A stretch of 44,945 bases of DNA from assembly GCA_963205185.1 (NCBI GenBank), contig CAUJHZ010000071.1, positions 1-44,945 of the forward strand, in the 5' to 3' direction. Every line of letters starts with the position of its first letter. Position 1 is the stretch's first letter. Of the stretch, positions 1 to 44,945 are shown one piece after another. The notes beneath the pieces are model-generated. The model was not told the DNA's origin. It worked only from the letters and a program-made list of their open reading frames with translations, and did not search any database. The DNA is from Planctomycetota bacterium. Lineage in GTDB: Bacteria; Planctomycetota; Phycisphaerae; Phycisphaerales; UBA5793. A program made the position numbers and the translations under genes.

Positions 1-197
1 TCCGCCCCTCCTGCCCCGGCGGCACACTGCTCATCCGCGATCCACACGCCCTGCCGATGGTCCGCGCCGACGAGAACGGCGTCGCGACGTTCACAATGTT
101 CATCCCGCCCTATGCGCGCGGCCGCACCATCCGCATGCAGGCCATCGCCCCCTTCGAATGCGAGATCAGCCACACGGTCACCTGGACGTTCGAATAG
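1..197 (+). CDS. C-terminal end of a secreted protein (5' partial)
   Basis: An open frame entering from the left edge, read from base 3, ends at a TAG at 195-197. About 64 residues are visible, including a V-R-A-D-E-N-G-V-A-T-F segment and a final C-E-I-S-H-T-V-T-W-T-F-E. This piece aligns well with the last 65 or so residues of the HAF-repeat protein at 43538-44899 and, more weakly, with the C-terminus of the SGNH hydrolase at 5498-6496. I read it as the same small beta-rich C-terminal domain on a third exported protein. The catalytic or repeat part lies outside the window, so its function is unknown. High codon bias toward G/C in third positions supports real coding. Confidence 0.7.
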   Translation, partial: RPSCPGGTLLIRDPHALPMVRADENGVATFTMFIPPYARGRTIRMQAIAPFECEISHTVTWTFE

Positions 198-221
198 CCC
201 CACCAGCGAGCCGCGCGCAGC

Positions 222-956
222 CTACGACTGCCAGACGAACGTCTCGAGGAACTCGCGCAGGTGGCGGGCCGTGGGGAACGCGCGGGCGATGAGGTCGTTG
301 CGCAGGCCACGACAGATCGCCTTGATCTCCGGCGGCTGTTTGGCGTAATGCCGTCGTCCGCCGACGGCGTCGTAGAGCAGGCGCACGAGGTTCTGCACGT
401 CTTCCTTGAAGTGCGTGGGCGTGGGCTTGCCCCAGTGGAAGAAGTCCACGATCTTGACTTCGAAGAAGATCCCCTGCTGGCGGACCATCACGTTGCCATC
501 ATGCAGGTCGCCATGGTACTCGCGCAGATTGTGCACTTCTTCGAGGCCGCGCGCCAGAGCGTAGATGAGATGCAGCGCTTCAAAGGGCGGCAGGCGCTTG
601 CGCGGCTGCCGGGCGACGAAATCGCACAGCAGTTCGCCGTCGACGTATTCCGAGATCAGGCACGTGATCGCCAGGTCGCGATAGCGGAACACTTCGGAGT
701 GGTGGTACTGGATGACGATGCTGCACTTGCTGAGGCGTTCGAGTTTCTTGGCGTAGAACGTGACGGCCCGGTCGTTGACGTTGCGCTGGGGAAAGAAGAG
801 TTTGGCGGCGCGATGGATGCCGGTGCGCCGCTCCACGACCTTGTACACCTCGCCTTCCCAGCCGCCGCCGAGGCGCGACTCGACGACGTACTTGGCGCCG
901 ATGACGCGGCCGGGCCGGAGGTTGAAGGCCTTGATCTGCGGAGGCTTGCCACGCAT
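222..956 (-). CDS. Short eukaryote-type protein kinase-like protein
   Basis: The 244-residue product is a compact kinase fold. A glycine-rich loop GGGWEGEVY lies at residues 30-38, the ATP-binding lysine is probably K52, E73 may be the helix-C glutamate, and the catalytic loop HGDLHDGNV is at 148-156 with D150 and N155. The metal-binding motif is DFF at 171-173 rather than DFG. The HGDLHxGN form resembles lipopolysaccharide/aminoglycoside-type kinases as much as Hanks kinases, so the substrate may not be a protein. No membrane segment or sensor domain is present. It starts 50 bp after a PP2C phosphatase on the same strand, suggesting a kinase-phosphatase pair. No Shine-Dalgarno is seen; TATGAT ends 8 nt before ATG. 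Confidence 0.8.
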   Translation of the reverse strand: MRGKPPQIKAFNLRPGRVIGAKYVVESRLGGGWEGEVYKVVERRTGIHRAAKLFFPQRNVNDRAVTFYAKKLERLSKCSIVIQYHHSEVFRYRDLAITCLISEYVDGELLCDFVARQPRKRLPPFEALHLIYALARGLEEVHNLREYHGDLHDGNVMVRQQGIFFEVKIVDFFHWGKPTPTHFKEDVQNLVRLLYDAVGGRRHYAKQPPEIKAICRGLRNDLIARAFPTARHLREFLETFVWQS

Positions 957-970
957 GAGCGGGGATCATA
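957..970 (-). promoter_or_regulatory. Candidate leaderless start: -10 hexamer 8 nt before ATG
   Basis: On the minus strand TATGAT (965-970) matches five of six bases of the sigma-70 -10 consensus and is followed by 8 nt and the kinase ATG. No ribosome binding site fits between. Transcription would begin at or next to the ATG. The same geometry recurs at nadK, comF and the RluA-type gene. No convincing -35 is visible. Confidence 0.4.
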
Positions 971-1006
971 TCACCGCGCCCGAGGCGGCCGAAGCCCGTC
1001 TCTGCC

Positions 1007-1822
1007 CTAGCCCCGCTGCCGGAACGCCGCGAGGCTGAGATCATCGGGCTTGCTGGGCAGGTCGGGTCCGGGCTCGAGCATCCGACCCAGGGCCATCTCG
1101 ACCAGCGCGTTGACGGCCTTGTCGAGGCGGCCGCGGCGGATCTTCTCGACAATCTCCGACAGGTAAAGGTTGTCAAAGAGCCCGTCGGTGGCGAGCAGCA
1201 CGGTGTCGTTGGGCTGCAGCCGGATCGCCGGGCCGATCTCGATGCGCATGTCGGTCAGGCCGATGGCGTTGGAGATGATGTGCCGGTCCTTGTGGTGCAC
1301 GGCTTCATCCGGGCAGAGCATGCCGGCTTCAACGGCGTAGGCCACCATGGAGTGGCTGATGCTCTGAAAGTGGATCTTGCCGCGCTGGCCGATGACCAGT
1401 ATCTCCGAGTCGCCGATGTGGTACGGCCGCACGAGGTTACCCTCGATCTCCACCAGCGCCAGCGTCGTCGCGGCGCCGATTCCCAGTTCGAGGACCGCGG
1501 CCTGGGCGGCTTCGATGCCGTTGAGGATGGCCGTGCGCAGGGCGGATTCGTCCTCACCCACCGCCGCCACTGACCGGGCGAGAACTTCGAGCGTGAGTTC
1601 GGCGGCATCGGCGCCGCCGGTCCGCCCGCCCACGCCGTCGGCAACGGCGAGGACTGACCGATGCTCATCAACCGGCAGGATCGCGAGCGCATCTTCGTTG
1701 TCGGTGAGCTTGCCGGGGCTTCGGACGCTGGCGTATTGCACCTGGCCGTGCGCGAGCGACGTGCCGGCGGTCTCGGGCGTGTTGGTCCGGCTCAGGACCA
1801 GATGCGGGGCGTTGGGGTTCAT
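1007..1822 (-). CDS. PP2C-family (PPM) serine/threonine phosphatase
   Basis: The 271-residue product has the metal-binding signature of PPM phosphatases in order: DNED at 41-44, ADGVGG at 61-66, GDSE at 137-140 and ATDGLFDN at 211-218, with a C-terminal DD at 260-261 where the last metal aspartate is expected. It lacks extra sensor or membrane domains, so it is probably cytosolic and removes phosphate from Ser/Thr. The frame stays open upstream to 2227, but that part is low-complexity and unlike the family, so I start at the ATG at 1822 (MNPNAPHL). The kinase-like gene at 222-956 follows directly and is the obvious candidate partner. Confidence 0.88.
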   Translation of the reverse strand: MNPNAPHLVLSRTNTPETAGTSLAHGQVQYASVRSPGKLTDNEDALAILPVDEHRSVLAVADGVGGRTGGADAAELTLEVLARSVAAVGEDESALRTAILNGIEAAQAAVLELGIGAATTLALVEIEGNLVRPYHIGDSEILVIGQRGKIHFQSISHSMVAYAVEAGMLCPDEAVHHKDRHIISNAIGLTDMRIEIGPAIRLQPNDTVLLATDGLFDNLYLSEIVEKIRRGRLDKAVNALVEMALGRMLEPGPDLPSKPDDLSLAAFRQRG

Positions 1823-2272
1823 GGCGATCACGTGGGTGCGGTTCCTGCCTTCGGAATATCGGGCCAAAGGGGAATCCGACTGAATCGGCGAGCGCGACGG
1901 GGCGGGAGTGCAGCCTCCGCATGCTGTGGAGACGTCATAATCGGCCTCGCAGAACGCGGGAATGCAGGTTCCACTTGCCGAACCGGCGATCCAATTGGAT
2001 TCTTGGAGGGTCAAGGGTGGCTGGCCCAATGGTCCCTGGTTTTGGCCCTGACCGGTTCGCCTCCCCGGCCGGGGCCTTCTTAACAGTCGTTTCGCTCCAG
2101 CCCACCCAGTCAGCCGTATCACGAAGGGTCGGGGGCGGAAGATGTCGGGACCGCAGCACCCCCACGCGCCCCGGTCCCCAACACCCGACCGACCCTTTCT
2201 TTCGCCACAGGAACCGGCGGATCGCATGGATGCGATTCGCCGGTTGTTCTTTGCTGCCGCCGGGGCGGCGTT
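1823..2272. other. 450-bp divergent intergenic region
   Basis: This stretch separates the PP2C gene (minus) from the CPBP protease gene (plus) and should hold both promoters. No gene is recognisable. It contains a perfect 12-bp palindrome, ATCCAATTGGAT, at 1989-2000. Next to it is an imperfect inverted repeat, GGTCAAGGG near 2009-2017 against CCCTGACC at 2046-2053, enclosing about 28 nt. These could be an operator and an RNA hairpin, but nothing more can be said from sequence alone. Confidence 0.35.
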
Positions 2273-3160
2273 TTGAGTTCGCCCGCACTACCGTGTCCCG
2301 TGGCTCGCTCATCCGCAACCCAAAACCGCGCGCTGGCGCTGGTCGAAGTACTCGCGGTCTTCGCGCTCGTGCACCTCGCCTTTCGCTCGTTCATGAAGTT
2401 CACCGAACTCGGCCGGGCTGAATGGGCGGCGGGGCTCAACTACTCGCCGGGGCTGGCGATGCTGCTGGCGACGGCGCTGTTGCTGCTCCTGCATCGCCGC
2501 CGGCTCGCGGCATGGGGTCTGACGCTGCGGCCCTGGCGCCTCAACCTCTCCGCCGGTGTGCTCGCGTTCGTCCTGCTTGCTGGGGCCGGCGCTGCGCTCA
2601 TGGCCTGCGGATTTGCCCTGCGCCCGACCGATCTCACGGCAACCAGCGCCGCGCTCGTCGCCGCGGTAAACCTCGCGGTCGTTGCTGTCGTGCTGTGGCA
2701 ACTCCAGCGGCGTGGTCAAGGCGTCTCTCGGACTCCGGCCGTAATCAGCGGCGTGATCGCCCTGGCCGTGTTGGCAGCGCCGCTCGGGCTTGCGGCGTGG
2801 CGCCATGAATCGATCGCCGCAGTCTCGCTGCACATGGGCTGGCGCCTCATCGGCGCGGCCGTCGGCGAGGAAGTCTTCTTTCGCGGCTACGTTCAATCGC
2901 GGCTCAACGAAGCGTTCGGCCGGCCGTGGCAGGCGCTGGGCACGCGCTTTGGAGTCGGTGTCCTCATCGCCTCGCTGCTGTTTGGCCTGATCCACGCGCT
3001 GAACCCGGTCGATTACTTCGCCGGCTCTTTTCAGTTCGCCTGGTGGCACGGGCTGACCACCGCGCTCGCCCCTTTCGGCTGGCTGCGCGAGCGGACGGGC
3101 GGCATCGCCGCGGCGGTGATCCTCCACGCGCTGCTCGACGTTGCGGCGCTGTTGGTCTGA
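2273..3160 (+). CDS. CPBP-family intramembrane metalloprotease
   Basis: A 295-residue, multi-pass membrane protein with about six to eight hydrophobic segments. It has the Abi/CPBP motifs: EE at 199-200 followed by FFRG (R204), a histidine in FGLIHAL (H241) and another in VILHALLD (H285). These residues coordinate the metal in CAAX-type and related proteases. Substrates in bacteria are mostly unknown; roles in membrane-protein processing or bacteriocin immunity are proposed for relatives. The frame begins at TTG (2273), which is uncertain; the first hydrophobic segment begins around residue 20, so the true start lies close by. The gene runs into the oppositely oriented radical SAM gene with a 3-bp gap. 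Confidence 0.85.
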   Translation: MSSPALPCPVARSSATQNRALALVEVLAVFALVHLAFRSFMKFTELGRAEWAAGLNYSPGLAMLLATALLLLLHRRRLAAWGLTLRPWRLNLSAGVLAFVLLAGAGAALMACGFALRPTDLTATSAALVAAVNLAVVAVVLWQLQRRGQGVSRTPAVISGVIALAVLAAPLGLAAWRHESIAAVSLHMGWRLIGAAVGEEVFFRGYVQSRLNEAFGRPWQALGTRFGVGVLIASLLFGLIHALNPVDYFAGSFQFAWWHGLTTALAPFGWLRERTGGIAAAVILHALLDVAALLV

Positions 3161-3163
3161 ACA

Positions 3164-4636
3164 CTACAACGACGCGGCCACTTTCCGGAAGTGATAGCCA
3201 ATGATCGCCAGCCCCATCGCCTCGGCAAATGCCTTGCGATGAAAGAGCGCGACGCGCGCCAGGAACAGCCAGAACTGCCGCCGCCCGCGCGCGACGATGC
3301 CCATCGTCCACATCGAGCGAACGAACGCCATGACTTCGCAGAAGCGCACATGGACCGGCGGGCCCGAAGGCCGGTAGTCCTGCAAGAACGTCGCAATGCG
3401 CCGGTAGTAGGTGCGCGGCGCGTAGAGGTCCTTCACGAGACGCCGGTAGCCCTGAACGAGCACCTGCCGGTCGAGCGCCGGAATGAAGTTCAGCGACGCA
3501 TCCAGATTGTTCCCCGTGCTGTGCCCGATGATGCGCTTCTCGTGCGTGAGCCGCGTGAACAGGCGCGTCCCGGGCAGGGCGGTGAGCAGGCCGACCATCG
3601 CGGTCACAACGCCGGCCTCCTGGATGAAGCGGTGCTGCAGCTCGAAGATGTGCGGCCGGTCGCTGTCGAAGCCGACGATGAAACCTCCCATCACCTCCAT
3701 TCCGGCCTGGTGGATGGTGCGCACGGCGCCGACGAGGTCGCGCCGCCGATTCTGAATCTTGGAACACTCAGCCAGACTCTCGTCGGAGGGGCTTTCGATC
3801 CCGACGAAGACGCGCTTGAATCCGGCGCGCACCATGAGGTCGAGCAGTTCGGGGTGGTCAACGAGGTTGAGGGATGCTTCGGTGGTGAAGTGGATGCGCA
3901 CGCGCCGCCTCTGCTGCCAGTCGATGAGCGCCGCGAGAAACTCCTTGGCGCGGGCGCGGTTGCCGATGAAGTTGTCATCGACGATGAACACCGGGCCCTT
4001 CCAGCCGGCGGCGAGCAGTGATTCGAGTTCGGCGATCATCTGCGGCGGAGACTTGACGCGCGACAGCCGGCCGTACATGGCGGTGATGTCGCAGAACTCG
4101 CAGTCGAACGGGCAGCCGCGCGAAAACTGCACCGGCATCGTCGCATACTGGTTGATCTGCAGCAGGTCCCAGCGCGGCAGCGGCGTGGCGGCCAGATCCG
4201 GACGCGCCTCGCTCTGGTAAAACCGCCTCAGCGAGCCGCTCTGCAGGTCGGCGATGACTTGCTCCATGACGGACTCAGCCTCGCCGAGCACAAACGCATC
4301 GACCTCATCAAACCGCTCGAACCCGGTGGTGAACAGCGGCCCGCCCGCGACGATGGTCTTGCCGGCCGCGCGGCAGCGGGCGATGACCTGCTCGGCCGAC
4401 GCGGCGTGGACGATCATCCCGGAGATGAAGATGCAGTCCGCTCGCGCGATCTGCTCGTCGGTCGCGTCGGCGAGATTGAGATCGACGAGTTCGAGCGGCC
4501 AGTCGGGCGGCAACATCGCGGCGACGGTGATCAGCCCCAGGGGAGGGAATGCCGCTTTGCGCCGAATCAGCGGCAGAACGTGGCTGAAACTCCAGAAAGT
4601 GTGCGGCGTGGCGGGAGAGATGAGCAGGATGCGCAT
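3164..4636 (-). CDS. B12-binding-domain radical SAM protein
   Basis: The 490-residue product has an N-terminal cobalamin-binding Rossmann domain (about residues 1-150), a radical SAM core with CPFDCEFC (cysteines 175, 179, 182) and a C-terminal helical part of about 130 residues like the DUF4070 region of this class. Relatives include class B methylases such as the hopanoid C-2 methylase HpnP, but I cannot assign a substrate. A histidine replacing base-off ligation is not evident, as is common in this group. The longer frame starts at 4657; I choose ATG 4636 because GGAG lies 6 nt before it and MRILLISP is the canonical beginning. No lipid or hopanoid genes are adjacent. Confidence 0.88.
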   Translation of the reverse strand: MRILLISPATPHTFWSFSHVLPLIRRKAAFPPLGLITVAAMLPPDWPLELVDLNLADATDEQIARADCIFISGMIVHAASAEQVIARCRAAGKTIVAGGPLFTTGFERFDEVDAFVLGEAESVMEQVIADLQSGSLRRFYQSEARPDLAATPLPRWDLLQINQYATMPVQFSRGCPFDCEFCDITAMYGRLSRVKSPPQMIAELESLLAAGWKGPVFIVDDNFIGNRARAKEFLAALIDWQQRRRVRIHFTTEASLNLVDHPELLDLMVRAGFKRVFVGIESPSDESLAECSKIQNRRRDLVGAVRTIHQAGMEVMGGFIVGFDSDRPHIFELQHRFIQEAGVVTAMVGLLTALPGTRLFTRLTHEKRIIGHSTGNNLDASLNFIPALDRQVLVQGYRRLVKDLYAPRTYYRRIATFLQDYRPSGPPVHVRFCEVMAFVRSMWTMGIVARGRRQFWLFLARVALFHRKAFAEAMGLAIIGYHFRKVAASL

Positions 4637-4723
4637 GAGCGGCTCCGGAGAGGGCACATCTATTATTAGGATGTTTACATCCAGTTATCCACGGGACTCG
4701 TCCTGGTCTGCCGGCCGCGGGCC

Positions 4724-5311
4724 TCAGCGGCCGCGCGACGCTGCGACATTCAGGTATCGATGGCAGCCGATCACATGATCGTTGACCATCCCCATCGCCT
4801 GCATGTAGGCATAGCAGATCGTCGAGCCGACGAAACGGAACCCACGCTTCTTGAGAGCCTTGCTCATGGCGTCGGACTGCGGCGTCGACGGGGGGATGTC
4901 CTTGAGGGTTCGGCGGCGATTGACAATCGGCGCGCCATCAACGAACTGCCAGATGTACGCATCGAATGAGCCGTGCTCGCGCTGCACCTCGAGAAAGCAG
5001 CGTGCGTTGCTGATCGATGATTCGACTTTGAGCCGGTTGCGCACGATGCCGGCGTCCTTGAGCAGGCGGGCGACATCGCGCTTGCCGAAGCGCGCGACCG
5101 CGGCCGCATCGAACTCGGCAAAGGCGCGGCGATAGGCCTCGCGCTTCTTGAGGATCGTCTCCCAGCTCAACCCCGCCTGCGCGCCTTCGAGAATGAGGAA
5201 CTCGAAGAGCACGCGATCGTCATGCTCGGGCCGACCCCACTGCTCATCGTGGTAGGCGATTGAGAGATCGGTCTTCGCCCAGCCGCAGCGTTTCAATTCA
5301 TCCGCGCACAT
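4724..5311 (-). CDS. tag: 3-methyladenine DNA glycosylase I
   Basis: A 195-residue match to Tag over its whole length. RCGWAKTD and AYHDEQWG lie near the N-terminus, then EGAQAGLSW with catalytic-site E42 and W50. Zinc ligands are expected at C9, H21, H179 and C183 (DHVIGCHRY). The enzyme excises 3-methyladenine from alkylated DNA in base-excision repair. The start is fixed by a perfect AGGAGG 5 nt before ATG 5311; an in-frame upstream ATG at 5356 lacks this. It is divergent from the SGNH hydrolase. Other alkylation-related genes (AlkD-like, several DinB-fold) lie further right but not in one operon. Confidence 0.95.
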   Translation of the reverse strand: MCADELKRCGWAKTDLSIAYHDEQWGRPEHDDRVLFEFLILEGAQAGLSWETILKKREAYRRAFAEFDAAAVARFGKRDVARLLKDAGIVRNRLKVESSISNARCFLEVQREHGSFDAYIWQFVDGAPIVNRRRTLKDIPPSTPQSDAMSKALKKRGFRFVGSTICYAYMQAMGMVNDHVIGCHRYLNVAASRGR

Positions 5312-5497
5312 TGCCGCCTCCTGCCAATGCCGGTCAAGCGTAGGGCGCGGCTGCATTGGGATTCAGCCCCAATCATGGCGGCGTATAACGAGGCTGCGGA
5401 ATACCCGCAACCATCGCAATGGTTGTCCCGTATGGCTGACCGGCGCGGTCGTCGCCGGCGCCTGATTCGCTTTTTTGCCGCCGCAAGGGGAGAAGCC

Positions 5498-6496
5498 GTG
5501 ACTTTTCGAATTCCGCAGACGCTGCACACGCTCACACTCATTGTCACCGCACTCGCACTGGCCTCTGCCGCCACGGCCCAGGTCAAGCGCCTCATGCCGC
5601 TGGGCGATTCGATCACCAACGGCTCGGAGGGCGGTTATCGCACCGTGCTCTTCAACCGGCTCAATGAAGGCGGGGAGACGATCGATTTTGTCGGGTCGCT
5701 TCGCCTGGCCAACGATCGGCCGCTGCTGGCCGACTCGGACCACGAGGGCCACGGCGGATGGCGCACCTACAACATCCACAACAACATCGTGGACTGGATG
5801 ACGCGCTACCAGCCGGATGAGATCCTGCTGCACATCGGCACCAACGACATCTCCACCGGCGCCGATGCCCGCACGGCGGCCGGGCGACTCAGCCGCCTGC
5901 TCGACACGATCTTCCAGACCGACCCGCAGGTGCGCGTCTACGTCGCGAGCATCATCCTGCGCACCGATGATCAGGCCAAGGCGGAGATCACCGAGGACTA
6001 CGCCGCCCTCACGCCGTATGTCGTCTTCAATCAGCAGCGACACGGATTCGACGCGCGCTTCGTGCCCATGCACCGCTTCATCGGCCCGGATGACCTTGAA
6101 GACGGCTTGCATCCCAACGCGCGCGGCTACGACAAGATGGGACTCGTCTGGTGGGTGTATCGGCAGAAGACGCCGGAGGCGGCGCTGCTGGGCATGACGA
6201 CACCCCATGCAAACCACCCCGCCGAGTTGACGGCCCAAGGCATGGAGCCCGGCGCCCAGGTGAACTTCTACGCGACCACAGCCGATCTCGGCGCGACGGA
6301 GATTCCCGACCTGGGCATCACGCTGGACATGAACGAGCCGCTGCTGCTGGGCAGCGCGACGGCAGACAGCGAAGGCGTCGCCACGCTGCTCGTGCCGAAC
6401 ATCGACGAGTCGCTGCGATCGAGAGTCATTCGAGTGCAGGCCGCGGCCCAGGGCCGCAAGTCCCAGGCGCTGATCAAGATCGTGCGCCCGGGGTGA
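5498..6496 (+). CDS. Secreted SGNH/GDSL hydrolase with extra C-terminal domain
   Basis: The 332-residue product begins with a signal peptide (hydrophobic residues 12-25, likely cleavage after ATAQ). The SGNH motifs are GDSIT (S38), GTND (N116) and DGLHPN (D202, H205), giving a full catalytic triad. Such enzymes are esterases, often acting on acetylated polysaccharides; the substrate is not indicated. From about residue 238 a domain of roughly 95 residues follows that resembles the ends of the proteins at 1-197 and 43538-44899. The start is GTG 5498 with AAGGGGAG just upstream; the open frame to 5327 is upstream noise. Export outside the cytoplasm is expected. Confidence 0.88.
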   Translation: MTFRIPQTLHTLTLIVTALALASAATAQVKRLMPLGDSITNGSEGGYRTVLFNRLNEGGETIDFVGSLRLANDRPLLADSDHEGHGGWRTYNIHNNIVDWMTRYQPDEILLHIGTNDISTGADARTAAGRLSRLLDTIFQTDPQVRVYVASIILRTDDQAKAEITEDYAALTPYVVFNQQRHGFDARFVPMHRFIGPDDLEDGLHPNARGYDKMGLVWWVYRQKTPEAALLGMTTPHANHPAELTAQGMEPGAQVNFYATTADLGATEIPDLGITLDMNEPLLLGSATADSEGVATLLVPNIDESLRSRVIRVQAAAQGRKSQALIKIVRPG

Positions 6497-6518
6497 GCGC
6501 AGTTACGGATACACCGAG

Positions 6519-6578
6519 TCCGCGAATGGCAGCGGCGGGACGAACAGTTTGTCCCGCCGCCTTGAGTTCATTCGCGGA
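6519..6578. terminator. Nested inverted repeat, likely bidirectional terminator
   Basis: Between the convergent SGNH and SEC-C genes lies a strong hairpin: a 13-bp stem (6532-6544 with 6548-6560, one G-T pair) around a 3-nt CAG loop. It is enclosed by a second, perfect 10-bp inverted repeat, TCCGCGAATG at 6519-6528 and its complement at 6569-6578. There is no long T tract on either strand. Position between two gene ends fits termination for both; the outer arms also allow a cruciform. Confidence 0.6.
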
Positions 6579-6601
6579 AGTAGTCGTTGCGATTGGCGCC
6601 G

Positions 6602-6778
6602 TCAAAAGTGGCCGGATCGCGGACAACACGTCTTGAACCGCAGCCCGCTGCCACACGGGCACGGGTCGTTGCGGCCGAGCTTCTCAAGAAACTCCTTTTC
6701 GCCCAACGGCGTGGAGACGGAGCGGCGGCCGCGCTTGACGTTCGTCTCGCTCGGATAGCCGCGCCGGCGCTTGCTCAT
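6602..6778 (-). CDS. Small SEC-C motif protein
   Basis: The 58-residue product ends with [18 protein letters not shown] followed by H57, the zinc-binding SEC-C motif also found at the tail of SecA (C40, C42, C51/C52, H57). The N-terminal 30 residues are basic. Such stand-alone peptides are common but without an agreed role; binding of a ribosomal or SecB-like partner is known only for the SecA tail. I start at ATG 6778 (MSKRRRG), the most typical beginning; the frame is open to 6841. The 220 bp between this start and thiC hold nothing else I recognise. Confidence 0.75.
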
Positions 6779-6998
6779 GGGCTCGAGATCGGGCCGCTCC
6801 TGCTGCTCGAAAGCACTGGAAAGCAGTGTTCGTCGGCGCAATCCTGGCGCGGATCATGGTTCGGTTGTGGTTGCATTGTGCACCTCATTTGGGATTGACC
6901 TGATTTGCCCGTCAAGTCATGGAGGTGTCGGAATGATGACTTCGAGACCGCAGCGGTCAAGGGCACAGGACGCGCTCGCCGGCGGACCCGGGTGGTTC

Positions 6999-8984
6999 TC
7001 AGATCACCGAATCGTGCTTTGAGATATTGTGCGCCTCGCTCGTGTTGATCTGAACCAGCCGCTCGCGCTGGATCTGTTTCGCTGTCTCGGGATCGACGTA
7101 GTCGGAGTGGCAGGAGAGCTTGGCGAGAGCGAGGTCGGCTTCATGCTGGTCAACTGAAGAGCCCCCGCCTCGGTCCTCCCGCGCGGTCTCCTTTCGGGCG
7201 CGAATCGTCGAACCGTTGCTCGCCACAGCCTTCCTGGTCTTCGCCGCCAGCGCGTGAATCTCATCGGGGCTCAGGACGCCGCGCTGCCTGAGGATCTCCT
7301 GCTGCTCGGCGCTCAGAGCCTCGCTGATCTTCGGTTTGTCCCACGCGTAGTCCGCGTCCTTGCCCGAGGCGAACTCCTGGATCTCCTTGCTGATGCGCAC
7401 CGAGCACCAGTCGTGGCCGCACATGGCGCAGAAGTCGGTATCGACGTCAAGGTCCTCGTCGTGCAGGGCGCGGGCAAATTCAGGATCGAAACTCAACTCG
7501 AAATGCTTCTCCCAGTTGAGCGCTGCTCGCGCTTTGGTCAGTTCGTCATCGCGGTCGCGGCTGCCGGGGATACCCAGCGCGACATCAGCAGCATGCGCGG
7601 CAATCTTGTAGGCGATGCAGCCCTGCTTCACATCATCTTTCTTGGGCAGGCCAAGATGCTCCTTGGGCGTGACGTAGCACAGCATCGAGGCGCCATGGTA
7701 GCCCGCCGCCGTCGCGCCGATGCAACTGGTGATGTGGTCGTAGCCCGGGAAGATGTCCGTCACCAGCGGTCCGAGCACGTAGAACGGCGCGCCGTGGCAG
7801 AGCGTGCGCTGCAGTTTCATGTTGTATTCGATCTGATCGAAAGGCACGTGGCCAGGGCCCTCGATCATGACCTGCACGCCCCTGCGCCAGGCGCGCTCGG
7901 TGAGTACGCCGAGCGTTTCGAGTTCGGCCAATTGAGCGCGGTCGGTGGCGTCGGCCAGTCCGCCGGGCCGCAGGCCGTCGCCGATCGAGTACGACACGTC
8001 GTAGCGGCGCATGAGATCGCAGATGTCATCCCACATGTCGTACATGATGTTCTGGCGGTTGTGTGTGAGCATCCACTTAGCCAGAAGTGAACCGCCGCGC
8101 GAGACGATGCCGATGAGCCGCTGCCTGATGAACGGCAGGTGCTCGCGCAGCACGCCGGCGTGAATCGTGAAGTAATCGACGCCCTGCTGGGCCTGGAACT
8201 CGAGCGTGTCGAGGATGGTCCGCTCATCGAGGTCTTCGAGCCGCCGGCCGATGATCATCGAGTAGATCGGCACGGTGCCGATGGGCACGGTGGAATTGCG
8301 GATGATCGCATCGCGGCATTCGTCGAGGTTGCCGCCGGTGGAGAGATCCATGACGGTGTCGGCGCCCCACTTCACCGCCCACTCGAGTTTTTCGATCTCC
8401 TCCTCAGTTCCGGATGAGACGGGCGACGCGCCCATGTTGGCGTTGATCTTGGTCCTGCTCGCGCGCCCGATGGCCATGGGGTCAAGCTGATAGCCGAGAT
8501 GAACCTTGTTGGCGGGGATGATCATGCGCCCGGCCGCCACTTCATCGCGCACCTGCTCGGGGCTCAGGTGCGTTTCGCGCTGGGCCACGCGCTTCATCTC
8601 CGGCGTGATGACGCCGAGGCGAGCATACTCAAGTTGCGTAATCGGCTGAAACTCGGTCGGATATTCGACGCTGCGCTTTTCGCCGCGCGCTTCGGTGAAC
8701 GTGGCGCGAGTGAAGCCTGGGCGATCGGAGTGAGGAGTCCCGCCCGCGTCGTCCTCAATCCACGCGCGCCAGTTGCCGGGCAGAAAGTCCCATGCCGTCT
8801 TGTCCGAGGGCGCCGGCATACCCGGCGTATCGGGCGAAGCGAACGCGAGCGGGCCGCCGACGTCCGCCGAGCGAGCAAAGGAACCGGGCGACGTGCCCTG
8901 CCTCTGGGTTGACGGGTTGGCTGCGCCGTCGGGCGGCAGATCAAAGAGGCCGGTGTGTCCATTGCGGCTGGGTGTGCTGGTCAT
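6999..8984 (-). CDS. thiC: Phosphomethylpyrimidine synthase ThiC
   Basis: ThiC converts aminoimidazole ribotide to the HMP-phosphate pyrimidine of thiamine using a radical SAM-type 4Fe-4S cluster. The 661-residue product has the family core ([31 protein letters not shown]) and the C-terminal cluster motif C519-x2-C522-x4-C527. About 134 residues follow the last cysteine, which is long for the family as I know it; the last 50 include a HxxD-rich [15 protein letters not shown] stretch. The N-terminal 60 residues are a Pro/Ser-rich leader. Start ATG 8984 is preceded by GGAG at 6 nt. It lies 44 bp after a DinB gene, so there is no space for a private TPP riboswitch; thiamine control would need to act further upstream. 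Confidence 0.95.
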
Positions 8985-9028
8985 TCTTTTCTCCATCAAT
9001 GGCGGCGCTGGCCATGGTGCGGCGCCGT

Positions 9029-9556
9029 TCAATCGTCCCCTGGCATGATCTGAGATTCGATCAGATCAAAGTCGGGCAGGTCCAGGTCCGGCCGGAGGCG
9101 GCGGAGCATCCAGATGCATTGCGCGCGGTGGTGTGTGCCGTGTGTGAGCACGTGCATGATCGCCATGCCGCGCGTAAAAGTGAATCGCTCCGTTTCGCCG
9201 CTGTCGAGTTTAAACTCGACTTCCATCATCTCTTCGAAACGGCTTTCAGCAAGCACCCTGCGGGCGGTCGCGGCCAGGGTCTCGGCGGCCTCGTCGTGCA
9301 GCGCCAGAAGTTGCTGCGGGCTTTGGGCAGTGCCTTCCAGGCTCGGTCTCAATTCCACGGCGGCGATGCGATCGTTCCAGCGGCACATGGCGCTGACGAT
9401 GTGCGTGAGCGTGTCGCGCAGGTTGCCCAGGCCCATGTCGAAGCGCTGCTCAAATTGCGCGGGTGTCAGTTCAGTGCAGAAGTGCAGCAGTCGCCGGGTG
9501 GCCCAGCGGTCGTGTTCGAGCAGCAGACCAAGGGGTGTCGCAGTGTCGCCGGGCAT
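9029..9556 (-). CDS. DinB-family four-helix protein
   Basis: A 175-residue all-helical protein with the DinB/YfiT metal triad: H52 in LTHIV and a C-terminal HxxxH (H139, H143, in [10 protein letters not shown]). The family binds Ni/Zn and several members are thiol-dependent S-transferases or isomerases; others are DNA-damage inducible without known reaction. The gene precedes thiC by 44 bp on the same strand, so co-transcription is likely although a link to thiamine is not obvious. It is one of three DinB-fold genes in this window and is not closely similar to the others outside the metal motifs. Confidence 0.85.
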
Positions 9557-9604
9557 GAAGGTCGCTTCCCTCCGCAGTTCGCCGGGCCGTGGCCGGCTGG
9601 CTGA

Positions 9605-10130
9605 TCAGGTTCCACGGGTGCATCTCAGCGGTCGGCACCATTCGCCGCCGCGCCCCGAGCGTGAAGGGAAAGGATAGGTCGGATGACGGCCGGGGCGATC
9701 AGGAATCGGCAAAGTCGACCTAAAGATGTCGAGCGCGACGGCGAGTTCGGCATTGATTTCTTCGGACCACCAAGCGAGCAATTCCGGGCTCTCCCACGTG
9801 CCGCCGCTGAACTGCCTCGACAAGACCGCGGCAAGGTATTCGGTGAGGATTGCCTCGGCCGGGATCGACTGAGAGCGCGAGTCGTCATCGCACGTGTGCA
9901 AGTCCGCGCCGGCCTCCAGCAGTCCGAAGAATCCTTTGCGTAAGCCCGAGCGTCGTTTGGACCACATGGTGGAGCAGATGGTGCGGCGCGAAGAGTGCGT
10001 CCTGCGTGGAGCCGTGGACATCGATACTTCCATCATCACGGATGCACGTCAGCACGCAGCCATTACGGTCCGTTTTGAAGCGGAGGATCACCTTGCGAGA
10101 AGCGCGTGGCCGAACCGCTGGCAACTCCAC
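9605..10130 (-). pseudogene. Frameshifted conserved hypothetical gene
   Basis: Two adjoining minus-strand frames give one continuous protein if a single base is removed near 9944. The first runs from GTG 10128-10130 through KVILRFKTDRNGC and HHLLHHVVQTTLG; the second continues as LRKGFFGLLEAG and then IPAEAILTEYLAAVLSRQ. The join reproduces a pattern I know from uncharacterised bacterial proteins, where an FP-x-HDLxHYxVE segment is followed by G(F/Y)(F/Y)GL. The shift lies in a CTCGGGCTTACG context. It is either a decayed gene or a sequencing error. The start lies 3 bp after the stop of the zinc-ribbon kinase, as in a coupled operon. Function unknown. Confidence 0.6.
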
Positions 10131-10133
10131 GAT

Positions 10134-11180
10134 CTACGATCTTGCTTGCCAGGGGTTGCGCCATTTCTTCTTTGCGCCACCACCGGGCGCCAACTGAAAC
10201 ACCTGTGTATTGCCGCAGTTATCGCATATCATCACCCGTAGCCTCGATTCGTTAAACGGAGTAACACCGCCTCTCACTCTGACGGCGTGTTGATCCATCC
10301 CACCATCTGGGGCGGCTTTACCGGCGAGCTGATATTCTCCAACTCCACAGTAAATACACCTTTGCATGCCTACAGGCGACGGATAGTTGACCGTTTTCCT
10401 AAACCGTGCCACGATCTCATCCATACGAGCTCGGAATCTGCCTGCATCCTCGTCGCGGCGGTCCGGATCTTCCGTAATCGCACAGTCCAAAGCGTCAGTG
10501 ATGAGTTCGAATCGTGGCTCATCAAGCATCTTCGCAAGGTCAAACTCTTCTCGGCGATGGTATTCGCGCGGCAAATCGCGCCCTCCGAGCAGCCAATACA
10601 ATATCTTCCCAAGTGAATACACATCTGCGCGAGCAGACACCGAATCTTGGCGCCCGGACTCGATCTCGGGAGCACTGTATGTTCGGGGACCAACTGCTTC
10701 TTCTGTGAGAGTTACCCGCTGCCCACCTTCGACCCAGCAGATTCCGAAATCCGCAACGATGGGTCTGTGTTCGTCAGACACCAAGACATTTTCTGGCTTC
10801 AGGTCACGATGAACAACACCAGCTTTGTGTGCTGCCTCCATCGCTGACAAAATGTCCAAGAAGAACGAAAACTTCTGCTCGAGCGGCCAACTACTCACGC
10901 CGGCCTTGCGCGCATTCCCGTACTTGTAGTACGGCATCACGTAGTACGGCTTTGAGCCGTTAATATCGAAATCGATTATTCGCGCAATCGATGGGTGACT
11001 GAGCCGCTGTAAGACATCGACCTCCGTTTTGAACCTATCGAGTCTGTTGACATTGATGAACCGCTTCAGAGCAAACACTGTCTGCTGAGGCGCGTCACCT
11101 TGTTCCGACACAATGAACACGCGCGATTGTCCGCCTTCACCAACTGCACGACTGACCGTCCACTTGCCGTAATTTGCCAT
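10134..11180 (-). CDS. Ser/Thr protein kinase with C-terminal zinc ribbon
   Basis: The 348-residue product has a complete Hanks-type kinase domain (residues 1-262): GEGGQSRV loop, K39, E53, HRDLKPEN with D126 and N131, DFG at 144-146 and APE at 170-172. It should therefore be an active Ser/Thr kinase. Instead of the usual transmembrane and sensor region it ends in a probable zinc ribbon, C275-x2-C278 and C319-x2-C322, and a basic tail. It appears soluble. AAGGA lies 5 nt before ATG 11180. Base composition is unlike the neighbours (sample lines at 10501 and 10921 have 30 and 24 G/C per 60, against 43 at 36361), which suggests acquisition. The frameshifted gene follows immediately. Confidence 0.9.
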   Translation of the reverse strand: MANYGKWTVSRAVGEGGQSRVFIVSEQGDAPQQTVFALKRFINVNRLDRFKTEVDVLQRLSHPSIARIIDFDINGSKPYYVMPYYKYGNARKAGVSSWPLEQKFSFFLDILSAMEAAHKAGVVHRDLKPENVLVSDEHRPIVADFGICWVEGGQRVTLTEEAVGPRTYSAPEIESGRQDSVSARADVYSLGKILYWLLGGRDLPREYHRREEFDLAKMLDEPRFELITDALDCAITEDPDRRDEDAGRFRARMDEIVARFRKTVNYPSPVGMQRCIYCGVGEYQLAGKAAPDGGMDQHAVRVRGGVTPFNESRLRVMICDNCGNTQVFQLAPGGGAKKKWRNPWQARS

Positions 11181-11383
11181 ACCGTTCCTTTGCCTTTTGC
11201 CGCGCAGTCAGACAGGCGTTGGTGACGCAGAGTCTTGATTGAACCGTGGCTAGAGGCTTTCACTATAGCCGAAGTTCGTCCCTACGCAGTACGGTCGCGC
11301 ATCCCGATCGCAACCTCCCCGATCGCAGCCGGACTATTCTTGCAGGCGGCTCGCGCGAGACGAGCGGCACGGAGGCAATCAAG

Positions 11384-12898
11384 ATGATCACGCAACGGCA
11401 CCGCGAAACCCGCTTCTCGCTGCCCGCCGGCGCAATCGCCGCGGGCCTGGCGACGATCATCATTGCGGCCAGCGCCGCGGCACAGGCGCCTGCGGCCGGC
11501 GCGGAGCGTGCGCCTGAGCCATCGATGCCCGACGAATCCGTGCGCCTGCTGATCGTCGCGCCGGCGGAGCTGGCTGATGCGCTGGGCGAGTACATCGAGT
11601 TCAAGCGGCAGCGCCTCGGCTCGGCTCAACTCGTCCTGCTCGAAGAGGCGATCAACGCCGGCGAACTCGCAGCTCTCAATTCGTCCGACGAGCGCCTCGA
11701 CGATCCGGCGCGGCTGAAGCACTGCCTGTTTAACCAGTGGCGCTCGATGCACATCACGCACGTGCTGCTGGTCGGCGACGCCGATGTCCTGCCGGTGCGC
11801 TACATGGTCCTCGACCGCAAGACCGAGCCCGCGTTCGACTACGCCTTCTACCCCAGCGATCTCTATTACGCGGATCTCGCAAAGGCGGACGGATCCTTCG
11901 AAGACTGGAACGGGCGCAAGGATGACTTTCACGCCGGCTACTTCGGCGAGGTGCGCGGCGAGGCGAACAAGAACGATCCGATCAACTTCGACCGCGTGGA
12001 CTATCGACCCGAGATCGCCGTCGGCCGCTGGCCCGTGAGCAATGCCGAGGCGGCCAGGGCCGTCGCCGCCAAGTCAATGCGATACGAACAGGCGCTGGAA
12101 TCGCGCGGCAGCGAAGGCCGCGCCAAGGCAGCGCTCATTGCCGTCGATGGCTGGGTGGACGCTCGGGCGAATCTCGATCGCGTTGCATCGCGCCTCGGCG
12201 ATGAGTGGATCGTTGAAAAGCGGTATTACCATGATGCATCAATCCCCGCCGAAGCGCCGCCACCGCCGGATGAGGCGCAACTCGTGGATCTGCTCAATCG
12301 CGGCGTCGATCTCCTCATTCACACCGGCCACGGCAGCGACAACGCCTGGGCCGGATGCCTGAGCACGAACACACTCGAGAAGATCGAAGCAAGCGATCAA
12401 CTGCCCGTGATGTTCTCAGTCGGTTGCTCAACGGCGCGATTTGCGACACTGCCGCCTTACGAGGCGTACGCCGATGCGAGCGCCGGGGTGCACGCGGGAA
12501 CCAACAACGGCGAAGTGTTCACGGCTCCTCCATCACCGCCGTCGCCCTATGCCACAGGCCAATACAACATGACCGGCCTCGGCGAGGCTTTCCTGCGACA
12601 TCCCGATCGCGGCTGCGTCGCGTACATCGGCTGCAACACCGGCAGCCAGCCGTGCGCGTTGACGCTGCTGGACGGGTTCTCGACCGAGTTGGCGCGGCCT
12701 CGAGACGACGGGGCACCGGCGCGCGTCGGCGACTGCTGGAAAGCGGCGGTGGTCCACTACTGCGACGCCGAACATCTCGACACGATTCAGCCCGACGCCG
12801 GCTGGTACCCGGCGAGCATCTTCTTTCAGGGCATGAAGTTCATGCTCTTCGGCGACCCGACCCTGCCGCTGGCGCGGTCATCCGTGCCCTCAGAGTGA
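11384..12898 (+). CDS. Secreted gingipain-like (C25-type) cysteine peptidase
   Basis: The 504-residue product begins with a signal peptide (hydrophobic to about residue 33, ASAAAQA). The body matches the caspase-like fold of C25 peptidases: HVLLVGDAD, a conserved EIAVGRWPVS strand, then HTGHGS with the catalytic-type H316 and FSVGCSTARF with C348. FGDPTLPL near the end is a family hallmark. It should act outside the cytoplasm on proteins. No propeptide or T9SS sorting domain is apparent. Start ATG 11384 follows GGAGG at 8 nt; the frame open to 11246 is not used. It converges on the AlkD-like gene with an 8-bp gap. Specificity cannot be read from sequence. Confidence 0.82.
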   Translation: MITQRHRETRFSLPAGAIAAGLATIIIAASAAAQAPAAGAERAPEPSMPDESVRLLIVAPAELADALGEYIEFKRQRLGSAQLVLLEEAINAGELAALNSSDERLDDPARLKHCLFNQWRSMHITHVLLVGDADVLPVRYMVLDRKTEPAFDYAFYPSDLYYADLAKADGSFEDWNGRKDDFHAGYFGEVRGEANKNDPINFDRVDYRPEIAVGRWPVSNAEAARAVAAKSMRYEQALESRGSEGRAKAALIAVDGWVDARANLDRVASRLGDEWIVEKRYYHDASIPAEAPPPPDEAQLVDLLNRGVDLLIHTGHGSDNAWAGCLSTNTLEKIEASDQLPVMFSVGCSTARFATLPPYEAYADASAGVHAGTNNGEVFTAPPSPPSPYATGQYNMTGLGEAFLRHPDRGCVAYIGCNTGSQPCALTLLDGFSTELARPRDDGAPARVGDCWKAAVVHYCDAEHLDTIQPDAGWYPASIFFQGMKFMLFGDPTLPLARSSVPSE

Positions 12899-12906
12899 GG
12901 GCCTCT

Positions 12907-13758
12907 TCAGCTGCTCTTGCGGCTCTTGCGCGTCGTCTTCCTGCTGCTGAACGATTTCTCGATCTGCTCGACGGCGTCGAGGTTCTTGCAGCCGGACTCG
13001 CCTTGATCGACATCCACCTTGCCGATGCGGCTGGCGGTGTTGAAAGCGCGGTCGCGCAGATTCTCGTCACAGGTGCCGATGGCGATCAGGGCGAGGTTCA
13101 TTCCCTCGCGGGCCCGGTTCGCCGACGAGTGGATCTCGCGCTCGATCTGGTTGATCGCGGCATCGAGCAGGGCGGGGTAGATCGTGACGCCGTCCTTGAG
13201 CGCGGCAGAGATGATGCCAAAGCCGCAACGCCGCTCGAACTCGCGCTTCGAGCGCGTCCAGCGATCAATGCGGCTGCCCGCCTGCGGGCTCCGCGCCACC
13301 AAGGCGGAGAATGAATCGGCCAGCACGTAGTTGTCCACCTGCCGCACCCATTGGTCCAGTTCGCTGGCCGTGAGCGCCTGCGGGTCGGCGACGAGCGTCG
13401 CGAGCATGCGGGCATCGTGATTGCCCGTGGCCCACAGCTGGCGGGCGAGGTCGTGGTCGTTCTTGACCTTGCGCGCGATGGACTTGAGTTGAGCCGGACT
13501 CACGCCGAAGCACTCGCCCCTGATGCCATGCTTCGGGGCGGCCTTGCGGTTGGCGGCGGTGCCGGCTTTCTTCAGGGCGGCGATGGTCTTGTCGAACGCG
13601 GGCGATGTGGGAATGGCCGCGGAGGCGCCCGAGTGGAGCGAGCCGTGACCGTTGCGAGCGACGGGCGCTGGCCGCGTCTCCACGACGGGCGGCGCGGACG
13701 CAGCGACGGGGGCGCTCTTGCTGCGGGCTGATCGGGATGGGGTTTTCGTTTGCGCCAT
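12907..13758 (-). CDS. DNA alkylation repair protein, AlkD family
   Basis: The 283-residue product has a low-complexity Ala/Lys/Pro-rich N-terminal segment of about 50 residues and then the HEAT-like AlkD fold: GVSPAQLKSIARKV, LWATGNHDARMLATL and, near the end, GKVDVDQGESGC. AlkD proteins remove bulky or cationic alkyl bases such as 7-methylguanine without base flipping, although many members of this branch are uncharacterised and may only bind DNA. The basic N-terminus could add DNA affinity. I start at ATG 13758, 9 nt after GAGG; ATG 13764 is an equal alternative. The 232 bp upstream hold its promoter region and nothing else recognisable. Confidence 0.78.
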   Translation of the reverse strand: MAQTKTPSRSARSKSAPVAASAPPVVETRPAPVARNGHGSLHSGASAAIPTSPAFDKTIAALKKAGTAANRKAAPKHGIRGECFGVSPAQLKSIARKVKNDHDLARQLWATGNHDARMLATLVADPQALTASELDQWVRQVDNYVLADSFSALVARSPQAGSRIDRWTRSKREFERRCGFGIISAALKDGVTIYPALLDAAINQIEREIHSSANRAREGMNLALIAIGTCDENLRDRAFNTASRIGKVDVDQGESGCKNLDAVEQIEKSFSSRKTTRKSRKSS

Positions 13759-13990
13759 CTTCATGGACCTCTTCTCGGTCGACTGCTTGACTGACGCCAC
13801 GTCAGTGCGAAAAAGCGCGGAATTGACCACCCATCGGGCTTTCGGCGTCAGGAACCGAACCTGAGCGGCCCCTCACGAGCCCACCCGGACCGGTGAGCGA
13901 TCGGGCTGGCCCAAAAGCCGGCGTAAGTGTAGGACACGTCAGCCCCGCGGTAGAGAGCGGCCGGGCCGGTTCGACGCGAAAAAACGGCCG

Positions 13991-14512
13991 TCATGCGAAG
14001 ATCGAGCCCAGCCGCAGAGCCCGGCGAAGGTCCACGATCTGCCCGCAGTGAGTGCCGTTGTGGAAGACCATCCGCGAAACCAGCCCGGAAATGGGCGTTT
14101 CGGCCCGGCCCCAACGGGTGATTCCGTCCAGACGCGAGTCGTCGATCGTGCGGGCGGCGTGCGCGAGCCGCCGGCAGGCTGCATCGAAGATCGCCGTGCT
14201 CCGCGCCAGGCCGGGGTAGCGCTTCGGATCGTCGGCCGGCCGGGAGTCAAAGGAGACCGACTCGGTGCCAAAGCGATTCGCATCGCCGCGATCCGCCCCG
14301 TCGATGAAGTCGGCAGCAGGCCGCGCGCCGCCATCGAGGCGCTCCGCGGCGCGGTGCATCGTCAGGGCGCAGTGGCCCAGGCACCACGCCACGTGATTGG
14401 GCAGGCCGGGCGCCTGGGTCGTGCAATTTGAGTCATCGAAGCCGGCAAGATACCGCCGCAGCAATTCGCCGCTGTCGATCACCGCTTGGGCGAGCATCTC
14501 TCCGCGCGTCAT
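13991..14512 (-). CDS. DinB-family protein
   Basis: A 173-residue helical protein with DinB metal ligands: H47 in CLGHCALTMHR and HxxxH at 151/155 in VFHNGTHCGQI. It differs from the two other DinB-fold products in this window in sequence and in the spacing between ligands, so these are separate subfamilies and not recent duplicates. The reaction is unknown; thiol transfer or DNA-damage response are the usual suggestions. AGGAG precedes ATG 14512 by about 9 nt. It is transcribed away from the ferritin-like gene, with which it shares a 135-bp divergent region. Confidence 0.8.
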   Translation of the reverse strand: MTRGEMLAQAVIDSGELLRRYLAGFDDSNCTTQAPGLPNHVAWCLGHCALTMHRAAERLDGGARPAADFIDGADRGDANRFGTESVSFDSRPADDPKRYPGLARSTAIFDAACRRLAHAARTIDDSRLDGITRWGRAETPISGLVSRMVFHNGTHCGQIVDLRRALRLGSIFA

Positions 14513-14537
14513 GAGGTGCGTCTCCTGATCAATCCGG

Positions 14538-14561
14538 TCAATCGCAGCCGCTGCGAATTGA
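14538..14561. promoter_or_regulatory. Inverted repeat between divergent DinB and ferritin-like genes
   Basis: TCAATCGCAG (14538-14547) and CTGCGAATTGA (14551-14561) form a 10-bp stem with one bulged base and a 3-nt CCG loop. It lies about 25 bp from the DinB start and 87 bp from the ferritin-like start. A regulator site or a leader hairpin is possible. It does not resemble a Fur box. Confidence 0.3.
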
Positions 14562-14647
14562 GGCGGCTTCCCCGGTCCGGAAGGTGGAGCAGAACACTAC
14601 CATCAATAAACAAGTCCATCGACAGCCTCGAATTGAAAGGACCCGGC

Positions 14648-15124
14648 ATGGCCCCCAACAGCACCGACTCCAAAGAGAAGATCGTCCACCTGCTCCAGAA
14701 ATCATACAACGCCGAACTCGAAACCGTGATGAACTACCTCGCCAATTCCGTCAATCTCGACGGCATCCGGGCTGAGCACATCAAGGGCTCGCTCCAGGCG
14801 GACGTCACGGAGGAACTGGGCCACGCGCAGCAACTGGCGGCCCGCATCAAGGTCATCGGCGGCACGGTGCCCGGTTCATTCAAACTGCGCTGGACGCAGG
14901 AGGCCCTTCAACCGCCGCACGAGAGCACCGACGTGCTGGCGGTAATCAAGGGCGTCATTGCGGCCGAGGAAGATGCCATTCACGGCTACGAAGAGATCAT
15001 CAAAGCCTGCGACGGCGTGGACTACGTCACCCAGGACATGGCCATCACGATCCTCGCCGACGAGCAGAACCACCGCCGCGAGTTCATCGGCTATCTCAAG
15101 GAGATGGAGGCCGGCCGGGCGTGA
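14648..15124 (+). CDS. Ferritin-like di-iron protein
   Basis: The 158-residue product is a four-helix bundle with the di-iron pattern of ferritin-like proteins: a glutamate in NAELE (E23 or E25), E56 and H59 in EELGH, E107/E108 in AAEEDAI, and E139 and H142 in DEQNH. This fits a bacterioferritin- or Dps-like iron oxidase/storage protein; the short length and a DEQNH motif are close to the small 'ferritin-like domain' group. No haem methionine is assignable. It would limit free Fe2+ brought in by FeoAB. AAAGGA precedes ATG 14648. A GTG at 15121 overlaps its stop and begins a truncated gene. Confidence 0.85.
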   Translation: MAPNSTDSKEKIVHLLQKSYNAELETVMNYLANSVNLDGIRAEHIKGSLQADVTEELGHAQQLAARIKVIGGTVPGSFKLRWTQEALQPPHESTDVLAVIKGVIAAEEDAIHGYEEIIKACDGVDYVTQDMAITILADEQNHRREFIGYLKEMEAGRA

Positions 15125-15303
15125 GCGGCGAGCCGGGCTTGCTGTTCGTCTACGGCACGCTGCGCCACGGCGGACGCCGGGCGGCCCGGCGCGCAGCGAC
15201 CGAATTCAGCCAATCCGCTCCTGCCCGTTCATATGTGGACGCAGCACGGCTGGAATGGTCACGCTCCCATCTTCGTTCTGGTAGAGTTCGAGGATGGGAA
15301 TGA
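15121..15303 (+). pseudogene. Truncated gamma-glutamylcyclotransferase (AIG2-like) remnant
   Basis: A GTG overlapping the stop of the ferritin-like gene (GTGA) opens a frame whose beginning, GLLFVYGTLRHGGRRA, is the diagnostic N-terminus of GGCT/AIG2-like proteins. Only about 25 residues match. Beyond about 15205 the frame runs antisense through the 3' end of serS, which is itself complete, so the remaining 90 or so residues of the domain and its catalytic glutamate are gone. This looks like a deletion whose right end lies at the serS stop, or a misassembly. It is unlikely to be functional. Confidence 0.55.
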
Positions 15304-16594
15304 GAAGGCGCGGGCTGGCGGCGACGGTGTTGTTGAGTGAGTGGCAGACCACCGGCTTGCCGGACTCGGGATCGCGATACCTTATATTGAGCCGCCGGCA
15401 CTGGTAGTCGTAGAGGCGCGAGGCGCTGTGCGTCTCGCCGTAGGCTCCGCCCGGCACGCCGCCGGCGTCCTCTTCGCCCCGGCTGGGCATCCACGTCTCG
15501 ATGTCCACCATGTCCGCATTCTTCACGCCCAGATCACCCGTGCAGCACTGCAGCAGCCGATACGGCAGTTCGAGGCGCTGGAGCAGCGACTCGACGAAAC
15601 CGATCATCCGCTGGTGCCACTGCCGGCTCTCCTGCGCATCGGCCCGGCAGATCACGACCTGTTCGACTTTGTCGAACTGGTGAATGCGGTACAGCCCGGT
15701 CGTGTCCTTGCCCGCCGCGCCCGCCTCGCGACGGAAGCAGGTTGAAACCGTGGTGTAGCGCAGCGGCAGGCGCTCGAAGTCGAGTATCTCATCCTGGTGG
15801 TAACCCATGAGCCCGACTTCGCCGGTGCCCGTGAGATAGAGGTCATGCCCGCCGCCGCGCTCGCTCTCGCGAATCTCATATGCCTGGTCGCGGCCGCTGG
15901 GAAAAAAGCCCGTGCCGACCATCACCTGCTCGCGCACGATGACGGGCACGCTCAGCGCCGTGAAGCCGTGCTCGCTGGTCATCATGTCAAAGGCATAGCG
16001 AAGCACGGCGTTGTGCAGGCGCATGCCGTCGCCGGTGAGGACGTAGCTGCGCGACCCGGCCATCTTGACGCCGCGCTCGAATTCAAACAATCCGAGCCGC
16101 TGGCCGATCTCGACGTGCGAGCGAGGCTGGAAGCCCTTGTTTTGCGCGAACGACTTGTTCGTGTCGAACCACGGGCAGTTCCAGCGGCGGATCTCGACGT
16201 TGTCGCTCGCATCGCGCCCGACGGGCACATCGGCATCGGCCGGCTGGGGGATGCGCAGCCAGATCTCGCGCCGCTGGGCCTCGAGCGTGCTCACCGCACT
16301 GGAGAGTTCAGACTCGCGCGTCTTGATCTCCGTCGGACGCGCCTGCAGCCGCTGCATCTCCTGCTGCAGCGCCGGCTTGTCCGAGTCGGGCGCCTTCTTG
16401 AGGCGACCAGCCAGGGCGCCGATCTCCTTGCCGATTCGGTTCTTCTCCGCGGTGAGGTTCTGCAGTTCGGTCTGCGCTTCGCGCAGCTGAGCATCGAGTC
16501 GCAGCAGTTCATCGATGTCAACGCCGACGCCCTTGTCGGCTGCGGCCTTGCGAAAGCGATCAGGATCATCGCGCAATTGCTTGAGGTCAATCAT
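15206..16594 (-). CDS. serS: Seryl-tRNA synthetase
   Basis: The 462-residue product matches class II SerRS throughout. The N-terminal long coiled-coil arm that grips the tRNA variable arm covers about residues 25-110 (LREAQTELQNLTAEKNRIGKE). The catalytic domain follows with TGTGEVGLMGYHQDEIL, TCFRREAGAAGKDT (motif 2) and NNTVAASPRLLIPILE (motif 3), ending in VLRPHMNG. It charges tRNA-Ser. It follows nadK on the same strand with a 43-bp gap, so they may be co-transcribed. No clear Shine-Dalgarno precedes the ATG; TACCAT ends 9 nt before it. Confidence 0.97.
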   Translation of the reverse strand: MIDLKQLRDDPDRFRKAAADKGVGVDIDELLRLDAQLREAQTELQNLTAEKNRIGKEIGALAGRLKKAPDSDKPALQQEMQRLQARPTEIKTRESELSSAVSTLEAQRREIWLRIPQPADADVPVGRDASDNVEIRRWNCPWFDTNKSFAQNKGFQPRSHVEIGQRLGLFEFERGVKMAGSRSYVLTGDGMRLHNAVLRYAFDMMTSEHGFTALSVPVIVREQVMVGTGFFPSGRDQAYEIRESERGGGHDLYLTGTGEVGLMGYHQDEILDFERLPLRYTTVSTCFRREAGAAGKDTTGLYRIHQFDKVEQVVICRADAQESRQWHQRMIGFVESLLQRLELPYRLLQCCTGDLGVKNADMVDIETWMPSRGEEDAGGVPGGAYGETHSASRLYDYQCRRLNIRYRDPESGKPVVCHSLNNTVAASPRLLIPILELYQNEDGSVTIPAVLRPHMNGQERIG

Positions 16595-16637
16595 GGCGGA
16601 CGCATGGTAGCGGCCTGTCGCGAAGCGGCCAGATGCG

Positions 16638-17507
16638 CTATTTCGACGTCGGCGGGGCGGCCCAGTGCATCTTGGTCGTCAGCGTGCGCCAGTAGTTGTT
16701 GCCCGGGTTGGCCACGAAACTGACCCGTCTTGCGTACTGGCGGATCGACACGCGGTCTCCGGCGCGCAGCGCGGCGAAGACCTGCCCGTCGATGACCATC
16801 GTCGTGCCCGGGTTGGCCCGCTCGAGGCTTACGATCAGCGAAGTCCTGGGCGAAATGATGATCGGCCGAAACGCGAGACTGTGGGCCGCGATGGGCGTGA
16901 TGGCAAAGCAATCGAGACGCGGTTCGATGATCGAGCCCCCCGATGACACGCTATAAGCGGTCGAACCGATCGGGGTGGAAATGATCAGCCCGTCGCCGTG
17001 CACCGAGGGCGTCGGCTCGCCGTCGAGCGTCAGGAAGAGTTCGATCATGCGAAACGGCGGCCCGGAGGTGATCACGCAGTCGTTCAGCGCCAGGTGGCGC
17101 TCGCGCGCGGCGGCGCCGTCGCTGACATCCGCGCCTTTCGGGAAGACGTGCACCTCGATGAGCATGTGCGAGTGCACTGCGAGTTCGACGCCGTCATTGA
17201 AGATGTCGTGCGAAGCGGTGAACAGGTCGGTCATGTGAAACTCGGCGAGGAAACCGAGCCGGCCGAGGTTCACGCCAAGCAGCGGAATGTCGAAATTGAC
17301 CATGCGGCGCGCCTGGCTGAGCAGCGTGCCGTCGCCGCCGAGCACCACGGCCAGGTCCACGCCGGCCGTGGGCGGCTGCTCGCGCGACATCGCCTCGAAC
17401 TCGCCGACGATCGTGGCCCGCTGCGCCAGCCACTGGCGAAACTCGGGCAGCACCGCCCGGATCTCGGGCCGATCGTGGTTCGCAATGAGCAGCACGCGCC
17501 TGGGCAT
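16638..17507 (-). CDS. nadK: NAD kinase
   Basis: The 289-residue product carries the NAD-kinase signature GGDGT at 57-61, the NE/D-like LND segment and the glycine-rich GDGLIISTPIGSTAYS stretch that binds NAD. It phosphorylates NAD to NADP in the cytoplasm. Length is typical for bacterial enzymes. No Shine-Dalgarno is visible; TATACT ends 8 nt before ATG 17507, suggesting a leaderless message. Upstream on the other strand lies queE, so the two share a 103-bp divergent region. Confidence 0.95.
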   Translation of the reverse strand: MPRRVLLIANHDRPEIRAVLPEFRQWLAQRATIVGEFEAMSREQPPTAGVDLAVVLGGDGTLLSQARRMVNFDIPLLGVNLGRLGFLAEFHMTDLFTASHDIFNDGVELAVHSHMLIEVHVFPKGADVSDGAAARERHLALNDCVITSGPPFRMIELFLTLDGEPTPSVHGDGLIISTPIGSTAYSVSSGGSIIEPRLDCFAITPIAAHSLAFRPIIISPRTSLIVSLERANPGTTMVIDGQVFAALRAGDRVSIRQYARRVSFVANPGNNYWRTLTTKMHWAAPPTSK

Positions 17508-17521
17508 GGCGAGAGAGTATA
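17508..17521 (-). promoter_or_regulatory. Candidate leaderless start at nadK
   Basis: TATACT (17516-17521 on the minus strand, five of six to the -10 consensus) is followed by 8 nt and ATG. There is no ribosome binding site. The geometry is the same as at the kinase-like gene (965-970) and comF. A -35 is not evident. Confidence 0.4.
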
Positions 17522-17610
17522 TCGCCGACCGCCTCGCGCTGCGGGCGCAACGGCGCCCCTACCCTTTTGGCTGCACGGCTCGAAGATACGACGGCAACGG
17601 ACCAACCCAC

Positions 17611-18294
17611 GTGACTAATACCCTTCGCATCAACGAGATCTTCCACTCGATTCAGGGTGAGTCATCGTTTGCGGGCCTGCCGTGCGTGTTCGTGCGCCTC
17701 ACCGGCTGCCACCTGCGCTGTGCGTATTGCGACACCGAGTACGCCTTTCACGATGGGCAGCGCCGCCCGATCGATTGGGTCGTCCAGGAAGTCCTGCGCC
17801 ATCCCGCCCGGCTGGTCGAGATCACCGGCGGCGAACCGCTGCTGCAGGAGGGCGCGCATGACCTGATGAAGCGCCTCTGCGACGCCGGCCGCACGGTTCT
17901 CATCGAAACCAGCGGTGCGTGCGACATCTCGACGTGCGATGAGCGCGTGATCCGCATCCTCGATTTCAAGACGCCCGGCAGCGGCGAAGCGGCGCGCAAC
18001 CTGTGGAGCAACGTCGAACATCTCGGCCCGCGCGATGAAGTGAAGTTCGTCATCACCGACCGGACCGACTACGAGTGGTCGCGCGACGTCGTGCGCGAGC
18101 ACCGCCTGCTCGAGCGGGCGGGCTGCGTCATCTTCGCCGCGGTCTTCGAGCAGCCGCGCGGGCTCGAGATCGCCGGCTGCCCCTCGCTGCCGCTGGCGGA
18201 GCTGGCCCGCTGGATCATCGAGGACGGCCTGCAGGTGCGCCTGCAGACGCAGTTGCACAAGATCATCTGGGATCCGCAGACGCGCGGCGTGTGA
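17611..18294 (+). CDS. queE: 7-carboxy-7-deazaguanine synthase QueE
   Basis: The 227-residue radical SAM enzyme has the QueE opening NEIFHSIQGESSFAG and a cluster motif C33-x3-C37-x2-C40 (CHLRCAYC) followed by DTEYA. ITGGEPL matches the SAM-binding GGE motif. It turns 6-carboxytetrahydropterin into 7-carboxy-7-deazaguanine for queuosine. No QueC, QueD or QueF gene is in this window. Start is GTG 17611, judged from where the family begins; the frame open to 17287 overlaps nadK and is not used. The Shine-Dalgarno is weak. The gene converges on the lipoprotein gene with a 5-bp gap. Confidence 0.92.
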   Translation: MTNTLRINEIFHSIQGESSFAGLPCVFVRLTGCHLRCAYCDTEYAFHDGQRRPIDWVVQEVLRHPARLVEITGGEPLLQEGAHDLMKRLCDAGRTVLIETSGACDISTCDERVIRILDFKTPGSGEAARNLWSNVEHLGPRDEVKFVITDRTDYEWSRDVVREHRLLERAGCVIFAAVFEQPRGLEIAGCPSLPLAELARWIIEDGLQVRLQTQLHKIIWDPQTRGV

Positions 18295-18299
18295 CCGCG

Positions 18300-19568
18300 C
18301 TACTTCTGCAATGCCACGTCTCCGCCCGCGATGATCGAAAATGCTACGACCGACTCGGCCTGGTTCTGGCTCTGCTCGTCAATGATGCGCACCTTCAGGC
18401 GGTATCGACCCATGGTAAGGTTCGAGGGCAATTGAATCTGCCGGGGCAGGAAGAAGTCGTGTCGCACCTTGCCGCAGATGTCTTCGGCCGGGGCGGCGGG
18501 CCAGGCGTAGACCATCTGCCCGTCGCGCTCGGTGTAAAGTTCAAGTTCGTGACGCACGCGCGTGACGTACTTACCATCGCCGCCGGGCACCGACTTGAAC
18601 CCTTCGATCTCGACGTACGTGAGCAGCGGCGTCGGGCGCATCGCCGGGAACTTGTACGATTCGATCTCGTCGTAGAGGCCGAAGTTGACGATGCGGCTGC
18701 ACAGGCGGAAGTCGGCAATGCGCAACTGGCCGGCCGCGTCGAGCGTACCGGCGACTTCCTGCGTCTGCTTCACCAGCGCATCGACGCCCGCGCCGGAAGA
18801 GAACGACTCGCCCACCTTCGCGAAGAAGTCCTGGTAGGCCTCCAGCACCTCGCGCTCGCGATCGGTCAGGTCGTGGATGGTCTGCGGATCGCTGCGCCGC
18901 TGGCCGTCGAGCATAAGTAGGGCCGCAGCGACCAGGTGCTCGCGCAGCGGCGAACTCGAATCCGCCGCCTGCATCGCCAACTGACTCTTGAGCGGCGGGA
19001 TGAGGTCGGCGAGTTTAAGCACCGGTGGTCGATCTTCCAGCGGCGTCGGGGCGTGCTCGCTTGCGACGAATGAAGCGGCCGGATTCGGCGACGGTGGGCC
19101 GATGAGGCGCAACGACTCGGGCGACACATGCGGACCCTCGTAGGCGGGCGGTTCGTCGCTCTGCGGCGGCTGCACCGCGTTCCACATCACCGGCGGGCGA
19201 GCCGCGGTTGCAAGTTCGGCCTGCTCGTCGCGCAGGCGCTCGGCCTCCTCGTTGGCGCGAAGGCGAGCGCCGTTCTGCAGCTTCATCCGCTCCCAGTTGT
19301 CCAGCGGCATGAGCGGCGCCGACGCCAGATCGTCGTTTTCAGCCGGCGCGGCGGCCCCGGAGAGGGGTTCGAAATCGGAGGCGGGCGGCGTTTCGCGCGG
19401 CCCCAGGGGCGGCAGCGCCGCGGAAGCGTCGTAGCGCATCGGAGCCGCGGACTGATTCGCCGGGCCGGTGCACGACCCGATCGCCACCATCCCGGCGACG
19501 ACGCACGCCGAGCAGCCAAGGCCCGCCAGGCCAGAACGCAGTTGGAACGGAAATGGGGTGCGGTTCAT
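18300..19568 (-). CDS. Predicted lipoprotein of unknown function
   Basis: The 422-residue product starts with a hydrophobic export signal and a plausible lipobox, VAIGSC, near residues 28-33. A Pro/Ala/Glu-rich middle follows, then a helical part (about 190-280) and a C-terminal portion with alternating strands such as GRYRLKVRIIDEQ that looks like a beta-sandwich. I do not recognise the family; it may be lineage-specific. AGGAGG lies 8 nt before ATG 19568. It begins 63 bp downstream of holA on the same strand, and this linkage may be conserved, but it gives no functional clue beyond co-expression. Confidence 0.75.
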   Translation of the reverse strand: MNRTPFPFQLRSGLAGLGCSACVVAGMVAIGSCTGPANQSAAPMRYDASAALPPLGPRETPPASDFEPLSGAAAPAENDDLASAPLMPLDNWERMKLQNGARLRANEEAERLRDEQAELATAARPPVMWNAVQPPQSDEPPAYEGPHVSPESLRLIGPPSPNPAASFVASEHAPTPLEDRPPVLKLADLIPPLKSQLAMQAADSSSPLREHLVAAALLMLDGQRRSDPQTIHDLTDREREVLEAYQDFFAKVGESFSSGAGVDALVKQTQEVAGTLDAAGQLRIADFRLCSRIVNFGLYDEIESYKFPAMRPTPLLTYVEIEGFKSVPGGDGKYVTRVRHELELYTERDGQMVYAWPAAPAEDICGKVRHDFFLPRQIQLPSNLTMGRYRLKVRIIDEQSQNQAESVVAFSIIAGGDVALQK

Positions 19569-19631
19569 CGACTCAGCCTCCTGCTGCCAAGCGGCCATCC
19601 TGGCCGGTGTCGAAATGAGTTGTTCAGGACT

Positions 19632-20669
19632 TCATCGTCCGCCCGAGCCGAGGACCGACAGAAATCGCACCGCGAGTTGCTCCACGGCTCGCTCCGAGGT
19701 GCCCAGGCTCTGGCGGGGCCGGTGCACGGCCCGCAGGCACTCGCGCATGAGGTCCGCCAGCTCCGCCGCCGCGCACCGTCGCGCGGCCGCCAGCACCGCA
19801 CTGACGGATGGCCCCCAAAGGCGAAGGACGCTGCACACCGCCCGCTCATTCTGGCCCGCGTCCAGGAGCCGCCGGGCGGCGTACATCTTGCGCGAGAGGT
19901 CCGTCATCGCATAAAAGATCGGCACGGGATCGAGCCGGCTGATGGTCATGAGTTCGATGACCTTGCCCAGCGCCGCCGCCCCGTCGCCGGTCAGCAGCGC
20001 GCTTTGCACTTCCCACGCTTTCTCCTCGCGCGAGAGCTGGATCTGCTCGGTTACGAGATCGACGTCGATGATGCCGCCCGCGGTCTCGATCATGAGCGAC
20101 AGGCGCGCCAGTTCGGTATCGAGGCGCGACAGGCTCGTGCCGATGCGCTCGACGAACAGCCCGGCCGCCTGCGGGTCGATCGTGCAGCTGTAGCGTTTGG
20201 CGCAGCGCTGGATGCAGAAGGAGATGGCCATGGGCGGCTCGAGCGGTTCGCACTTGATCACGCGACCGACGCCCTCGACCATCTTGTCGAGCTTGCCGGG
20301 ATTCCACGCCGCAGCGCGGAGCACGATCGTGACCGAATCGACGGGCGATTCGGTGTAGTGCTCGATGCTGCGGCGGTTTTCGCCTCGCTTGAGGAACTCA
20401 TCCGCTTCATCGACGACGATGATCTTGTACTGCTGCATCAGGCCGAGGCTCCGAGCCTCGTCGAGGACGTCGGCCGCGGCGGCACTGGCGCCGTCGAAGT
20501 GGAGCACATCCACCTCGCCGCGCTGGGCTTCGATCGCCTCACGCAGCGTCCGCAGGTGCTCGGTGCGAAGATAATTCTCCGGCCCGTGGAGAATGACCAC
20601 GCGAGCCGAGTCGTCCAGCGGCCGACCGGCCGCACCGCCCTTTGATTTGGTTGCTCCGCGCTTGGCCAT
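19632..20669 (-). CDS. holA: DNA polymerase III delta subunit
   Basis: The 345-residue product fits HolA, the clamp-loader wrench subunit that opens the beta clamp. Features are VVILHGPENYLR near the N-terminus, IIVVDEADEFLK in the Walker-B position, and a C-terminal helical collar with SRLDTELARLSL and DPVPIFYAMTDLSRKM. Overall identity to model HolA is low, as usual for this gene. I start at ATG 20669 (MAKRGATK, a basic tail); the upstream frame to 20717 has no ribosome site. The neighbour downstream encodes a lipoprotein. Confidence 0.85.
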   Translation of the reverse strand: MAKRGATKSKGGAAGRPLDDSARVVILHGPENYLRTEHLRTLREAIEAQRGEVDVLHFDGASAAAADVLDEARSLGLMQQYKIIVVDEADEFLKRGENRRSIEHYTESPVDSVTIVLRAAAWNPGKLDKMVEGVGRVIKCEPLEPPMAISFCIQRCAKRYSCTIDPQAAGLFVERIGTSLSRLDTELARLSLMIETAGGIIDVDLVTEQIQLSREEKAWEVQSALLTGDGAAALGKVIELMTISRLDPVPIFYAMTDLSRKMYAARRLLDAGQNERAVCSVLRLWGPSVSAVLAAARRCAAAELADLMRECLRAVHRPRQSLGTSERAVEQLAVRFLSVLGSGGR

Positions 20670-20832
20670 GCAGGTGGTGTCATAGTGGCCTGAGAGCCGG
20701 CGGGCAAGCGCGGCCATTCATCCAGGGCGGCAGCTCCACCTCCCAAGGCCGCCGTGCCGCAATCGGGGCGAAATCCCCCCTCCCCGAGCCGGGCGCTTCC
20801 CGTAAGCTTGACCTCCAGGCGAGGTCCATTGG

Positions 20833-22092
20833 ATGCACGAGCCTCCCGCCTTCCATCTGCCGCAGACGGCCGTGGGCAGCCACTGCTTCCACGCGATGGT
20901 CAAACCCGTGGGTGCGGCGTGCAATCTGAACTGCCACTACTGCTACTACCTGCACAAGGCGGACCTGCTCCATCAGCCGCGTCTGCCGCGAATGGATGAT
21001 CACACCCTCGAGCAGCACATCCGCCAGTACATCGAAGCGCAGAACGGTGAAGAGGTGATCTTCTCGTGGCAGGGCGGCGAGCCGACGCTGCTGGGTCTCG
21101 ATTTCTTCCGCCGCGTCGTGCAGTTGCAGGACCAGTACCGCAAACCCTTTCAGCGCATCGAAAACGATCTGCAGACGAACGGCACGCTGCTCGACGAGCA
21201 GTGGGCGGCGTTCCTCAAGGAGCATCGCTTCATGGTCGGCCTCAGCGTCGATGGCCCCGCCGAACTGCACGACCACTATCGCCGGTCGCGCGGCGGGCAG
21301 GGCACGCACGAGCGCGTCATGGCGGCTGTGCGACTCCTCAAAGCTCACGAGATCACCTTCAGCACCCTCTGCGTCGTGAACCGTGAGAACGCGCGCCGGC
21401 CGCGCGCCGTGTACCGATTCCTCAGCCGCGAAGTCGGCGGTCGGATGATTCAGTTCATCCCGTGCATCGAGCCGCGCGATTTCCGCGATACCGCTCCGGC
21501 CGACTGGGATCCGACCGACCTGCCAACGGTCGGCACGCGGCGAGCGACGCCCGAAGCGGCTGACTCGATTGTGACAGAGTGGTCCGTCGATCCGATCGAC
21601 TGGGGCAATTTTCTGTGCGACATCTGGGACATCTGGTTCAAGGCCGACTACGGCCGGGTCTTCGTTGACCTCTTTGAAACGGCGGTCGCGCAGCGTCTCG
21701 GCCTGCCCGCTCAGAAGTGCACCACGGCCGAGTTCTGCGGCAAGGCGATGGCGATCGAGCACAACGGCGACGCCTACTGCTGCGATCACTTCGTCTATCC
21801 CGAGTTCCGAATGGGGAACATCCACACGACCCACTGGGGAGACATGGCCTACAGCGAGCGCCAGCAGCACTTCGGCTACGCCAAGCGAGAGACGCTGCCG
21901 CGATACTGCCGCGAGTGCCCGCACCTCACGCTGTGCTGGGGCGAGTGCCCGAAGAACCGCTTCGTGCGCACCCCGCAGGGCGAGGCCGGGCTCAACTACC
22001 TTTGCCCGGGACTCAAGCGGTTCTACGGCCACATCCGGCGCGACCTCGATGAGATCGTCCGACGCATCCGCAGCGACGCGTTCACCTGCTGA
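20833..22092 (+). CDS. Anaerobic sulfatase-maturating enzyme (radical SAM/SPASM)
   Basis: The 419-residue product has the anSME beginning MVKPVGAACNLNCHYCYY (cluster cysteines 30, 34, 37), WQGGEPTL, and a C-terminal SPASM region rich in cysteines (CTTAEFCG, GDAYCCDHF, CRECPHLTLCWGECPKNRF) holding two auxiliary 4Fe-4S clusters. Such enzymes oxidise a Cys or Ser of sulfatases to formylglycine without oxygen. No sulfatase is encoded nearby, so it probably serves many targets elsewhere, as in sulfatase-rich planctomycetes. GAGG lies upstream of ATG 20833. Confidence 0.92.
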   Translation: MHEPPAFHLPQTAVGSHCFHAMVKPVGAACNLNCHYCYYLHKADLLHQPRLPRMDDHTLEQHIRQYIEAQNGEEVIFSWQGGEPTLLGLDFFRRVVQLQDQYRKPFQRIENDLQTNGTLLDEQWAAFLKEHRFMVGLSVDGPAELHDHYRRSRGGQGTHERVMAAVRLLKAHEITFSTLCVVNRENARRPRAVYRFLSREVGGRMIQFIPCIEPRDFRDTAPADWDPTDLPTVGTRRATPEAADSIVTEWSVDPIDWGNFLCDIWDIWFKADYGRVFVDLFETAVAQRLGLPAQKCTTAEFCGKAMAIEHNGDAYCCDHFVYPEFRMGNIHTTHWGDMAYSERQQHFGYAKRETLPRYCRECPHLTLCWGECPKNRFVRTPQGEAGLNYLCPGLKRFYGHIRRDLDEIVRRIRSDAFTC

Positions 22093-22144
22093 AGCCGCCG
22101 CCGAAACCCACGAGCGCACGACACCCTTCCGCACCAGTTCAAGA

Positions 22145-22171
22145 CTTCGGCGCGGGATCTTCCCCCCGAAG
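22145..22171. terminator. Hairpin between convergent genes
   Basis: CTTCGG (22145-22150) pairs with CCGAAG (22166-22171), and an inner GGG can pair with CCC. It sits between the convergent sulfatase-maturase and FeoB-peptide genes, so it may end both transcripts. There is no T tract. Confidence 0.35.
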
Positions 22172-22182
22172 CGCGCGGGCAT

Positions 22183-22365
22183 CTAGACGCGCTTGCCTTC
22201 GACCGTCAGCCCCGTGGTGCGGCGGCGTGCCGGGGACTGGGCGCAGTTCGGGCAGCCAGAGTTGCTCTGCCGCGGAAGCAGCGTTCGCAGGATGAGCCAG
22301 ATCGCGCCCAGTGCTGCGCCCGTCACGACGTAGAACTGCCAGTCGCCCAGCGGCAGGTTACCCAT
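22183..22365 (-). CDS. FeoB-associated Cys-rich membrane peptide
   Basis: The 60-residue product has one transmembrane helix (FYVVTGAALGAIWLILRTLL) and then GCPNCAQ, a CxxC, with a basic tail. This is the layout of the small Cys-rich peptides often encoded after feoB. Their role is unclear; assisting the Feo complex or iron sensing is suggested. ATG 22365 shares its A with the feoB stop (TGATG), which means coupled translation. It is the last gene of the feoA-feoB-peptide operon. Confidence 0.8.
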   Translation of the reverse strand: MGNLPLGDWQFYVVTGAALGAIWLILRTLLPRQSNSGCPNCAQSPARRRTTGLTVEGKRV

Positions 22366-24440
22366 CACGCCACCCCCATCAGCGTGAGCCCCTGATAGGT
22401 GAGAAAGGCGGCGACCCACGCCACAATCGACATGTACACCAGTTGGAGGCCGGCCCATTTCCAGCTGCCCGTTTCGCGGCGCGTCACCACAAGAGTGGGA
22501 AGACACTGCATCGCCAACACGAAGAAGACGAGTAGGCTCGCGCTGGTCGCCGCAGTGAACACCGGCGAGCCATCATCGCGTCGGGCGTTTCGGATCCGAT
22601 CGATGAAGCCGGCATCTTCCGCGGCGGCCTCATCGTCGCCGGTGAGCAGGATGGACATCGTCGCCACAAAGACTTCCCGCGCTGCAAAGCTCGTCAGCAC
22701 GCCGACCGTAAGTTGCCAGTCGTAGCCCACCGGCGCGAACACCGGCTGGGCCAGACGGCCGAGCCGGCCGGCGTAACTCTCTCGCGTCGCGTGGCTCGCC
22801 TCGAGCCGCCGCGCCTCGGTCACCAAGGCCGTGGCGCCATCAGGATCGTGCGGCATCATCTCCCGCGCCTGCTGGCGCATTTCCACTGCCTGCGCCGGCG
22901 TCTCGACCTGCGGATAAGCGCTGAGCCACCACAGCACGACGCTGATGGCCAGGATGATCGTCCCCGCGTTCTTGAGGAAAACCACGCCGCGATCGATCGT
23001 CGTCCACACCGCCGTGCGCAGCGCCGGCATCTTGTAGGATGGCAGTTCAAGCACCATCGGCCGCGATCGACCGCGCAGAATCGTCCGCCGGGCCAGAAAC
23101 GCGCTCACCAGACCCGCCACCGCGCCCAGTGCGTAGCAGCCGAAGAAGGCCAGACCCGCCAGCCACGGCCGGTCGCGAAAGAGCAGCGTGGTGAGCAGCA
23201 CGTACACCGGCACGCGGGCTGAGCAACTCATGAACGGCGCCACGAGAATCGTCGCCAGTCGATCGTGCCGATCGGGAATCAGTTTGGCCGACATGATGCC
23301 CGGCAGCGCGCAGGCGTGGCTTGAGAGCAGCGGCACGAACGCCTGGCCCGGCAGGCCGAAACGGCACATGATGCGATCCATCACGAACGCGGCGCGGGCG
23401 AGATAACCCGTATCCTCGAGCAGACTGATCAGGAAAAACAGCAGGCAGATCTGCGGCAGGAACACGACCGTCGCCCCCACGCCGCCGATCACGCCCTCGG
23501 CGAGAAGATCGTTGATCGCCCCAGGCGGCAGCGCGGCGCTGATCCACTCGCCGAGCGCGCCGAAAGCGGTCTCGATGAAGTCCATCAGCGGCGTGGCCAT
23601 CTGGAAAATCACGATAAACAGGGCGGCCATCACGGCGGCGAAGATCATCAGACCCAGCACCGGGTGCGTGAATGCCTTGTCGAGCCTCTCGGTGAACGTG
23701 TCGCCTGCGGCGCCGACGGCTTCGGCCCCGCCCACGCTGCGGGCAACGGCGCGATCGGCCCAGCTCTCGAGCAGCGCCGGATCTGACGCGATGGCGCGCA
23801 GACTCTCGACCGATGCATGATCGCCGTGTGCTTCCCGCACCGCCGCAAAGTCGTCAGCGGTGCGCACGAGTTGTTCTCGGATCTCGGCGGCGCCCGTTCC
23901 CTTCCTGGCCACCGTGGGCACGACCGGGCAGCCGATCTGCCGCGACAACTCCTGGGCGTCGATCGTCAGCCCGCGCCGCTGGGCGATGTCGGTCATGTTC
24001 AGCGCGATGACCGTGGGCAGGCCGTGCGGCAGCAGTTCACCGACGAGAAGCAGATTGCGCGGCAGGTTCGTCGCGTCCACCACGATGAGCACCGCATCCG
24101 GCCGCTGATACAGCGCCGAACCCTGCATGATGTCTCGGCACACGCGAGACTCGGGAACTTCCAGCGTCAGTCGATACACGCCGGGAAGGTCGATGATCTC
24201 CAGCGCCACGGGAAGGCGGCGATCGGCCGGACAGTGGCCGACGCGCGCTTCGGCCGTGATGCCGGGAAAGTTGGCGGTCTTGGCCCGCAGGCCGCACAGG
24301 CGATTGAAAAGCGTGGTCTTGCCGGTGTTGGGATTGCCGAACAGCGCAACGCGGAGCGAACGAGGCTCGCCCCGAGGCGCGCGCCGCTCTGCCGCGACGT
24401 TGCGCACCTGTGTCGCGCTATCCGGAATGACGCGGGTCAT
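22365..24440 (-). CDS. feoB: Ferrous iron transporter FeoB
   Basis: The 691-residue product has the N-terminal G domain with GNPNTGKT (35-42), a DLPG (84-87) and NMTD (148-151), then a linker and about eight to eleven membrane segments with the conserved gate-type repeats (GLPGQAFVPLLSSHACALPG and a second LTSFAAREVFVATM). It imports Fe2+ across the inner membrane. A hydrophilic loop of about 60 residues (QVETPAQAVEMRQQARE) lies between late membrane segments. It follows feoA with a 1-nt gap and overlaps the Cys-rich peptide gene. Confidence 0.97.
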   Translation of the reverse strand: MTRVIPDSATQVRNVAAERRAPRGEPRSLRVALFGNPNTGKTTLFNRLCGLRAKTANFPGITAEARVGHCPADRRLPVALEIIDLPGVYRLTLEVPESRVCRDIMQGSALYQRPDAVLIVVDATNLPRNLLLVGELLPHGLPTVIALNMTDIAQRRGLTIDAQELSRQIGCPVVPTVARKGTGAAEIREQLVRTADDFAAVREAHGDHASVESLRAIASDPALLESWADRAVARSVGGAEAVGAAGDTFTERLDKAFTHPVLGLMIFAAVMAALFIVIFQMATPLMDFIETAFGALGEWISAALPPGAINDLLAEGVIGGVGATVVFLPQICLLFFLISLLEDTGYLARAAFVMDRIMCRFGLPGQAFVPLLSSHACALPGIMSAKLIPDRHDRLATILVAPFMSCSARVPVYVLLTTLLFRDRPWLAGLAFFGCYALGAVAGLVSAFLARRTILRGRSRPMVLELPSYKMPALRTAVWTTIDRGVVFLKNAGTIILAISVVLWWLSAYPQVETPAQAVEMRQQAREMMPHDPDGATALVTEARRLEASHATRESYAGRLGRLAQPVFAPVGYDWQLTVGVLTSFAAREVFVATMSILLTGDDEAAAEDAGFIDRIRNARRDDGSPVFTAATSASLLVFFVLAMQCLPTLVVTRRETGSWKWAGLQLVYMSIVAWVAAFLTYQGLTLMGVA

Positions 24441-24441
24441 G

Positions 24442-24723
24442 CTACGGCCGGACGGTCGGTGGAAGTACGAGAATGCGCTGCGCCAGGCTCCGCGCCAGGC
24501 CGATTCTCGTCGATTTGACCTGCACGATCCACGGATCGCCGATCTTGCAGATCTTGAGTTGGCAGCGATCCGTCATGCCCATGGCGTTGAGCATGTCGCA
24601 ATCTTCGCAGCGCAGATCGGCCCGGTAAAACGTGGCACACTGGCCGCGGCCGAGTTGTGTCAGGCTGACGGCGGCATCATCGGCGGCGTGCTGGGCGGCG
24701 TGCTGGGTGGCGGGAAGGGACAT
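24442..24723 (-). CDS. feoA: FeoA-type Fe2+ transport accessory protein
   Basis: The 93-residue product has an SH3-like FeoA core from about residue 18 (LTQLGRGQC, LNAMGMTDRC, VQVKSTRIGLARSLAQRI). FeoA binds FeoB on the cytoplasmic side. The N-terminus, QHAAQHAADDAA, comes from a short DNA repeat and puts two histidines (H8, H12) ahead of the fold. ATG 24723 is preferred over 24783, since a Fur-like palindrome at 24750-24768 would otherwise lie inside coding sequence. The stop is 1 nt before feoB. Confidence 0.9.
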   Translation of the reverse strand: MSLPATQHAAQHAADDAAVSLTQLGRGQCATFYRADLRCEDCDMLNAMGMTDRCQLKICKIGDPWIVQVKSTRIGLARSLAQRILVLPPTVRP

Positions 24724-24749
24724 GGGGGTAACCGACCTCTCAGAGAGCA

Positions 24750-24768
24750 ATTGAGACTCGTTCTCAAT
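24750..24768. promoter_or_regulatory. Candidate Fur box upstream of feoA
   Basis: ATTGAGACTCGTTCTCAAT is a 19-bp sequence with 7-bp perfect arms (ATTGAGA/TCTCAAT) around 5 nt. It matches the general form of Fur boxes with TGAGA half-sites. It lies 26 bp before feoA ATG 24723, just downstream of a TATGAA hexamer (24779-24784, minus strand). Binding would block transcription of feoAB when iron is plentiful. The fur gene is not in the window. Confidence 0.65.
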
Positions 24769-24941
24769 CACTGTCTTATTCATAGGCCAGCGGAGGCTCG
24801 TACTCCACTTCCGGAGCCCATCATTGCGGGTTTTGACCCCGCCGTGAGCGTATAAATGGACAATCTGATCACTTTCAGGGTATTCCCCCTGATCGACCTC
24901 GGTCAATCCTCGGCGCTTTGCCCGGTTCGAGCACCCGCCGT

Positions 24942-25463
24942 TCAGGCCGTCCACTGCCCGGCGTAGTCGATCGGATGAGGCTCCGCCTGCCGCTCGACGG
25001 CTTCAAACAGGCGCTTGGTGATCTGCCGCAGATGCAGAAGATCGTGCGCCGCCCACGAGGCGAGCAGTTGTCCGGCGGGCACTACTCCAACGCGTGGATG
25101 AACGTGCGCTGTCGTCCAGTCGGGCCCCTCGAGCGACTCAAGCCAGCTCAGACTCGCCTGCCGCTCATCCAGGAATCGCCGCAGCGCCGCGCGCGGATCC
25201 TGCGACTGATAGTCCCGGTCGCGCGCTGCCGCCTCAGGATCGATGCGCGGCCAGTCGGTCTGCGGCTGGGTGAGAGTGAGTTTCACTCGCGTGCGAAAAT
25301 CTTCGACCTCCTCATCCGCGAGGTGGCAGAGGATTTCGGTGATGGACCACGCGCAGCCATCCTTGCCGCGCGCTCTAAGCGTTTCTTCATCGAGATCGCG
25401 GACCAGAGGCGCGAGCACATCGGGAAAGCGCGCGAGCATGGCGATGCAGTGGTGTGCGTTCAT
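24942..25463 (-). CDS. DinB-family protein
   Basis: A 173-residue helical protein with DinB ligands: H47 in ILCHLADEE and HxxxH at 140/144 in AAHDLLHLRQI. The CHLADEE segment is typical of the DinB_2/YfiT-like subgroup. Metal-dependent thiol transfer is the best-known activity of relatives; its substrate is unknown. I start at ATG 25463 (MNAHHCIAML) because the family begins there; the frame runs up to 25517. It lies upstream of feoA on the same strand with a 218-bp gap that contains the feo control region. Confidence 0.82.
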   Translation of the reverse strand: MNAHHCIAMLARFPDVLAPLVRDLDEETLRARGKDGCAWSITEILCHLADEEVEDFRTRVKLTLTQPQTDWPRIDPEAAARDRDYQSQDPRAALRRFLDERQASLSWLESLEGPDWTTAHVHPRVGVVPAGQLLASWAAHDLLHLRQITKRLFEAVERQAEPHPIDYAGQWTA

Positions 25464-25866
25464 GAGCGATCTTAGTCGCAGTGTATCTACCGGTTTTCCA
25501 CGTGAAGATCTGTTCATCAGACCCCCGCCCGAGTGGCTCCTTGGGGCTCTGACCTGATCCGCTCACGTGTCCTGCGGAAGTGTTGTTTCGAGTGATGAGT
25601 TCAAGCGGCGTTCGTCGATACAAGACGAACCGCCACGTCGCGGCGCCTGCCGTGTCCTTCGTGACGCGAGAGTCATCCAGCCTGGAGGGGCTGGAACGAA
25701 ACCGAGTCCGGCGTTGAGCCTGATCTGCTGCCGAATCCGTGCGAGCCGCTTGCGGCGCGAGGCGGTCATCCCGCCTGTCCGCGACCGGCGAGGGGACGGC
25801 TCGTGGGAAGCGCACGCGGAGATGGCCTGCGCCGGACTCGATTACTGGAGAGAAGGAGATGATCTC
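25464..25866. other. 403-bp divergent intergenic region
   Basis: No gene or known RNA is recognisable between the DinB gene and the small ORF at 25867. There is one 7-bp perfect inverted repeat, GTTCGTC (25610-25616) and GACGAAC (25624-25630), with a 7-nt loop. Promoters for both flanking genes should be here; I could not identify them with confidence. Confidence 0.3.
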
Positions 25867-26187
25867 ATGTCTCAGTCGAACGTTCGAGCGACCCACCGCC
25901 ACCCGATCGCGACTTCAGCGCCGACAGAGGTGCACTGCGCGCCCCCGGCCCCACCGGCGGACAGCCCGACCGTGCCGAGCGCTACTGCGGCTCCCGACGA
26001 ACGGTCCGGCGATCAGACCGCGCGGCCGGTCAAGGCGCCGGGTCGCTCTCTTGACGCGGTCATGGAGGCGTTTCGCCAGCAGCGCCGTCTCACGCAGGCG
26101 CAGGGGTCGCCGGCGGCGGTGATCGCCGACATCGTGGCGCGCACCGGCTGCGGATCGCTGCTGGCGGACCTTAAGCGTCACGATTAG
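25867..26187 (+). CDS. Small hypothetical protein
   Basis: A 106-residue product. The first 60 residues are Pro/Ala/Thr-rich and probably disordered; the last 45 (GRSLDAVMEAFRQQ to LLADLKRHD) could form two helices. I do not recognise the family. The reading frame is supported by AAGGAG 8 nt before ATG 25867, one of the best ribosome sites in the window. The stop is 56 bp before the VIT1/CCC1-type gene, so the two may share a transcript. Confidence 0.55.
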   Translation: MSQSNVRATHRHPIATSAPTEVHCAPPAPPADSPTVPSATAAPDERSGDQTARPVKAPGRSLDAVMEAFRQQRRLTQAQGSPAAVIADIVARTGCGSLLADLKRHD

Positions 26188-26243
26188 CGATTTTGGGGCG
26201 CGATCCCTGTCGCACGCACAAGCGCCGGCCGCTACAACAGTGC

Positions 26244-27023
26244 ATGAGTCACCTGCCCCATGGACTGACGGCCGCCGCGCGCGCCCGCCTGCGCAGCGAG
26301 CACACGCCCGAGGCGATACAGTCGCGCCTCAGCGCGGGGATGCGGCACAGTTACCTGCGCGACTTCATCTACGGCGCCATCGACGGCACGGTGACGACCT
26401 TCGCGGTCGTCGCCGGCGTGGTCGGCGCCGATCTGCCCCATGGCATTGTCATCATTCTCGGCCTGGGCAATCTCTTCGCCGACGGATTCTCCATGGCAGT
26501 CAGCAACTACCTCGGCACGCGCGCCGAGCATCAGATCCGCTCGCGCACGCGCCGCACCGAGGAGATGCACATCCGCGCCATTCCCGAAGGTGAGCGCGAG
26601 GAGATCCGTCAACTCTTCGCCGGAAAAGGTTTCACCGGCGAGCAGCTCGACATGGTTGTCGACGTCATCACCGCTGACCCCAAGCGCTGGGTGGACACGA
26701 TGCTCACTGAAGAGCACGGCCTGGCGCTGGAGGGCGTGTCGCCCTGGCGCGCGGGCCTGATGACTTTCATCGCATTCGTGCTCGTGGGATTCATCCCCCT
26801 GCTGCCGTACGTCTTTGACCTGGTCGCATCCGGCGCGTTTGGAAGCGCCGCGTTCGAGTGGAGCGCGGCGATGACCGGCGCTGCGTTCTTCATCGTTGGC
26901 GCGATCAAGAGCCCCTTCGTGGATGAGTCGTGGTGGCGCTCGGGGCTCGAAACACTCCTCGTCGGCGGCGTCGCCGCCGCCCTGGCCTTCGGCATCGGCG
27001 CAGCGCTGCAGGGGTTGGCGTGA
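26244..27023 (+). CDS. VIT1/CCC1-family transporter
   Basis: The 259-residue product matches the VIT1/CCC1 family: DFIYGAIDGTVTTFAVVAGV in the first membrane helix, GNLFADGFSMAVSNYLGTRAE in the second, a cytoplasmic Glu-rich segment (EEMHIRAIPEGEREEI) that binds metal in vacuolar homologues, and three C-terminal membrane helices. These proteins export Fe2+ or Mn2+ from the cytosol in exchange for protons. Placed near feoAB it fits iron detoxification. I start at ATG 26244 rather than 26193 because MSHLPHG lies nearer the family start. Confidence 0.88.
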   Translation: MSHLPHGLTAAARARLRSEHTPEAIQSRLSAGMRHSYLRDFIYGAIDGTVTTFAVVAGVVGADLPHGIVIILGLGNLFADGFSMAVSNYLGTRAEHQIRSRTRRTEEMHIRAIPEGEREEIRQLFAGKGFTGEQLDMVVDVITADPKRWVDTMLTEEHGLALEGVSPWRAGLMTFIAFVLVGFIPLLPYVFDLVASGAFGSAAFEWSAAMTGAAFFIVGAIKSPFVDESWWRSGLETLLVGGVAAALAFGIGAALQGLA

Positions 27024-27034
27024 ACGTCGCTGGG

Positions 27035-27130
27035 CAATAGCCCTCGGCGGAAGCCGAGGATTGCGGCGCCAGCGCCGTAACTGCGCCGTTCGCACGCGGC
27101 AAAACCCACGGCTTCCGCCGCGGGCTATTG
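27035..27130. repeat. Paired palindromic (REP/BIME-like) element
   Basis: Two copies of an approximately 26-bp unit face each other: CAATAGCCCTCGGCGGAAGC from 27035 and, inverted, the copy ending GGGCTATTG at 27130. Each copy is itself a hairpin: CTCGGC-GGAA-GCCGAG in the left, CCCACGGC-TTCC-GCCGCGGG (one mismatch) in the right. A third small hairpin, GGCGC-CA-GCGCC, lies between. It fills the gap between the convergent VIT1-type and aconitase genes and may terminate both. No second copy is obvious in this window. Confidence 0.65.
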
Positions 27131-27145
27131 GCGCTCGAGTTCCCG

Positions 27146-29965
<2,820 letters not shown>

Positions 29966-30029
29966 GGGTGCACTCCCGTCAGAATGAGATCGGCAAGAGG
30001 ATGAAAGCGATCGTGGGTCCCGCCAGACT

Positions 30030-30058
30030 AATCTAGCACACGCGCCATGAGGTTCCAA
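30030..30058 (-). promoter_or_regulatory. Candidate sigma-70 promoter of acnA
   Basis: On the minus strand TTGGAA (30053-30058), a 17-bp spacer and TAGATT (30030-30035) form a reasonable -35/-10 pair. TGC just before the -10 gives the extended -10 form. The start of transcription would lie near 30023, leaving a leader of about 58 nt before the ATG. Confidence 0.5.
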
Positions 30059-30192
30059 ACCTGCCGCCGCCACTCCCGCGCGACCCCGCGCGGCCGCCGC
30101 CGCAATGCGGGGTTTTCCCCGAGGCTCTTCAGCGGCGCCGGCGAGATGGCCTACGATCGCGCTCAGTCGCCAGCCGTGCGCGAGAGAATGCC

Positions 30193-32607
30193 ATGCACTT
30201 TCACAAGCAGCTCAGCCCGCTCAGTCTCGCCCCGATCCGAAATCTGAAGATCACCGAAGAGACCCTCGCCGCCGGCGGGCAGGTGGTGCTCGGCGGCACG
30301 CGCACTCGCCTTGCCGCCCGCGTGCTCCAGGGAGATATCTTCGAACTGACGTTCAATCGCGATACCGCCCCGCTCCCGCGCCACACGCCGCCGCTGCACG
30401 GCATGCCGCAGGCGGATCCGCGGGCCCGCTGCGAGCGCGATGGCGATGAAGTGCGGCTCGTGTCGAGCAGCGGGAGCAGCCTGACCCTCCGGCTGCCGGA
30501 TTTGGCCATCGGCTTGCGGTGCGGCTCGGGCGAGGCGCTCGCGCCGCTCATTGCTCCAGGCGCCGAGCAGATCATCGGCTTCTGCGGCGAACGATTCGGC
30601 ATGGGGCTGCCGCTGCCGGCCGATACGCCGTTCTACGGCTTTGGCGAGAAGACCGGCCCGCTGAACAAGAACGGCCAGCGGATGAAGTTCTGGAATCTCG
30701 ACGTATGCAGCGACATGCCGCTGGGCTGGCAGAGCGACTCGTACGATCCAACCTACTGCGCCATCCCGGTTGCCATCTGGCTGGTGCGCTCTGCGGATGG
30801 CTCGGCGCGCTACGCGGCGCTGCTCATCGACAACTCCGGCCCTACGTGGTTCAATTGCCAGAGCAGCGACTTTGGCCTGCCCGAACTGCTCTACTTCGGC
30901 ACGTACTGCGGCGAGCCGCGCTTCCTGTTCCTGACCGGCTCGACGATGGGCGAGGTGTGTGCAAAGCTGCTGCGCCTCACGGGCGCGCCGTCGATGCCGC
31001 CGCTGTGGGCCCTGGGCAACCACCAGTGCCGCTGGGGTTACGACGAGCAGCGCATGTACCAGCGCATCGTCGCCCAGTTTGCCGAAGAGCAGATCCCGCT
31101 GCACGGCTTCTGGCTCGACATCGACTACATGGACCGCTACCGCGTGTTCACCTGGAATGCGCAGCGCGTTCCCTCGCCCGAGAAACTGGCTCAGTGGATG
31201 AGCGAGCGCGGGGTGCGTCTGGTCACGATCATCGATCCCGGCGTAGCCATCGACGAAGATGATCCTCTCTACCGCGCCGGCTGTGAGCAGGATCTGTTCT
31301 GTCACGCGCCCTCCGGCCGGCGCTTCGTGGGCATGGTCTGGCCCGGGCAGACCGTCTTTCCCGACTTTTCGCTGCCCGAGACGAGACACTGGTGGGCGGG
31401 CCAGATCGACGCGCACCTGAAGCGCGGCGTGCACGGCATCTGGAACGACATGAACGACCCCGCCACGGGCATGGCCGACGTCGATGACATGCTCTTTGCG
31501 CGCGGCGCCCTCCGCCATGACTACCTGCACAACACCTACGGCACGTTCATGGCCCAGGCAACCTTCGAAGGATTTCGCCGCCACGATGCACAGCAGCGGC
31601 CGTTCGTGCTCACGCGGTCAGCCTCGACCGGAATCCAGCGCTTCGCCGCGGTCTGGACGGGTGACAACGAATCGACGTGGAGCCACCTGCGCATGGCTAT
31701 TGCCGAGACGCTCAACCTGGCGCTCTCGGGCGTGTCGTTCAACGGAGCCGACATCGGCGGCTTCATGAACACGACCAGCGCCGAACTGCTCGTGCGCTGG
31801 TACCAGGCGTCGCTGCTGTTTCCGTTCTTCCGCAATCACTCGCACAAAGAGTCGGCCCACCAGGAGCCGTGGTGCTTTGGCTCGGCGGCACGCGAGATCA
31901 TCCGCGATGCGATCAATCTGCGCTATCGCCTGCTGGGCCGGCTCTACACCGAGTTCGCCCGGCACATCGAATCGGGTGAGCCCATCGTGCGGCCAATGTG
32001 CTACTTCAGCGCCGAGCCGCTCTACCGGGATGTGCTCGACGAATACGCGCTTGGAGAAGACGTGGTCGTCGCGCCGGTGGTGCACAGCGGTGCTTCAAAA
32101 CGGCACATCGTGCTGCCGCCGGGCCAGTGGTTCGATCTCGCTCAGCGCTGCTGGCTGGAAGGCGAAGTGATCTTCGAGCGCACCGCCCCGCTCGAGGATG
32201 TGCCGGTGTTCATCCGCCAGGGCACGATTATCTGCGAGCCGATGCCGCAGGGCGGATCATTCGTCGAATGGGACTGCGATCTCACGAAGGTGCACTGGCG
32301 CCTCCACTGCTTCGGCGACCGCTGCCGAGGAGCGCAGGTGATCGACGACGGGCTGACGTGGACCGACCAGCCTCCCAGGCCGCACGAAGTAACGCTGCGC
32401 GACGGTCAGATCGACGGGACCTTTCCACTCGATCGCATCGCCGAAGTGATCGTGCACGGAGCAGCCGCCTCAACGCTTTCCGTTGGGAATGATGGCTTGC
32501 GCCGCATGGAGCCCAACGAAGGCGTGGACGTTGAGCAAGCAGCCGCGCCGCTGGCCACGCTGGTGCGTCTGCGCGAGCCGCGCGCGTGCGCGAGATTCAC
32601 GAGATAG
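30193..32607 (+). CDS. Glycoside hydrolase family 31 alpha-glucosidase-like
   Basis: The 804-residue product has the GH31 layout: N-terminal beta-sandwich (about 1-260, with FYGFGEKTG), a TIM barrel ([15 protein letters not shown] to [15 protein letters not shown]) and C-terminal beta domains. The nucleophile is D419 in GIWNDMNDP, where the usual motif has DMNEP; the acid/base is D491 in WTGDNEST. It should cleave alpha-glucosides such as malto-oligosaccharides, glycogen fragments or glycan ends. No signal peptide is seen, so it is likely cytoplasmic. GAGAGA precedes ATG 30193. It is divergent from acnA. Confidence 0.92.
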
Positions 32608-32613
32608 TCGAAC

Positions 32614-33705
32614 TCAGACGAGAATCTGAGCGGCCGGATTGCTCCATTGCCCGAGTTCCTGGCGGAACTTGGTGCCCTTGTCCACGATGAGCGTGCCGGT
32701 CGCATCGACTTCGACCTTGAAGCGCTCGAGCGGGCGCGGCGCCGGGCCCTCGAAGTTGATGCCGGTCTTGCGGAAACCCGAGCCGTGGCACGGGCATTTG
32801 AAGATCTGCGCCGCCGGCAGCCAGTTGGGAATGCAGCCCAGGTGCGTGCAGACGGTGTTGATCGCGACGACCTTCTTGATGCCTTCCTCTTCGAGCGTGA
32901 CGACCCAGATGTTCTGCGGCTTGTAGTCTTCGTATACGCCCAGTTCGGTGTAGGCCGTGAGCTTGCCGACGCGGACGCGCGTGGGCGGCAGAATCGGCGC
33001 TTTGGGAATCATGAACGACTGGAACCAGGCGAGCGACGTCGCGCCGACGAAGACGAGCGCGCCCCACGCCGCGGCAACGGTGACGCCAAATCCGCGCCGC
33101 GTCATCCCGGCGCCGGAACCGACCTTCTCAGCCCGCTCGCGGATCCGCTCGGCGACCGACTTGCCGGGCCGGGTGTAGCCGGTGCCGACCATGGTCGCGA
33201 ACTGCGCATCCGGCGGCGCGCCCAGCGGCAGCGCCTGTTGGATCGACTCCGGCTGCACCTTGGCCGTGCGCACAATCGCGCGCGGCCCGCCCGCCGAGCG
33301 GCTGCCCGATACGTGCGCCGCCTCAAGCAGCTGAACCCACTTCGGATCCGGCGGCGCGTAACTGACCGCGGCAGCGGCTCCCCCGCCGCCCCCGCTTGCC
33401 TTGCCGCCTGCCTCGCCGCCCGCGGGAGCCGACGCGGCTTCCTTCTGCGCGGCCCACTCGGCCGGCTCGGGGCCCTCGACGTCGATCATCTCATACTTGA
33501 TCACATCGACCGGACAGCCTTCGGCGGCCGTGATGATCGAAGGCGTGAGGGGGCGCGTGAACTCCGCTTTGAGCGCGGGCGGGCGGATGATGCAGGTCTC
33601 TTCCTGCACATCGAAGACTTCCGGACAATCCGTCTCGCAGGCATCGCAGACGATGCAGCCGGGTGCGATCCAGACTTTCACGATTTCCTTGTGCGTTTCC
33701 GCCAT
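32614..33705 (-). CDS. Ferredoxin-Rieske fusion protein
   Basis: The 363-residue chain has two redox parts. Residues 8-75 are a 4Fe-4S ferredoxin domain (C17, C20, C23 and C27 in CIVCDACETDCP, then C64-P). A Gly/Ala-rich linker (90-115) and a spacer lead to TRRGF and one membrane helix (about 207-228), then a Rieske domain with C286-T-H288 and C291, C304-P-C306-H307. A Rieske domain of this kind normally serves a cytochrome bc complex; no cytochrome b gene is in the window. With N-in topology the ferredoxin would be cytoplasmic and the Rieske head periplasmic. TATGAT at 33776-33781 (minus strand) is a possible -10, and a 7-bp hairpin lies at 33740-33767. Confidence 0.88.
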   Translation of the reverse strand: MAETHKEIVKVWIAPGCIVCDACETDCPEVFDVQEETCIIRPPALKAEFTRPLTPSIITAAEGCPVDVIKYEMIDVEGPEPAEWAAQKEAASAPAGGEAGGKASGGGGGAAAAVSYAPPDPKWVQLLEAAHVSGSRSAGGPRAIVRTAKVQPESIQQALPLGAPPDAQFATMVGTGYTRPGKSVAERIRERAEKVGSGAGMTRRGFGVTVAAAWGALVFVGATSLAWFQSFMIPKAPILPPTRVRVGKLTAYTELGVYEDYKPQNIWVVTLEEEGIKKVVAINTVCTHLGCIPNWLPAAQIFKCPCHGSGFRKTGINFEGPAPRPLERFKVEVDATGTLIVDKGTKFRQELGQWSNPAAQILV

Positions 33706-33826
33706 TTCGACGCGCTCTCGCTGGATTCAGTGCCTTCCGCGGGTTCAGATCGACGCGACCGAACCCGGGATTCAGATCATACGCTCTCGCTGAACCATCT
33801 TCAGATGATTCGGCTCAATTCATGCA

Positions 33827-34990
33827 TCAACCGCCCGTTTCGCCGCTCCCTGCCGGCTGCTGCGCCTCGCGGGCGTCCAGGGCCGCTTTCGCCGCGGCAC
33901 GAACGGCGCTGTCCGGATCGTCCTTGGCCAGCTTCTCGATGAGCGCCCAGACCGCCGGCGACTCGACCCGCACGGCGAAGCCCTCCAGGCGTGGATCGAA
34001 GCCCACCACCACATTGATTGTGCTGGTCATGATCTTTCGCTGCGACGCGGCGTCGATCAGCCGCCCCTCGGGCACGCGGGAGTCGTAGGGCTGCTGGCTC
34101 AGCCATTGGCGGTCCAGCAGGGACATGACCACCGGGATACCCCGCGCATCACCCATCACCGCCAGTGCCGTCCCGGCATTCCAGGCGATATCCCGGGAGG
34201 CGCCCGACGCGGCTCCAAGTTCCTTCGCCAGCGCTTCGCGCACGGTCACGTCCGCCGGATCGGCCGCTACCGCAAGCACCGACATGGTGATGGGCACGAG
34301 CGAATCGATCGGCCGGTCTTCGCGCGGGTTCTCCGTCGGCCGCGGCGCACTGCGCAGAACTTTGAGCAGCTCGGGAGTCAGAGGCCGCAGCGCGGTCATG
34401 TCGCCGCGCCAGCCGTGGAGACCGGAGACGGCCGCGAACCAATCGTTGGGATCATCCGACTGGAGGAACTCGCGGAAGACTTCGATCGTGGATGGATCGC
34501 CCAGCAGTCCGAGCGTGCCCATGACCGCGCGCGAAAGTTCCTCGTGCCCGCCGCGGTTGAGCCGGGCGATCTTGGGCAGTTCGCTGGCGAGCCGGTGCTG
34601 GTCTTCCTGCGAGAGCCCCGGGCCGGCGGGGTCGGAGGCCTCTTCAATGATGCTCAGCAGACTCAGCGCGGTGCGGGCCCGCTCCTGGTCAGCCGGGGCG
34701 CCGCCGCCGGTCTTGCTCAGCGTCTCGAGGACGTTGCCCAGGCTCTGGGCCTTGCCGCCAAGCGACACCACCACGAGCCAGACGGCCAGCACGCCGCCGA
34801 CGATGAGCGCGGGGATGAGCACGAGTTGCAGCATCTGCCGGCCGAAGCCGATCGACGGCGCACCGACGGCCGCGCTCTGCCGGGCCGTCGCCTGCTCGTA
34901 TAGCGCGTACGCCTCGCGATCCTCCCGGCCGATGACCTCGACGGGATCGGGTTCGGCCGCGTCGTCAGTACGAGGAAGTTCAGCTGACAT
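33827..34990 (-). CDS. Membrane-anchored HEAT-like repeat protein
   Basis: The 387-residue product has a cytoplasmic N-terminus, one membrane helix (about 54-77, LVLIPALIVGGVLAVWLVVV) and a long helical region with weak HEAT-type repeats (MGTLGLLGDPSTIEVFREFL, ALAVMGDARGIPVVMSLL, DDPDSAVRAAAKAAL). Such repeats are scaffolds for protein binding. It lies 121 bp upstream of the ferredoxin-Rieske gene on the same strand, so it may help assemble or anchor that protein. ATG 34990 is chosen as the first after low-complexity sequence; no good ribosome site separates it from ATG 35002. Confidence 0.75.
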   Translation of the reverse strand: MSAELPRTDDAAEPDPVEVIGREDREAYALYEQATARQSAAVGAPSIGFGRQMLQLVLIPALIVGGVLAVWLVVVSLGGKAQSLGNVLETLSKTGGGAPADQERARTALSLLSIIEEASDPAGPGLSQEDQHRLASELPKIARLNRGGHEELSRAVMGTLGLLGDPSTIEVFREFLQSDDPNDWFAAVSGLHGWRGDMTALRPLTPELLKVLRSAPRPTENPREDRPIDSLVPITMSVLAVAADPADVTVREALAKELGAASGASRDIAWNAGTALAVMGDARGIPVVMSLLDRQWLSQQPYDSRVPEGRLIDAASQRKIMTSTINVVVGFDPRLEGFAVRVESPAVWALIEKLAKDDPDSAVRAAAKAALDAREAQQPAGSGETGG

Positions 34991-35133
34991 GGCACCACCA
35001 TCCATCGCGCCGCCAAGGCAATCGTGAAAAAAAGCACAGAGCCGGCGCCGAAAAAACGGGATGTCCAAGCCGGCATCCCGCTGTCGCGCCAATCCTAGAC
35101 GCCGGCGACGGAACCTGCCACGCCGCGTCGGCC

Positions 35134-35901
35134 TCAGAACAGATCAGCGGCTGGCTGGGCCGGACCGTCGCGCCCCGGCTCGGCCACCGTCAACACCGCG
35201 CAGGTGATCGAGCCGACGCCCGCCTGCCGCTGGAGGGTGCGGCAGGCCTCCGTGAGCGTCGCCCGCGTCGTGGTCACGTCATCGACGAGCACCACGTTAC
35301 AGTCGCGCAGGAAGTTCATTCGCTTTACGCTGAAGGCGCCGCGGATGTTCTCGCGCCGCTGCGAGGGGCTCACCGCCCGCTGGGGCTTGCGGCCCTGCCT
35401 CTTCATGGCCCGGGCCAGCGGCAGACCCAGCACCGAAGCGGCCCCGGCCGCGATGATGCGCGAATGATCGATCCCCCGCCGCCACCTCCGCCAGGCAGAG
35501 GCCGGCACGGGCACCACCGCGTCAGCCTGCACGCCGGCGTCGCGCAGGCAACGGCCAAGGCGCTTGCCCAGTTCCATGCCCATCGCATCCCACGCCTGGA
35601 ACTTGATCTCGTGCACCCACTCGCGCAGATCGCCGTGGTGGCGCCCCAGCCGCAGGAGGCGGTCCCACGGATGCCGCCGATTGCGGCAGGCGCCGCATCC
35701 GGTTGCCTCGATGTATTCGCCAGGTCCGGTCGAGCCGCCGCAGCGGGGGCAGTAGGCAACGCCGAGCGCGTCGGGGACGAACGGCGGCCGGGTTCGGCGC
35801 GAATCTCCATCGAGCAGTCGCGCTGGATGCGGTCGCGAAACGCCGATCCATTCGCGCTCGATGCACTCTCCGGCGTTGAGCAGAGCCGCGGACCAGTTCA
35901 T
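35134..35901 (-). CDS. ComF-family phosphoribosyltransferase-like protein
   Basis: The 255-residue product has an N-terminal zinc finger (C51, C54, C69, C72), VPVPASAWRRWRRGIDHS and a PRPP-binding loop, VVLVDDVTTTRATL. This is the ComF/GntX layout. ComF acts in DNA uptake in competent bacteria, but most homologues have no proven role and no other competence genes are here. No Shine-Dalgarno; TATGCT ends 8 nt before ATG 35901, facing away from the RluA-type gene. Confidence 0.85.
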   Translation of the reverse strand: MNWSAALLNAGECIEREWIGVSRPHPARLLDGDSRRTRPPFVPDALGVAYCPRCGGSTGPGEYIEATGCGACRNRRHPWDRLLRLGRHHGDLREWVHEIKFQAWDAMGMELGKRLGRCLRDAGVQADAVVPVPASAWRRWRRGIDHSRIIAAGAASVLGLPLARAMKRQGRKPQRAVSPSQRRENIRGAFSVKRMNFLRDCNVVLVDDVTTTRATLTEACRTLQRQAGVGSITCAVLTVAEPGRDGPAQPAADLF

Positions 35902-35943
35902 GGCGAATCAGCATAGCCGGCCGGCCCGGCGATAATCACACCG
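35902..35943. promoter_or_regulatory. Compact divergent promoter with two leaderless starts
   Basis: Only 42 bp separate the start codons of comF (minus) and the RluA-type gene (plus). GATAAT (35931-35936) lies 7 nt before the plus ATG and TATGCT (35910-35915, minus strand) 8 nt before the minus ATG. Neither gene has a ribosome binding site. The expected -35 region of each falls on the other's -10, so the two should compete for polymerase. Confidence 0.45.
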
Positions 35944-36606
35944 ATGTCCGACGACAACCGCCTACCCGATGTCCTGGCGCAGTGCGATGACTGGATGGTG
36001 ATCAGCAAGCCCACCGGTTGGCACAGTGTGCGCCTCGCGCGTTCGGATGAACAGGATGTTGATGCGCCGATTCTCCAGGACTGGATGGAGCGGCGTTTTC
36101 CCGCACAGGCGGAATTGCCCGAAGCCGGCCTCGTCCACCGGCTCGATTATCTCACCTCAGGTTGCATCCTTGCAGCGCGCAGCACCGAATCGGCAGCGCG
36201 ACTCAAGGCACTCATCGCCGCGCCGGAGCGCGGCATCGAGAAAACCTATCTGGCGATGGTGCAGGGAGAAATCGGCCCCGGTTCGTTCGATCTCTACTTC
36301 CACTCGCGCTACCGGCGCTCGCGCCGCATCACCGTCCGCAACACCGGCAGCGAGCGCGAGCGCGGCCGCTGCCGGTGGCGCGTGCGTCAGACGCAAGGTG
36401 ACCGCGCACTGCTCGAAGTTGAACTCATCGGCCCCGGGAGGAGGCACCAGATCCGCGCGGGCCTGGCGCACCTCGGCCACCCGCTGCTCGGTGACGATCT
36501 CTATGGCGGACCGGACTGGGGCGGCCGCTTCGGCCTGCACGCGTGGCGCCTGGTCATCGACGGCCAGTGCATCGAAGCGCCCGCTCCGGCCGAGTGGTGC
36601 GTCTGA
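35944..36606 (+). CDS. RluA-family pseudouridine synthase
   Basis: The 220-residue product has HRLDYLTSG with the catalytic aspartate D68, then KTYLAMVQG and a C-terminal GRRHQIRAGLAHLGHPLLGD. It converts uridine to pseudouridine in rRNA or tRNA. It lacks an S4 domain, so it is closer to RluA/TruC-type short enzymes than RluC/D; the target base is not predictable. It is followed after 21 bp by the flavoprotein gene. Confidence 0.9.
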   Translation: MSDDNRLPDVLAQCDDWMVISKPTGWHSVRLARSDEQDVDAPILQDWMERRFPAQAELPEAGLVHRLDYLTSGCILAARSTESAARLKALIAAPERGIEKTYLAMVQGEIGPGSFDLYFHSRYRRSRRITVRNTGSERERGRCRWRVRQTQGDRALLEVELIGPGRRHQIRAGLAHLGHPLLGDDLYGGPDWGGRFGLHAWRLVIDGQCIEAPAPAEWCV

Positions 36607-36627
36607 ACTGCCCGGCTATCGTCGGCC

Positions 36628-37863
36628 ATGCATCGAGCGGACGTGGCCATTATCGGCGCCGGCGCTGCGGGTCTGATGACGGCCATCTGGGCCGGCCGGC
36701 GGGCCCGGTCGCGCTCGACTGAGCGGCGCGTCGTGCTTCTCGACGGCGCAGCGCGCATCGGCGCCAAGATCCTCGTCTCCGGCGGCGGGCGGTGCAACGT
36801 CACGCACGACGTGGTCGATGAACGCGCCTTCGCCGGCTCATCGCGCCACGCGATCCGCAAAGTCCTGCGGGCATACACCGCCGAGCAGACCGTCGCGTTC
36901 TTCGCCGAACTGGGCGTCACTCTCAAGCACGAGGAAACCGGCAAACTCTTCCCCACCACGGATGACGCATCCACGGTCCTCGAAGCGCTGCTGCGCGAAG
37001 TGGATCGCCTCGGCGTGGCGCTCGAGCCGGCGCATCGCGTCGAAGCGATCGAGAGAGACGGTGGCGGCTTCCGAATCAGCGGGCCGTGGGGCGAGGTGGC
37101 CGCCGACCGCGTCGTGCTCGCCACCGGCGGCAAGAGCCTGCCCAAGACCGGCTCTGATGGATTCGGCTACCACCTCGCCAAGAGCCTCGGGCACTCGATC
37201 ACGCCGCGCATCTTTCCCGCGCTCGTGCCGCTGCGTCTGCCCGAGGGGCACTTCATCCGCACCCTGAGCGGGCTCACGGTCCCCGCGACGCTGGAGGTCC
37301 GAACCGCGTCAGGTAAATCGCTGGTCTCATTTACCGATTCGACGCTGTGCACGCATTTCGGTCTCTCGGGCCCGTCGGTTCTCGATGTCAGCCGTTACTA
37401 CCTCGACGCCCGCGCCGATGATGCGCAGACTCAACTCGTGATCAACTGGCTGCCGCACACCAGCCGCGAAGAGATCGACCATGTGCTGCAGGCGCGCGAT
37501 GGGCGGAGCGTGTCGGCGGTGCTGCGCGGCCTGCTGCCCGAGCGGCTGGCCCGCGTGCTGTGCGAGCGGGCGAAGATCGATCCAGCCCTGCCCGTCAGCC
37601 GCCTCGCGCGCGAGGCGCGGCGGTCGCTGGTGCAGTGCCTCACGGCGCTGCCGCTGCCGATCATCGGCGACAAGGGCTTTGCCGTGGCGGAAGTGACGGC
37701 CGGCGGCGTGCCGCTGAGCGAGATCAATCTGAACTCGATGGAGTCGCGTGTTTGCCCCGGGTTGTTCATCGCCGGCGAAATCTGCGATGTGGACGGCCGC
37801 ATCGGCGGGTACAACTTCCAATGGGCCTGGTCGAGCGGCTACGTCGCGGGCAACTCGGTCTGA
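36628..37863 (+). CDS. HI0933/YhiN-family flavoprotein
   Basis: The 411-residue product has an N-terminal FAD-binding GAGAAGL (11-17), the family signature GAKILVSGGGRCNVTH and a C-terminal TAGGVPLSEINLNSMESR and GEICDVDGRIGGYNFQWAWSSG (read as two adjoining motifs). This is the BaiN/YhiN type of NAD(P)/FAD-dependent oxidoreductase. Some gut members reduce bile-acid intermediates; most have no known substrate. Placed between the RluA-type gene and pyrD, it may share their transcript. Confidence 0.9.
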   Translation: MHRADVAIIGAGAAGLMTAIWAGRRARSRSTERRVVLLDGAARIGAKILVSGGGRCNVTHDVVDERAFAGSSRHAIRKVLRAYTAEQTVAFFAELGVTLKHEETGKLFPTTDDASTVLEALLREVDRLGVALEPAHRVEAIERDGGGFRISGPWGEVAADRVVLATGGKSLPKTGSDGFGYHLAKSLGHSITPRIFPALVPLRLPEGHFIRTLSGLTVPATLEVRTASGKSLVSFTDSTLCTHFGLSGPSVLDVSRYYLDARADDAQTQLVINWLPHTSREEIDHVLQARDGRSVSAVLRGLLPERLARVLCERAKIDPALPVSRLAREARRSLVQCLTALPLPIIGDKGFAVAEVTAGGVPLSEINLNSMESRVCPGLFIAGEICDVDGRIGGYNFQWAWSSGYVAGNSV

Positions 37864-37919
37864 TTGGTCTCCGGCGAGATGGAGCTTGGCGCACTACCAT
37901 CGTCCCGACCGCCTCGCGC

Positions 37920-38855
37920 ATGATTGAAGCGCAGACTAATCTCGCGACGAACCTCGGCGGAGTGCCGCTTCGCAACCCTGTCGTGTTGGCCGCAGGCACG
38001 TGCGGGTACGTCGATGAGATGGCCGATGTGATCGATCTGTCGCGCATTGGCGCCGTTACGACCAAGTCCATCACCGCTGAGCCGCGCGAGGGCAACCGGC
38101 CCTGGCGCATTCTCGATGCGCCCGCCGGCATGCTCAACGCCATCGGCCTGGCCAACATGGGCCTGCACGCTTTTGTGCGCGACCAGTTGCCCCGGGCCGC
38201 CAACTGCGCGACCACGGTGATCGGCTCGGTCGCGGGCAACAGCATCGGCGACTACGTCGCGATCGCCGCCGCCTTCGACGCCTCGCCGCACGTCCCCGCG
38301 ATCGAACTGAACGTGAGTTGCCCGAACACGGCCGACGGTCTGGTGTTTGGTGAAGATCCGCAGTCGCTCCGAAGCCTGCTGGCGGAGGTTCGCCCCGCCG
38401 TGACTCGCTCGAAACTCATCGTCAAACTGAGCCCCAACGCGCCGTCGATCGTGAAGATGGCCGAGGCCGCGATCGACGGCGGAGCCGAAGCGCTCACGCT
38501 CATCAACACCTTCACCGCCCTGGCCATCGACGTGCACACCCGCAAGCCGCGCATCGCCAACGGCACGGCCGGCTACAGCGGCCCGGCTATTCACCCCATC
38601 GCGGTGCGCATGGTCCGCGACGTCTCTCGAAGCGTCGCCCGACAGGCGGGCGTGCCGATCATCGGCCTGGGCGGGGTGATGCGCTGGGAGGACGCAGCCG
38701 AGTTCATCCTCGCCGGGGCGACGGCCGTGGGCATGGGAACGGCGCTTTTCGTCGACCCGCGGCTGCCGCTGCGCGTCGTGGCGGGGCTGGGGCGGTGGGT
38801 AAGCAGCCAGGGATGTGGAAATGTTTCCGAACTCATCGGCCAGGTGGAGATGTAG
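37920..38855 (+). CDS. pyrD: Dihydroorotate dehydrogenase, class 1
   Basis: The 311-residue product is a class 1 enzyme by its catalytic cysteine C134 in ELNVSCPNT (class 2 has serine). NPVVLAAGTCGY and LGGVMRWEDAAEFILAGATAVGMGT bind FMN. It oxidises dihydroorotate to orotate. The sequence looks like the 1B (NAD-linked) subtype, which needs PyrK; pyrK is not in this window. It overlaps no neighbour; the start is ATG 37920, while the frame is open upstream within the flavoprotein gene. carA follows 86 bp later. Confidence 0.93.
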   Translation: MIEAQTNLATNLGGVPLRNPVVLAAGTCGYVDEMADVIDLSRIGAVTTKSITAEPREGNRPWRILDAPAGMLNAIGLANMGLHAFVRDQLPRAANCATTVIGSVAGNSIGDYVAIAAAFDASPHVPAIELNVSCPNTADGLVFGEDPQSLRSLLAEVRPAVTRSKLIVKLSPNAPSIVKMAEAAIDGGAEALTLINTFTALAIDVHTRKPRIANGTAGYSGPAIHPIAVRMVRDVSRSVARQAGVPIIGLGGVMRWEDAAEFILAGATAVGMGTALFVDPRLPLRVVAGLGRWVSSQGCGNVSELIGQVEM

Positions 38856-38941
38856 AAACCCAAGCGAATGGTCCCGCCGGTCCAGCGCGCATTGAATCCG
38901 CCGGGCCTCGGCGCTGAGGCTCAGGCTCCACGAGAGAAACG

Positions 38942-40192
38942 ATGAATCAGAAGAGCAGTCAACCTCCAGACCGCCCTGCGGCGCGCCTCGCGCTCGAAGA
39001 CGGCACGATCTTCCACGGCCGCGCTTTCGGCGCCACGACCGACGCGGCGGGAAAGCCGCTGACCAGCGCCGGCGAAGTTGTCTTCAACACCGCCATGTGC
39101 GGCTACCAGGAGTCGCTCACCGACCCTTCCTACGCCGGGCAGATCCTGACGATGACCGCCCCGCTCATCGGCAACTACGGCGTGAACGCGGAGGATATGG
39201 AGAGCAAGACCATCCAGGTGGCCGGCTTTGTGGTGCGCGAGTTGAGCCGGGTCGTGAGCAACCACCGGGCGACGGTTGACCTCTCCACCTGGCTGGCGCA
39301 GGCGGGCGTGCCGGCGATCGAAGGCATCGACACCCGCGCCCTGACGCGCCGCCTGCGCACCGAGGGCGCCATGCGCGGCGTGATCAGCAGCGACGCCTCA
39401 CTGACCGACGACCAGCTGATTGAGCGGGCCAAGGCCAGCCCGAGCATGGCCGGCAGCAATCTGGCCGCAGGCGTGAGCAGCCCCGAGGGCTACGGCTGGT
39501 CACAGAATCTCGGCCACTGGGCCGGACTGACGGATGAGAGCGGCCATCGCAAGCGCACCCGGCGCCCGCGCGTTGTCGCCATCGACTGCGGCGCCAAGCA
39601 GAACATCCTGCGGCATCTTGCCGAGCGGGGCTGCGAGGTGCAGGTCCTGCCCTACGACGCCTCCGCCGAGCAGATCCGCCAGCTCAAGCCCGATGGGCTG
39701 TTCATCAGCAACGGGCCGGGCGATCCCGCCGCGGTCGATGCGACGATCAACACCCTGCGCCAGGTCGCCGGCGAGGTGCCGACGTTCGGCATCTGCCTCG
39801 GCCACCAGCTGCTGTGCCTGGCGCTCGGCGCCAAGACGTACAAACTGAAGTTCGGCCACCGCGGCGCCAACCAGCCCGTCAAGAACCTGCTCACCGGCCA
39901 CGTCGAGATCACGAGCCAGAACCACGGCTTTGCCGTCGAGACCGACTCCATCCAACAGGCCGACTGCGAGCCGACGCACATCAACCTCAACGACGGCACA
40001 TTGGCGGGCTTCCGGCACCGCAGCAAGCCGATCCTCGCCGTCCAGTACCACCCGGAAGCATCGCCGGGCCCACACGACGCGGCCTACCTGTTCGATTGCT
40101 TCCTGCGGATGATGGAGAGCCGTCAGCCGATTACGGGCGGCGAGATGAAAGCCGCTTGGGAGTCGGTCAAGCCGGGCGTGGTGACGGCCTGA
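38942..40192 (+). CDS. carA: Carbamoyl-phosphate synthase small subunit
   Basis: The 416-residue product has the N-terminal CarA domain (GEVVFNTAMCGYQESLTDPS) and a C-terminal class I glutaminase with C285 (GICLGHQ), H370 and E372 (HPEAS). It hydrolyses glutamine and passes ammonia to CarB for carbamoyl phosphate, the first step to pyrimidines and arginine. The C-terminal 25 residues after the domain are an extension. carB is not in the window. GAGA precedes ATG 38942. The gene follows pyrD, forming a small pyrimidine cluster. Confidence 0.96.
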   Translation: MNQKSSQPPDRPAARLALEDGTIFHGRAFGATTDAAGKPLTSAGEVVFNTAMCGYQESLTDPSYAGQILTMTAPLIGNYGVNAEDMESKTIQVAGFVVRELSRVVSNHRATVDLSTWLAQAGVPAIEGIDTRALTRRLRTEGAMRGVISSDASLTDDQLIERAKASPSMAGSNLAAGVSSPEGYGWSQNLGHWAGLTDESGHRKRTRRPRVVAIDCGAKQNILRHLAERGCEVQVLPYDASAEQIRQLKPDGLFISNGPGDPAAVDATINTLRQVAGEVPTFGICLGHQLLCLALGAKTYKLKFGHRGANQPVKNLLTGHVEITSQNHGFAVETDSIQQADCEPTHINLNDGTLAGFRHRSKPILAVQYHPEASPGPHDAAYLFDCFLRMMESRQPITGGEMKAAWESVKPGVVTA

Positions 40193-40269
40193 GAGACCGG
40201 CCCGATCCGGCGGCGCCCCGGAACCCAGGCAGAACCGGCCCCGAGCCTCCTCTTAGGGTGTTGTCCCCC

Positions 40270-40299
40270 TTCCCGAACGCCGATGGTGCCTCCTATAGT
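40270..40299 (+). promoter_or_regulatory. Possible promoter of korAB
   Basis: TATAGT (40294-40299) matches five of six -10 bases, with a weak TTCCCG-like -35 about 18 bp upstream. A start near 40306 would give a leader of about 135 nt before korA. The rest of the 247-bp carA-korA gap shows no recognisable element. Confidence 0.3.
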
Positions 40300-40439
40300 T
40301 ACCGAATTGACGGGGTGAGCGGGCTGCAGGCAGATTGAGGACGTCGAGCCTCGCCCGGCTTTCCCGCTGTTTTCTGGACTTTTTCTGCGCCACGCACACA
40401 GCCGATCACGCACACGCGAGAATAAGGACGCTGCATCTC

Positions 40440-42341
<1,902 letters not shown>

Positions 42342-42422
42342 AGGCTGAACGGCACAGCGACGCGGACCGTACCAAACAAGCGACCGGCCAATGGCCGACA
42401 GACCGACTGAATCGAGACCCTC

Positions 42423-43448
42423 ATGACGCAGATCGAACTTCCCAAGTACACCGCCAAAGACTTCGCCACCGACCAGGAAGTGCGCTGGTGCCCGGGCTGC
42501 GGCGACTACGCCATCCTCGCCGCGGTGCGCAAGGTGCTGCCTGACCTGAACCATCGCAAGGAAAATTACGTCTTCGTCTCGGGCATCGGCTGCTCGAGCC
42601 GCTTCCCGTATTACATGGGCACCTACGGCATCCACGGCATCCACGGCCGCGCGCCCGCCGTGGCCACGGGTGTCAAGGCCGCCAATCCTGAACTCGACGT
42701 CTGGCTCGTCACCGGCGACGGCGACGGCCTGTCCATCGGCGGCAACCACCTCATGCACATGCTCCGCCGCAATGTGAACATCAAGGTGCTGCTGTTCAAC
42801 AACCGCATCTACGGCCTGACCAAGGGCCAGTATTCACCCACCAGCCTCGAAGGCCATCGCACCAAGTCCACGCCGATGGGTTCGATCGACCATCCGATCC
42901 ATCCCATCAGTTTCGCGCTCGGCGTCGAGGCGACGTTCGTGGCCCGCTGCACCGACGTGAACAAGGGCGGGCTCAATATTCTTGGCGACGTGCTCAAGGC
43001 CGCCGCCAATCACCGCGGCAGCGCCTTCGTCGAAATCTACCAGGATTGCAACGTCTTCAACCACCAGGCGTTCTTCTACGCCACCGAAAAAGACACCGCC
43101 CGCGAGACCACCGTGCTGCTCGAGCACGGCAAGCCGCTCGTGTTCGGCGCCAACCGCGACAAGGGTGTCCGCCTCAACTCCACGCGCCTCGAAGTGGTCA
43201 GCCTCGACAAGGTGAAGGAAGATGACCTGCTCTTCCACGACGAGACGGACCCGGCGCTGGCCTTCCTGCTCAGCCGCATGAGCCATACCCAGGGCATGCC
43301 CGAGCCGGTGGGCGTCTTCCACCGCATCCACAAGCCCTGCTACGAAGACATGCTCACGGCGCAGATGAACAAGGCGATTGAACAGCGCGGCGAAGGCAAT
43401 CTCGAAAAGCTCATCCACTCCGGCTCAACGTGGACGGTAGGCGAGTAA
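42423..43448 (+). CDS. korB: 2-oxoacid:ferredoxin oxidoreductase subunit beta
   Basis: The 341-residue product has RWCPGCGDYAIL (C23, C26), SGIGCSSRFPYYM and a thiamine-diphosphate site GDGDGLSIGGNH (98-109, metal ligands in GDGD and N108). It holds TPP and a 4Fe-4S cluster and forms the catalytic pair with KorA. IYGLTKGQYSPTS is the typical KorB loop. The gene ends the operon at the hairpin at 43489. Confidence 0.95.
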   Translation: MTQIELPKYTAKDFATDQEVRWCPGCGDYAILAAVRKVLPDLNHRKENYVFVSGIGCSSRFPYYMGTYGIHGIHGRAPAVATGVKAANPELDVWLVTGDGDGLSIGGNHLMHMLRRNVNIKVLLFNNRIYGLTKGQYSPTSLEGHRTKSTPMGSIDHPIHPISFALGVEATFVARCTDVNKGGLNILGDVLKAAANHRGSAFVEIYQDCNVFNHQAFFYATEKDTARETTVLLEHGKPLVFGANRDKGVRLNSTRLEVVSLDKVKEDDLLFHDETDPALAFLLSRMSHTQGMPEPVGVFHRIHKPCYEDMLTAQMNKAIEQRGEGNLEKLIHSGSTWTVGE

Positions 43449-43488
43449 GCAGCTCGCTATACGCGGTTGGAACCTGATTCGATTCTCC

Positions 43489-43520
43489 GCCCCGGCACCG
43501 AGTGCCGGGGCCTTTCTTGT
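43489..43520 (+). terminator. Rho-independent-type terminator after korB
   Basis: GCCCCGGCAC (43489-43498), loop CGA and the perfect complement GTGCCGGGGC (43502-43511) are followed by CTTTCTTGT. The 10-bp GC-rich stem and short pyrimidine tract 40 bp after the korB stop make it a strong terminator; its position between convergent genes lets it also act on the HAF-protein transcript. Confidence 0.8.
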
Positions 43521-43537
43521 GGTTGCCTCGATGCTGC

Positions 43538-44899
43538 CTACTCAAACTCATGCACGACGAGCTGGCTGATGGCGCACTCGTTCTGAACCACGGCCTGGAA
43601 GAGGATGGTCTGGCCGCGGGCGATGAGGGGGACGTTGCGGGTGATGGTCGCCTCGCCATTGGCGTCGGCGGTGGCGGTGCCGACGATGGTCGGGCTGTCG
43701 AGTTGCAGCGCGTTCTGCTGCAGGTTACAGCCGGGGATGATGGCGCCGCCGCCTCGCTTGCTGTAGAGGAAGGCGATGCGCTTGCCGGGCGTGACACCCG
43801 TAACCGTAAGCGTGTTTGAAGCGCCCGCAGCGCCGGGCGAGGGCGCGCTGAGGTTCATCGTGGGGTAGACTGGATTGACCAGGGCGCCGATTAACTCGCC
43901 GTGTCGCTCGGCTTGACAGGCGATCTGGCCCGACTCGTTGATAGCCCAGCCGATGAACAGCACCCAACCGGATCGCGGCGGGATGATGTCATTGAGATCG
44001 ATCATGTGCAGTTGCGGCGTCCAGTAAACAGCGCGGCTTCCTCCAGAGCCTTGCGAACCGTAGCCGACGATCTCGCCCCGGTTGTTGATATCCTGGGCCA
44101 CGCTGTAGCGACTGACGCCGGGCTGGTGAATGTCGCTGAGTGTGTTGTTGCGCCACAGAAAAGCGTGGCTCTCGCTGCCGCCGTTGCCGCTCGTTCCCAC
44201 CACGTCTCCGGCGTCGTTGATCGCATTCGCCCAACTCGCCCGGTCGCCCGGAAACACTCCGAGATCGATTACGGTTTTCGGATCAGTCCATAGAGCAGCG
44301 TGTCCGTATTCGGCGAGATCAGTGTCGGTCGTTCCTACGATCAGCAATCCGTCCGAGGTGACGTCGTTCGCGTGGCTGTCACGACCGCCAAGCATGGCGA
44401 GCTGTCTCATCTCTCCCGCATACCACAGAAAGGCACGGTGTCCGTTCGCGCCTGGCTCGAAATCTGCGGAACCGACAACCTCGCCATTCTCGCTGATGCC
44501 GTAGGCCGAACTCTCATCGCCTCCAAGTGTCCCCAAGTCCGTCATCTGACCGTTTGACCAGAAGAACGCATGTAAGTCGAAGATGCCGGAGACAGCAGAG
44601 TACCCAACGACTTCGTCGTTGTTGTTAATTGCCAATGGCCTGGTATTGCCACCATTTATAGAACCGAGGTAAGTGTACTGTCCGTGGTCCCAGATGAACG
44701 CGACTTGTGTATAGCCGATGAACTGAGAGCCGGCGACAACTCCATTATCATTGAGCGCTCGAACATCAGAATTGATTCCGCCATCAACTGATCCAACCTG
44801 GATCACGGCGACGGCTGGCTGCGGCTGCCCCTTGGCCAGTGCCCCGGCAGCAGACACTGTCAACAGAAGCGCGCCGCATTGGAGTTTCGCCCGGAACAT
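43538..44899 (-). CDS. Secreted HAF-repeat protein
   Basis: The 453-residue product has a signal peptide (ALLLTVSAAGALA, cleavage near residue 22), then six or so HAF repeats of the form HAFLW-x-G-x-M-x-DLG-x-LGG with INxxGxVVG (for example GHRAFLWYAGEMRQLAMLGG). The repeats probably fold as a beta-propeller-like surface protein of unknown role. The last 100 residues (about 352-453) are the C-terminal domain shared with the SGNH hydrolase and the protein at 1-197. No PEP-CTERM or LPxTG anchor follows. GGAGG lies 6 nt before ATG 44899. The 5' half is AT-richer than the housekeeping genes. Confidence 0.85.
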   Translation of the reverse strand: MFRAKLQCGALLLTVSAAGALAKGQPQPAVAVIQVGSVDGGINSDVRALNDNGVVAGSQFIGYTQVAFIWDHGQYTYLGSINGGNTRPLAINNNDEVVGYSAVSGIFDLHAFFWSNGQMTDLGTLGGDESSAYGISENGEVVGSADFEPGANGHRAFLWYAGEMRQLAMLGGRDSHANDVTSDGLLIVGTTDTDLAEYGHAALWTDPKTVIDLGVFPGDRASWANAINDAGDVVGTSGNGGSESHAFLWRNNTLSDIHQPGVSRYSVAQDINNRGEIVGYGSQGSGGSRAVYWTPQLHMIDLNDIIPPRSGWVLFIGWAINESGQIACQAERHGELIGALVNPVYPTMNLSAPSPGAAGASNTLTVTGVTPGKRIAFLYSKRGGGAIIPGCNLQQNALQLDSPTIVGTATADANGEATITRNVPLIARGQTILFQAVVQNECAISQLVVHEFE

Positions 44900-44925
44900 G
44901 ATGTGCCTCCGTCAAATGGAGCCGC

Positions 44926-44938
44926 GGGGGGGGGGGGG
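44926..44938. other. Poly-G run at the window edge
   Basis: Thirteen consecutive G's lie 27 bp upstream of the HAF-protein start, close to the end of the window. Such runs are common artefacts of two-colour sequencing at contig ends. A phase-variable tract cannot be excluded but is less likely. Confidence 0.6.
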
Positions 44939-44945
44939 CGGGCGG

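Follow-up and report, generated by a model that had tools for sequence, protein, structure and literature searches.

The gene analysed here lies on the minus strand of a Planctomycetota contig, within the window, by which the whole analysed stretch of 44,945 nucleotides is meant. It is an intact frame of 363 amino acids with an ATG start, and its product has a ferredoxin domain and a Rieske domain on the two sides of a single hydrophobic segment. The features of the gene and of its surroundings are the following.

32614..33705, minus strand: ferredoxin-Rieske subunit gene, 363 aa (ORF, Pfam, 14 full-length orthologues)
33475..33705, minus strand: N-terminal predicted [4Fe-4S] ferredoxin domain, residues 1-77, with C17, C20, C23 and C64, and C38 (Pfam, 1iqz alignment, AlphaFold2)
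33100..33474, minus strand: linker, residues 78-202 (~125 residues), partly Ala/Gly-rich (alignment)
33088..33102, minus strand: twin-arginine motif TRRGF, residues 202-206 (orthologue alignment)
33013..33093, minus strand: single predicted membrane helix, residues 205-231 (hydropathy and AlphaFold2)
32617..32979, minus strand: predicted Rieske [2Fe-2S] domain, residues 243-363 (Pfam, alignment, structure search)
33827..35092, minus strand: HEAT-repeat protein predicted to span the membrane once, start codon uncertain (HEAT_2, 4e-9)
40335-43448, plus strand: 2-oxoacid:ferredoxin oxidoreductase of the KorA/KorB type, which probably supplies reduced ferredoxin

Domain structure and conservation of the ferredoxin-Rieske protein

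The Rieske domain is matched by Pfam above the cut-off (residues 276-329, 2.2e-7), and its motifs CTHLGC (286-291) and CPCHGS (304-309) are invariant in 15 orthologues. The Fer4_13 match of the window protein (residues 17-70, 1.6e-4) scores 22.7 bits, slightly below the cut-off of 24.5; in five orthologues the same match reaches 27-31 bits, in every case above it. C17, C20, C23 and C64, likewise invariant in the 15 orthologues, align with the CxxCxxC...CP ligand pattern of 1iqz, the [4Fe-4S] ferredoxin of Bacillus thermoproteolyticus. The domain is like the single-cluster ferredoxins of this type (Fer4_13) in ligand pattern and length, and unlike them in being fused to a membrane Rieske subunit and in having an extra invariant cysteine, C38. 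This fifth cysteine is part of a TCxIRP motif and is also kept in the ferredoxins of the Bacteriovoracia; it lies outside the usual four ferredoxin ligands. C27 is variable in the same 15 sequences, being sometimes Ser.

The AlphaFold2 model used was built from 73 sequences, and one from 15 close sequences (pLDDT 52) was set aside. It gives the ferredoxin a pLDDT of 86-93 and has one long helix at residues 203-232 (about 90-97); the Rieske part is also confident and the middle of the linker is disordered. A structure search with the whole model returned only Rieske chains among the matches listed, the best being 9rk3 (Kustd1480, E 1.3e-32), and the ferredoxin was assigned from sequence. An earlier note on this DNA had described a ferredoxin and a Rieske domain on one single-helix chain, and this description is borne out by Pfam, the 1iqz alignment, hydropathy and the AlphaFold2 model.

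The only hydrophobic segment of the chain, at about residues 205-228 by hydropathy and assigned to a helix of about 205-231, has an Arg-rich flank on its N-terminal side. A TRRxF motif is conserved directly before it, with R204 invariant and R203 present in over 90% of the orthologue alignment. Since this motif is conserved, the flank is Arg-rich and the p-side is where cytochrome b complexes use their Rieske heads, the most likely topology has the ferredoxin in the cytoplasm and the Rieske domain on the p-side. The chain would then carry clusters on both faces of the membrane, as had been supposed. A Tat-type motif, by which that supposition was to be checked, is present as the TRRGF directly before the helix; export itself is predicted. 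In the linker, the orthologue alignment retains a GAPPDA...MVG.G...RP...I motif at about residues 162-188.

Of 151 genomes in the order, 15, among them the window's own, contain full-length orthologues at 52-96% identity, and eight more are found in other named Planctomycetota records (L059, L062-L067 and L088). Most of the genomes compared were assembled from metagenomes. The homologues of the same domain order that the earlier note proposed to look for are therefore at hand, 14 within the order and 8 elsewhere in the phylum. Full-length conservation at these identities rules out a chance or frameshift fusion. One orthologue with a frame change and another in two frames could be taken to mean that two genes were joined by a frameshift or misassembly, but independent assemblies contain 23 or more full-length copies in an unbroken frame and the probability of such an artefact is negligible. 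Mean identity to the window protein outside the genus is 83% for the ferredoxin, 56% for the Rieske head and 29% for linker residues 86-120. No other part of the chain is as constrained as the ferredoxin.

The two aberrant loci are of different kinds. In G005, which holds the 16th copy in the order (L048:9150-10420), the frame changes within the linker, probably through a sequencing error. At L068:5001-6240 the ferredoxin and the Rieske domain are in two reading frames, either because the gene is truly split or because the assembly is faulty.

Cytochrome b6 and subunit IV as probable partner subunits

Cytochrome b6 is the next gene in 18 of the 19 orthologues outside the window's genus that have readable downstream sequence, the sole exception being the two-frame locus L068. 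After the cytochrome b6 gene (about 260 aa) of these relatives comes, wherever the contig reaches, that of subunit IV, in a long form of about 380 aa. A pair of this type is encoded on another contig, C57, of the window's genome.

G000:C57, about 13303-15299: four-helix cytochrome b6 (261 aa; L040:7304-8089) and subunit IV (381 aa; L040:8155-9300)

This is the only cytochrome b6/subunit IV pair of matching type in the genome. The pair is non-adjacent to the ferredoxin-Rieske gene only in the window's genus, where it is absent from the loci read in four sister genomes, one of whose contigs ends just past the gene. The earlier observation that genes for cytochromes b and c are lacking nearby is correct for the window, but cytochrome b partners, sought elsewhere in the genome as had been advised, are found on C57 and adjoin the gene in relatives. 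The accompanying view that the protein is unlike the Rieske proteins of bc complexes does not hold. From the gene order in relatives, it belongs as Rieske subunit to a Rieske/cytochrome b complex of b6f-like type, a relative of complex III. We infer that in this genus the ferredoxin-Rieske protein assembles with this cytochrome b6 and subunit IV, the subunits being encoded on different contigs. Homologues in a bc operon, together with a ferredoxin part deprived of cluster binding, had been named as observations that would speak against an unusual protein; an operon was found, and the four cluster ligands are all retained.

Contig C61 of the same genome carries a conventional cluster of Rieske, cytochrome b and multiheme c genes, and the ferredoxin-Rieske protein therefore belongs to a second complex. 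A further Rieske gene of this genome (L043:5871-10517, on G000:C34) is in an apparent operon with genes for molybdopterin oxidoreductase-like, 4Fe-4S and membrane proteins.

The conserved cluster consists of the genes for the HEAT-repeat protein, the ferredoxin-Rieske protein, cytochrome b6 and subunit IV, in this order, and nothing else. Of 15 loci inspected, 14 have a gene of the HEAT-protein family directly upstream of the ferredoxin-Rieske gene. In wider relatives HEAT proteins of weaker similarity are also found upstream of the Rieske gene. This membrane protein is possibly an assembly or cofactor-insertion factor. No c-type cytochrome gene is conserved in the clusters examined; all the loci taken together have only two single-CXXCH frames, neither of them conserved beside these genes.

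In the alignment with 1q90, C60 of the partner cytochrome b6 falls on the heme c residue Cys35, the covalent ligand of heme ci/cN, and the four b-heme ligands H110, H124, H232 and H247 are kept in 118-121 of 121 sequences. In subunit IV, the alignment register of which was confirmed against 1q90_D, E145 is at the position of Phe40, which caps heme ci/cN in b6f, and Glu is found here in 79 of 79 sequences. His42 of cytochrome b6 corresponds to His62 of Kustd1481 and is His in all 79 sequences reaching it, and R252 and K253 match Arg266 and Lys267 of the same protein. A Glu-ligated heme cN and a new dimer-interface heme b have been modelled in the anammox structures, the latter with Kustd1481 His62 as ligand and Arg266 and Lys267 nearby (PMC12954380). 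Given the matches at C60, E145, His42, R252 and K253, all residues of the proposed n-side electron exit path are present, with heme cN and the interface heme b as putative cofactors of this complex. The Qo motif is APWY rather than PEWY in 74 of 78 subunit IV sequences, including that of the window's genome (L040:8155-9300), and the canonical Glu is absent.

Known complexes and other carriers at the inner side

Split-cytochrome-b Rieske complexes with inner-side redox modules as separate subunits are already known from anammox bacteria. The Kuenenia complexes Kustd1480-1485 and Kuste4569-4574 combine a split cytochrome b with n-side NAD(P) oxidoreductases containing FeS clusters (PMC12954380). 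The closest characterised complex, on sequence comparison, is Kustd1480-1485 of Kuenenia stuttgartiensis. The Rieske domain of the window protein is nearest to 9rk3 (Kustd1480) among the solved chains listed, and the two have the CPCHGSGF cluster loop in common. Also common to both are the split b6-like cytochrome b with a long subunit IV, the predicted n-side FeS redox module, the Glu at the heme cN cap, and the interface-heme His and Arg/Lys. The module differs: in Kuenenia it is an NAD(P) oxidoreductase, a subunit of its own that contains FAD and several clusters, whereas here the Rieske N-terminus itself would bear a lone [4Fe-4S] ferredoxin. No multiheme cytochrome c was found beside the genes here, unlike in Kuenenia, and an n-side NAD(P) oxidoreductase is absent from the conserved cluster of the window protein's orthologues.

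The idea that a ferredoxin had been trimmed from the Kuenenia Rieske protein for crystallisation was rejected, as the Kuenenia frame is 169 aa without a ferredoxin. In the Kuenenia genome G235 (L171:10026-13792), the Rieske protein of which matches Kustd1480, the subunit IV gene is in two frames about 2 kb apart.

The cytochrome b6f complex of cyanobacteria and chloroplasts is similar in its four-helix cytochrome b6 with the Cys35 equivalent, its separate subunit IV and its Tat-type Rieske anchor. The complex described here is unlike it in lacking a cytochrome f gene, in having APWY for PEWY and Glu for Phe40, and in its tethered ferredoxin. In b6f, a route from ferredoxin to heme cn has only been proposed, via bound FNR (PMC9342900).

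A phylum-wide sample contains a second carrier at the same end of a Rieske protein, in four genomes.

L165:9420-10676, minus strand: flavodoxin-Rieske fusion, planctomycete family f30 (also L214, L215 and L216)

These proteins have Flavodoxin_1 (1.8e-19) and Rieske matches in one frame of 419 aa, are 82-83% identical over their full length, and have the cytochrome b6 and subunit IV genes immediately downstream. As in the window protein, a low-potential carrier is placed at the N-terminus of a Rieske subunit encoded ahead of these two genes. In f30, however, the carrier is a flavodoxin, the cytochrome b6 is on a distant branch and the heme cN Cys is missing. In the cytochrome b6 tree all complexes with a fused ferredoxin group together (100/100), as do the flavodoxin-fused complexes of the four genomes (100/100); the two clades are distant from each other, with unfused complexes in between. 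Many separate origins of the ferredoxin fusion were considered and rejected, as one origin suffices on this tree. In the flavodoxin clade Gly occupies the position of the heme cN Cys, and heme cN is therefore not essential to every such module. Ferredoxin and flavodoxin are interchangeable in many organisms. The occurrence of two separate carrier fusions at the same place is thus an argument for a function in carrying electrons.

Rieske proteins of other Planctomycetota (L160, L162, L166, L167, L168 and L159) have long N-terminal tails of a different nature, with short, helical 'ADILAAARA'-like repeats or repeated zinc-ribbon-like CxxC pairs. A fusion of ferredoxin or flavodoxin to a Rieske protein is not described in the literature searched, which covers few subscription journals, and no claim of priority is therefore made.

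In the Bacteriovoracia the homologous Rieske protein is without a ferredoxin, and a ferredoxin of the same type forms the C-terminus of a separate membrane-anchored protein of about 284 aa.

L092:4356-5207, plus strand: membrane-anchored ferredoxin protein of the Bacteriovoracia (also L089-L091 and L093)

No ferredoxin gene is found within 5 kb of the Rieske gene in the Bacteriovoracaceae, the protein being encoded elsewhere in the genome. Among 129 genomes of the class, 93 have both this protein and cytochrome b6, 4 have cytochrome b6 only, 6 the ferredoxin protein only and 26 neither (Fisher p 1.6e-17, for related genomes with kinship ignored). The tally is a manual one of the matches listed, with weak partial ferredoxin matches and diverged long cytochrome b frames set aside.

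Proposed function and alternative readings

It is proposed that the ferredoxin-Rieske protein works in a b6f-like, menaquinol-oxidising Rieske/cytochrome b complex with the partners encoded on C57. The Rieske head would be carried across the membrane by Tat and act at the p-side Qp site, while the [4Fe-4S] ferredoxin would stay in the cytoplasm on its flexible tether of ~125 residues. There it could serve as a port through which single electrons pass between the ferredoxin-dependent enzymes of the cytoplasm and heme cN, the proposed interface heme b or a quinone at Qn. A port of this kind on the inner side of the complex, taken to cover either direction of flow, is given a probability of roughly 0.6. 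The arrangement suggests direct electron exchange between a relative of complex III and the ferredoxin pool of the cell. Such exchange between b6f or bc complexes and ferredoxin, through the inner-side heme cn, has been proposed for cyclic photosynthetic electron flow, where it is still debated (PMC9342900).

As to direction, entry is slightly favoured over exit. Net flow would most likely run from reduced ferredoxin to the menaquinone pool, and then through the Q-cycle and terminal oxidases. Entry would be downhill and would require nothing more than a working Qn site; the genome has KorAB, NuoF and four COX1-like oxidases.

The opposite course is the main alternative, though a tentative and somewhat unlikely one. 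Menaquinol oxidation would be bifurcated at Qp: one electron would pass to the high-potential Rieske cluster, while the b hemes would hand the second on to the tethered ferredoxin, so that reduced ferredoxin is made. This scheme has been put forward for Kuenenia, with an NAD(P) acceptor, from Rieske potentials of +303 and +335 mV, the latter that of Kustd1480, the closest Rieske protein with a measured potential; the authors favour low-potential reduction on the n-side, the opposite of entry, and by their argument the p-side heme b could be near -475 mV (PMC12954380). The Rieske domain of the window protein is most similar to that of Kustd1480, with the same cluster loop. Exit would nevertheless have to compete with quinone reduction at Qn, and the oxidative pathways of this organism (KorAB) already yield reduced ferredoxin in a genome that also encodes NuoF and the four COX1-like oxidases. 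For anammox bacteria, reduction of a low-potential n-side acceptor by bifurcation is itself no more than a proposal (PMC12954380).

The chances are about even that the complex truly works as a ferredoxin:menaquinone oxidoreductase, or in the reverse sense as a bifurcating ferredoxin reductase driven by quinol, acting through a carrier tethered to the Rieske protein, within one complex family in which ferredoxin, flavodoxin and NAD(P)-reductase modules are interchangeable. With the covalent ferredoxin-Rieske and the independent flavodoxin-Rieske, each encoded by a single gene, both routes are open to testing by mutation of the ligands. The port may also answer the question of how planctomycetes with ferredoxin-linked 2-oxoacid oxidoreductases couple these to respiration.

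If the complex is accepted, a port is strongly preferred to a non-redox role of the ferredoxin domain. That the domain is a redox sensor, or a docking or assembly element, with no net current to the hemes, is improbable. Such a role would be in keeping with the tails without an obvious redox domain on Rieske proteins of other Planctomycetota and with the HEAT-repeat membrane protein of the conserved cluster. The invariance of the cluster ligands, a conservation exceeding that of the Rieske domain and the independent flavodoxin fusion at the same place all speak for the port.

A stand-alone membrane redox protein with two clusters, outside any cytochrome b complex and driven by KorAB, is very improbable. 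The window is without a cytochrome b gene and KorAB is encoded 6.6 kb away, but cytochrome b6 adjoins the gene in nearly all relatives, the matching pair is in the same genome and KorA is nearby only in the genus. KorAB, which had been proposed as the electron source, is real and may well supply reduced ferredoxin. As a linked partner it was rejected, since it is near the gene in the window's genus only, and its proximity looks incidental.
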